This document shows positions 1 through 39,270 of a stretch of DNA of 39,270 nt, in pieces; position 1 is the first letter of the stretch; every line of letters begins with the position of its first letter. The notes below the pieces were generated by a model that did no database searches, had not been told where the DNA came from, and saw nothing but the letters and a program-made list of their open reading frames with translations. The position numbers were made by a program, and so were the translations under genes. This DNA is from a virus. The stretch lies in IMG/VR virus record IMGVR_UViG_3300038701_001762, positions 1 through 39,270 of that record. The stretch is one strand, 5' to 3'.

Positions 1-1
1 G

Positions 2-301
2 GTCACCGACCTCACCGGACAAGATCCTGTATTCTGGATTGTCGCGCTTCTGGGTGCGATCCTTTTGCGTCGGCATATCGGTGGCCCAGACGCGGGCAAG
101 GTGACGCTTGGAACGGTTGGGACCGGTGTGTTTATCGCCTGGCTGGCCGTTAATCCTGTCCTGAATGCCATCGGGCTCGATCACGGTCCTTACAAACCCC
201 TTGTCACCGCGCTTTTGGCCGGCGGTGGCGAACATGGTATGAAATTCTTGGTAAACGTCGAGTTTGTGAAAGCATGGCTCGGCATGAAAGGGAAAAAATG
301 A
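2..301 (+). CDS. Holin-like membrane protein, 5' end cut by window
   Basis: The frame is open from the first bases of the window, so the true start lies outside it. The visible 99 residues contain about three hydrophobic stretches, near visible residues 9-22 (starting at FWIVALLG), 37-58 (VGTGVFIAWLAVNPVL) and 68-88, and end in a basic tail (KGKK). Small proteins with several membrane spans at the head of a lysis cassette are usually holins, which form the inner-membrane hole that releases endolysin. The stop codon overlaps the next ATG (ATGA), so the two genes are translationally coupled. The holin role is inferred from topology and position next to the amidase and spanin genes. No family-specific motif was recognised. 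Confidence 0.6.
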   Translation, partial: VTDLTGQDPVFWIVALLGAILLRRHIGGPDAGKVTLGTVGTGVFIAWLAVNPVLNAIGLDHGPYKPLVTALLAGGGEHGMKFLVNVEFVKAWLGMKGKK

Positions 302-849
302 CGATTAGCCTCTCTCGGAAAAATGCACTCAGAACGATCTATGTTTGCGCATTTGTCGCGATGCTACTTTTGAACCAGACGAAACCCGAAATCGATGATT
401 ACATCGAGGTTCGTTCGATCAAGGTCGTCACCCTGAAAAAACCCACCAAGCAGCACAATGGTTGCTATTCGGGATCTGGTGAGAGTTCGGAAATATCCGT
501 TGGCGATCCGCTATTCGTGAAGGCCGACGTTTCATTCCTGACGGGAACGCCGGGCCAATACCGCACTCAAATGCGCAACGAGACAATCAAAAAGGCCGTC
601 TATAACGATCAGGACTGGTCGCAAAAAATCCCCTACACAGTCGAAACACAGTATTGCCGGTATCATTCTTTGGCATGGTGGATCGGACGTGAAAAGGCGC
701 CGGAACTATCCCCTGGCGCAAACCTCCTTTATACCTCCTACCGGTTCGAGAACGACGCCGGTCAGGCTGTATCGAGGGAATTCAAAAGCCAAATCTTCAT
801 CTTGGAGGACACAAATGAGGAAGATAAACGAAGCCATAATCCATTGTAG
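298..849 (+). CDS. Membrane-anchored protein of unknown function in lysis cassette
   Basis: This gene encodes 183 residues. The start is the ATG that overlaps the previous stop. A single hydrophobic segment lies near residues 10-25 (LRTIYVCAFVAMLLLN), followed by a soluble domain predicted to face the periplasm, with three cysteines. That topology suits an envelope-acting accessory protein. Its end overlaps the start of the amidase gene by 35 bases in another frame. I do not recognise the family. A role in lysis timing or envelope interaction is inferred only from its place between the holin-like and endolysin genes. Confidence 0.65.
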   Translation: MTISLSRKNALRTIYVCAFVAMLLLNQTKPEIDDYIEVRSIKVVTLKKPTKQHNGCYSGSGESSEISVGDPLFVKADVSFLTGTPGQYRTQMRNETIKKAVYNDQDWSQKIPYTVETQYCRYHSLAWWIGREKAPELSPGANLLYTSYRFENDAGQAVSREFKSQIFILEDTNEEDKRSHNPL

Positions 850-1450
850 CGCAACCCCCCCCAAATGGTGGTCCACGCGGACCATCAATCAAAAGGTTCG
901 GGAAATCAGAAGGTGGCACGTCGAAGATAATGGTTGGCGTGACATCGGATATCACTACATCATCGACCGCGACGGAAAAATCGCGACCGGGCGTCCGCTT
1001 GAAGCCACCGGCGCCCATGTTCTGGGCCGCAATGAATACTCCATCGGCATCTGCCTGATTGGCGGTCACGGAGCAAGCGAGAACGACAAGTTCGAGGATC
1101 ATTTCACGATGGAGCAAAACCTTGCCCTTCGTGGTCTTCTTTCCGATCTGGAAAAGCAGTTTCCCGACATCGATGTTTCTGGCCACAACGAATACGCGGC
1201 CAAAGGATGCCCTGGCTTCAAGGTACGCCCATGGTTCGCCTACAAAGAGCCGCGCGGGATCTCTGGCAGTACAAGCATTCAGGGTGCGGTTGCTGGTGCC
1301 GTAACGACCGCCACCGGCGCCCTGACCGCCGTAGGGCAGCTTGAGGGTAACGCGCAGATTATCGTGGCAGGCAGCGCGATCGTCACTGTTCTCTTGCTGG
1401 CCTATATCGCCCGCGAGCGCATCAAGAAGTGGGCGAAAGGGGTTCGCTGA
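815..1450 (+). CDS. Endolysin, N-acetylmuramoyl-L-alanine amidase (T7 lysozyme type) with C-terminal membrane segment
   Basis: This is a 211-residue amidase that cleaves the bond between N-acetylmuramic acid and the peptide stem of peptidoglycan. The Amidase_2/PGRP fold is recognisable. Zinc ligands are His10 (IIHCSAT), His124 (VSGHNEYA) and Cys132 (AKGCPGF), with Tyr47 (GYHYIIDRDG) and Lys130 at the catalytic positions known from T7 lysozyme. The start at 815 is set by GGAGG about seven bases upstream; a longer in-frame form would run back into the preceding gene. After the catalytic domain (to about residue 145) comes a Gly/Ala/Thr-rich linker and one hydrophobic helix near residues 180-199 followed by a basic end (RERIKKWAKG). 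T7 lysozyme has no such tail, so this enzyme may be membrane-tethered. Confidence 0.93.
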   Translation: MRKINEAIIHCSATPPKWWSTRTINQKVREIRRWHVEDNGWRDIGYHYIIDRDGKIATGRPLEATGAHVLGRNEYSIGICLIGGHGASENDKFEDHFTMEQNLALRGLLSDLEKQFPDIDVSGHNEYAAKGCPGFKVRPWFAYKEPRGISGSTSIQGAVAGAVTTATGALTAVGQLEGNAQIIVAGSAIVTVLLLAYIARERIKKWAKGVR

Positions 1451-1731
1451 TGATCGGACTTGGAGCCGCGAAATGGTTTCTATTCACCGGCAAAGGCCGC
1501 ACAGTCGGGGCAATTGTCCTGGCCGTGCTGGCTCTGGGATGGTGGACCATGTGGAACCGGAACGACGCTGCTGGTGATGCCGTGTCTGAAATTGAAAGGG
1601 TGAACAATGAACTATCGACTCAAGCCATCGATGCCCGTGAGGCTTTGCGCCGTTGCTATTCTGTTGGCGGGGTGTGGGACTTCGGTGCCACCCGATGCAA
1701 AGAAAAGCCTCAAGACAATAGTGGGGACTGA
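1450..1731 (+). CDS. Inner-membrane spanin-like protein (Rz-like)
   Basis: This gene encodes 93 residues. The start overlaps the endolysin stop (TGATG). An N-terminal hydrophobic helix near residues 17-34 (VGAIVLAVLALGWWTMW) is followed by a short charged helical region (SEIERVNNELSTQAIDAREALRRC), then two further Cys residues near the end. The membrane anchor, the helical periplasmic domain and the out-of-frame lipoprotein gene overlapping its 3' half match the Rz/Rz1 arrangement of two-component spanins, which join inner and outer membranes in the last step of lysis. It is shorter than lambda Rz. The assignment rests on gene order and topology rather than sequence similarity. Confidence 0.65.
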   Translation: MIGLGAAKWFLFTGKGRTVGAIVLAVLALGWWTMWNRNDAAGDAVSEIERVNNELSTQAIDAREALRRCYSVGGVWDFGATRCKEKPQDNSGD

Positions 1732-1873
1732 ACTGCCGGGCGCGCAGGGCAGGACCATCGAGGACCAGGACCGGATTGACAGTGCGGTTGCCGGGCTCTG
1801 CGCCACGACGATCTATCAGAAAGACCTTTGCGATCTGCACACCATGGCCAGCGCGGCGCGGCGCAGCGAATGA
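1607..1873 (+). CDS. Outer-membrane spanin-like lipoprotein (Rz1-like)
   Basis: This gene encodes 88 residues. The N-terminus is a lipoprotein signal: basic start, hydrophobic run (LCAVAILLAGC) and lipobox Leu20-Ala21-Gly22-Cys23, so Cys23 should be acylated after signal peptidase II cleavage. The residue after Cys is Gly rather than Asp, so sorting to the outer membrane is expected. The gene begins inside the preceding spanin-like gene in another frame and extends 142 bases past it, an overlapping Rz/Rz1 layout. The mature part is not especially Pro-rich, unlike lambda Rz1. Its stop overlaps the next ATG. Confidence 0.7.
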   Translation: MNYRLKPSMPVRLCAVAILLAGCGTSVPPDAKKSLKTIVGTELPGAQGRTIEDQDRIDSAVAGLCATTIYQKDLCDLHTMASAARRSE

Positions 1874-2079
1874 TCTGGATTTTGATGACCAACCTATGTG
1901 CCGTTGTTGAGGCGGAAACTAGTTGTGTGATCGTGAAAAGCCAGCATCCGTTCAAAACCCATGCCGAATGTATATCGAGGGCGGTTCCGGTTCAGCACCA
2001 CCTTGATATGATATTGCGAGCGGGCGGCGCTGAACCAGTATCAGCTATGTCGTGGTGTGTCAGTCAGGTCGAGACCTGA
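1870..2079 (+). CDS. Small hypothetical protein at end of lysis cassette
   Basis: This gene encodes 69 residues and its start overlaps the o-spanin stop (ATGA). It contains five cysteines (for example NLCAVVEAETSCVIV and HAECISRA) and a mildly hydrophobic N-terminus (MIWILMTNLCAVV) that could be a weak signal sequence. The spaced cysteines would suit a disulfide-bonded periplasmic peptide. No family was recognised. It ends one base before the convergent GapR gene, with no space for a terminator. Confidence 0.55.
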   Translation: MIWILMTNLCAVVEAETSCVIVKSQHPFKTHAECISRAVPVQHHLDMILRAGGAEPVSAMSWCVSQVET

Positions 2080-2080
2080 G

Positions 2081-2338
2081 CTACATCCCCAACGCTTCCT
2101 TGTACATCTCAAGGACCGCCTCTTCTTCGGCGATATCGTCCTTGTCGCGCTTGCGCAGCGCCACGACCTTGCGCATGACTTTGGTGTCATAGCCACGCGC
2201 CTTGGCTTCGGCCATCACTTCCTTCTGCTGCTCGGCGATGTCCTTTTTCTCGGCTTCGAGCCGCTCGAACCGTTCGATGAACTGGCGCAGCTCGTCCGCC
2301 GTTACGCGATATGTCGCATCTGATCCATCAAGGGGCAT
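2081..2338 (-). CDS. gapR-like: GapR/DUF2312-family DNA-binding protein
   Basis: At 85 residues this closely follows the DUF2312/GapR pattern: a long helix (DELRQFIERFERLEAEKK), the conserved central segment with AEAKARGYDTKVMRKV, then LRKRDKDD and a C-terminal helix ending EMYKEALGM. In Caulobacter, GapR is a nucleoid-associated protein that binds overtwisted, AT-rich DNA ahead of replication forks and stimulates type II topoisomerases. Host proteins of the family are only a few residues longer, so this copy looks intact. It is the last gene of the minus-strand early operon, and its start overlaps the end of the upstream gene. A role in phage DNA topology during replication is inferred from the host family. 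The family is strongly associated with Alphaproteobacteria, which is the best host clue in the window. Confidence 0.92.
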   Translation of the reverse strand: MPLDGSDATYRVTADELRQFIERFERLEAEKKDIAEQQKEVMAEAKARGYDTKVMRKVVALRKRDKDDIAEEEAVLEMYKEALGM

Positions 2339-2669
2339 CCGGTAATCCTTTCAGAAATTCGTTGATCTGTTCCGCAGTCATAGCATCCCCAGCGAATTTA
2401 GGCGCTGGTAATTCCTGGGCGAGGCGGCGTGATGGTTTTGAAGCCTGTTGTTTTTTCAGGGCATCCAACTCCCTGATATCTGCGGCCATCTTGTGGATCA
2501 ATCTGACTCGCTGCTTCCTGATCCACCCTTCGCACTCTGCATTATCCGACCCCCATGGAGCTTTCTGACCGGTCACCCTCTCGGCTTCCTTCATCAGTTG
2601 GTGGAGGTCATCGCGTTTCAGGATGCACAGATCGAAAACGAGCCATGATATCTTTGGGAAATCGGTCAT
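2328..2669 (-). CDS. Hypothetical protein
   Basis: This gene encodes 113 residues, mostly helical by composition, with Trp-rich N-terminal patches (ISWLVFDLC, APWGSDNAECEGWIRKQR) and a helical, Lys/Gln-rich middle (IRELDALKKQQ). Its 5' end overlaps the stop of the J-domain-like gene (ATGA) and its 3' end overlaps the gapR-like start, so it is coupled on both sides. No family was recognised and no catalytic motif is visible. Confidence 0.7.
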   Translation of the reverse strand: MTDFPKISWLVFDLCILKRDDLHQLMKEAERVTGQKAPWGSDNAECEGWIRKQRVRLIHKMAADIRELDALKKQQASKPSRRLAQELPAPKFAGDAMTAEQINEFLKGLPDAP

Positions 2670-3280
2670 CTTTCTGCCCGTGCGCGCTCATAGGCGGCGT
2701 TCAGCTTCCGTTGTAGGGCCTCGTCCGCTTCCCGCGACTTGGCGCGATAGGCGCTGCGGATATCCTGCCAGAGCGCGGTTTCAGGAACGCCAAGAACCGT
2801 CCACCAATCATCCTCCGGCGGTGGCATTGCAAAGGCGCTAGGCGGGGGAAGCGCCATGAAGCCTTCGAAGGATTTCTTGAACATCCTGCTTCCACCGTGC
2901 CGTTCAACCTGACGTAATCCATTTACAACAAGCGCCAAAGACCGGATATTTTCTTCCGGCCTGATATAGGCGTCTCGCGCCATCTGCCGATCTTCGCCAT
3001 CCCAATTGAAAAAGATACCCACACCAGGATCGTCAGGAATTTTCTGACCTGACCGTGGATACCCATCGAGACGCAAGGCGATGTTTGACGATACGATCAA
3101 TTTTGTCGCACCCATTAAGCGGAGTTCTTCGATTAGCTCACCAATCGCCAAAGAGACGGTGAGGTATCGGTAGCCGCTGCGCCAATCTCCGCGGCGAAAT
3201 TTGGCTCGACCATCTTCGCGCTGGTGGGCCGGTGTTCTTTCCCACCCTTCCGGCCATTGCAGGGGGTATGCTTGTGTCAT
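2666..3280 (-). CDS. Phage protein with degenerate C-terminal J-domain-like region
   Basis: This gene encodes 204 residues. The N-terminal part starts with the phage-typical PLQWPEGWERT and contains a conserved block (GATKLIVSSNIALRLDGYP, DPGVGIFFNWDG) seen in a widespread phage family of unknown function. From about residue 158 the sequence reads as a J-domain (WWTVLGVPETALWQDIRSAYRA ... LNAAYERA), but the His-Pro-Asp loop that activates DnaK ATPase is missing: helix II (AYRAKSREADEA) runs straight into the last helix. Canonical chaperone stimulation is therefore unlikely. It sits between the annealing candidate and gapR. A hairpin lies 22 bases upstream of the start codon. Confidence 0.75.
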   Translation of the reverse strand: MTQAYPLQWPEGWERTPAHQREDGRAKFRRGDWRSGYRYLTVSLAIGELIEELRLMGATKLIVSSNIALRLDGYPRSGQKIPDDPGVGIFFNWDGEDRQMARDAYIRPEENIRSLALVVNGLRQVERHGGSRMFKKSFEGFMALPPPSAFAMPPPEDDWWTVLGVPETALWQDIRSAYRAKSREADEALQRKLNAAYERARAER

Positions 3281-3301
3281 TCCTAAGTCCCTTCTTTTGC
3301 C

Positions 3302-3337
3302 GCCCGGCAGTATGGTCTAGCACCCGTACTGCCGGGC
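3302..3337. repeat. Perfect 11-bp intergenic hairpin
   Basis: Arms GCCCGGCAGTA (3302-3312) and TACTGCCGGGC (3327-3337) are perfectly complementary around a 14-base loop. The hairpin lies in the 101-base gap between two minus-strand genes. Neither strand has a run of T after it, so it does not look like an intrinsic terminator. RNA processing, stabilisation or a protein-binding site are possible. Confidence 0.75.
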
Positions 3338-3381
3338 TATTCCTCTGAGGATCGGAGCCAGAATAGACCCCCAGAGGCGTT

Positions 3382-4722
3382 CTATTCCTTCGCGGCCGCA
3401 ATTTCCTTCATCAGATTGGCGTGAAGATCCGGTGCGTGGTTTTTCATGTTCTCGATACTGATGCCATGCAGATCGATGATTTCATCCGGATCGGTCGCGT
3501 CCATAAGGTCGTTCATGATTTCATCATAGATCGCATGAAAATCATGATCGCCGCCGCCCGTTTCCGGCGCCTCATTCAATACCTCTCCTGTTTCAGGATC
3601 GTGCGGGCTTTCATCAACGGTCGGACCTGTTGGCGTGGGCGATGTTTCTTCCTGGGGTGGTTCATCATCCTGGGGCGGGTTCAGAAGGTCGTTGAGCTTT
3701 TCCTTCAAGGTATCTGCGTTCCATCGGCCATCCGGCGTTTTGCCTGTCTGTTCCTGATAGGTTCCACGCAATAGCTGGAGTTCGTTTTCCGCGATCTGTG
3801 CGGCGCGTTCCTCTTCCTGACGTTTAGCCGCGACCCGCTCGGCCTCCTTCTTCATGGCTTCTTCGGCGGCGGGGTTCGGGTTTTCGTCCTCGATCACCGG
3901 ATCTTCTTCCTTGGCCTTTTGCTGCTTCGGCTTGGTTGCAATAGATCCGGATGTCCGCGTTGGGGTGTTGTCCATTGCGATTACTTGCTCGACGGTGGCT
4001 TCGCCGGTTTTGAGTGCGTTCAGGATACCGGCCATATCGACCATCACATTCATATCGATATCCTTGGCCCCCTCGACGCCCAGGGCCGCATATACCTGCT
4101 GGGCGCTAAGGCCGAAGGCTTGAAGGGCCTCCATACCTGCTTTCCGGCGGTCTCCGAGCGTTTTAACGTCACCTCGGACAGTTTGCAGGGCCAGGTCATA
4201 GGCTTGGTTCCACACAGCCTTGGGAACACCAGCGAAAATGGCGTTGCGCATGGCAATAGCCTGACAGGCATTACCCGTCATAATGATCATGTCGTCGTTG
4301 TAGAGGTTGCCGTTGCGATCTGAAATCTTCCGGCGTGACCGTTTCAGTACGGCGGCATTGGTTTGCAGGTCATGGAATACCGCCTCGGCCTCGATGAATT
4401 TGTCGCGACGATCGATCACGGTCACGCGGCTGGCAACACGGCAGTTCCCCCATTGCGAATAGACAACCTCGGCCAGGCGGATCGAGGGGCCGGAAATCGT
4501 CTTTCCGCCACGGGGCAGGGAGTAATTGCACTCGGCGGCGAATTCCTGGGATATCGTCACCAGCGATGTGATGTTGTTCTGCACAAGGCTGATCGACCGG
4601 GGGAATTGGTGGGCGGTGGCGATCTGCTGGTCGATCTCGGCGCGAGTCAACGCCTGGATAACACTTGTCTCGGGCGTGAATACCGCCGCGCCGCCCTGAT
4701 CTTGTTGAATTACGTCGTTCAT
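3382..4722 (-). CDS. Candidate single-strand annealing/recombination protein with acidic C-terminal region
   Basis: This gene encodes 446 residues from the ATG at 4722, chosen because AGGAG lies 9 bases upstream and a longer form would run into the previous gene. Residues 1-250 form a conserved globular domain containing EFAAECNYSLPRGGKTISG, SIRLAEVVYSQWGNCRV and NACQAIAMRNAIFAGVPKAVW, then a helical RRKAGMEALQAFGLSAQQV block. The rest is low-complexity, rich in Glu, Pro and Asp, with a coiled stretch (EEAMKKEAERVAAKRQEEE) and a short folded C-terminus. Proteins of this type sit beside coiled-coil partners in phage recombination modules, as here. The annealing function is inferred from context and gross resemblance. 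I see neither a clear RecT nor ERF signature, so the family is unproven. Confidence 0.55.
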   Translation of the reverse strand: MNDVIQQDQGGAAVFTPETSVIQALTRAEIDQQIATAHQFPRSISLVQNNITSLVTISQEFAAECNYSLPRGGKTISGPSIRLAEVVYSQWGNCRVASRVTVIDRRDKFIEAEAVFHDLQTNAAVLKRSRRKISDRNGNLYNDDMIIMTGNACQAIAMRNAIFAGVPKAVWNQAYDLALQTVRGDVKTLGDRRKAGMEALQAFGLSAQQVYAALGVEGAKDIDMNVMVDMAGILNALKTGEATVEQVIAMDNTPTRTSGSIATKPKQQKAKEEDPVIEDENPNPAAEEAMKKEAERVAAKRQEEERAAQIAENELQLLRGTYQEQTGKTPDGRWNADTLKEKLNDLLNPPQDDEPPQEETSPTPTGPTVDESPHDPETGEVLNEAPETGGGDHDFHAIYDEIMNDLMDATDPDEIIDLHGISIENMKNHAPDLHANLMKEIAAAKE

Positions 4723-4735
4723 CTGGTTTCTCCTT

Positions 4736-5530
4736 TTAAGCCAGTGTTTTCGATATGCCGATGGTGGTGCCGGGGATTTTATCACCATCTTTGAACGTGG
4801 CGGAATTTGCCTCGTTCACGGCAAGGCGCAGAAGGGTTTCGCGCACAAGGTCGTGGTCTTTGTAGTGCATGAATAGGTGCTTGATGTTGTCAATTTCCAC
4901 CGTGCGCCGGGTGCGCTCGGATATCGTGCGTCCCGCGCCGGTGGCGCTCTTGATCGATGTGTCGATAGGCTTTGCGGCCTCTTTCGCTTGGGCCTCGGCC
5001 TCTTTCTTGGCATTTTCAGCCTCGACCTGCCCCATGATCGACCCACTATTTTGCGCGTCCATCTCCTTGGTGCGCGCCTGCTCTGCGGCGCGCTGCGCCT
5101 GAGCCTCTTTCTCAGCCTTTTCGGCCTCGGCTTTCTGGCGTTTGTCAGCAGCGAATTTTTCCAGCTTCGGTTTGAGGTTTTCGAGGGCCTTTTCGAGAGG
5201 TATCATTATACCACGATAGGCTTCCTGCACTTCCTTGGCCCGATCGTCGTAGGGCTTTTTGTTTTTCACCCTCGTTTCCTCGATCCGCTTCAAGAGCTTG
5301 CGCAGCCCGTTGATCTGATCGCCGAGCTGAGACGCCAGTGCGTCGCTATTGATGTCGACCTTGGCCCATTGGTCGGACACCTTCACGAAAGCATCCATGT
5401 TGGTTTTCAAGGCCTGATGCTCAATCGGATCGTATGCGGGCCCCATATTGCCACCTATTCCGGTGTTGGGGTTGGGGCCGGGGGCTTCGTCCTCGGTGCC
5501 GGGCAATGTCGGTTGCAGAGCGTCGTTCAT
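4736..5530 (-). CDS. Coiled-coil phage protein, likely recombination-module partner (DUF1351-like)
   Basis: This gene encodes 264 residues. After a disordered Pro/Gly/Asn start it forms a long helical region (DQINGLRKLLKRIEETRVKNKKPYDD, then LEKALENLKPKLEKF) and a strongly charged Ala/Glu/Lys/Gln coiled coil (about residues 120-185). A small C-terminal domain follows (RRTVEIDNIKHLFMHYKDHDLV ... GTTIGISKTLA). Proteins with this layout accompany RecT/ERF-type annealing genes in many phages and may be structural partners. It is separated from the annealing candidate by 13 bases that include a Shine-Dalgarno sequence, and its start overlaps the stop of the upstream gene. The DUF1351 label is by resemblance only. 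Confidence 0.6.
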   Translation of the reverse strand: MNDALQPTLPGTEDEAPGPNPNTGIGGNMGPAYDPIEHQALKTNMDAFVKVSDQWAKVDINSDALASQLGDQINGLRKLLKRIEETRVKNKKPYDDRAKEVQEAYRGIMIPLEKALENLKPKLEKFAADKRQKAEAEKAEKEAQAQRAAEQARTKEMDAQNSGSIMGQVEAENAKKEAEAQAKEAAKPIDTSIKSATGAGRTISERTRRTVEIDNIKHLFMHYKDHDLVRETLLRLAVNEANSATFKDGDKIPGTTIGISKTLA

Positions 5531-5919
5531 GATAGTCCTCCTGGGGGTGTGGGGTTTTGGCTCAGATCGATATTGGTGGTGTTGCCAAATCGATATTCAT
5601 TCTTGAGCCGCATATCGCGCAGCTCGTTGAATTCTTGTCGGCTGATCGGTGTCAGCCAGGTCCAGATTTCGTCAACATCGACCTCTTTGCCGAAAGCATC
5701 GGCGCGCAGGATTTCGGGGCCTTCCAACTCGCCAGATTCATCGATGTCTCTATCGCACCAGATTTCAACCGGAACCCATGGCCCATTCTTCACCATCTGA
5801 GTGCGATACCATCCGCATTGCGGATCTGCATCGTGCATCGGGGGGTTCTCGCCGCGCATGAATGCCCGGTGCCATTTCAAAAGGCGCATGAGGGGGGTGG
5901 GTTGACGCATGGAAGGCAT
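5527..5919 (-). CDS. Conserved hypothetical phage protein
   Basis: This gene encodes 130 residues. The most conserved-looking part is CGWYRTQMVKNGPWVPVEIW followed by an acidic segment (CDRDIDESGELEGPE) and WTWLTPISRQEFNELRDMR. The first block resembles a short beta-sheet domain found in hypothetical proteins of early phage regions. No catalytic motif was recognised. Both ends overlap neighbouring genes by 1-4 bases, so it belongs to the same polycistronic message. Confidence 0.7.
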   Translation of the reverse strand: MPSMRQPTPLMRLLKWHRAFMRGENPPMHDADPQCGWYRTQMVKNGPWVPVEIWCDRDIDESGELEGPEILRADAFGKEVDVDEIWTWLTPISRQEFNELRDMRLKNEYRFGNTTNIDLSQNPTPPGGLS

Positions 5920-6230
5920 TACTTGCGGGCTTTCTTCCGGGCTATGGCTTTATCAAGCGCATCACGCAGATCATCCGGGAAATCATCCCTCATATATTCG
6001 GCGGCGGTGATAAGCTGGAAATCCCGTGCCTTTCGGCGCGATGCGATACCTGTTTCAGCAAAGAATGGATAAATGATCGTGCCGCTGCGGATGACGGACA
6101 GAAATCCGGTTTCCCCGCCAATTGCCTGATAGGTCACAATTTTGCAGTTGAGTATCGTGCGCTTGCGATCCGCATCGCTATTAGCTAGGTCTTTTTGTGT
6201 CATGGCTGTTGTGGCTTTCAGTTGTGGCAT
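5919..6230 (-). CDS. Hypothetical protein
   Basis: This gene encodes 103 residues, basic at the C-terminus (RDALDKAIARKKARK) with a central beta-rich stretch (CKIVTYQAIGGETGFLSVIRSGTI) of SH3-like composition. Stop and start overlap by one base with the downstream gene. No family was recognised. A nucleic-acid-binding role would fit the charge but is not shown. Confidence 0.65.
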   Translation of the reverse strand: MPQLKATTAMTQKDLANSDADRKRTILNCKIVTYQAIGGETGFLSVIRSGTIIYPFFAETGIASRRKARDFQLITAAEYMRDDFPDDLRDALDKAIARKKARK

Positions 6231-6272
6231 GAGGGTTGGCCAGGTTCACAGGCTGGCTGACCCTCTCTAACT

Positions 6273-6557
6273 CTACCCATCATTAGATTTATGTTCAAGC
6301 CTTGCCTGATCGATTTCGGCAAGTAGTTTCTTGCGGGCTTTCATGACGCCATCAACCACGCCATCCGCCGGACCTGTCACGACGCTCACCACGTTGATGC
6401 CGCGCGCCTTGGCCCATTCCGACCATTTCTTCCGGCACTCGGCGCTGCAATATTTCTGGCGATTATTGTTCGGTTCAAAAGGCTCGCAACACTTGTGCCA
6501 GTGACAGGTTTTCATTGGTCTGTTCTCCGCTGGGGGTATGGGGGGGTCATCCATCAT
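6273..6557 (-). CDS. Small zinc-finger protein
   Basis: This gene encodes 94 residues, or 80 if it starts at the internal ATG at 6515. The segment CHWHKCCEPFEPNNNRQKYC followed by SAECRKKW supplies the Cys/His pairs of a treble-clef or zinc-ribbon finger. The first ATG overlaps the upstream stop (ATGA) but has only a weak ribosome site. The ATG at 6515 has GGAG about nine bases upstream and begins just before the finger, so it may be the main start. The C-terminal helix (MKARKKLLAEIDQARLEHK) is charged. Nucleic-acid or protein binding is likely; the target is unknown. Confidence 0.7.
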   Translation of the reverse strand: MMDDPPIPPAENRPMKTCHWHKCCEPFEPNNNRQKYCSAECRKKWSEWAKARGINVVSVVTGPADGVVDGVMKARKKLLAEIDQARLEHKSNDG

Positions 6558-6862
6558 TCGACCAGATCGAAATCATCATCATCCCAATTTGGCTCTTTTG
6601 ACGCGGGCGCTTCCTGCATTGATCGGTTCCGAAGAAACAGAAGGCCGCTCTTTTTGATGTAGTAGCATTCCAGGTCATTATCGACATCTATGTATCCCGC
6701 CACATAGGCGTTCCGTAGCCAATCGAAGACAACGATTTTGACGGGAACATGATAGGTTCGGTTTGACAGCTTCATGTTCTCGTAGATATCGGCCGCATAT
6801 GCGCCATCGGCCTCCGCGATTATCTCAAGGCATTGGATTTCGTGAGTTTTCAGGGTCGTCAT
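6554..6862 (-). CDS. Hypothetical protein with winged-helix-like N-terminus
   Basis: This gene encodes 102 residues. The first 75 (HEIQCLEIIAEADGAYAADIYE ... FDWLRNAYVAGYIDVDNDLECYYI) read as helix-helix-helix followed by a two-strand wing, as in small winged-helix proteins. The C-terminus is strongly acidic (NWDDDDFDLVE). It has a purine-rich ribosome site (AAGAGAAAG) and sits just after a pair of hairpins. The fold is a pattern guess, and DNA binding has not been established. Confidence 0.65.
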   Translation of the reverse strand: MTTLKTHEIQCLEIIAEADGAYAADIYENMKLSNRTYHVPVKIVVFDWLRNAYVAGYIDVDNDLECYYIKKSGLLFLRNRSMQEAPASKEPNWDDDDFDLVE

Positions 6863-6883
6863 TGATTTGTCTTTCTCTTATGT

Positions 6884-6917
6884 GGCGGGCTGGTTCTGTG
6901 GATGCAGCCAGCCCGCC
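6884..6917. repeat. Perfect 10-bp intergenic hairpin
   Basis: Arms GGCGGGCTGG (6884-6893) and CCAGCCCGCC (6908-6917) pair perfectly. On the plus strand the stem is followed by TTTT, so it could terminate antisense transcription. On the minus (operon) strand no T-run follows. It shares the arm core CCAGCCCG and a CATCC loop word with the hairpin at 7604-7646. Confidence 0.7.
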
Positions 6918-6923
6918 TTTTGT

Positions 6924-6950
6924 GCGCGCCCCGGTAAATGTAAGGCGCGC
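6924..6950. repeat. Short intergenic hairpin
   Basis: GCGCGCC (6924-6930) and GGCGCGC (6944-6950) form a perfect 7-bp stem with a 13-base loop, directly beside the larger hairpin. It lies just downstream of the stop codon of the minus-strand secreted-protein gene. Confidence 0.55.
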
Positions 6951-6958
6951 CCTGCTCG

Positions 6959-7528
6959 TTATTTCTCCGGTGCGCCAATTTTCACCGGGCTGGAATCGTT
7001 CCGGCGCTGGGTGGCGCGAACCGTCCCGCGTGTTGAGGTTGCGACGGTCGTTTTCGTGATGATACCGACCGCTTCAAGGGTTTCCCGCGCTTCCGGGATG
7101 GTCTGTGCAACGTGCGTCAGATAGACGGTATTGCCTTTCTTGCCGGTGCGGGCCGCAAGGGCCTCGGCCACCGCCAGATTGTGCCGGTCGCGCTGAATGT
7201 CGCGCTTGTATTTCGGCGTCCAGCAGGCCGACAGAAGCCCAGAACCGCCCGGAACGGCACCGCCCAGGCCGATGCCGTTCTCACAGGCAATCGAGTTGGC
7301 GATAGCGCCGGTCTGGCGTTTCTCGTTGTAGATATTGGTGTCCTGATTGTTGACGCGGGTGGATTGTTCCTGGCCCTGCCCTTGCCGCTGGTGCTGCTTC
7401 TGCGCCTGACCCTGCGCCTGCTCTTGCTTATTGTTGTTGTAGGTCCGATCACCAAAGTCGATGCCGCCAGCGTAGGCGGGAACGCAGAGTCCAAGGATCA
7501 GGGCGGTTGAGAGATACAGTTTTTTCAT
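6959..7528 (-). CDS. Secreted Gln-rich phage protein
   Basis: This gene encodes 189 residues. A Sec signal peptide is clear: MKK, a hydrophobic core (LYLSTALILGLCVP) and an AYA cleavage site before GGIDFG. A Gln-rich low-complexity region follows (residues about 35-60, QAQGQ/QGQGQ repeats), then a domain with two cysteines (SIACENGIGLGG, LLSACWTPKYKRD) and helical arginine-rich segments. Signal peptide, QxQ repeats and a small two-Cys domain form a recurring layout in phage proteins of unknown function. Export to the periplasm is expected, which is odd for a gene inside a replication/recombination operon. The function is unknown. Confidence 0.75.
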   Translation of the reverse strand: MKKLYLSTALILGLCVPAYAGGIDFGDRTYNNNKQEQAQGQAQKQHQRQGQGQEQSTRVNNQDTNIYNEKRQTGAIANSIACENGIGLGGAVPGGSGLLSACWTPKYKRDIQRDRHNLAVAEALAARTGKKGNTVYLTHVAQTIPEARETLEAVGIITKTTVATSTRGTVRATQRRNDSSPVKIGAPEK

Positions 7529-7565
7529 GGTTAAGTTCCTTTCTGGGGGTTATCGCAGGTCTTGG

Positions 7566-7597
7566 CCTACGGGAAAGGGTTGTCCCTTACCGGTAGG
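7566..7597. repeat. Intergenic hairpin with two mismatches
   Basis: Fourteen-base arms (7566-7579 and 7584-7597) pair at 12 positions around the tetraloop TTGT, with a G-G and an A-A mismatch. It lies between two minus-strand genes and is not followed by a T-run on that strand. Confidence 0.6.
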
Positions 7598-7603
7598 TCA
7601 ATG

Positions 7604-7646
7604 TGCCGGGCTGGGCTGGGAGAAGGGGATGAAACCCAGCCCGGCA
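7604..7646. repeat. Perfect 12-bp intergenic hairpin
   Basis: Arms TGCCGGGCTGGG (7604-7615) and CCCAGCCCGGCA (7635-7646) pair perfectly across a 19-base loop. It lies just downstream of the stop of the ribbon-helix-helix-like gene. No T-run follows on the operon strand, so termination is not indicated. Confidence 0.75.
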
Positions 7647-7653
7647 TCCGCCA

Positions 7654-7842
7654 TTACCGTGAGTGATGACTTGGCGGATCGCTTTGCCGACCGGGATCGT
7701 CGTCCCTGTGCCGGAAATATTGCAGTGCCAGTTCCTCGATCTGCTCATTACATAATTGTTCGATATCCCGATACGGGCCTTCATCGACAATCTTCCGCAG
7801 GCGCAATTCTGTGAACAGGTTGAGATAAACGGTGACGATCAT
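7654..7842 (-). CDS. Small ribbon-helix-helix-like protein
   Basis: This gene encodes 62 residues. A short N-terminal strand (MIVTVYLNLFTELRLRKIV) followed by two helices (DIEQLCNEQIEELALQYF) resembles the CopG/ParD ribbon-helix-helix pattern. The last 15 residues are polar and probably disordered. The start overlaps the stop of the exonuclease gene (ATGA), so it is translated with it. DNA binding or autoregulation would be typical of the fold, but the match is weak. Confidence 0.55.
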   Translation of the reverse strand: MIVTVYLNLFTELRLRKIVDEGPYRDIEQLCNEQIEELALQYFRHRDDDPGRQSDPPSHHSR

Positions 7843-8567
7843 GGCGCTTTCTTCGCGTAGTGAACCTTGGGCTCGATCAGGTTGTTATCCGCGATCAGGC
7901 GAATCATGACCTGGCGCGCGGCCTCGGCGTCGGCCATCGCGTCATGTGCGTCCAGGAGGGGGATGCCGAAGAATTCGCAGGCGACTTCCAGTTTCACCAT
8001 GCCACGCGACACCTTAAGGCCCTGATCCTTGTAGGGCGTCAACGCCCGCATCAGGCATGTGTTCTTGGTATCCTCGAACAGATCGTCACGTTTCGCCCGG
8101 CGCAGCTCCGCGCGCATCATCTTGCAGTCGAACTGCGCGTTATATGCCGCCATGATGAAGCCGCTTTTGATCATTGCAGCCCAGGCGTCGAGAACCAGAG
8201 AGACATCAACGCCATGTTCGTTGAGATATTCGTCTGTCAGGCCGTTGACCTCGCTGGCATAGGTGCCATCGATGGACCACCCATCAGGTTTGATGAAATG
8301 CTTGCTGCGGGCGATCTCCTCCCCGAATTGATCGGTCAGGATCGAGGCGAACGACGCAAGGCGCGGCTGGCCGGGCGCATCTGCCGCGATCGGTTCGCCT
8401 GTATCCTTGTTCTTGAACTGGAACAGGCCGGTGGTTTCAGTGTCGAACACGACATAGGTGGGCAGGCGCCCGCCGTTCTCGATGGTTGGTTCCGGTGTTT
8501 CAGGCCGGGGTTGGGTTTCATCTTCCGTGGCGGGCAGTCCCGGTGGTGTTGGTGTGATATTTTCCAT
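7839..8567 (-). CDS. dnaQ-like: DnaQ-like DEDDh 3'-5' exonuclease
   Basis: This gene encodes 242 residues. After a disordered Pro/Glu/Thr-rich leader (1-36), the three exonuclease motifs of the DnaQ/RNase T family are present: ExoI VVFDTETTGL (Asp42, Glu44), ExoII AAYNAQFDCKMM (Asp148) and ExoIII with His208 and Asp213 (HDAMADAEA). It is therefore a DEDDh enzyme that removes nucleotides from DNA 3' ends with two metal ions. I saw no obvious clamp-binding peptide. It lies 12 bases downstream of the beta clamp gene, so a proofreading or end-trimming role in a clamp-linked complex is plausible. No polymerase gene accompanies it in the window. Confidence 0.92.
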   Translation of the reverse strand: MENITPTPPGLPATEDETQPRPETPEPTIENGGRLPTYVVFDTETTGLFQFKNKDTGEPIAADAPGQPRLASFASILTDQFGEEIARSKHFIKPDGWSIDGTYASEVNGLTDEYLNEHGVDVSLVLDAWAAMIKSGFIMAAYNAQFDCKMMRAELRRAKRDDLFEDTKNTCLMRALTPYKDQGLKVSRGMVKLEVACEFFGIPLLDAHDAMADAEAARQVMIRLIADNNLIEPKVHYAKKAP

Positions 8568-8579
8568 TGGTTTTACCTT

Positions 8580-9707
8580 TCAAACTCTCATGGGCATGAT
8601 GATGAATAGTGCCTGGGGGTCGTCTCCGACAATCCTGATCGGATCGCCCTTGTTGGCGGTGTAAGCGGTGAAATCGTTGACCGCGGTGGCTTGCTCGTAG
8701 AGGTATTTGATATTCACCCCCACACTTGCGTCTTCGTCGTTCGCAATGACATGCGATGAAATCGGCATCCGAACCGCCTCGGTCGCATATTCGATGGAAA
8801 TTTCCCCGTTGCTGAAATCGATCTTTGCCGCCTGGGATCTGTGGCCTTGAACACCCTCGATCACATTGGCGAGGCTTTTGAGTTGCCTGATCGCTTCAAG
8901 GTTCAGGTGACAGCTCCAATCCTTGGTCGGTGCCGGGATGACGCGGGTGTAATCGGGGAATGTGCCGTCGATCACCTTTGTGATAAATTCCACGCCTTCT
9001 AATTCCATCGTGAATTTCGTCTCGGTCGCGCTGAACTTGACCGGCTCATTGCCACCCTTCACACAGAACTGCATCATGATATCGATTGCTTTTTTTGGGA
9101 TGATGACCCCTTTATCCATCCCGTCCAACTTGGTGTTCGTGTCGATGATCGCCATTCTGTGACCATCGGTAGCCACGCTGCGCAGGGTTTTGTCGGTCGG
9201 GTGCTGGTGCAGATAGATACCGTTGAGATAGTACCGCGTTTCCTGATCCGATATGCAGTGGCGTGAAAGCCTGAATGCGCGATCCGCATCACCTTGCGAC
9301 ATTTCCCAATCAACGGATTTCTGGGTCGACTTGGCCATAAACGGGAAATCCTCAACGGGTATCCGGTTGTTCACGGTCATTTTGGTTTCGCCCAGGGTGA
9401 TGTTGATGTGTTGGGGATCTACATCGATGGTCAAGGGGGTGGTTGCGGCGTTTGCCAGCGCGTTGATTGCGCGGCTGTTCATCAGGAATTTGAATGTGCC
9501 CATGATGTTGCTGGTTTCAGCTTCAACGTCGATAGCGATGCTCATATCCAGATCGGTGCCGGTAAAGCGCGCCTTTCCCTTTTTCACGGAAACGCAGACA
9601 TAGGACAGGACCGGGATGGTATTCCGGCGCTCAATCACCATCTGCATGAACTTCGCGACCCGCTTGATATCGGTCGGCACGATCGTGAGGGATTTAGCCT
9701 TTGCCAT
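8580..9707 (-). CDS. dnaN: DNA polymerase III beta sliding clamp
   Basis: This gene encodes 375 residues, close to the usual bacterial length of about 366, so all three clamp domains are present. The N-terminus matches clamp domain I (VIERRNTIPVLSYVCVSV, TGTDLDMSI). The hydrophobic partner-binding pocket is preserved: TDGHRM at residues 180-185 and the C-terminal IMPMRV. The ATG at 9707 is chosen over a longer form because AAGGAAA lies just upstream; it overlaps the previous gene by 14 bases. A homodimeric ring on DNA would tether polymerase and other clamp-binding proteins. With no polymerase in the window, it probably serves host Pol III or other phage proteins. Confidence 0.95.
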   Translation of the reverse strand: MAKAKSLTIVPTDIKRVAKFMQMVIERRNTIPVLSYVCVSVKKGKARFTGTDLDMSIAIDVEAETSNIMGTFKFLMNSRAINALANAATTPLTIDVDPQHINITLGETKMTVNNRIPVEDFPFMAKSTQKSVDWEMSQGDADRAFRLSRHCISDQETRYYLNGIYLHQHPTDKTLRSVATDGHRMAIIDTNTKLDGMDKGVIIPKKAIDIMMQFCVKGGNEPVKFSATETKFTMELEGVEFITKVIDGTFPDYTRVIPAPTKDWSCHLNLEAIRQLKSLANVIEGVQGHRSQAAKIDFSNGEISIEYATEAVRMPISSHVIANDEDASVGVNIKYLYEQATAVNDFTAYTANKGDPIRIVGDDPQALFIIMPMRV

Positions 9708-10017
9708 TGGTGATTTCCTTGTAGATTTGCGTGAATATATTGACCGTGAATACCGCATATGAGGCCATGGTTGCCTTAGTCACGTCGCTGGTTCTGACGG
9801 TCACTGCCTCGATGAACATTCGGGCGGCGGCGCGCGACAGGAGGATGAAGCCGCAAAACTCGGTGTCACCGGGTTCTGAGAAGTTCCCCTGGGTGATGTC
9901 TTTGACCTGTTTCACAAGATCATCAACGGCGCCTTCCTCGATCAATTGTTTCTCGATGGTTTCGCTGGTATCTGACGCCTTGTTTATGGCGTCGATCTGT
10001 TCTGGCGTTAATCCCAT
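9694..10017 (-). CDS. Hypothetical protein upstream of clamp
   Basis: This gene encodes 107 residues from the ATG at 10017, preferred because GAGGG precedes it by about ten bases; an in-frame ATG at 10122 would overlap the previous gene by over 100 bases. The protein is helical and acidic in its first half (MGLTPEQIDAINKASDTSETIEKQL) and more hydrophobic in the second (CGFILLSRAAARMFIEAV, YAVFTVNIFTQIY). No family was recognised. The overlap with the clamp gene suggests coupled expression. Confidence 0.65.
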   Translation of the reverse strand: MGLTPEQIDAINKASDTSETIEKQLIEEGAVDDLVKQVKDITQGNFSEPGDTEFCGFILLSRAAARMFIEAVTVRTSDVTKATMASYAVFTVNIFTQIYKEITNGKG

Positions 10018-10271
10018 GGTGAATTTTCCCTCGTCAGGCGTTGAAAGGTGTCGGAATTCTTGGTGATCGGCGGGCATCGGTTGGGCCGGTATTTCTTGCC
10101 TTTGCGGAACCTGGTCTGCCAACCTTTGACTTTGCTGACGTGAAGAACGCGGGGTTCTTTCACATCAAGCGCCTCGGCGACGTCTTCGATGGTGACGTTC
10201 CACCCCAGCGGTTCACAGTAGGCCCATATCCGATAGGCCAGGGCGTGGGTTTTGGGTTGCAGGTCAGGCAT
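10008..10271 (-). CDS. Small HTH-like DNA-binding candidate
   Basis: This gene encodes 87 residues from the ATG at 10271, which overlaps the upstream stop by eight bases; another ATG at 10304 would add 11 residues. The middle (WNVTIEDVAEALDVKEPRVLHVSKVKGW) looks like a helix-turn-helix, followed by a basic segment (RFRKGKKYRPNRC). No specific family was recognised. Confidence 0.6.
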   Translation of the reverse strand: MPDLQPKTHALAYRIWAYCEPLGWNVTIEDVAEALDVKEPRVLHVSKVKGWQTRFRKGKKYRPNRCPPITKNSDTFQRLTRENSPWD

Positions 10272-10527
10272 GGATTTTGCTCGGCTCGTGGGCTTCGTGG
10301 TCATACTGGCAGGCGCGTTGCGCGTGTTCGAGTTCTTCGAAGTGGCCGAGCAGGATCACGACGTGTTCCTCTGAAACGGTTGCCTGAAACTCCCCCGAGC
10401 GCACTTTTATGGCCGAATATGTCCGGCCTGCGGGTTTGATGTCGCCGATACCGGGGTATTCATTGGCCCGGTGCCAGTCATTTCTGACGCGGAACCATTT
10501 GAGGTTTTCAGGTCTGTCTCTGGTCAT
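10264..10527 (-). CDS. Hypothetical protein
   Basis: This gene encodes 87 residues, rich in aromatic and charged residues (LKWFRVRNDWHRANEYPGIGD), with a beta-strand-like section (TYSAIKVRSGEFQATVSEEHVVIL) and a helical C-terminus. The start overlaps the upstream short gene (ATGA). No family was recognised. Confidence 0.65.
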   Translation of the reverse strand: MTRDRPENLKWFRVRNDWHRANEYPGIGDIKPAGRTYSAIKVRSGEFQATVSEEHVVILLGHFEELEHAQRACQYDHEAHEPSKIHA

Positions 10528-10697
10528 TTCTTTTCTCTCAGGATGACGATCTTGCCGCCGATCAGGCCGTGGATTTTCTTGGCGATGATTTCTTTGGCGT
10601 CCTGGTCGGCGTCGAACCAGTCGTTTGACAGATCCGCGATCTGCTGGGCGGTTTCATCATCCACGTCCGGGCGCGGGGGGAGGGTGTTGCCGTGCAT
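10524..10697 (-). CDS. Small hypothetical protein, 57 residues
   Basis: This short gene was found by reading the minus strand between two overlapping neighbours. It encodes 57 residues (starts MHGNTLPPRPDVDDETAQQ, ends GKIVILREKK), acidic first and basic at the end. Its ATG shares a base with the upstream stop (TGATG) and its stop overlaps the downstream ATG (ATGA), the same coupling as the rest of the operon. It fills what would otherwise be a 170-base hole. No family was recognised. Confidence 0.7.
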   Translation of the reverse strand: MHGNTLPPRPDVDDETAQQIADLSNDWFDADQDAKEIIAKKIHGLIGGKIVILREKK

Positions 10698-10993
10698 CAC
10701 TGACTCAACATCATGCCGAAGCGCACGATTTCCACGTTATAGGGCAGTCCGGCGATGCTGTTCTGATTGAGATGCCGTTGCAATTGCCTGTTGGCGGCGT
10801 GGAGTAGTGTCGGGTCTTTGTCGTCACTGCTTATCAGCACGAAGGCGCGTTCGCCTTTGGTGCTATCTGCCGGGTCGGCCCCGATCAGATCATAGCTGAC
10901 CAGCATCGAGAACATCTTTTCCGGTCGATCATTGAGTTCACCGATGCGGCGGGCGACGCTCACAGGCATCATTGTGTCTGCTATGTGTTGCAT
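10697..10993 (-). CDS. Hypothetical protein
   Basis: This gene encodes 98 residues with mixed alpha/beta character (ARRIGELNDRPEKMFSMLVSYD, GERAFVLISSDDKDPTLLHAANRQLQRHL). It contains no recognised motif. It overlaps the HTH regulator gene upstream by 13 bases and the 57-residue gene downstream by one base. Confidence 0.65.
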   Translation of the reverse strand: MQHIADTMMPVSVARRIGELNDRPEKMFSMLVSYDLIGADPADSTKGERAFVLISSDDKDPTLLHAANRQLQRHLNQNSIAGLPYNVEIVRFGMMLSQ

Positions 10994-11355
10994 TCGCGTT
11001 CCTCCGCGCGGGCAAGCGTCATGAGCCGCCCGATGATTGAATTGTGGCGGCGCCCGGTGGCGCGACAGATATCGGCAATAGAATCGCCCGCCACGCGCAT
11101 CGCGGTGATCTTGGCGTCTTCCTCTGGCGTGAACCGGCGCACGGTGTGATTGCCGCGGCGCACGACCATTGTTTTGTTGGTTGCGAGAGGCCGGCGGCGC
11201 GGTTCGGGTGTGTCGATGCCTTCTTTGAGGCAGTGCCAGTAGATCGACCCTTTGGACATTCCTGTGTGTGCCTCGATTTCGGCGTAAGACAGGCCTTCCG
11301 TTCTCAAGTCGCCCATTTTGGCGATGGTTTCAGGGGTGAATTTCGGTGCGGGCAT
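10981..11355 (-). CDS. Putative transcriptional regulator with two helix-turn-helix segments
   Basis: This gene encodes 124 residues from the ATG at 11355, which has AAGGAAAG just upstream. Two HTH-like units are visible: residues about 23-45 (LSYAEIEAHTGMSKGSIYWHCL) and about 92-116 (DSIADICRATGRRHNSIIGRLM), joined by a basic linker (RRRPLATNKTMVVRRGNHTVRR). Tandem HTHs of this type occur in resolvase-like and GcrA-like DNA-binding proteins. It is the first gene of the minus-strand early operon and faces the control region, so autoregulation or control of the divergent plus-strand genes is likely but inferred. Confidence 0.75.
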   Translation of the reverse strand: MPAPKFTPETIAKMGDLRTEGLSYAEIEAHTGMSKGSIYWHCLKEGIDTPEPRRRPLATNKTMVVRRGNHTVRRFTPEEDAKITAMRVAGDSIADICRATGRRHNSIIGRLMTLARAEERECNT

Positions 11356-11467
11356 GGCTTTCCTTTCTTTGAAACTCAACTCTAAACATACCCCTAAACG
11401 CATCTCCCTTGCTATTCAAGCGTTTTTTTGCGAATAGAATTAATCAAATAGAAATGGGGGCAGGCAT
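11356..11467. promoter_or_regulatory. Divergent early control region
   Basis: This is the only divergent gene junction in the window, between the minus-strand regulator and the plus-strand HTH gene. It is AT-rich from about 11402 to 11456. It contains TACCCCTAAACG at 11389-11400, an exact copy of a repeat inside the initiator gene, preceded 12 bases earlier by a related CAACTCTAAACA. It also has a dyad, CTATTC (11412-11417) and GAATAG (11432-11437), that could be an operator. Promoters must exist in both directions, but I cannot assign -35/-10 boxes with confidence. Confidence 0.7.
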
Positions 11468-11674
11468 ATGCACGTATCGAAAACCCGTCGAGCAAAGGCA
11501 CTGACACTGCGCGCGGCGATGTATAGCTATCTTTTGGATAATCCCGCAACAAAGCCAAAACAACTAAAGGATAAGTTTGACGTAAGTTCCGCAACAGTGA
11601 CGCGGCATCTTTCGGCGATCCGGAATGGTTGGCGACCTGACGGTATCGAGGGGGAGGGCTCGAAAAATGTCTAG
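11468..11674 (+). CDS. Small helix-turn-helix protein
   Basis: This gene encodes 68 residues and is strongly basic. Residues about 28-52 (TKPKQLKDKFDVSSATVTRHLSAIRNGW) form a clear HTH of the DeoR/MarR recognition style. It is the first gene on the plus strand after the control region, and its stop overlaps the start of the replication initiator gene by eight bases. A Cro-like or activator role, or help in origin recognition, is plausible. The upstream GGGGG is a weak ribosome site. Confidence 0.75.
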   Translation: MHVSKTRRAKALTLRAAMYSYLLDNPATKPKQLKDKFDVSSATVTRHLSAIRNGWRPDGIEGEGSKNV

Positions 11675-12500
11675 AGCCTTTGGGATGATTATCACGTCGA
11701 TATGGGGATCGAACCGGTTTCGGGTTCTTTCGACCGATACGGTCCGGCTCGCATATCTCTATCTGCACACCAATGGACACGGGAACAGTATTGGCGCGTA
11801 TCGCCTGCCGCCTGATTATCTCGCTGCTGATATGGGGAAATCCAAGGAAGAGGCAGAGGTTATCCTCGCCGAGATATCAGAGGTTGGTTTGATCGATTAC
11901 GACGACGCCGAGAATATCGTTCGCATCCTGAATTGGTTCCCGCACAATCCGATCAATTCGCCCAAGCATTTGTCGGCCTCGATCAAGCGTTTCTTTGGCT
12001 TGCCGGGCAAGACGAAATTCGCCCCTGATATCGCTCTGGAAATCACCCTTTCCGCCTTCGAAAAAGCGCAGGAATTATCGGCCCGCGGGCGTTCTCAGGT
12101 GCGCAGCGCCAAAACAGAGCGGCAAAAGTCGAGTGGCGAGACGAATATCGAGTCCAGTATCGGCATGGTCCAGGCGCTCAATGATATGGCCGAAGGAATG
12201 GAGGTAGATCAAAAGTCGCGCTTCCTTTCAATGCTTTATGACCTTCCCGCCCGAAGGGCCGATGCCCTGTTTGACGCGCTTCAAATAGCCGTTCCCGCCG
12301 CTCAAAATACCCCTACCGATACCCCTATGGATACCCCCATCGATAGGGGTATGCGTACCCCTAAACGTACAGATACAGAGACAGAAACCCATACTGAAAC
12401 TGAAACTGACACTCAGACAGAAACGCGAAAATCCCGAAAAATCTCGCCAGACATCCAGGCTGATATCGACAACCTGACGAAGAAATCAAAGGAGGCCTGA
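11667..12500 (+). CDS. Phage replication initiator (lambda O-like winged-helix protein)
   Basis: This gene encodes 277 residues. The N-terminal 115 follow the pattern of phage replication-initiation winged-helix domains: RVLSTDTVRLAYLYLHTN, IGAYRLPPDYLAADMG, then EVILAEISEVGLIDYD and IVRILNWFPHNPINSP. A helical middle is followed by a tetrapeptide repeat (DTPM/DTPI) and a Thr/Glu repeat (about residues 233-256), and a basic C-terminus. The DNA coding for the tetrapeptide repeat forms a 12-bp periodic array, as expected for an origin lying inside the initiator gene, the arrangement known from lambda O. The start at 11667 overlaps the preceding gene. The protein would bind the origin and recruit a helicase, presumably the host's. 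Confidence 0.82.
   Translation: MSRAFGMIITSIWGSNRFRVLSTDTVRLAYLYLHTNGHGNSIGAYRLPPDYLAADMGKSKEEAEVILAEISEVGLIDYDDAENIVRILNWFPHNPINSPKHLSASIKRFFGLPGKTKFAPDIALEITLSAFEKAQELSARGRSQVRSAKTERQKSSGETNIESSIGMVQALNDMAEGMEVDQKSRFLSMLYDLPARRADALFDALQIAVPAAQNTPTDTPMDTPIDRGMRTPKRTDTETETHTETETDTQTETRKSRKISPDIQADIDNLTKKSKEA
12308..12367 (+). repeat. 12-bp iteron-like array inside initiator gene (candidate origin)
   Basis: The octamer TACCCCTA (one variant TACCCCCA) starts at 12308, 12320, 12332 and 12356, all on one 12-bp lattice. The lattice position at 12344 carries the exact inverse, TAGGGGTA. The last unit continues as TACCCCTAAACG, which recurs exactly at 11389-11400 in the control region. Immediately downstream are short GAAACT/GACACT repeats. 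This looks like a set of initiator-binding sites; no experimental support is available. Confidence 0.75.
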
Positions 12501-12502
12501 AC

Positions 12503-12694
12503 ATGGTACGACGCAAGGCCAAAAAAAAGCGCCCGCCGCCCAAACGCGACCGGTCCGAATTGTCGCCTGACGAGTTGCGGACTCTGGAAGAAAAGGTGCT
12601 TCCACGGGCAAGGGAATGGGTTGCCAGCAACAAGCGCGGATCTCCGCTCTATCGGCAGGGTATCCAAACGCTGAATTATTGGGGCTGGGATTGA
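12503..12694 (+). CDS. Small basic hypothetical protein
   Basis: This gene encodes 63 residues. The N-terminus is extremely basic (VRRKAKKKRPPPKRDR), followed by a helical segment (SPDELRTLEEKVLPRAREWV) and an aromatic end (LNYWGWD). GGAGG lies eight bases upstream of the ATG. The stop overlaps the next start (TGATG). Nucleic-acid binding is suggested by charge only. Confidence 0.7.
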   Translation: MVRRKAKKKRPPPKRDRSELSPDELRTLEEKVLPRAREWVASNKRGSPLYRQGIQTLNYWGWD

Positions 12695-12945
12695 TGCCCG
12701 CAATACGGGCGGCACCCAAAAAATGCCGGGCCTTTCTCTCTGCGGATAGGCGGGAATTCACGTTCAAGATTGTCGGCGGTTCGCGCAAGGAAATCTATCC
12801 GGTCGAAAGGCTCGATGGTTGGATTTCGCTCTACAGGCGTTTGCGTGATCGCAATGATCGGCGATACGCGTACATCTACGAAAGCACTGTGGAGGCGCTT
12901 GAAGGCGTTCGAAGAAAGCTCAACGGAAAGGAGATAGACAGATGA
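12694..12945 (+). CDS. Hypothetical protein
   Basis: This gene encodes 83 residues, basic. The short beta-rich stretch FTFKIVGGSRKEIYPVERLDGWISLYRRLRD is followed by a helical RRYAYIYESTVEALEGVRRKL. The start is coupled to the preceding stop, and the stop overlaps the next ATG (ATGA). No family was recognised. Confidence 0.65.
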   Translation: MPAIRAAPKKCRAFLSADRREFTFKIVGGSRKEIYPVERLDGWISLYRRLRDRNDRRYAYIYESTVEALEGVRRKLNGKEIDR

Positions 12946-13196
12946 TTTCAAGGCGAGGATTTATTGGTAGCCTCTTGGCCGCTCCAGTGGTGATAACCAC
13001 GCCCAAATTGCTGATGCCGGTTCGCAAGATAGTGCGCCCAAGGGTAACTATCATTGAGATATTTGATAGAAATTTTCAGCGCGCAGTTGACGGATGCTCC
13101 GAACGCTTCATGGAGAATTTCTGTAGGCCAAATTTGATAATTTCCAGTCTCGAAGATCACTTCACCGATGACAATGAAGGGGATCATCTGTCATGA
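12942..13196 (+). CDS. Small exported protein with twin-arginine-type signal
   Basis: This gene encodes 84 residues. The N-terminus MISRRGFIGSLLAAPVVI fits a Tat signal: SRRGFI close to the S/T-R-R-x-F-L consensus, then a moderately hydrophobic core. The segment LLAAPVVITTP plus LLMP is almost identical to the start of the gene at 18321, but the two mature parts are unrelated. The remaining 55 residues are mixed, with two Cys and an acidic end. The coding bases are noticeably more AT-rich than neighbours, consistent with separate acquisition. Whether the host exports it is unknown. An ATGA overlap joins it to the methyltransferase gene. Confidence 0.7.
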   Translation: MISRRGFIGSLLAAPVVITTPKLLMPVRKIVRPRVTIIEIFDRNFQRAVDGCSERFMENFCRPNLIISSLEDHFTDDNEGDHLS

Positions 13197-13789
13197 AGGC
13201 CTATTCTGATTTCGATAAAATCCCGTTTTATCGATACGGGATGATTATGGCAGATCCGCCGTACAAGTTCGATCATTGGGGAAAGCCCAACGAGAAAAGC
13301 GCGGGCGGCAATTACAACCTCATGACCCTCGAAGAGATCAAAGCGATGCCTGTGGAGCGCATCGCGGCGCCTCAAGCTCATCTGATGCTCTGGTGGAACA
13401 CCAGCATGATCTTCCAGGCCAAGGAAGTGTTGGATGCCTGGGGCTTCAAGTTCGTCACCATGGGGTTCTGGGTGAAAACCACCAAGAGCCACCCGATCAG
13501 GCCCAGGATAGGCACAGGACACGTTCTCCGGGAGTGTGGGGAGCCGTTCCTCATTGGATCGATCGGAGAGCCTCCCACGCTCGATAAGGGCGTTCCTGCG
13601 GTATTTTTCGAGCCAAGGAAGCGCGGACATAGCCGAAAGCCTGACGGGGCGTTTGAGACAGCCGAGCGTTTATCCTCCCCTCATTCATGGAAGATAGAGC
13701 TGTTCAGCAGGACAAATCGCAAGGGCTGGGATGTGTTCGGGAATGAAACCGGCAAGTTCATCGATCCGGTGCAACCTGTTCAGCAATGA
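13193..13789 (+). CDS. MT-A70-family adenine N6-methyltransferase
   Basis: This gene encodes 198 residues. The catalytic motif MADPPY (residues 19-24) sits near the N-terminus, and the MT-A70 order follows: LMTLEEIKAMPV, HLMLWWNTSMIFQAKEVL, FKFVTMGFWVKTT, then RKRGHSRKPDGAFE and SRTNRKGWDVFGNE. Bacterial and phage members methylate adenine in DNA using S-adenosylmethionine. No restriction gene is adjacent, so this is a solitary methyltransferase that may shield phage DNA or mark sites for regulation. The target sequence cannot be read from the gene. It overlaps both neighbours by four bases. Confidence 0.92.
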   Translation: MKAYSDFDKIPFYRYGMIMADPPYKFDHWGKPNEKSAGGNYNLMTLEEIKAMPVERIAAPQAHLMLWWNTSMIFQAKEVLDAWGFKFVTMGFWVKTTKSHPIRPRIGTGHVLRECGEPFLIGSIGEPPTLDKGVPAVFFEPRKRGHSRKPDGAFETAERLSSPHSWKIELFSRTNRKGWDVFGNETGKFIDPVQPVQQ

Positions 13790-14853
13790 GAGATTTGACG
13801 ATCAAAGAGGCGGCGTTGGCCCTACAGGTCAGCCGCCCAAAGCTGAGAGAAATGATTAAGGACGGTGATCTACCTTACCGGAAAACAAAAAAAGGATATG
13901 TTAGGATTAAGTATTCAGACATATCGGATTTGATCGAACCTTTACCAAACCTTAAAATTGGTTTAACTGTTAAATATGTAAGACCTAAGCGGATAGTTCG
14001 AGTTAATCCCGAGTTATCTTGCGCAACGCAAAAAGGATGCCAGATGCTCTATCAACGCAATGCCAAGACCGCGCTGGCCATGGGCGCAGGCCTCACACAT
14101 GAATATCGCGGCATTTTATCCATGCTGATCGACCTCATGGCGCTGCACGACAACGGCGGGATACCGGCAGACACCGCCTATATCGCCGGAAATCTCAACA
14201 TCGGATCGCGCAAATGGAACCAGTCGGTTTTGCCGACCCTGTTGAACGCGCAGAAGATCAAGAAGGTGAAGCGCGGCGGGATCGACGTCTATATCTGGGC
14301 GCATCCGGAATGGGCGACCGGCCCGAAAAGGGTGATCCAGATGGAAACCGAGGCGGCATCTTCTGGCGATAAGGCTGAGGTTGGAAAAAACCACTACCCC
14401 ACCCCGCCGCCGCCAGCGATCTTGAATTCCAATGAGGTTTTAGGGTTTCGCGAGGATATCGCCGAGGAAGTGCGCGAGGTGACAGGCATCAGGCGCGGCG
14501 TCACCGATAACGACCCGAGCGAATTCTATAACCTGAAACCCGCACCGCCCGCCGAGATCGTCGCCCCGCCACCGCCCGACCCAGCGCCCAAACCGGAACC
14601 CCAGCCCGATATAGCCCCGGCAGTCAGCGCAATGGATGTTCTTGAGCGCGCCGGGATCGATGTTTCAAACCACCCCAGAGGCGATCTTTTCTGGGCGCGT
14701 GTCGAACACAACGTGACGCTTGAGAAATGGCTCGAAACCATTCCGCTCAATGAAATTGTCGCCCGCCTGGCGCGCGCGCAGCAACAAGGGTTGATCGACG
14801 ATCACGTCAACAGCCTTGCATCCTACGATCAATATGTTCTCGAAGAAGGATAA
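13786..14853 (+). CDS. Fusion of excisionase-like HTH and DUF1376-like replication domain
   Basis: This gene encodes 355 residues. Residues 1-50 are an HTH_17/excisionase-type domain (LTIKEAALALQVSRPKLREMIKDGDLPYRKTKKGYVRI). Residues about 95-175 resemble the winged helix of DUF1376-type phage replication proteins (LTHEYRGILSMLIDLMALHDNGGIPADTAYIAGNLNIGSRKW). A long Pro-rich disordered region precedes a C-terminal helical domain. The first 250 bases, especially 13870-14020, are much more AT-rich than the rest. At the junction an in-frame ATG at 14044 has AAGGA eight bases upstream, so a shorter replication-type protein (about 269 residues) may also be made. It is probably a helicase-loading or replication accessory protein. 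Confidence 0.7.
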   Translation: MRDLTIKEAALALQVSRPKLREMIKDGDLPYRKTKKGYVRIKYSDISDLIEPLPNLKIGLTVKYVRPKRIVRVNPELSCATQKGCQMLYQRNAKTALAMGAGLTHEYRGILSMLIDLMALHDNGGIPADTAYIAGNLNIGSRKWNQSVLPTLLNAQKIKKVKRGGIDVYIWAHPEWATGPKRVIQMETEAASSGDKAEVGKNHYPTPPPPAILNSNEVLGFREDIAEEVREVTGIRRGVTDNDPSEFYNLKPAPPAEIVAPPPPDPAPKPEPQPDIAPAVSAMDVLERAGIDVSNHPRGDLFWARVEHNVTLEKWLETIPLNEIVARLARAQQQGLIDDHVNSLASYDQYVLEEG

Positions 14854-14859
14854 GCCAAA

Positions 14860-15483
14860 ATGTCTAAAGTCGTTAAACCCACTCTTTGCCTCGATTTCGA
14901 CGGTGTGATCCATTCGTATGACAGCGGGTGGAAGGGTGCGCACATCGCCTCCGACGATCCGGTTCCCGATGCCATGAAATTCATCATCAACGCGCGGCCC
15001 TTCTTCGATATAGCGGTGTTTTCCTCACGATCTGGTCAAGATGGCGGTATCAGTGCTATGCGCCAGTACATCCATGAACATCTGATCGAACATCTGGCCG
15101 GAACCATGAAACAGCACGCCGCCGAGCGCGCAGCTATGAATATCATGGAGGATATTTCTTTCCCAAAAGAAAAGCCGCCGGCCTTTTTGTCGCTGGATGA
15201 TCGGGCGATCACCTTCAATGGCATATTCCCTGATATTCAGGCGCTCCGGAAATTCAATCCTTGGAATAGGGGCGCCAGTCCATCGCGCATCGATCTTGAG
15301 GCGATAGAGCAGTTTCAGGATGGTAAGTTGACCTTTCGGGGTATCAATCGCGCCGCGCAGGCAATGGCCGAGTCGCTCAACGGTGGGCAATGGATGCTCG
15401 ATTATACCGATCAGCAACGCGATCTGTGGCGGAACCGGGTGCGAGCTGCGTTCGGTGCATATCCTGAGAAAGGAGGTTCGTAA
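14860..15483 (+). CDS. HAD-superfamily phosphatase-like protein
   Basis: This gene encodes 207 residues. Motif I LCLDFDGVIH (nucleophile Asp12, acid Asp14) lies at the N-terminus. Motif II is in FDIAVFSSRSG, and a late acidic motif in PAFLSLDDRAI matches the metal-binding aspartates. The HAD fold ends near residue 130. The remaining 75 residues (LTFRGINRAAQAMAESLNGG onward) form an extra helical region. Likely substrates are nucleotides or nucleic-acid 5'/3' phosphates, as for other phage HAD enzymes, but the specificity is not visible. AAGGA lies upstream of the start. Confidence 0.82.
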   Translation: MSKVVKPTLCLDFDGVIHSYDSGWKGAHIASDDPVPDAMKFIINARPFFDIAVFSSRSGQDGGISAMRQYIHEHLIEHLAGTMKQHAAERAAMNIMEDISFPKEKPPAFLSLDDRAITFNGIFPDIQALRKFNPWNRGASPSRIDLEAIEQFQDGKLTFRGINRAAQAMAESLNGGQWMLDYTDQQRDLWRNRVRAAFGAYPEKGGS

Positions 15484-15551
15484 TGCCAGTTTTTGTCGCT
15501 CTACTTTCAAGCATCGTCGTGGTCGGCGTTGTTCTGCTTTTCCTGATCTGA
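15483..15551 (+). CDS. 22-residue single-span membrane microprotein
   Basis: The ATG at 15483 overlaps the HAD gene's TAA and has AAGGAGG eight bases upstream, among the best ribosome sites in the window. The product is 22 residues, almost all hydrophobic (starts MPVFVALLSSIVVVG, ends LLFLI), enough for one membrane helix and nothing else. The next gene starts 12 bases later with its own AGGAGG. Its reality is supported by the ribosome site and by filling the gap. The function is unknown. Confidence 0.6.
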   Translation: MPVFVALLSSIVVVGVVLLFLI

Positions 15552-15563
15552 GGAGGTCTTGAA

Positions 15564-15833
15564 ATGACCTATTACTATGAATCCGCCAATTTCGCAGGCC
15601 AGTGGCGCCCCCGCATTTCGCCGCGGCGCCCGTCCGAAGGCGTGATGGATGATGTGCGTCGTGAAAAGTGGTGCGAGGGCTTTGGCCCCCGTATCCGCCA
15701 CGTCGTGAAGATCGATCAGTCTCTTGCCGAAAAGGGCGCTGGGTTTGTGATCGACAAGGTGCAGGCCATTGATCCGGTCGCAATCGCTCATATCGAAAAG
15801 AGCGGCCTTGTTATCGGCCTGTCCACGTCATGA
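15564..15833 (+). CDS. Hypothetical protein
   Basis: This gene encodes 89 residues with an aromatic N-terminus (MTYYYESANFAGQWRPRISPRRP), a basic middle and a C-terminal beta/alpha stretch (GFVIDKVQAIDPVAIAHIEKSGLVIGL). AGGAGG precedes the ATG. Its stop overlaps the next start (ATGA). No family was recognised. Confidence 0.7.
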   Translation: MTYYYESANFAGQWRPRISPRRPSEGVMDDVRREKWCEGFGPRIRHVVKIDQSLAEKGAGFVIDKVQAIDPVAIAHIEKSGLVIGLSTS

Positions 15834-16357
15834 CCAGCGGGCAAGTACCGATAATCCCGAATCGCGATTATTATTTTGGTCCCGGCAGCATCGCTGTTGT
15901 CGGGCCCAAAGGCCATATAAGGGTTAGATATCTTGGTAATAACCTTGCCAAGATAGACGTCCTGAACGTCGATTTCATCGGCACCCTGGCAATGTCTGAT
16001 GCCCATAAGCGGATCGTTGATGAACGCTGGGAGTTTCGAAACATCGATGGAATGAATGTCGCGGCCTCCCAAAGCCTCGATACCGCCAAGGTTCCAAAAA
16101 CCATATCGAGCCTGTTCGCTCAAAGCCCAAAGAACAACTCCGATACGCGCATCCCAGAGGCCCACCAAACAAAGGCCGAGGGCGCGTATATCGACGGGTT
16201 TTCTGATGCGATCTTGTGTTTCGTGGAGATCCTCAAGGATAAATCCCCCCAGCATGGCGGCATTCTGTGCCGGCGGATTATTCAGAACTTCACCGCCGAG
16301 GTCTTGGATGCGGTAAAATCAGAGGCCATGGACGCCCTCAAGACAAAGAAGGAATAA
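15830..16357 (+). CDS. Hypothetical protein
   Basis: This gene encodes 175 residues. The first 40 read as beta strands (YYFGPGSIAVVGPKGHIRVRYLG), followed by a polar middle and a helical C-terminus (YIDGFSDAILCFVEILKD, FTAEVLDAVKSEAMDALKTKKE). No motif was recognised. It overlaps the preceding gene by four bases. Confidence 0.65.
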   Translation: MTSGQVPIIPNRDYYFGPGSIAVVGPKGHIRVRYLGNNLAKIDVLNVDFIGTLAMSDAHKRIVDERWEFRNIDGMNVAASQSLDTAKVPKTISSLFAQSPKNNSDTRIPEAHQTKAEGAYIDGFSDAILCFVEILKDKSPQHGGILCRRIIQNFTAEVLDAVKSEAMDALKTKKE

Positions 16358-16359
16358 CC

Positions 16360-16716
16360 ATGTCGGACAAAATCCCCCAGGAACTCACCGACCAGTATAA
16401 ATCGCCGCACCAGCGCAAGGTCATCAAGCGCCGCGCCATTATCCGGGATATGGTCAGCCAGAACAAATCCGCCCGCGAGATCATGGCTGAATTGGCTGAA
16501 CAAAATGCGGCCGTTTCCAAGGCGATGGTTTACAGGGAACTCAAGGAAATGGGCTTGAAGGCGAGGCCCGTCAAACCTGGTCGCACAGCTACCGCCGACG
16601 ACGGCGACGGATCTGATAAATCCACGCAAAAGACACCGGGCAAGATTACATGTTCGGCAGCATCGAAGAGCGCATCGAGCGACTTGAGCGGATGGTGGTT
16701 GCTATGGTGCTTTTGA
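16360..16716 (+). CDS. HTH-like protein with aberrant C-terminus
   Basis: This gene encodes 118 residues. The first 70 are basic and helical, with an HTH-like segment (SAREIMAELAEQNAAVSKAMVYRELKEMG). After a polar linker the last 24 residues (KITCSAASKSASSDLSGWWLLWCF) do not look like natural protein sequence. In the neighbouring frame the same bases read as a plausible amphipathic helix ending at 16733. A frameshift near 16620-16645, programmed or mutational, would join the two. DNA binding is inferred from the HTH. Confidence 0.65.
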   Translation: MSDKIPQELTDQYKSPHQRKVIKRRAIIRDMVSQNKSAREIMAELAEQNAAVSKAMVYRELKEMGLKARPVKPGRTATADDGDGSDKSTQKTPGKITCSAASKSASSDLSGWWLLWCF

Positions 16717-16733
16717 AGTCAGGCGAAATGTAA
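16650..16733 (+). CDS. Possible 27-residue helical ORF or frameshifted tail of the upstream gene
   Basis: The ATG at 16650 opens a frame coding MFGSIEERIERLERMVVAMV and seven more residues to TAA at 16733. The heptad-like pattern (IEERIERLERM) is typical of short coiled coils in phage proteins. There is no strong ribosome site. The frame is open back to 16620, so it may be the original C-terminus of the HTH-like gene rather than a separate gene. Confidence 0.35.
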   Translation: MFGSIEERIERLERMVVAMVLLKSGEM

Positions 16734-16749
16734 CGATTGGAGCGATGAG

Positions 16750-16977
16750 ATGGCGCTAGGTAATAGACAGATATCAATGCTGCGGACCGTAGGCACTACG
16801 ACAATGCTCATCACAACGAGCCCGCGCGCTCGGCGGCTGATCGAGCTTGGACTTCTATATTCCGACCGCGCCGATGGAGCTGGAGCTACGATAACATCTG
16901 CCGGACTTCGCGCGCTGGCTGATGCTTCGGACGCAGGTCAGATTGATTTGCGTTCTGGCTACGACCGCGACAATTAG
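16750..16977 (+). CDS. Small winged-helix-like protein
   Basis: This gene encodes 75 residues. The segment PRARRLIELGLLYSDRADGAGATITSAGLRAL reads as a recognition helix followed by a wing and a last helix, as in small MarR-like phage proteins. The start follows the shared leader GGAGCGATGAG directly. No other domain is present. Confidence 0.65.
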   Translation: MALGNRQISMLRTVGTTTMLITTSPRARRLIELGLLYSDRADGAGATITSAGLRALADASDAGQIDLRSGYDRDN

Positions 16978-17091
16978 GAGGGATCAGCCCCCGGCGGTTC
17001 GCCCCGCTGAAAACCATAACCGAATAGAGCGTCAGAGCGATGTAGGGAATGGCGGGTGTGCTGATTTGTAGCCAATAAAAGGAGGAAGCCG

Positions 17092-17316
17092 ATGGCTGAA
17101 AAGATGACACTCGCAGAGGCGAAAAAACTTCTTGGTCTGCCAGAACTTCATCACGGGCTAAATGATGAAGGCCATAGGGTTATTGGCTCCGGGGAGGCGG
17201 TTGCGCACTTTCAGGCCAAGGTTCTACGCTTGCAGGAGTTTATCGACGACGCTTTCGAGGCCCATTCAAATCTGGACTTGGATGTTGAGCGGGTCCGCAA
17301 GGCGCGTGAATCATAG
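17092..17316 (+). CDS. Hypothetical protein
   Basis: This gene encodes 74 residues, helical and acidic (MTLAEAKKLLGLPELHHG, LRLQEFIDDAFEAHSNLDLDVERV). AGGAGG lies seven bases upstream of the ATG. No family was recognised. The 114 bases before it (16978-17091) contain only a weak stem-loop and no plus-strand gene. Confidence 0.65.
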   Translation: MAEKMTLAEAKKLLGLPELHHGLNDEGHRVIGSGEAVAHFQAKVLRLQEFIDDAFEAHSNLDLDVERVRKARES

Positions 17317-17326
17317 GAGGAATGAG

Positions 17327-17662
17327 GTGGAGACAAATTTCAACATCCAGCCAACCGAGGAAGCTGCACGACAGGCCGTAAGTAGTGCCGGTGTGGCTGA
17401 CCTGGATCATGAAATCTTTAAGTGGTCATACGGTGGCGTATCAGGTTACATCGCCCGGTTCACCGGTGTGTCTCTTGAGCAAAAGAAGGCGCTTCTGGAA
17501 AAGGGCTTCCGCGCTAGTACGAACCCCGCCCGGCCAAAAGTTCCAGTTCCTCCTCCGCTATCTGAAAGTCAACAGACAACGTTTGATGAGTTCATTTCAG
17601 CAGTCTTAGCTAAAAACCAGCACGAGATTGACCGGCTGGTTGCAGAAATGAAGTCGTGGTGA
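17327..17662 (+). CDS. Hypothetical protein with GTG start
   Basis: This gene encodes 111 residues from the GTG at 17327, chosen because GGAGG lies seven bases upstream and the natural-looking sequence starts there (ETNFNIQPTEEAARQAV). An upstream ATG in frame would overlap most of the preceding gene. The middle is beta-rich (WSYGGVSGYIARFTGVS), then a Pro-rich linker and a C-terminal helix (TTFDEFISAVLAKNQHEIDRLV). No family was recognised. Confidence 0.65.
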   Translation: METNFNIQPTEEAARQAVSSAGVADLDHEIFKWSYGGVSGYIARFTGVSLEQKKALLEKGFRASTNPARPKVPVPPPLSESQQTTFDEFISAVLAKNQHEIDRLVAEMKSW

Positions 17663-17686
17663 AATCAAATAAATGGAGCAATTGAG

Positions 17687-17887
17687 ATGGCTAAATCAGA
17701 GATTATTCCGGAGCTTTCAAAGAACGCTCGCCTGCGGCTTTATCAACTTGTCGGATACCCTCAACCCGGAAAAATCGACCGAGCCGACGCGGATTTAGAA
17801 TTGCAAGACCATGGCCTAATCAACCTCTGGACAGGGGAAGAAACTGCAAAGGCTCACCGGGTCGCAGAAACTCTTCTGTTCAATTGA
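17687..17887 (+). CDS. Small hypothetical protein, possibly winged-helix-like
   Basis: This gene encodes 66 residues. The helical start (SKNARLRLYQLVGYP) is followed by ADLELQDHGLINLWTGEETAKAHRVAETLL, similar in layout to the small winged-helix-like gene at 16750. It uses the shared leader in the form GGAGCAATTGAG before the ATG. No family was recognised. Confidence 0.6.
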   Translation: MAKSEIIPELSKNARLRLYQLVGYPQPGKIDRADADLELQDHGLINLWTGEETAKAHRVAETLLFN

Positions 17888-17905
17888 ATCAATGGAGCGA
17901 TGAAG

Positions 17906-18097
17906 ATGTCAGTTCAGCCAGCAAACAAAACACTGTCTGATTATCGCGCCGCCTATAAGCGCGTTCACGGCAAAGATCCTGAAATCCACTATTACAATGG
18001 ATGGTACACCGTGAATGGCATGGCTACGAAGTTTCGGGAAAGCAACATCTTGAGAATGGCGGATGCGTTAAATTCACGTGCTGATTGTAGTGACTAA
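17906..18097 (+). CDS. Small conserved-looking phage protein
   Basis: This gene encodes 63 residues from the second ATG (17906), which sits at the right distance from GGAG; the first ATG (17900) is only about three bases after it. The sequence (SDYRAAYKRVHGKDPEIHYYNGWYTVNG) has a short helix followed by a beta hairpin, a pattern I associate with small phage proteins of unknown role. Confidence 0.6.
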   Translation: MSVQPANKTLSDYRAAYKRVHGKDPEIHYYNGWYTVNGMATKFRESNILRMADALNSRADCSD

Positions 18098-18109
18098 ACG
18101 GAGGCCGAC

Positions 18110-18310
18110 TTGTACGAGATGAATGGACGCAGAGGCGGCAAGACACTAGCCGCAGTTGAATCTACGAAGGCTGCTCAGAAGCGCGGTAAGCGTGTTCTGT
18201 GGGCGACCGGCGACCAAGCATCTACCGCCGCACTCTTGGCGCGTCACGGCGCTCTGTCTGAGGTGGTGGGCGAAAACTACTTAGCCCCGAAATTTCGAGA
18301 CGACGATTAG
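18110..18310 (+). CDS. 66-residue P-loop-like miniprotein with TTG start
   Basis: The likely start is TTG at 18110, five bases after GGAGG; an ATG at 18119 is an alternative. The segment MNGRRGGKTLAAVE resembles a Walker A motif (GRRGGKT, with Asn in place of the first Gly), followed by RGKRVLWATGDQAST, which looks like the strand after a P-loop helix. The protein then ends at residue 66, with no Walker B. It may be an N-terminal relic of an ATPase, a nucleotide-binding miniprotein, or a chance resemblance. Confidence 0.55.
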   Translation: MYEMNGRRGGKTLAAVESTKAAQKRGKRVLWATGDQASTAALLARHGALSEVVGENYLAPKFRDDD

Positions 18311-18320
18311 GAGCGATGAG

Positions 18321-18551
18321 ATGAATAGACGTGGATTTCTCACCGGCCTGTTAGCCGCGCCCGTGGTCATCACAACACCCGGTCTGCTGATGCCAATTAA
18401 GCCGGTTCTGGATACCAGTTACATCTTGACCGTTACCGGTGTTTCCGAAGGGCCTGGGTGGGCGATGGTCCACCACGATGAAGATATGACAATCACGCAG
18501 ACTGCGCCCGATGTTTGGCAGGTTGGCGATCAAATTAGATTAGTACGATAG
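18321..18551 (+). CDS. Small exported protein with twin-arginine-type signal (second copy)
   Basis: This gene encodes 76 residues. MNRRGFLTGLLAAPVVI resembles a Tat signal, and the block LLAAPVVITTP plus LLMP matches the gene at 12942. The mature part is different: a small beta-rich domain (YILTVTGVSEGPGWAMVHH, APDVWQVGDQIRLV). It is preceded by the shared leader GGAGCGATGAG. A conserved export signal on unrelated small domains suggests a modular family of secreted phage proteins. Confidence 0.7.
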   Translation: MNRRGFLTGLLAAPVVITTPGLLMPIKPVLDTSYILTVTGVSEGPGWAMVHHDEDMTITQTAPDVWQVGDQIRLVR

Positions 18552-18642
18552 GAGCCTCATTGTCTCCCAAATTTGACGATTTACGGGACACAAGCCATTT
18601 TGTAGATATGGGATCACCTTCAACCCCCAGGAAAGGCCTATC

Positions 18643-18906
18643 ATGTTCACAGAAACCGGCGCAGATCGCGCACATAAACGCCTCAAGGCAAAGCTGGCGC
18701 GAAACGCCGAGGAAGATAAGGCACGCGCCGAGGCGGGCTATACCTTCAAATTCACCCGGCAACAGCTTCGCGCTTCCATTCGCCGCAAAAACAAGAATTT
18801 GAAACCGGCTGAATTCGCACGTCGGCGAATGGCGGTAATCCACGAAGGCCGGCGGATCGAACAAGAACGCCTGGCAAAAGAGCAGGAAGGCATCACCAAG
18901 GCGTAA
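18643..18906 (+). CDS. Basic helical hypothetical protein
   Basis: This gene encodes 87 residues, very rich in Arg, Lys, Glu and Ala (DRAHKRLKAKLARNAEEDKA, EFARRRMAVIHEGRRIEQERL), predicted to be mostly helical. AGGAAAGG precedes the ATG. No family was recognised; charge suggests nucleic-acid or protein binding. It is followed after 10 bases by the long inverted repeat. Confidence 0.65.
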   Translation: MFTETGADRAHKRLKAKLARNAEEDKARAEAGYTFKFTRQQLRASIRRKNKNLKPAEFARRRMAVIHEGRRIEQERLAKEQEGITKA

Positions 18907-18916
18907 GCCCTGGTGG

Positions 18917-19041
18917 TTTTGATCGGCGCAGCCGACGCTGCGGTCACAACCGAGCCCGATGGTAAGCCCGTCCGGACGCGATGTTTATCTAGGGTGTGCA
19001 AAAAGCGCAGAGACTCCATTCGGGTGCTGCGCCGATCAAAA
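18917..19041 (+). ncRNA. Candidate structured RNA bounded by a 16-bp perfect inverted repeat
   Basis: The arms TTTTGATCGGCGCAGC (18917-18932) and GCTGCGCCGATCAAAA (19026-19041) are perfectly complementary and enclose 93 bases without a plausible gene. Inside are further complementary pairs: CGGT/ACCG around CACA, CCCGATGG with CCATTCGGG (one bulge), and TGTGC/GCGCA around AAAAA. This would fold as a closed multibranch structure. Known classes that I tried to match (tRNA, hammerhead, twister, group I intron) do not fit convincingly. Alternatives are a MITE-like insertion, although no clear target duplication is seen, or a packaging-site structure next to the terminase genes. Confidence 0.5.
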
Positions 19042-19051
19042 GAGAGAAGCC

Positions 19052-19570
19052 TTGAAAACCGAAAGGTATCAACTCCACAAAAAGCCTGACGCGGTAGTCT
19101 ATGACCTGGATCAATTCAGGGACTGGATGTTCTGCGCGCAGGTCGCGGATCGATGCCTTTATCACGTCGGGCAAATGCTGGTCGATCAGGAAAAGCGACC
19201 GGATCTGAAATACCTAGGCGACTATGCGTCATTCATGGCAGAACTCGGCGCCGTGCGATTGGTTCAGGCCAGAAAGGCAGAAGGCCTCTATCAGTATTTC
19301 GCCTCACGAACCGATGTTGCTGCAAACTCCCTGCCCTCAAACCTCGCCCTGGGCAAGGTAAGCGTCAGCCTCTATCGCATCCTCAGTGCGATCCACCAGC
19401 GCCAGCGGCGCGTCAGTGCCGCCAAGTCAATCCGCGATGCTATCATATGCTCGGATGAGGAAGCCAAGCACATCCTCAAGGAACTCGCCGAAAAGAAGAT
19501 CGTGAACATGGGGAAAACCCGTGTTCAAGGGCCGTATCTCGAAAAAATAGGGATCGAGGCCCTCAAATGA
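19052..19570 (+). CDS. Hypothetical protein upstream of small terminase
   Basis: This gene encodes 172 residues from the TTG at 19052. In-frame starts further upstream would translate the inverted-repeat element into unnatural sequence, and a purine-rich GAGAGAAG precedes this TTG. The protein is helical (FRDWMFCAQVADRCLYHVGQML, SLYRILSAIHQRQRRVSAAKSI) and ends with an HTH-like segment (CSDEEAKHILKELAEKKIV). It overlaps the small terminase start (ATGA). A packaging-related or regulatory DNA-binding role is possible. Confidence 0.65.
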   Translation: MKTERYQLHKKPDAVVYDLDQFRDWMFCAQVADRCLYHVGQMLVDQEKRPDLKYLGDYASFMAELGAVRLVQARKAEGLYQYFASRTDVAANSLPSNLALGKVSVSLYRILSAIHQRQRRVSAAKSIRDAIICSDEEAKHILKELAEKKIVNMGKTRVQGPYLEKIGIEALK

Positions 19571-20145
19571 CAGACAGCATAAAGCCAACACCCCCGACAT
19601 TCGAAAAGATCACCAACGACACACTGCGCAAGCTGCACGACCTCGCCGACGAGTTAGATCACGACCCGGTGGCCGAGGCGGCAGATGACTATTATGAGGC
19701 GTATTTCTGTGATCGCGTCCAGGTTCTCGCCGAAGACGGGAATTTCCCTGAAACCTGGGCCGATGAATTGGGCGTCACGGAATGGGAGATGTATCAATGG
19801 ACGCAAACCTATCCTGAATTCACCCGCGCATTTGCACTTGCCCTGACCAAGCTCAGATCGAAGTTCACCAAAGAGCTATGGAAGGCAGCGCGCGGCAAGA
19901 GCTTCGGCGCGCAATCCAGCCTATTTGTCTTGCTCGGCAAAAAGCGGTTCGCGGATCTCTACGGGGATGCAAAGCCGCCGGGGATCGATGATCCACCCCA
20001 AAGGCTACCCGGAACGATCGACAACATGCGGGATATAACCCCCGTGGAAACGCCGGATAAAGACGGTGAATTGCCAAACGATCCCGAGACGTTGGAAAGC
20101 CTGCAAAAAGAGCTTGAACACCTGAGAAAGCAGCAGTCGTATTAA
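19567..20145 (+). CDS. terS: Terminase small subunit
   Basis: This gene encodes 192 residues. The central part follows small-terminase patterns: an HTH-like segment (FPETWADELGVTEWEMYQWTQTYPEFTRAFALAL), then KLRSKFTKELWKAARGKSFGAQSSLFVLLGKKRFADLYGD. The C-terminus is acidic and disordered with a final helix (LESLQKELEHLRKQQ). TerS recognises phage DNA and loads the large subunit. It lies about 6.7 kb upstream of the large terminase gene, with tail-spike genes between them, an uncommon separation. Confidence 0.78.
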   Translation: MTDSIKPTPPTFEKITNDTLRKLHDLADELDHDPVAEAADDYYEAYFCDRVQVLAEDGNFPETWADELGVTEWEMYQWTQTYPEFTRAFALALTKLRSKFTKELWKAARGKSFGAQSSLFVLLGKKRFADLYGDAKPPGIDDPPQRLPGTIDNMRDITPVETPDKDGELPNDPETLESLQKELEHLRKQQSY

Positions 20146-20175
20146 TCTGCCGCAATCGTGCTGAAAAGCGTGCTA

Positions 20176-20198
20176 CCCATTTGATGCAAATCAATGGG
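20176..20198 (+). promoter_or_regulatory. Hairpin covering a ribosome-binding site
   Basis: CCCATT-GAT (20176-20185, one bulged T) pairs with ATCAATGGG (20190-20198) around the tetraloop GCAA. The last GGG of the stem is part of the GGGAG ribosome site (20196-20200) of the 55-residue gene starting at 20207, so folding would limit its translation. Confidence 0.55.
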
Positions 20199-20206
20199 AG
20201 CCCTTT

Positions 20207-20374
20207 ATGTCATGCTTCGTTAAATCCTTCGTGAAACCGTTCCTCTGCAAGTTTTCAGAGAAATGGTGCGACGAAGAGGACACTGGCCCCCCCCCGCCGA
20301 CAGATGATGCGTATTTGAAGGAAGATGGGGATTACCTTCTTCTTGAAAACGGCGACAAACTTCTACTGGAGTGA
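20207..20374 (+). CDS. Small protein of 55 residues, tail-fibre-associated
   Basis: GGGAG lies six bases upstream of the ATG. The product starts MSCFVKSFVKPFLCKF, continues through CDEEDTGPPPP and ends with DYLLLENGDKLLLE. The LLLENGD motif recurs in small phage proteins and at ends of tail proteins. It ends nine bases before the tail-fibre gene. The function is unknown. Confidence 0.65.
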   Translation: MSCFVKSFVKPFLCKFSEKWCDEEDTGPPPPTDDAYLKEDGDYLLLENGDKLLLE

Positions 20375-20383
20375 TTAAACACC

Positions 20384-21598
20384 ATGGCCGATGAGAAAAT
20401 TTCAGAACTAACGGTTGCCTCGCCAGACGAAACGGATCGCCTGGTCATGGTCAAAGACCCGACCGGAACCCCGCTCAGTCGCAGTGCTGCAATCAGTGCG
20501 CTACTCGATCTGGTGCGAAATCCCCTGCAAGCGACAACGGACAATAACGGGGCGGCACTGGTCGGCCTTCGGGATGCGGGCAACAATACGTCCGAAACCA
20601 CCGTTGAGGGCGCGCTCGCCGAGCTTTACACGTTGGTATCTGCCCTTGAGACAGTCACCAACAACCTTGACGCCGCGGTTGTTCTTCGCGGCACATGGGA
20701 TGCGTCCTCCGGATCATTCCCCGGCGGCGGTACAGCCCAGGCCGGGGCGAGTTACATAGTAGACGTGGCCGGCACCGTCGATGGTGTCGCTTTCGATGTG
20801 GATGATCGGATCGTGGCAATCTCCGATAATGCCAGCACGTCCACATTCGCCGCCAATTGGCACAAGATGGATTACACGGACAGCGTTCTATCCGTGGCTG
20901 GGTTGACCGGAGCAATCACGGGTAGCGCCCTGCGCGCCGCGATTGACTGTATCTCCGGTGCGGTTCTGTCATCGACTTCGAATGGCGAAGGGGCGTCGCT
21001 TATCGGCCTTGAAGACGCATCAGGGCTTACCACCGCAACCACCGTCGAAGGTGTTATCGCGGCCATTTTGACCACGTTGGATAATTACGGCAATGCGGTC
21101 AATCTCGATCAATCCGAGATCGTTTTGCAGGGCGGGCAGGACGTCATCATCTATGACGCTGGTGGCGATTCTGCCGCCGCTCGACCAACGCAATCGGCAA
21201 CCAAGACGGTGATCTGGTTCAATCACGGGTCATCCCTTCCGGATAACCTGGGAACCTATGACATTGCCGTGGGAGGCGGGTTCGGTGTGGCATCGGTCAA
21301 TACGCAGTCCGGCACGTCATATGACCTCGTTCTTGCTGACATCGGCTTGAATGTCGATATGAACAATGCCTCTGCAAACACCGTCACGATCCCCGCAGAT
21401 GCCACCGTCGCTTTCGCGGTCGGCGCCACCATTTCGATCACACAGCTGGGCGCGGGGCCGACGACCGTCGAGGGCGCAACCGGTGTATCCGTTAACGGCA
21501 CGTCCGGTGGCAGCGTGGTCATCAACAATCAGTATTCCGGCTGCGTGCTTCGCAAGATCGGCACCGATAGCTGGGTTATTCAAGGGGATATCACCTAA
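20384..21598 (+). CDS. Tail fibre-like structural protein
   Basis: This gene encodes 404 residues, rich in Thr, Ala, Gly, Asp and Val with few charged clusters, as in fibrous virion proteins. The N-terminal 60 (ISELTVASPDETDRLVMVKD) resemble a virion-attachment region. A repeated element GAxLVGLxDAGxN / GASLIGLEDASG appears near residues 56 and 204. The last 100 (SVNTQSGTSYDLVLADIGLNV through SWVIQGDIT) match the C-terminal beta domain common on phage fibres. The stop overlaps the start of the next gene. Confidence 0.78.
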   Translation: MADEKISELTVASPDETDRLVMVKDPTGTPLSRSAAISALLDLVRNPLQATTDNNGAALVGLRDAGNNTSETTVEGALAELYTLVSALETVTNNLDAAVVLRGTWDASSGSFPGGGTAQAGASYIVDVAGTVDGVAFDVDDRIVAISDNASTSTFAANWHKMDYTDSVLSVAGLTGAITGSALRAAIDCISGAVLSSTSNGEGASLIGLEDASGLTTATTVEGVIAAILTTLDNYGNAVNLDQSEIVLQGGQDVIIYDAGGDSAAARPTQSATKTVIWFNHGSSLPDNLGTYDIAVGGGFGVASVNTQSGTSYDLVLADIGLNVDMNNASANTVTIPADATVAFAVGATISITQLGAGPTTVEGATGVSVNGTSGGSVVINNQYSGCVLRKIGTDSWVIQGDIT

Positions 21599-22341
21599 TG
21601 CCGGTTGCAGCGAATGACATGCTGATGCGGGGTATTATCGCCTCGTCACGCCCGGTTGTCTCATCGGGTATTGTTCTGACGCATAGCTTTAGCGATTTCA
21701 GGGATACCGGCACCGCCATCCCGTTGACGCTCGGCACTCATGCGGCGAACCACTTTGCCTTTATCTGCGCAACGGGAGAGGCGGGCGTCACGGGCTTCTC
21801 GATCACAGGGGCCACGGGTTACCAAACGCTATTTGATACGATGGAGAGTTCCTCGGGACGCGCGCGACGCGCCGCCGTCTTCTACAAAAAGCTCACCAGT
21901 GCCTCCGAAGCTCCCCCCACTTTGACCTCGGCAGATGATGACGAAATCTCTGCCTCAATTCACGTCTTTAGTGGTGTGGATACGACCAATCATTTCGATG
22001 TGACTTACACGACCGGCGGGGCAAAACCACATGTTGTCCATGGGCAGAACAACTACACATTCGACATCCCTGAAATCACGACAGCTAATGCCAATTCCTG
22101 CCTCATCGCCTTTGCCATGCAGACCCACACCAATATCTCGGCATGGGGAACCCCGAGCGGCTTTCAAGTCGCAGAGGCCATTGTTGCTGCGAACGAAGGT
22201 GGCACCCACTTCAACCACGCTGTGGCCTATATGGAAAACGCGGGCGTGGCGGGCGTTAAGGCCGCAACCCCCTGGGGTAACACGGGTATCGTGTCAATCT
22301 CTGATTGGTCCTCACGAATCTTCGCCCTCCGCGCCGCATAA
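21598..22341 (+). CDS. Virion adhesin/tail protein candidate
   Basis: This gene encodes 247 residues, beta-rich, with few lysines and many Thr, Ala, Ser and Gly. Segments such as NHFAFICATGEAGVTGFSITG, RAAVFYKKLTSASEAPPTLT and SLIAFAMQ-like strands suggest a jelly-roll or Ig-like adhesin; the chain ends SDWSSRIFALRAA. It lies between the fibre and the G8-like spike and overlaps the fibre gene by one base. No family was recognised beyond composition and position. Confidence 0.65.
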   Translation: MPVAANDMLMRGIIASSRPVVSSGIVLTHSFSDFRDTGTAIPLTLGTHAANHFAFICATGEAGVTGFSITGATGYQTLFDTMESSSGRARRAAVFYKKLTSASEAPPTLTSADDDEISASIHVFSGVDTTNHFDVTYTTGGAKPHVVHGQNNYTFDIPEITTANANSCLIAFAMQTHTNISAWGTPSGFQVAEAIVAANEGGTHFNHAVAYMENAGVAGVKAATPWGNTGIVSISDWSSRIFALRAA

Positions 22342-22350
22342 GGACTTATC

Positions 22351-25002
22351 ATGCTTGTAAATGCATCATCTCAAGTAATGGTTAGCAACACCAAAAATGC
22401 ACTAGTAGGTATTGCTCCGCCGGTCCAAACGGACAATGAAACCCCGACCGGTGGTAATAACCAGGCTATCGCAGAGAACTATCTCGCGAATGCCACCGAG
22501 ACCTATGACGAGCTTGCATTTACCGACCCGCTTCTGCGGGGTGATGTGGACTCCATCAAGAGCTACTGCGACCGGGCTGATGCAGATGTGATTGCTTGCC
22601 GCGCCAATGCAAGCTGGACCGATAATAGCCACTGGTGGAACGTCAACACGATGACGGAACGCGCACCGCAGGCGGGTGAAAATATCCTCATCCCCACGGG
22701 TTTCTCTGTTATCTACGACCAAGACAGCACAACCAAATATGGCTGGATTAGGTGTGATGGAGATTGGACGTGGAGCGACACGGTTTCCACGCAATTGTGG
22801 ATTGACACAATGTTCTTCGACCACACCAGCGCGCCTAGGCTGGCGTCAGAGAGCACGCCCGCTCCGAGTACGATTACTCAAAAGGTGGTCTACACCAACA
22901 ATGGGCCGCTGGATGTTACGAACGACCCGATGAAAATGCAGCGGGGCTTGGTCTGTTTTGGTCAGGCTTCCATTTTCGGGACACCGGTTATCGGAATTAC
23001 GCGGGCAACCGCGGGCATCGCGCAGGGGGCAACCTCTGTCACTCTTGATCGTGCTGTCATGTCAGTTCCCGGCTTCCGTGATTGGAAGGTGGGCGACGAG
23101 CTTATCATCCCCGGCACACGCATGCGGGGCCACGCCTCCAATTGGGAAGATTGGGAAACCGAGATCCGAACGATCACGGCGATTGACAATTCCACGCCGA
23201 CGGCCCCGGTTATCTCTTGGTCAGGTGGTCTGACTTATCCGCACCCGGCCTGTTTCCGGCGCGCAACCTTCACGCCGCACATTGTGAACCGCACCCGGAA
23301 CTTCCAGACATGGACAGAGGGCGAGCCAGCAGACGCACAGCGCCGCGCGCACCAGCTTTTCAAGAACAAGGACCAGAACACTATCCAGTACGTCGAGGCG
23401 TGGGCTATGGGCCGCACCGATATGGATTATCTGACTCTTGGTGCGTCACCCGTGAAGCTCGGCAGCCAGGCGCTTACCTCGACCACAAACACCAATGGCC
23501 GATATACATGGCATTTCCACCGCAACGGCGCCGATGACCCCACACTGAACCCCTCGGTGTTCCGCGGGTGCGTCGGATACGATTCCCCAGGATGGGTTTT
23601 TGTCCACCACGACAGCCATGGCAAGATGATCGACTGCATCGCCTACGACTTTCAGGCGGTCGGTTTTGCGGGCGAGGGTGGTGGCTCGTTCGGAGAGGTC
23701 AATGGCTGTATCGCGATCAATTCGCGACAGTCTTGGTCGGGACCCTCCACTGCCCGGATCAAAGACGGCGGCCACGGCATTGGCGATATCGGCCACGCTT
23801 TCTGGTCAAACTCGCGCCCCCTGAACTTCAAAAACTGCATTGCGACATGCTGCACGGTGGGGCTGGCGTGGACGTCTCGGGTTGACTTTGAAACCAACGT
23901 CTATCCCGGCATCACCGAAGAGTTGCGCGCCTTTTATGGTCTTGTGGCCCTTCCAGACACCACGGTCAGAAAGACTTTCGCGGTTATCGAGGGCTTTGAG
24001 AACAACGAAGCCTACGCATGCAATTGGGGCGGCTCTGTTGCGAAGAAGCTGGTCACACAGCACCACGATCTTATCTCTAAACTGGATGGGTTTACAGCCT
24101 GGGAAGTCGATACCGGTTTCCACTGGCAGTATACGGGCATGTATCTGAACAAAGACTTCGACGTGATCGGTTTCGATCAGAACAACCGCGCTCAGCCCCC
24201 GTGGAACCCCGGCGATGGCCTTCAACCATTCCGCCAAACACTGGCTCAGGTATTCCTTGATCCGAAGGTGGAAAACTTCTCTAGCGGTATTGCTTTCACT
24301 GTCCTGGGCGGGATCAATACCGCCGCAAACAAGCAGCACAAGGTCATCAATCCGACGTTCACCAGCGTCACCAGGAACTACAGCGTTGATGGCACCGAGA
24401 TTACATTGCCGTGGAGCAACCCCGAGTATTCCTTCACAGACATTGAAGAGCTTGCGACGGGGGATTTGGGAAGCAGCGCGGCAGGGGACATTGTTCCCGG
24501 CTATATCGAAGATAGCTGCACATGGGCCGGGGGCGGCAACAACTTTGTCATAGGTCATGACTTCACACTGTCGGATAGCATTGGGCTGCACACAAGGCAG
24601 CGTGGCATTCCAGATCCGTCCTTCGGCTGGGGTCTCTATGTCAACGGTCAGAATGAGGCCAATAACTCATCCAAATCCACCAAGGATGTGTCTGCACTGA
24701 CCCTGATTACCGCGCTGCAAATGCAGCTCATGATAAAGGCGGAGGGCGTTTACACATCTGCTGCGGGCGACAAGGTTCTTCTCATCCCAGATGTTGCCCA
24801 GGATCGAACCTCCGGGGAAACCACGTATTTCTATACGCCGGTCGCGCTGAGAATGCCCAGCTCCGAGTTCTATGCCATTCTACCAGACTATGACAGCGGT
24901 ACAGGGGATAATGGCGCGCTAGGAAGTCACACAGACGCCAGTGGCATTGTGCAGGACTTCACGAGCTTCGACCCGGCAGGTACAAACGGACTTATCCCCT
25001 AA
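22351..25002 (+). CDS. Large tail spike with G8-like domain and parallel beta-helix, putative depolymerase
   Basis: This gene encodes 883 residues. Residues about 86-215 resemble a G8 domain (ASWTDNSHWWNVN, APQAGENILIPTGFSVIYD, LVCFGQASIFG). A WKVGDELIIPG element follows at about 245-255, then GRYTWHFHRNG at 383-393, which parallels the RYPIHFH motif of CEMIP/TMEM2/fibrocystin-type proteins. Residues about 300-560 carry spaced Gly/Asn/Cys turns (MIDCIAYDFQAVGFAGEGGG, VNGCIAINSR, FKNCIATCC) typical of a right-handed beta-helix. CEMIP-type proteins are linked to hyaluronan breakdown. On a phage spike the target would be a host surface polysaccharide. The enzymatic role is inferred; the virion role follows from its position beside the fibre gene. 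Confidence 0.72.
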   Translation: MLVNASSQVMVSNTKNALVGIAPPVQTDNETPTGGNNQAIAENYLANATETYDELAFTDPLLRGDVDSIKSYCDRADADVIACRANASWTDNSHWWNVNTMTERAPQAGENILIPTGFSVIYDQDSTTKYGWIRCDGDWTWSDTVSTQLWIDTMFFDHTSAPRLASESTPAPSTITQKVVYTNNGPLDVTNDPMKMQRGLVCFGQASIFGTPVIGITRATAGIAQGATSVTLDRAVMSVPGFRDWKVGDELIIPGTRMRGHASNWEDWETEIRTITAIDNSTPTAPVISWSGGLTYPHPACFRRATFTPHIVNRTRNFQTWTEGEPADAQRRAHQLFKNKDQNTIQYVEAWAMGRTDMDYLTLGASPVKLGSQALTSTTNTNGRYTWHFHRNGADDPTLNPSVFRGCVGYDSPGWVFVHHDSHGKMIDCIAYDFQAVGFAGEGGGSFGEVNGCIAINSRQSWSGPSTARIKDGGHGIGDIGHAFWSNSRPLNFKNCIATCCTVGLAWTSRVDFETNVYPGITEELRAFYGLVALPDTTVRKTFAVIEGFENNEAYACNWGGSVAKKLVTQHHDLISKLDGFTAWEVDTGFHWQYTGMYLNKDFDVIGFDQNNRAQPPWNPGDGLQPFRQTLAQVFLDPKVENFSSGIAFTVLGGINTAANKQHKVINPTFTSVTRNYSVDGTEITLPWSNPEYSFTDIEELATGDLGSSAAGDIVPGYIEDSCTWAGGGNNFVIGHDFTLSDSIGLHTRQRGIPDPSFGWGLYVNGQNEANNSSKSTKDVSALTLITALQMQLMIKAEGVYTSAAGDKVLLIPDVAQDRTSGETTYFYTPVALRMPSSEFYAILPDYDSGTGDNGALGSHTDASGIVQDFTSFDPAGTNGLIP

Positions 25003-25019
25003 TTGAAAGGAACACCCCC

Positions 25020-25538
25020 ATGATCGAACATCTTCTCTCCGGATGGCTATCCTACGCATTCTGCATCGCGGTGGCCTTGGCATCGCTTTTCCACATCATC
25101 AACCAGCGGCGCGGCAACCGCCACAAGCTGGTATCGCTCGGCGCCAATCGTCTGGCCGACATGCAGCGCCAGGGCGAGCGCAATATGTTTTATCTGTGCT
25201 TCATCATGCTTTTGATGCCGCTCAACCATTGGGGCGTTCTCAATGGTAATGGTGGATGGGGTATTTGGCTCGGCGGACACATGATTGTTGCCGTCCATGT
25301 TTACATCGCCATTGCCGCCTATCTGCGCTGGCGATCGATCTATTCGCAAAGGTCGCAATCGCCCGCGGTGGAAGCTGTGCAGGTCGATTGGTCAAAACAT
25401 GAGTTGGAAAAAATCCTTGCCATGGCGCATGAAACCAACGAGCGGCCCGACGATGTGATCCGAACGGCGATCTATCGCTATGACAATTTCGTTCAATCGC
25501 AACTGCAAAAAGTCGGAAAAGGAGAACACCGTGGCTAA
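25020..25538 (+). CDS. Membrane protein with C-terminal helical domain
   Basis: This gene encodes 172 residues. Three hydrophobic segments lie near 7-27 (LSYAFCIAVALASLFHII), 54-72 (NMFYLCFIMLLMPLNHWG) and 80-105 (WGIWLGGHMIVAVHVYIAIAAYL). The C-terminal 50 residues are soluble and contain LEKILAMAHETNERPDDVIRTAIYRYDNF, which resembles a ribbon-helix-helix or sensor-type helix pair. GAAAGGAA precedes the ATG. A membrane protein inside the virion block is unusual; superinfection exclusion or an internal ejection protein are possible. No family was recognised. Confidence 0.65.
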   Translation: MIEHLLSGWLSYAFCIAVALASLFHIINQRRGNRHKLVSLGANRLADMQRQGERNMFYLCFIMLLMPLNHWGVLNGNGGWGIWLGGHMIVAVHVYIAIAAYLRWRSIYSQRSQSPAVEAVQVDWSKHELEKILAMAHETNERPDDVIRTAIYRYDNFVQSQLQKVGKGEHRG

Positions 25539-25815
25539 TCCGGTTCAATACACCACGCAGCAGATTTTCAGAAATGAGCCCTATCACGCCCGCGAGGCGT
25601 GTTTGATCGTTGACCCGTCATCCGGCAGCGTCTCGGTTGAGGTTCAGGTAAATGGTGATGATGGGGAAAGCCGGTGGCTTGAAGTGACCGATAGCCCCTT
25701 CGATACCGTCGGGCCCCATATCCTGCAAGTCGCCGGTCCCTATGACGTGCGCGTGACACCCGCAAATTCCAACGTGAAATTCAACTGGCACTGGATTTCC
25801 CCGTCGTACCTGTAA
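25531..25815 (+). CDS. Small virion protein candidate with GTG start
   Basis: This gene encodes 94 residues from the GTG at 25531, chosen for AAAGGAGAA upstream; it overlaps the membrane-protein stop by eight bases. The sequence is all-beta (CLIVDPSSGSVSVEVQVNG, PHILQVAGPYDVRVTPANSNV) with aromatic ends (FNWHWISPSYL). That resembles small head-decoration or tail-attachment proteins. The assignment is by fold impression and location. Confidence 0.6.
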   Translation: MANPVQYTTQQIFRNEPYHAREACLIVDPSSGSVSVEVQVNGDDGESRWLEVTDSPFDTVGPHILQVAGPYDVRVTPANSNVKFNWHWISPSYL

Positions 25816-25895
25816 CATTGCCGCAGCCATGATTGAATTCGTGGTAATTCACAAAAGGCAACGTCGTGCATTGAACTTGAAAAGGAACCATCAAG

Positions 25896-26795
25896 ATGCA
25901 GCATCTACCCGACAAATCCCGTATTTCGTCCGAGCTGACGGTTACCACGACCTCAGACACCCAGGACTTCGCGTATCCCGCCGGCACCGGCCCCGGCAAC
26001 TTTGCGCCCACCGGCGATCACAAAGTGGTTGGCCGCAATTTCTCCGGCCTTCTGGCCAAGCAGAACCATATCACTATCAGCTTCCTGACCGCCGCGATCC
26101 GCGTCGTCAATCTGACAGAACGGACGTTCCGGGAAGGCGATGTGATTGTTCTCGATCTCGACCTGGCCGGGCGTGATGATGACTACGATGGCGCAGATCC
26201 GACGGATATGGTGTTCAACCTCTTCCCGGTTCAGATCGACCTGGGGTCGCCGATTGCCAGCGATGGCGATGGCGTTGTTGCATCGCAGGCCGCAACCGCC
26301 GCCGGTGGTCTTGCAACGGGCATCAATGGCGCGCTGGCAACGGATGGCGTCGCAACGCTTGATGTTCCGCGCAATGTGGTTGCCGCCTGGACCAATACGG
26401 CGGTTCTGACCGTCACCGGCACCGACGTTGATGGCAATGTCATGGTTGAAAGCTCGGGCTCGGGAACATCGATGACAGGCAAGAAAGCCTTCAAGACTGT
26501 CACCGGTATTTCCGTCAGCGCGGACGTGACCGGCCTCACCGTCGGCACAAGCAAGGTTCTGGGCATTCCGGTGTTCCTCGATGCCGCAATCGATGTGATT
26601 GCCGAGATCGAGGATGGCGCCGCGCCCACCGCCGGGACATTGGTGAAGGGAGACGAGGCTATCGCAACAGCCACCACCGGCGACGTGAAAGGCACCTACG
26701 CCCCGAACGGTTCGCCCGATGGCTCGAAACGCTTCCAATTGAATGTCTTGGTGAAATCCAAGACCTACAAGGGGGTTGACCAGTACGCCGGATAA
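25896..26795 (+). CDS. Virion structural protein
   Basis: This gene encodes 299 residues, rich in Ala, Val, Thr, Asp and Gly. The C-terminal 130 residues (AVLTVTGTDVDGNVMVESSG, TGKKAFKTVTGISVSADVTGL, GDVKGTYAPNGSPDGSKRF) match a beta-domain pattern I associate with structural proteins of marine and T7-like podoviruses. The N-terminus is less conserved. AAAGGAA lies before the ATG. A terminator follows 25 bases after the stop, so it closes the transcription unit that includes the spike genes. Confidence 0.7.
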   Translation: MQHLPDKSRISSELTVTTTSDTQDFAYPAGTGPGNFAPTGDHKVVGRNFSGLLAKQNHITISFLTAAIRVVNLTERTFREGDVIVLDLDLAGRDDDYDGADPTDMVFNLFPVQIDLGSPIASDGDGVVASQAATAAGGLATGINGALATDGVATLDVPRNVVAAWTNTAVLTVTGTDVDGNVMVESSGSGTSMTGKKAFKTVTGISVSADVTGLTVGTSKVLGIPVFLDAAIDVIAEIEDGAAPTAGTLVKGDEAIATATTGDVKGTYAPNGSPDGSKRFQLNVLVKSKTYKGVDQYAG

Positions 26796-26820
26796 ATTTC
26801 CCGGCTATTGATCGGCGATG

Positions 26821-26855
26821 AAGCCCGGTGCATTGTGGCGCCGGGCTTTTTCTTT
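26821..26855 (+). terminator. Rho-independent terminator upstream of terL
   Basis: AAGCCCGG (26821-26828) pairs with CCGGGCTT (26841-26848) around a 12-base loop, followed by TTTTTCTTT. It separates the spike and structural block from the large terminase gene. Confidence 0.85.
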
Positions 26856-26868
26856 CCTCAGAGGCGTC

Positions 26869-28404
26869 ATGAACGCATTCAATGCACAGAGTTTGCTTGA
26901 GCTGCAAACGCGCCGGAAGATGGATGTTCATCTGGCGCGCGAGTATTTCAAAAACTACTACATGCGGATGACCGGGTTTCTCCCGGAAAAGCACCACCTT
27001 CTGATCTGCCAGCTTTTGCAGAAGATGGAAGATGATTTCACAGACAAGCGCGGCCGTCGTCTTGATCGGGTCATGATCTTCATGCCGCCCCGGACCGCGA
27101 AAAGCACCCTCGCATCGCAACTATTCCCGTCCTGGGTCATCGGGCGCCACCCCCGAACGCAACTTATGGGCGGGGTTCACACCCAGAAATACGCGATCAA
27201 AACCGGCAAGATTGTTCGGAATTTCCTGCGCAGCCCGAAATATCCATTCGATACGACTCTGGCGAAAGATAGCCAGGCGAAAGACCAATGGGCGACCGAG
27301 CAGGGTGGCGAATATAACGGTTTCGGCCTCATGGGCGGCTCAACGCACGGGAACCCGGCGGAATGGCTATTCATGGACGATCTGATAAAGGGCCGGAAAA
27401 TGGCCCTGTCAGAACATATGCGCGATGAAGCGTGGGAAACCTATCAGGCTGACCTTCTGACCCGTCTGCAAGGAAGACGTAAACAGGTCATGGTGATGAC
27501 GCGCTGGCACGAGGATGACGTGGCCGGGCGCATACTTCCCGAGGATTTCGATGGGCAAACCGGGTGGTATCAGGATCGGGAAACCGGCGAATGGTGGTAT
27601 GTTCTCAGCTTGTCAGCAAAGGCCGAGTACGAAGGCGACCCGACCGGGCGAAAGGTTGGGGAGTGGTTGTGGCCCAGCCGGTTCGGAGAGGGCGCCTGGG
27701 GTGCGATTGAGCGGCGCGGCGGGTTCATCTGGTCTGCGCTCTATCAACAGCGACCATCGCCGCAAGAAGGCCTTATGTTCCGCGACGAGCACATCCAGTT
27801 CTACAACCCGTCGGATCTGAACATCGATGAGCTGACGATATACATCACGTCGGATTACGCGGTGACCGAGGAAGCCGGGAAAACCGATCCGGACTATACC
27901 GTCCACACCGTCTGGGGCATCGATCACGATTGGAACATATTCATGCTGGATATGTGGCGAGGCCGGACGGAATCGGACGAATGGGTGACGCAGTTCATCC
28001 GCCTGTGCAAGTTGTGGAAACCGCTCATGGCGGGCGAGGAACAGGGACAGATCATTAAGGGCGTCGGGCCATTCCTGGTGCGCCAGATGCGCGAAGAGAA
28101 TGTTGCGGTCTATCGTCGGCAATACACAAGCTCGGTATCCAAAGAGGCGCGCGCACAAAGCCTTCTTGGTATGGCGGCGCTGGGCAAGTTCTGGTTACCA
28201 CGCGGCCACCCGCAATCTGAGCTATTCAAGACGGAGTTGAAAGGTTTCCCGGCGGCAAAGCATGACGATATGGTTGACACCGGGTCGCTGATGGCCCGAA
28301 TGATCGGCGATATTGTCGCCGGAACGAAAAAGCGCGGCAAAGGTTCGCTGCAAGTTGAGACCCTAAATGAGTTATTCAAGAGGCATGAGCGGGGAGAAGC
28401 CTAA
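26869..28404 (+). CDS. terL: Terminase large subunit
   Basis: This gene encodes 511 residues. The ATPase half has Walker A MPPRTAKST (residues 72-80; Ala replaces the usual Gly before Lys), Walker B WLFMDD (166-171) and the coupling motif MVMTRWHEDD (208-217). The nuclease half has the first metal-binding Asp in ITSDYAVTE (Asp329), a second acidic pair near 340-342 and a late AKHDDMVD motif near residue 476. It pumps DNA through the portal and cuts concatemers. The start at 26869 follows AGAGG and lies downstream of the terminator; an earlier in-frame start would fall inside the hairpin. The stop overlaps the portal start. Confidence 0.95.
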   Translation: MNAFNAQSLLELQTRRKMDVHLAREYFKNYYMRMTGFLPEKHHLLICQLLQKMEDDFTDKRGRRLDRVMIFMPPRTAKSTLASQLFPSWVIGRHPRTQLMGGVHTQKYAIKTGKIVRNFLRSPKYPFDTTLAKDSQAKDQWATEQGGEYNGFGLMGGSTHGNPAEWLFMDDLIKGRKMALSEHMRDEAWETYQADLLTRLQGRRKQVMVMTRWHEDDVAGRILPEDFDGQTGWYQDRETGEWWYVLSLSAKAEYEGDPTGRKVGEWLWPSRFGEGAWGAIERRGGFIWSALYQQRPSPQEGLMFRDEHIQFYNPSDLNIDELTIYITSDYAVTEEAGKTDPDYTVHTVWGIDHDWNIFMLDMWRGRTESDEWVTQFIRLCKLWKPLMAGEEQGQIIKGVGPFLVRQMREENVAVYRRQYTSSVSKEARAQSLLGMAALGKFWLPRGHPQSELFKTELKGFPAAKHDDMVDTGSLMARMIGDIVAGTKKRGKGSLQVETLNELFKRHERGEA

Positions 28405-30650
28405 TGGCAACCAAAGATCACGGCGCATATTCATTGGGGGGCGGCAAGGCAGTAGCCTATGACGAAACCCAGGGCGAAGAACAAGATATCCTTGACGTTG
28501 AAACCGACGATGATGCCGAGAAACGAGGTTCAACCGAGCATTGGCAGCACTGGCAGCTTGAAATCCAAGCGTCTCTGAAGGCAGAGAAACGGTTTCGCGA
28601 AGAGGGAAAGTCAGCCGAGGCCGCGTATTTCGGCAATCCCGATCACAGCTACACCGAAGCCAGTTACCAGAAAGAAGAACACAAGGTTAATACGATCCAC
28701 GCCAATATCGAGGTTCTGAAACCTCTGGTGTTTTCGGAAAAACCTGACCCTATCGTGCGCCGCCGCTTTGGGGGAGATGGTGAAAACGACCCGACGGATC
28801 GCGTGGCTGCACTCGTTGCCCAGCGCCTTTGCGAGTTTTTCATCGACACCGCCGGTTTCGAAAGCGCCGTCGAGTCAGCGCGCGACGATTGGCTTATTCC
28901 CGGTCGCGGACAGGTGCGGGTTCTGTATGGCGCGAAATTCGAAGATCAACCGGTCATAAATCCGGCGACTCAGCAGCCCTATATCGACAGCGAAACGGGG
29001 AAACCATTTACGCAGCGCGTGAAATCCAAAGAGGAAATCCGCATTCGGCACTGGCCCTGGCCGCGTGTTTTGTTCAGCGCATCGAATACATGGGATGACG
29101 TCAGGTGGATCGCCTTTGAAACCCCGATGACGAAAAAGCAGGTCAAAGATCGGTTTGACGAGGTGTCGCGCGACCGGTCCGACACGGAAGTTGAAGGCCA
29201 ATTGGTATCTGAGGCGATGACCTATCCGATGAACGGGTTCCGCGGCGCCGAAGAACGATCGCACGAAGATGACATGCGGGGATACGACCCCGATACCGAC
29301 GAGGAAACATCGAAAACCACAAGCACAAGCGCGAATGACCAGTGCATTGTCTATGAAATCTGGGACAAGCAGGATCTAAAGGTGATCTGGTGGAGCCCGC
29401 ATTACCGGGCGGATATCCTCGACACCATTTCCGATCCCCTCAAGATCGAAGGGTTCTTTAACTGCCCGAAGCCGCTTCTTTCCGTGACGAAAAACGGAAG
29501 CCTGACTCCCCGGTCTGACATTGCGTTCTATCGCGCGCGCGCCGACGAAATCGACAAGGCCACCCAAAAGCTATCCACGATCCTCGAAACCATCAGCGTC
29601 TCAGGTGTCTATCCGGGCAAGGAAAACTCTGAGGTCATGAGTCTGTTGAACGGCAAGAAGAACAAGCTGGTGGCTATCGAGGACTGGATGGCATTCATCG
29701 AGCGCGGCGGCATGGATGGCATGATCCAGTGGCTTCCTATCGATATCATGGTCAAGGTCGCGCAGGCGCTCATATCGATGCGCGATCAGTCAAAGATGGC
29801 GCTTTATGAGATCAGCGGGATCAGCGATATCGTGCGAGGTCAGTCAGATCCGAACGAAACCCTGGGCGCGCAGCAGATCAAGGGGAATTACGCCAACCTC
29901 AGATTGCGGGACAAACAGCGCAAGGTTGCCAAGTTCGCATTGGAAATCATCAAGATCGCTCTGGAAATCTGCGTTGAGCATTTCGATGTGGAGACGATCA
30001 AGAAGATCGTGAACCTCGACCTGCCCGCCACGGATGCCCAATTGCAGCAATTGAACGAGAGGGTGGCGATGCTGGAACAACAACACGCCGCCGCGGTACA
30101 GATGGCGCAGGAGGCCGGGCAACAGCCACCCGAAAAGCCCAAGGTGCCATTCTATGAGCAAACGAGCTGGGAACGGGTTCAGGCGACCCTCAAAGACGAT
30201 ATGGCGCGGAAATTCACGCTATCGATTGAAACCGATGGCACGATCCTGTCCGATCAAGACGAGGACAAGAAACAGCGCGTCGAATTCCTGCAAGCGTTCA
30301 CGCAGATGGCGGAAAGCCTGTTGCCTCTGGCAATGAATGGCACCGTCGAGATGAAGCTCATAAAGGAACTTCTTCTGTTTGCCGTGCGCGGTTTCCCGAA
30401 ATCCCGAACCCTTGAAGGGATGCTTTCCGCCCTGCCTGATGACTTCAATACCGAGCCGCAGGAAGATCCCGCCGTTACCGTCGCGAACATCCGCGCCCAG
30501 GTCGATAAGATGCTCAAAGAAATGGAAATTGCAGCGGAACAGGCCGAGCAGCAGAAAGACCACCAGCATGAATTGCGCGTAAAAGGATTGGAAATCCTCG
30601 CAGACGGCATGATAAGAGAATTGGAGCCACCATCAGTACCGCCAACCTAA
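28404..30650 (+). CDS. Portal protein (P22-like)
   Basis: At 748 residues this is close to the length of the P22 portal (about 725). Conserved portal features include EAAYFGNPDHSYTEASYQKEE, VNTIHANIEVLKPLVF, the WPWPRVLFSASNTWDDVRW segment, and a helical crown region (MRDQSKMALYEISGISDIVRGQSDPNETLGAQQ) typical of P22-type portals. The C-terminus contains long coiled coils (LQQLNERVAMLEQQHAAAVQ) that could form a barrel. Twelve copies would make the DNA gate at one capsid vertex. It lies between terL and the scaffold, as in other podoviruses. Confidence 0.92.
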   Translation: MATKDHGAYSLGGGKAVAYDETQGEEQDILDVETDDDAEKRGSTEHWQHWQLEIQASLKAEKRFREEGKSAEAAYFGNPDHSYTEASYQKEEHKVNTIHANIEVLKPLVFSEKPDPIVRRRFGGDGENDPTDRVAALVAQRLCEFFIDTAGFESAVESARDDWLIPGRGQVRVLYGAKFEDQPVINPATQQPYIDSETGKPFTQRVKSKEEIRIRHWPWPRVLFSASNTWDDVRWIAFETPMTKKQVKDRFDEVSRDRSDTEVEGQLVSEAMTYPMNGFRGAEERSHEDDMRGYDPDTDEETSKTTSTSANDQCIVYEIWDKQDLKVIWWSPHYRADILDTISDPLKIEGFFNCPKPLLSVTKNGSLTPRSDIAFYRARADEIDKATQKLSTILETISVSGVYPGKENSEVMSLLNGKKNKLVAIEDWMAFIERGGMDGMIQWLPIDIMVKVAQALISMRDQSKMALYEISGISDIVRGQSDPNETLGAQQIKGNYANLRLRDKQRKVAKFALEIIKIALEICVEHFDVETIKKIVNLDLPATDAQLQQLNERVAMLEQQHAAAVQMAQEAGQQPPEKPKVPFYEQTSWERVQATLKDDMARKFTLSIETDGTILSDQDEDKKQRVEFLQAFTQMAESLLPLAMNGTVEMKLIKELLLFAVRGFPKSRTLEGMLSALPDDFNTEPQEDPAVTVANIRAQVDKMLKEMEIAAEQAEQQKDHQHELRVKGLEILADGMIRELEPPSVPPT

Positions 30651-30663
30651 AAAGGAGCACCCC

Positions 30664-31353
30664 ATGGGTAGCAAGGACGAACAAGCCATAGAGACCGAAA
30701 TCAAAGAGAAAGGTCTCACCGCCCCCCGGATTACCCCCCAACAGATCGATGACCTGATCCAGTACGACACGTATTTCGTGGATGGGACCATGACGATCTG
30801 TGTCCTGACCCTGAAAAACGGGTTCAAGGTCACCGGCGAAAGCGCCGCCGCAAGCTCTGCGAATTTCGATGAAGAGATCGGCCGGAAAATCGCCCGCGAA
30901 AATGCCCGCAATAAAATCTGGCCGCTGGCCGGGTTTGTTCTGAAAACCCGCCTTGGAATGATGGGTGTCACCGATCCTGACCACCAGCACTTTCCCGGCG
31001 TGAAGATCCTGGCCGCGCGCGTTTGCCATGAGGTCAACCGTATCTGGTGCCAGATCAACCATGACTTTTCTCAACCGTACTGGATCGATGCGCCCGCGTG
31101 GCAGCAGGAAAGCGCGATCATGGGTGTGATGTTCCATATGGAAAACCCCGACGCCGGTGCCGACGCCAGCCATAATAGCTGGTGGGAGCAAAAGAGGGCC
31201 GATGGCTGGGTCTGGGGCGAGGTCAAAGACCCCGAGGCCAAAACGCATCCGTGCATGGTGCCTTTCGAGGATCTGCCGAAGGATCAGCAATTGAAGGATC
31301 ACCTGTTTCGCTCGGTGGTTCATTCCGTTCTGGCGGTTTATGGCGGGGAGTAA
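30664..31353 (+). CDS. N4 gp49/Sf6 gp66-like domain fused to RyR domain
   Basis: This gene encodes 229 residues. Residues about 20-90 match the N4 gp49/Sf6 gp66 family (ITPQQIDDLIQYDTYFVDG, LTLKNGFKVTGESAAAS, FDEEIGRKIARENARNKIWPL). Residues about 120-225 match a RyR domain, named from ryanodine receptors and found in many phages (VCHEVNRIWCQINHDFSQPYW, WWEQKRADGWVWGEVKDPEA, KTHPCMVPFEDLPKDQ, FRSVVHSVL). Both are phage domains of unknown biochemical role. It lies between portal and scaffold, where such genes are often found. Confidence 0.88.
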   Translation: MGSKDEQAIETEIKEKGLTAPRITPQQIDDLIQYDTYFVDGTMTICVLTLKNGFKVTGESAAASSANFDEEIGRKIARENARNKIWPLAGFVLKTRLGMMGVTDPDHQHFPGVKILAARVCHEVNRIWCQINHDFSQPYWIDAPAWQQESAIMGVMFHMENPDAGADASHNSWWEQKRADGWVWGEVKDPEAKTHPCMVPFEDLPKDQQLKDHLFRSVVHSVLAVYGGE

Positions 31354-31361
31354 GCCCAACT

Positions 31362-31589
31362 ATGGCCGATGAAAAATCAAATCAACCACAGACTTGGGTG
31401 ATAGGTCGCAAGAAGCGTGATACCATCGACAAATTTACCGTCGGTGATTTCACTTGCATCCGAGCACGTTGCGGTGGCTGGATTGTTTATGGGATCGCCA
31501 CGAACGGCGACCTGCTGAAACCCCCGATTGTAGCGATTTCAACCAAGCGTGACCTTTTGGAATGGCTGGATGAAAACCTGATCGAATAG
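31362..31589 (+). CDS. Small hypothetical protein
   Basis: This gene encodes 75 residues from the ATG at 31362, eight bases after the previous stop. The sequence VGDFTCIRARCGGWIVYGIATNGDLLKPPIVAI is a small beta-rich domain, followed by a helix (KRDLLEWLDENLIE). No family was recognised. An in-frame ATG earlier would overlap the RyR gene. Confidence 0.6.
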   Translation: MADEKSNQPQTWVIGRKKRDTIDKFTVGDFTCIRARCGGWIVYGIATNGDLLKPPIVAISTKRDLLEWLDENLIE

Positions 31590-31600
31590 AAGGGAACGAC

Positions 31601-31945
31601 ATGAGATACACCCAAAAGCCGCAAGGCGTAGATGCAATGCGCTGGGAAGGTTCCGACGCCTCCCTTTATCAGATCGAGAAATGGTTGCAGGACATGCCGC
31701 ATGTGCATAGCTTTTCCTTGTGCCGTATCTCGCCCCCCGGCCAGCCCGGCGGAACGCTGGAGTTGAAAACCGACATTCTGGAACTGGAATGCGAACCCGG
31801 CGATTGGCTGATCGTCAATGACAACGGCGTGTTGTTCATGTGCAATGATCCGACCTTCCAGGAGCGGTATGTCCCCGAAGATACCATCCTCGACCCCGAG
31901 GGCGGAAGTCACGAAAACCCGCTGGGGGAGGTATCATCGCCATGA
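31601..31945 (+). CDS. Conserved small phage protein
   Basis: This gene encodes 114 residues. It begins MRYTQKPQGVDAMRWEG and contains CEPGDWLIVNDNGVLFMCND followed by FQERYVPE, the pattern of a widespread small phage family that starts with a similar RYxxKPxxVEAxxW and has a GDWI-type turn. The function is unknown. AAGGGAA lies upstream of the ATG. Confidence 0.7.
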   Translation: MRYTQKPQGVDAMRWEGSDASLYQIEKWLQDMPHVHSFSLCRISPPGQPGGTLELKTDILELECEPGDWLIVNDNGVLFMCNDPTFQERYVPEDTILDPEGGSHENPLGEVSSP

Positions 31946-32463
31946 CAGATAAGGTTGACCTCTCCGCATTTGACCGCATCTTTGGCGCGCCTGACCCCGA
32001 AAAGAGGTCCGGGCGTCAGCGCCTTTGCAAGACCTGCGGCGGGTGGCATCTGGTGAATGCCTGGCCGCACAATTGCCGCGAACCCGAGTGGCGACCCCCG
32101 CAAAACCTCCCGGCCCCGATGCTGATCCCCGATGTTGCCCCGCATATGGCCGAGCCCGGCGAGTATATCGGAACGCGCGGCGACCAGCGGGACTACATGC
32201 GCCGCACGGGGAATGTGGAATTCGAGGACTTCAAGGAAACGGCAGGCACACACCGGGTTTCCGAGGAAATCGATAGCCGTTCCTATCAGGAAGAACTTGT
32301 GCAGGATATCAAGCGCGCGATGGAGGAAGATCCACTGAATCGCCCGCCGCGCACCCATGAACGGGAATTGAACCACAAGGTAGAAGAAGGCGAAAAGATC
32401 GAAATCAGCGATGACATTGAGGTAATTGGCCGTGACGAAGATAAACATCTTACCTCCTCGTGA
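31942..32463 (+). CDS. Zinc-ribbon-containing phage protein
   Basis: This gene encodes 173 residues. CKTCGGWHLVNAWPHNC supplies two Cys plus His/Cys ligands for a small zinc finger near residues 29-45, and the WPHNC ending is typical of a phage protein found near portal genes. The rest is polar and helical (YQEELVQDIKRAMEED, HERELNHKVEEGEKI). It overlaps both neighbours. The role may be in capsid assembly or packaging; this is a positional inference. Confidence 0.7.
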   Translation: MTDKVDLSAFDRIFGAPDPEKRSGRQRLCKTCGGWHLVNAWPHNCREPEWRPPQNLPAPMLIPDVAPHMAEPGEYIGTRGDQRDYMRRTGNVEFEDFKETAGTHRVSEEIDSRSYQEELVQDIKRAMEEDPLNRPPRTHERELNHKVEEGEKIEISDDIEVIGRDEDKHLTSS

Positions 32464-32677
32464 TTATGGGGATGACAACGAAAAGCAACTGGCTGAGAAG
32501 CTCAATGACATGGCTTCGAAAATGCTGACGATCGTTGATGCGGCCTGCCGCCTCAGAAGCGCACCCAGCGACGCCAAGAGACAGCGCGCGATGATGCGTA
32601 CACACCTTGAGAACGCCGCCCAATGCGGCCTCAATGCGTTCACCTATGCAAACGACGAAGGGAAAACCGATGGCTGA
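32432..32677 (+). CDS. Small helical hypothetical protein with GTG start
   Basis: This gene encodes 81 residues from the GTG at 32432 (GAGG nine bases upstream); a TTG at 32426 is possible but too close to it. The 5' end overlaps the zinc-ribbon gene by 32 bases and the stop overlaps the scaffold start. The protein is helical (NEKQLAEKLNDMASKMLTIVDAA, THLENAAQCGLNAFTY). No family was recognised. Confidence 0.6.
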   Translation: MTKINILPPRDYGDDNEKQLAEKLNDMASKMLTIVDAACRLRSAPSDAKRQRAMMRTHLENAAQCGLNAFTYANDEGKTDG

Positions 32678-34049
32678 CGATGATGACCAGGTAAAGGATG
32701 GCGTGGCTTTGGACGAAGAGGATGATGTTTCCGCCGCCCTGCGCGCCGCTATGGGGGAAACCTCCGACAAGTCGAAGGATGACGAGGAAGAGGATATTGG
32801 CGGATTTAACCGACCCTTTGAAGAGGATGCCGATGCCCCCTCGAAAAACCACGTCAGCGAGGAAGAGGGCCAAAAGCGGGTCGAGGATGCCCGTGACAAG
32901 GAAATCGGCTCTGACGCTGCGGTAAAACCGAAAACCTCGGAAGAAGGCGAAGATGGAAAAACCCCGAAATCCAAAGACGAAACCGGCAAAACCGACGACG
33001 AAACCGACAAAACCAAAGACGACACTGGCGAAAAGGCGTCTGATAAAGATGCGGTCAACGACAAGCCTGGTGAAGCGTTAAGCGACGAGGACTACACCAA
33101 GGCCATTGCTGACCTGCCTGCGGGCCTCAAAAGCCGCATCGAGCAGGACCGCGCGGATCTCGATCAGGTTCTTGCGCCGCTCAAGGGTATGGAAGATGAA
33201 ATGAAGGCCCTCGGCACGACGCCGAAGGGGGCAATGGAGTTTTTCGTCAATGCCAACAACTATGCGAACAAAGACCCCGGCGCCTATGTCGCCTGGGCTT
33301 TGGGACAATCGACCGGCGGCGATCCCGAGCGCATCACTCAGGAGCTTTCCAAGGCGGCGGCGACCTATGGCTTCGAGTTGTTCAGTTCCAATGCCGAGAA
33401 CATCGGCGAGGGTTTGAAGAAGCTGGCTGAAAAGCACGGGTATGATCTGACGAAGAAAGACGATGATGACGACGATGATCCGTTTATGTCGGACGAACAG
33501 CGCCGCATCAAAGAGCTTGAAGCCGAAAACAAAAGGCTGAAATCAGGCGGGGAAAAGGACACCGATCCGGCGGGCGGTACTAACACCCCGCCAACGCCTG
33601 GCAACGCGCCTTTCATGCAGCCCAGCGCCGATGAACAGCGCAGCATGATTATGTCGGTGATGACCGAAACCGATGCAGATCAGAAACTGGTTCGCCCGCA
33701 TTTTGAAAAGCTACTGCCGGCGATCACCGGGATCATCAACCAGTATGCGCGATCCGGGCGCGCCATGACCAAGGAAACCTTGCAGGAAGCCTATGAGGCG
33801 GCGGAATTGGCAAGCCCTGAATTCCGGCAAAGTGCCATTGATCGAATGACCGCGCAAAAGTCTGCCGCAGATAGCGATGCAGATGTGCGAAAAGAGGTAA
33901 AGCAAAACGCGGAAGCGTCTGCAAAAGCAGAAGCGGCCAGCAGCAAGATCATTGATGTGCCAGGCCAAAGCGCCCAGCATCAACCCGCCGATAGCGCCGC
34001 TGACCTTTCGATTGAGGCCTTTCTCAGAAAGCAATTCAATCCAGATTAG
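32670..34049 (+). CDS. Scaffolding protein
   Basis: This gene encodes 459 residues, strongly acidic and low-complexity in the first third (Asp/Glu/Lys/Thr repeats), with a structured middle (DYTKAIADLPAGLKSRIEQD, PKGAMEFFVNANNYANKDPG) and a coiled segment (RRIKELEAENKRLKSGGEK). The C-terminus is Ala/Ser/Glu-rich and ends SIEAFLRKQF. Length, acidity, coiled coils and position directly before the capsid gene identify a scaffold that guides procapsid assembly and then leaves. The ATG at 32670 overlaps the previous stop. Confidence 0.82.
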   Translation: MADDDDQVKDGVALDEEDDVSAALRAAMGETSDKSKDDEEEDIGGFNRPFEEDADAPSKNHVSEEEGQKRVEDARDKEIGSDAAVKPKTSEEGEDGKTPKSKDETGKTDDETDKTKDDTGEKASDKDAVNDKPGEALSDEDYTKAIADLPAGLKSRIEQDRADLDQVLAPLKGMEDEMKALGTTPKGAMEFFVNANNYANKDPGAYVAWALGQSTGGDPERITQELSKAAATYGFELFSSNAENIGEGLKKLAEKHGYDLTKKDDDDDDDPFMSDEQRRIKELEAENKRLKSGGEKDTDPAGGTNTPPTPGNAPFMQPSADEQRSMIMSVMTETDADQKLVRPHFEKLLPAITGIINQYARSGRAMTKETLQEAYEAAELASPEFRQSAIDRMTAQKSAADSDADVRKEVKQNAEASAKAEAASSKIIDVPGQSAQHQPADSAADLSIEAFLRKQFNPD

Positions 34050-34081
34050 ACGGAGTGGCGGGGTTCGCTAGGAGAGAAAAC

Positions 34082-35032
34082 TTGTCAAACCCTGACATGC
34101 TCGAAATGGTCACGGCGACCCTCCGTCACCGCCGACCGAAAATTGCCGATGCTACAACCAAGCACAATGCGTTGCTTTTGCAGCTTCGGCGCAAAGGCCG
34201 TATCCGCCTCATCGGCGGTGGCCGCACAATCGCCTGCCCGATCAGCTACGGTGAAAACGACAACTTCCAGTATTACACCCACCGCGACCCGCTCAATGTC
34301 GCCGGTCAGGAAACCCTGACATCCGCGGAGTATCCCTGGAAGCAGTACGCTTGTGGCGTGTCGATTTCCGGTCTGGAAATGCTGCAAAACGATGGTCAGG
34401 AGCAGATCATCAACATGATGAGCGCCCGGATCAAAAACGCCGAGCGCACCATCGCCAACAACATGCACAAGTCGGCGTATTCCGATGGCACCGCTTCGGC
34501 GGGGAAGGAATTCGGCGGTCTTGACCTTCTGGTCACCCAGGCCGCAGGCGCAACCGTTGGCGGCATCAACTCCAGCACCGCCACATGGTGGGACAACAAG
34601 CGTTCTGCAACAGGCGGAGCCTCCGTCGGCACCATCTACGCCGACATGCTGGATATGTGCTTGCAGCTTCAACGCGGCACCGACAAGACCGATCTGATCG
34701 TTTCCGACAACTCGTACTACTCGGTCCTGTCTCAGTCGTTGCAGAACCAGAAACGGTACATGGATTCGAAGATCGCCGATGCCGGTTTCCGCAACATTCT
34801 GTTCGAAGGTATCCCCGTTGTCTTTGACGGTGGTGATGGCGGTTTCGCACCGGTCGGGATGTATTTCCTGGATCTGTCCGAAATCGAGCTCATCATGCAC
34901 CGGAAACGGAACAACGTGGTTCTCGATGGCCCGCGGCGCCCCGTCACCGAAGACTCGGACACCGTTGTCATGGCTGGCATGGGCAACTACACCGCCGCCA
35001 ACCGCGCGCGGAATGGTCGCCTGTTCGATTAA
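34082..35032 (+). CDS. Major capsid protein
   Basis: This gene encodes 316 residues from the TTG at 34082, preferred because GGAG lies seven bases upstream and family members begin with a similar SNxDxLxxVTxTLRxR; a GTG at 34055 would add nine residues with no ribosome site. Conserved segments include KHNALLLQLRRKGRIRLIGGGRTI, YPWKQYACGVSISGLEMLQNDGQEQI, NMHKSAYSDGT and MHRKRNNVVLDGPRRPV. This is the HK97-fold capsid family found in many podo- and siphoviruses. A strong terminator follows, as expected for the most highly expressed late gene. Confidence 0.92.
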   Translation: MSNPDMLEMVTATLRHRRPKIADATTKHNALLLQLRRKGRIRLIGGGRTIACPISYGENDNFQYYTHRDPLNVAGQETLTSAEYPWKQYACGVSISGLEMLQNDGQEQIINMMSARIKNAERTIANNMHKSAYSDGTASAGKEFGGLDLLVTQAAGATVGGINSSTATWWDNKRSATGGASVGTIYADMLDMCLQLQRGTDKTDLIVSDNSYYSVLSQSLQNQKRYMDSKIADAGFRNILFEGIPVVFDGGDGGFAPVGMYFLDLSEIELIMHRKRNNVVLDGPRRPVTEDSDTVVMAGMGNYTAANRARNGRLFD

Positions 35033-35049
35033 TCCGAACCTGCACACAA

Positions 35050-35075
35050 AAAGGGGGGCAGAAATGCCCCCTTTT
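35050..35075 (+). terminator. Rho-independent terminator after major capsid gene
   Basis: Eleven-base arms (35050-35060 and 35065-35075) pair around the GAAA tetraloop, mostly as GGGGGCA/TGCCCCC with A/T pairs at the base, ending in TTTT. It lies 17 bases after the capsid stop. Confidence 0.88.
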
Positions 35076-35109
35076 CCCCGTAAAACCCCCAAATAGAGAG
35101 GACTGCACT

Positions 35110-35889
35110 ATGTTGCCCCCAACCGCCCAATCGCCCCAGCCTGGAACCATGCCGATCACCCCGAAAACTCATTCTGATCTGGGGTCCAGTTTTGGTTCTG
35201 TCAGCGGGCGCGGCATCTACATTTCGTTCCAATGGGACATGATTACGCTCAACACGTCCGACCCCGAGCGCGCAGGAAAACGTGAACGCCGCCTGCGCCT
35301 GATGAAACAACCGGTCGGCGACCCGAGTTCCTGTTCGTCGTCCTACATCACCGAGCAGCAGGCCAAGGAGAAATTCCCGGCTGAGTGGGAGTATTTCAGC
35401 AAATATTCTGAAATGCCGACCACCGGAACGCCGCTGAGTGAACTTCCGGGTGTTTCTCAATCGCAGATCCAGATCATGAACCTTTCCGGCCTGCGATCCA
35501 TCGAGGACGTTCTCGGCGTGTCTGAGGAAGTCATCAACCGCGTGGGCCACGAAGGGCGCTTTGTGCTGAATGTGGCGAAGGAATGGAAGAAACGCGCGAC
35601 CGAGCATGGTGATATGATCGACTTCGCCGAACAGACCGCCGCCTTCGATCAGCGTCTTAAGGCCGAAACTCAGGCCCGCATGAACGCCGAGGCGCAAAAC
35701 AACGAGCTGATGGCTCGGCTGAAAGCCCTTGAGGGCCTGTTGAGCCAGAACGGCAACATTCCCACCCCCGTGCAGCCCGGCGCCGGTAATGATCCCGTGG
35801 CAGTTCAGGGTGATGATCCCGCGCTGGAAGATACCAACAACCCGCTGGCCGATGGCGACGGCACAATGGACGACGATCCATTGCAATAA
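35110..35889 (+). CDS. Virion-associated protein with helical-hairpin and coiled-coil regions
   Basis: This gene encodes 259 residues. An N-terminal beta-like segment (GRGIYISFQWDMITLN) is followed by SSYITEQQAKEKFPAEWEYFSKYSEMPTTG. Next comes a double helix-hairpin-helix-like region (LPGVSQSQIQIMNLSGLRSI, VLGVSEEVINRVG) and a coiled coil (DQRLKAETQARMNAEAQNNELMARLKALEGLL), then an acidic tail. This layout is seen in phage proteins encoded just after the capsid gene; the exact role, head completion or a minor virion protein, is uncertain. GAGAGGA lies upstream of the ATG. Confidence 0.65.
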   Translation: MLPPTAQSPQPGTMPITPKTHSDLGSSFGSVSGRGIYISFQWDMITLNTSDPERAGKRERRLRLMKQPVGDPSSCSSSYITEQQAKEKFPAEWEYFSKYSEMPTTGTPLSELPGVSQSQIQIMNLSGLRSIEDVLGVSEEVINRVGHEGRFVLNVAKEWKKRATEHGDMIDFAEQTAAFDQRLKAETQARMNAEAQNNELMARLKALEGLLSQNGNIPTPVQPGAGNDPVAVQGDDPALEDTNNPLADGDGTMDDDPLQ

Positions 35890-35904
35890 AGAGGAGAGTT
35901 GACC

Positions 35905-36846
35905 GTGGCTAAAACGATCAAGGAAATCGCGGATGAAGTCTGTGATCGCGTCACGGTCAACGCCCCGAGTACCATATTCGGAACCAATGACCGGATCGCG
36001 CGCCTGATCCGAACCGGGGCAAAGGACACGATCCGCGAAATGATGCGCGAGGCCGGGCGAAATGGCGTATCTGGATTTCGGTCGCAATGGGCATTCGCGA
36101 CGCGGCCCAATACCTACGCCTATCAATTGCCGACCGATTTCTACCGCATGATCCCCAACAGCGAGCAGCGCGGCAAATGGCCTCTGGGTATCCTGGGGCC
36201 GGTCAGCCCGCAGACGTGGAGTAATTGGATTGCGGGGTCTGAGTCAGTGGCGGTCCCGATGGGATGGCGCATCAAAAACAATCTGTTTCACCTTGAGCCG
36301 CCGCCAAAGCAGGCCGAGATCATCATCATCGAGTATCTTTCCCGCTTCATGGTGGTTCGAAACGCGACAGACGATGATCTGGAACCCGTTGGCGGATACC
36401 TGCAACCGAAGGTGCCTCTGGTGCCGCGTGAGGGCTTCCTGTCCAGTGACGCGCTCGACACGGTGCCGACAAGCAACGCATCGCAATGGGGAACCGCAAC
36501 GTGGGGTTCGACCGTTTGGGGAAGCTTGCCCGAATATGAGCTTCGTCGCATCCCAACAACAACCGATGAAACGGATTTCCCCGCGTACCAGGTGCGCGCC
36601 GAGGAATTCACCAAAGACGAGGATATGTCCGCGCTCGATGATGATTATGTCCTGAGCCTTGGTATTTCATGGCGGCTACAGCGCGGGCTTCGGATGCCGT
36701 ACAACGATCTGCGCGACGAATACAATCGCGAGCTTGAAGGCTTCTTGGCCCATGACGCCACCGAGGGCCGCGATGTGATCTTTGGAGAAGATCGGCCGCA
36801 CAACGAAATCGAACCGCTCGGCGGGGGTAACTGGATAATCACGTAA
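35905..36846 (+). CDS. Head-tail connector/adaptor protein
   Basis: This gene encodes 313 residues from the GTG at 35905, eight bases after GAGGAG; a TTG at 35899 lies too close to it. The protein begins with a helical region (IKEIADEVCDRVTVNAPSTIF, NDRIARLIRTGAKDTIREMM), then beta-rich segments with YAYQLPTDFYRMIPNSEQ and LFHLEPPPKQAEIIIIEYLSRF. The C-terminal helices (DDDYVLSLGISWRLQRGL, YNDLRDEYNRELEGFL) are typical of adaptor proteins that bind below the portal in podoviruses. Its stop overlaps the tail-collar gene start. Confidence 0.72.
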   Translation: MAKTIKEIADEVCDRVTVNAPSTIFGTNDRIARLIRTGAKDTIREMMREAGRNGVSGFRSQWAFATRPNTYAYQLPTDFYRMIPNSEQRGKWPLGILGPVSPQTWSNWIAGSESVAVPMGWRIKNNLFHLEPPPKQAEIIIIEYLSRFMVVRNATDDDLEPVGGYLQPKVPLVPREGFLSSDALDTVPTSNASQWGTATWGSTVWGSLPEYELRRIPTTTDETDFPAYQVRAEEFTKDEDMSALDDDYVLSLGISWRLQRGLRMPYNDLRDEYNRELEGFLAHDATEGRDVIFGEDRPHNEIEPLGGGNWIIT

Positions 36847-37535
36847 TGGGCATCAACGATCTGAGTATCAATCCGCCGCGCCGCCGTACTCGGACCTATG
36901 ACACGCCGAGCGATTACTCGCAGATTGTGGATTATCTTCGGGATTTCCTGGTGCCGGTTGGGTCAGTGGTTCAGAAGTTTTCCAGCAAATCACCCGGTGA
37001 GGCATACCTTCTGATTTCCGGTCAATCGCTGGTCAAGGCGGACTATCCTGACCTCTATGACGATATCGGCGGCATGTTTGGCGAAGATGAATTGACCTTC
37101 AATCTGCCGCCCGCCGAGGACGTTTATCTGATCGGCGCCGGTGCCGTCGCCGCAGGCCAGACGATAGGCGCTAATTCGTTCCAACTGACGGTTGGGCAAT
37201 TGCCGGAACACAACCACGAAATCACCGATCCCGGCCATAGTCACGCTTTCACCGCCGATGCTCATGGTCACACCGTCACAGATCCCGGTCACAGTCACGG
37301 GTCAATCCGGTCTCTTGCAGCGGCAAAAAGCGCCGCCGGCGCAAACTATAACACGATCCAGGCGGGCAACACGGACTCGGCCACGACCGGCATCAGTGTT
37401 GATGATGAGACGGTCACCGGCTCGAACGCCAACAACACCACCGGCATCACCATTGCCAATAAGGGTGACGGACAGGCGATTGATAACAGGCCGAAATCCA
37501 TCGCGGTCTATTACTTCATAAAGGCGAGAAAATGA
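36846..37535 (+). CDS. Tail collar-domain protein with HxH metal-binding repeats
   Basis: This gene encodes 229 residues. Residues about 37-95 match the phage tail collar domain (VGSVVQKFSSKSPGEAYLLISGQSLVKADYPDLYDDIG, FNLPPAEDVYLIGAG). Then comes a His-rich segment with four HxH units (EHNHEITDPGHSHAF, DAHGHTVTDPGHSHG) like the metal-binding repeats of T4 gp12-type fibres. It ends with the usual DNRPKSIAVYYFIKAR. Such trimeric proteins form short fibres or tips that contact the cell. It overlaps both neighbours by 1-4 bases. Confidence 0.88.
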   Translation: MGINDLSINPPRRRTRTYDTPSDYSQIVDYLRDFLVPVGSVVQKFSSKSPGEAYLLISGQSLVKADYPDLYDDIGGMFGEDELTFNLPPAEDVYLIGAGAVAAGQTIGANSFQLTVGQLPEHNHEITDPGHSHAFTADAHGHTVTDPGHSHGSIRSLAAAKSAAGANYNTIQAGNTDSATTGISVDDETVTGSNANNTTGITIANKGDGQAIDNRPKSIAVYYFIKARK

Positions 37536-38986
37536 GCAGAAGGGTTGCGCAGCGCGCTCGTGCGGAACGGGCCTCATTCGACGGGCAAGCCAGGGATATC
37601 CCTTGGCCCCTTCCTTTGGGCGGCTTGTTTGACGAGGCGAAAAGGTCCGAAGTTTCGGGGCAGATCGCCGAGACCCTGCACAACTTTCAGAGCAATGGCG
37701 TCGGCATCGAAATGCGCGACGATTACAGCGAACAGGACAGCGAGGTTTGTTTGCAGCGCATCCCGTTTGAGTTTGGGGAAACTGCCCATTACGTGAAAAT
37801 TTTCGCGAACCGTGCTGAAACCGACGAAGATACATTTTCCCGGAATTTCACGGGGAACGCATCATATACTGACATCAGTTCAAACGTGCTGATTGCCGAC
37901 GGCGACGGCCCGATCGTTCGATACGATGGCAATGGTTTTTCCAGCAGTGGTTTTGTAACGGACAGCGGGAAAAACCCCGATGCTTTCGATGGTATCCACT
38001 CGCACCAGGATCGCGTTTATGCGTGGGACACTCGGGAGCTGGCGTTTTTCTACGGTGGTGTCGGGGCGGTAACTGGAACCCTGACCCGGTTTCCCCTCGA
38101 CCGACTCGGGAACATCAGCGGCACGGTGACCTGCATCACATCGATGACGATAAACGCCGCGCACGGGATGAATGACGTCCTGGTTATCGTCACATCAACC
38201 GGCTGGATTGTTCTCTATGAGGGCCTCGATCCCGGCGACTCGACAGACTGGCGCCTACTGGGCCGCGTAAAGGTTGCGAAGCCGGTGGCGCGCGATGCTT
38301 TGGAGCAGTTTGGTTCCGATCTGTGGCTTTTGACTGTGCGCGGACTGGTGTCACTCCGGGAAAGCCTCGCCAATGAAAAGATGGCGCTGGTGAGTTCCGC
38401 CGGAAAGGCAATCTCCGATTTGATCGTGAAGGACATCCGGGCCGGAATGGGCTTGCCCGGTTGGGAGATGATTACCCGGCAGGATGGCGAGGAAATCCTT
38501 ATCAACATTCCGGTGCCGGGTGGCACGTTCAAGCAATACGTCTATGAGCTTTCCGCGCCGAGTTGGTCAACAGCCGATTATCCCTCGATGCACTGGCACG
38601 ATCTGGGCGGATGGACCGAATTCAACGGCACCGATGGAAAGCTCTATCGTCTCGCCTCCGGCGGTGACGATCACCCAATTACCGCAACGTGGCATTCCGC
38701 CTGGGTGCGCCTGCCCAACTATGGCGAGATTGCCTATTTGATCCCGACGATCATCGCAAATGGCGAATTGACCGTTAAGATAACGGTTCTGACCGACCAC
38801 AACCAAACTGCCGACGATATTGCCCAGGCGCAGCAGACGGTTACCTTGCGACCGGACAATCCGGGCGATGAGGTCTCTTTGGATGATCTATTCGGCATCA
38901 ATGCCGCTGGCCGCGTGTTTCAGCTTCGGTTAGAATTGACCGGCAACAATGTCAGCATTGAAAGCATGATTGCCGGGGTTCTTTGA
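37532..38986 (+). CDS. DNA-stabilisation/tail nozzle protein
   Basis: This gene encodes 484 residues, nearly all beta by composition. Segments such as IPWPLPLGGLFDEAKRSEVSG, CLQRIPFEFGETAHYVKIF, FDGIHSHQDRVYAWDTRELAFFYGG and WLLTVRGLVSLRE, spaced at regular intervals, fit the beta-propeller of P22 gp10-type and T7 gp12-type nozzle proteins, which close the portal after packaging. The gene follows the adaptor and collar genes, the expected place in podovirus order. The family label is by pattern and context. Confidence 0.72.
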   Translation: MSRRVAQRARAERASFDGQARDIPWPLPLGGLFDEAKRSEVSGQIAETLHNFQSNGVGIEMRDDYSEQDSEVCLQRIPFEFGETAHYVKIFANRAETDEDTFSRNFTGNASYTDISSNVLIADGDGPIVRYDGNGFSSSGFVTDSGKNPDAFDGIHSHQDRVYAWDTRELAFFYGGVGAVTGTLTRFPLDRLGNISGTVTCITSMTINAAHGMNDVLVIVTSTGWIVLYEGLDPGDSTDWRLLGRVKVAKPVARDALEQFGSDLWLLTVRGLVSLRESLANEKMALVSSAGKAISDLIVKDIRAGMGLPGWEMITRQDGEEILINIPVPGGTFKQYVYELSAPSWSTADYPSMHWHDLGGWTEFNGTDGKLYRLASGGDDHPITATWHSAWVRLPNYGEIAYLIPTIIANGELTVKITVLTDHNQTADDIAQAQQTVTLRPDNPGDEVSLDDLFGINAAGRVFQLRLELTGNNVSIESMIAGVL

Positions 38987-39270
38987 AACAGCTTGTCGGA
39001 AACGTCCTCTATGGCTTTGACCGCGACGTCGCGTTGTGGGTGCAGGACCGCATTCCCGAATATACCGCGGATATCAACGCCAAGGCGCTTGGTGTTGTCC
39101 AGGATGGTGAGCTGGTAGCCGGTGTCACGTATGAGCATTGGAACGGTGTTCACTTGCAGCCCAACATCGCGATAGATAGCAAAAGGTGGGCGAACCGAGA
39201 CACGCTACGCCAGCTTTTTTCCTATCCTTTTGTGCAACTTAACTGTGAAGCCATGACCATTCTCGTCGTT
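38983..39270 (+). CDS. GNAT-like acetyltransferase fold protein, 3' end cut by window
   Basis: The TTG at 38983 overlaps the previous stop and opens a frame that runs off the window (96 codons visible). The sequence (LVGNVLYGFDRDVALWVQDRIPE, AKALGVVQDGELVAGVTYEHWNG, ALVAGV-like strand, LRQLFSYPFVQLNCEAMTILVV) matches phage GNAT-fold proteins found near tail genes, including the helix before the central strand and the LFSYPFVQLNC turn. Acetyl-CoA-dependent modification is the usual family activity. The substrate is unknown and the C-terminal half is not visible. Confidence 0.68.
   Translation, partial: MKQLVGNVLYGFDRDVALWVQDRIPEYTADINAKALGVVQDGELVAGVTYEHWNGVHLQPNIAIDSKRWANRDTLRQLFSYPFVQLNCEAMTILVV

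Follow-up and report, generated by a model that had tools for sequence, protein, structure and literature searches.

A probable replication origin of abutting 12-bp sites and an A-rich tract within a phage initiator gene

The window analyzed here, the 39,270 bases of IMG/VR virus record IMGVR_UViG_3300038701_001762, very probably carries its phage's theta-type replication origin within the linker-coding part of the phage's own initiator gene, where an array of five abutting sites (12306-12365) is followed by an A-rich tract (12368-12424). A sequence-only reading had proposed the array as the phage origin, and this proposal was strengthened both by relatives that keep sites and tract and by the encoded protein, which is of replisome-organizer type with a predicted winged helix. 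Because origins inside initiator genes are already known from Tuc2009 and TP901-1, pSK41 and the lambdoid phages, the window would be a further case; what sets it apart from them is the 12-bp lattice on which its sites lie. The features concerned are these.

11389-11400, plus strand: isolated 12-mer TACCCCTAAACG in a divergent intergenic region, with 12-bp identity to 12356-12367
11667-12500, plus strand: initiator gene (277 aa, protein P0001), of replisome-organizer / DnaD-like helicase-loader type by its PHROG matches
11667-12131, plus strand: predicted winged-helix DNA-binding domain and long helix, residues 1-155 (AlphaFold2 mean pLDDT 92.3)
12306-12317, plus strand: iteron 1, AATACCCCTACC, arms 6/8
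12318-12329, plus strand: iteron 2, GATACCCCTATG, arms 7/8
12330-12341, plus strand: iteron 3, GATACCCCCATC, arms 7/8
12342-12353, minus strand: iteron 4, GATAGGGGTATG, core inverted with GATA/TAT arms retained, arms 7/8
12354-12365, plus strand: iteron 5, CGTACCCCTAAA, the weakest arms, 4/8
12368-12424, plus strand: A-rich repeats of about 6 bp (ACAGAN / ACTGAA), encoding TDTETETHTETETDTQTET; TRF rows 12379-12424
12425-12497, plus strand: short C-terminal peptide with a QxDID-L motif common to the relative L007

The initiator gene and its iteron array

P0001 matched phrog_25711 (annotated as unknown; E 2.9e-25), phrog_1701 (DnaD-like helicase loader; E 1.4e-19) and phrog_6251 (replisome organizer; E 1.5e-9). 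All matches lie within residues 3-157 and cover the first 110-157 residues, an N-terminal domain homologous to that of the initiators in these three families. As in replisome-organizer initiators, direct repeats are present in or just after the gene. Assignment to this family is well supported and suggests that P0001 acts as the initiator.

Structural comparison used an AlphaFold2 model built from an alignment of 55 homologues. Generic winged helices were the best hits in a PDB fold search, and the RepA initiators of pSK41 and pTZ2162 (4pql, 4pt7, 5kbj and 4pta) were among the top Foldseek matches (probability 0.99-1.00, E 0.015-0.02), three of them aligning over residues 1-89 of the model. 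Their Z scores of 6.6-6.9 were tied with those of generic winged helices and, being below 8, mean that the fold match by itself proves no relationship. By sequence, P0001 had no meaningful match among PDB chains, fell into no Pfam family even with E-values of up to 1 allowed (RepA_N included) and did not match the lambda O family in Pfam or PHROGs.

The DnaD-like C-terminal domain varies among replisome-organizer initiators and is absent from some, such as that of Dunaliella viridis virus SI2. In P0001 the PHROG matches stop at residue 157 or earlier, and the tail of about 24 residues that follows the tract could be a diverged contact peptide; 12425-12497 is a candidate for contact with the helicase or its loader. 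No phage helicase or loader was identified among the window genes scanned. On the minus strand, a DNA polymerase III beta-clamp-like protein (8580-9758) is encoded beside a DnaQ/RNase T-type exonuclease (7839-8567). Downstream of the initiator gene lie an MT-A70-type methyltransferase (13193-13789) and an HTH_17 protein with a weak DUF1376-like stretch (13786-14853; E 0.025), which may function in replication, as a second such protein, or in regulation.

The octamer TACCCCYA (TACCCCTA or TACCCCCA) begins at 12308, 12320, 12332 and 12356, and its exact inverse TAGGGGTA occupies the remaining position of the 12-bp lattice, 12344. All five sites were confirmed on both strands as previously read, as was the change from DTP to DRG that the inverted unit causes in the peptide. 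TACCCCYA occurs seven times in the window against 0.84 expected, an excess of about 8x that was reached in none of 100 shuffles, and five of the seven copies fall inside 56 bp. The octamer is the middle of a longer unit, a 12-mer starting at 12306 that abuts the next and forms an imperfect palindrome, approximately GATA-CCCC-TATC. Because the 12-mer is an imperfect palindrome, the "inverted" fourth unit differs only in its 4-bp core. When chains of five units with GATA....TATC arms were scored across the whole window on all lattices from 9 to 21 bp, the array at 12306 on a lattice of 12 came out on top with 31 of 40 arm bases; the next-best chain elsewhere in the window scored 24. The arm sums of the neighbours of unit 2 were 24 at an offset of 12 bp compared with 3 at 11, 4 at 13, 10 at 10 and 11 at 14 bp.

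Directly 3' of the array, the tract of about 57 bp is 47% A on the plus strand and 40% GC, against 52% GC for the gene. Its excess of A over T is the second strongest in the window; the strongest, at 32958, lies by a 21-bp tandem repeat (AAAACCAAAGACGAAACCGAC, 32967-33022) in ORF 32607-34049. By analogy with known origins, the tract is a candidate unwinding or helicase-loading element. Iterons and an AT-rich tract thus share one initiator gene, as in the lambda O type, this tract being A-rich and only 60% AT. GC skew, which had been suggested as a means of mapping the replication start, proved uninformative, with no clear turn at 12.3 kb, and a change in AT skew near 11.5 kb coincides with a switch of coding strand.

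Conservation of sites and tract among relatives

A DNA-only scan with TACCCCTATNGATACCCCTA returned six loci. One of them, L007 (IMGVR_UViG_3300032212_000708), encodes a homologue of P0001 with 47% identity over its length and carries the array GATACCCCTATC GATACCCCTATA GGTACGCCCATC CATGCCCCTAGG, followed by ACAGAAATAGAAACAGAAACAG. It was proposed earlier that alignment with related phages would tell DNA conservation from peptide conservation. The array passed this test. L007 retains the octamer, the 12-bp phase, the A-rich hexamer tract and the DTPI peptide (DTPIDTPI); in more distant relatives, abutting GATA...TATC sites are kept where the peptide is not, on an 11-bp lattice or past the stop codon. 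The L007 array has no inverted unit. A second locus, L006, has two units in direct and one in inverted orientation within gene 2553-3512, which is adjoined downstream by an ORF resembling, as judged by eye, an AAA+ helicase loader, and both core orientations occur in only 3 of 37 prophage arrays with at least two sites. Taken together, these arrays indicate tolerance of inversion, which would fit recognition of the arms by a symmetric protein.

Among proven homologues, the 12-bp lattice occurs in just two genomes, those of the window and L007. Searches of viral and genome contigs with P0001 as a single query protein recovered no relatives, a two-sequence alignment scan recovered L007 again and nothing further, and a portal-protein scan gave distant portals only. 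As a DNA pattern, the 12-bp lattice occurred in 15 stretches. Because these are mostly unrelated coding background and the two that look real, L109 and L120, do not match the initiator HMM, a large 12-bp family is not established. L109 encodes a putative replication protein of another class, with GATAAAGGTATC at 6455-6500 on a 12-bp lattice encoding DKGIDKGIDKG. L120 has a noncoding array of GATACCCGTATC 12-mers at about 11030-11250, with one core-inverted unit, beside an apparent tRNA end, and a second array about 100 bp beyond the first.

More distant homologues, at 28-36% identity, from Geobacillus phage E2, Psychrobacillus phage PVJ1 and Dunaliella viridis virus SI2 have units resembling GATACCCTATC, of the form GATA-NNN-TATC, with a lattice of 11 bp. 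The DNA-only pattern GATACNNTATCGATACNNTATC matched 94 stretches in viral contigs, whereas the same pattern with 13-bp units, used as a control, matched none. Of 80 loci inspected, at least 56 had the match in or just after an ORF of the initiator family (N-domain HMM); the true number may be higher, since truncated contigs and contigs read on a single strand are among them.

We avoided selection on DNA by choosing 80 prophage loci by protein alone, through N-domain alignment, 79 of which were counted for chains. An 11-bp chain was present in 31 of the 79, while lattices of 8-10 and 12-14 bp gave 0-2 and control windows 0 of 574. Most of the loci behind these family figures are Firmicutes prophages at about 25% identity, and many of them are interrelated; since they are not mutually independent, the counts should not be read as probabilities. 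When a match of 7 or more of the 8 arm bases was required, site density was 4.4 per kb in gene bases 300-650 and 0.57-0.79 per kb in other regions; 36 pairs of sites were separated by exactly 11 bp. Beside the best site, at neighbours not selected by motif, the arm match averaged 5.2/8 at +11 and 4.2/8 at -11 against only 0.9-2.2 at +/-10 and +/-12. The window shares with this class the GATA/TATC arms, the abutting near-palindromic sites and a short-period A-rich tract just downstream, and differs from it in lattice, 12 rather than 11 bp.

The tract accompanies most arrays of this family. Among 113 initiator loci with an 11-bp array, 111 of them measurable, the array was followed within 130 bp by a 48-bp stretch repeating every 3-7 bp (mostly 6) in 72%, compared with 0.15% of random windows of those loci. 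On the coding strand A exceeds T in these tracts, with a median skew of 0.48. Ten arrays lie 3' of the initiator stop codon, eight of them with a tract. In SI2, in L054 and in the L026 group, array and tract are beyond the initiator stop, the SI2 tract reading RNRDRNRN in the next ORF. Since array and tract lie beyond the stop in several lineages, this DNA is kept without involvement of the initiator peptide. The two-part layout with an 11-base repeat extends to relatives across several bacterial phyla.

Sites in other members of the family differ. L170, L174 and L192 encode homologous initiators that lack GATA sites; the corresponding part of the gene holds units resembling CAAGCCCCTTG, in a single orientation or in both, which suggests turnover of sites within the family. 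SI2 (L002, HQ332136) bears an algal host label, yet it is filed under Caudoviricetes, and both its initiator and its probable origin are of this bacterial-phage type; the assigned host may be an error. A literature text search for the 11-mers found no phage-replication paper by title among the matches listed, a weak sign that the motif is undescribed given that most subscription papers lay outside the search.

Comparison with known origins in initiator genes

Lambda O had been cited as the precedent for iterons inside an initiator gene. The O gene of lambdoid phages has iterons and an AT-rich tract in its middle, and the tract is needed for unwinding (PMC7466680). The parallel holds as an analogy, but the ori-lambda iterons differ in sequence and P0001 gave no match to the O family. 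Nearer precedents are Tuc2009, TP901-1 and r1t, together with the RepA_N plasmids. TP901-1 ORF13 and Tuc2009 Rep2009, whose origins were defined experimentally, bind direct repeats in their own genes, and these repeats serve as the origin (PMC8965321). A comparable two-part layout is present in these phages: units spaced by 11 bp are followed by a short-period A-rich tract in r1t ORF11 (GGAACC units, then 15-bp AGATAAGAATAGATT) and in Tuc2009 (CAACC units, then GGATA/GGTTA), and TP901-1 has repeated CCAGATGTGG-like boxes with a 15-bp A-rich repeat. Unlike the window, these lactococcal P335 phages have other repeat sequences, and their N-domains match the window family only marginally.

The Rep boxes of pSK41 occupy the centre of rep, where they encode a dispensable linker peptide (PMC5703833); iterons of RepA_N plasmids are semi-palindromic (PMC7145576). 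The systems of pSK41 and pTZ2162 resemble the window in mid-rep boxes and semi-palindromic iterons, and possibly in a winged-helix N-domain, which in the window is predicted, but they differ in the poly-A centre of the iteron and in the RepA_N Pfam family, which P0001 does not match. A further correspondence is with E2, PVJ1, SI2 and Firmicutes prophages, which share a homologous N-domain and abutting near-palindromic sites after the DNA-binding domain, followed by an A-rich tract. They have an 11-bp lattice and a 3-bp core, whereas the window and L007 have a 12-bp lattice and a 4-bp C4 core.

Alternatives and a proposed origin mechanism

The array might instead be an operator for transcriptional control, bound by P0001 itself or by an HTH protein encoded nearby. 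The sixth copy at 11389-11400 lies between divergent genes, flanked by small HTH proteins, and is a possible autoregulatory site. The array itself, however, lies about 640 bp inside the gene, no promoter-like site was detected in 10900-12700, L007 has no counterpart of the intergenic copy that we could find, and the sites of relatives are concentrated 3' of the DNA-binding domain rather than upstream (4.4 against 0.57 per kb). We consider an operator in place of an origin very unlikely, although autoregulation and origin binding can coexist.

It is equally improbable that the repeat exists for its peptide, a flexible (DTPI)n/(TE)n linker from recent tandem duplication with the likeness in DNA as a by-product. 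In favour of this reading, the 12-bp unit keeps the reading frame, L007 encodes a DTPI repeat as well, and proteins of this kind often have low-complexity linkers. We recoded the array synonymously with the phage's own codon usage, leaving the peptide AQNTPTDTPMDTPIDRGMRTPKRT unchanged: five octamer copies appeared in none of 100,000 trials and four copies in three. Because no recoding gives five copies, the peptide alone is insufficient; the units must either be constrained as DNA or descend recently from a common copy. Tandem duplication would not create the inverted unit, and the octamers persist in L007 despite only 47% protein identity. In the wider family, moreover, the lattice of 11 bp is not a multiple of the codon and the arrays occur in all three reading frames or after a stop codon, while the tract keeps its A-rich period through KEKE, EEKE, TVTV, PEPE and NRNN repeats (and KE, TE, EQ, TV, RN or PE). 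The sequence-only reading had taken the inverted unit as a sign of selection on DNA. The inverted unit is no special evidence for it, the site being nearly palindromic and inversion being absent in L007. A hairpin of units 2 and 4 in mRNA or single-stranded DNA, acting as an attenuator, cruciform or primer site, is scarcely credible: the single strand of 12300-12372 does fold better than shuffles (z -3.5), but the hairpin needs the one inverted unit, which is missing in L007, and mixed core orientations are rare in the prophage arrays.

For the origin, which remains our preferred interpretation, we propose the following mechanism by analogy with characterized systems. The predicted winged-helix N-domain would bind the five abutting 12-bp near-palindromic sites, and the initiator would coat them, each site probably taking one set of protomers, in the form of dimers or of a filament. 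Abutting sites could thereby assemble an ordered nucleoprotein complex. Strain imposed on the duplex by the coated array may then open the adjacent A-rich tract, at which the C-terminal tail of the initiator would recruit the host replicative helicase or its loader.

A broader proposal, to which we give about an even chance, is a two-part origin code common to the initiator genes of tailed phages from Firmicutes and Proteobacteria: abutting near-palindromic GATA-N3/4-TATC sites, each about a helical turn in length, then a short-period A-rich strand for melting and helicase loading. The KEKE, TETE and EQEQ linkers would be a by-product of this DNA element, and the clade of the window would have shifted its lattice from 11 to 12 bp, implying a matching change in the packing of protomers on DNA. 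If true, sequence by itself would suffice to locate the origins of many uncultivated phages and prophages, and would supply a specified site, lattice and tract to examine; the repetitive charged linkers of phage initiators would also have a DNA-level reason. The shift from 11 to 12 bp would then offer a natural lattice change for asking how initiator complexes tolerate altered helical phase.
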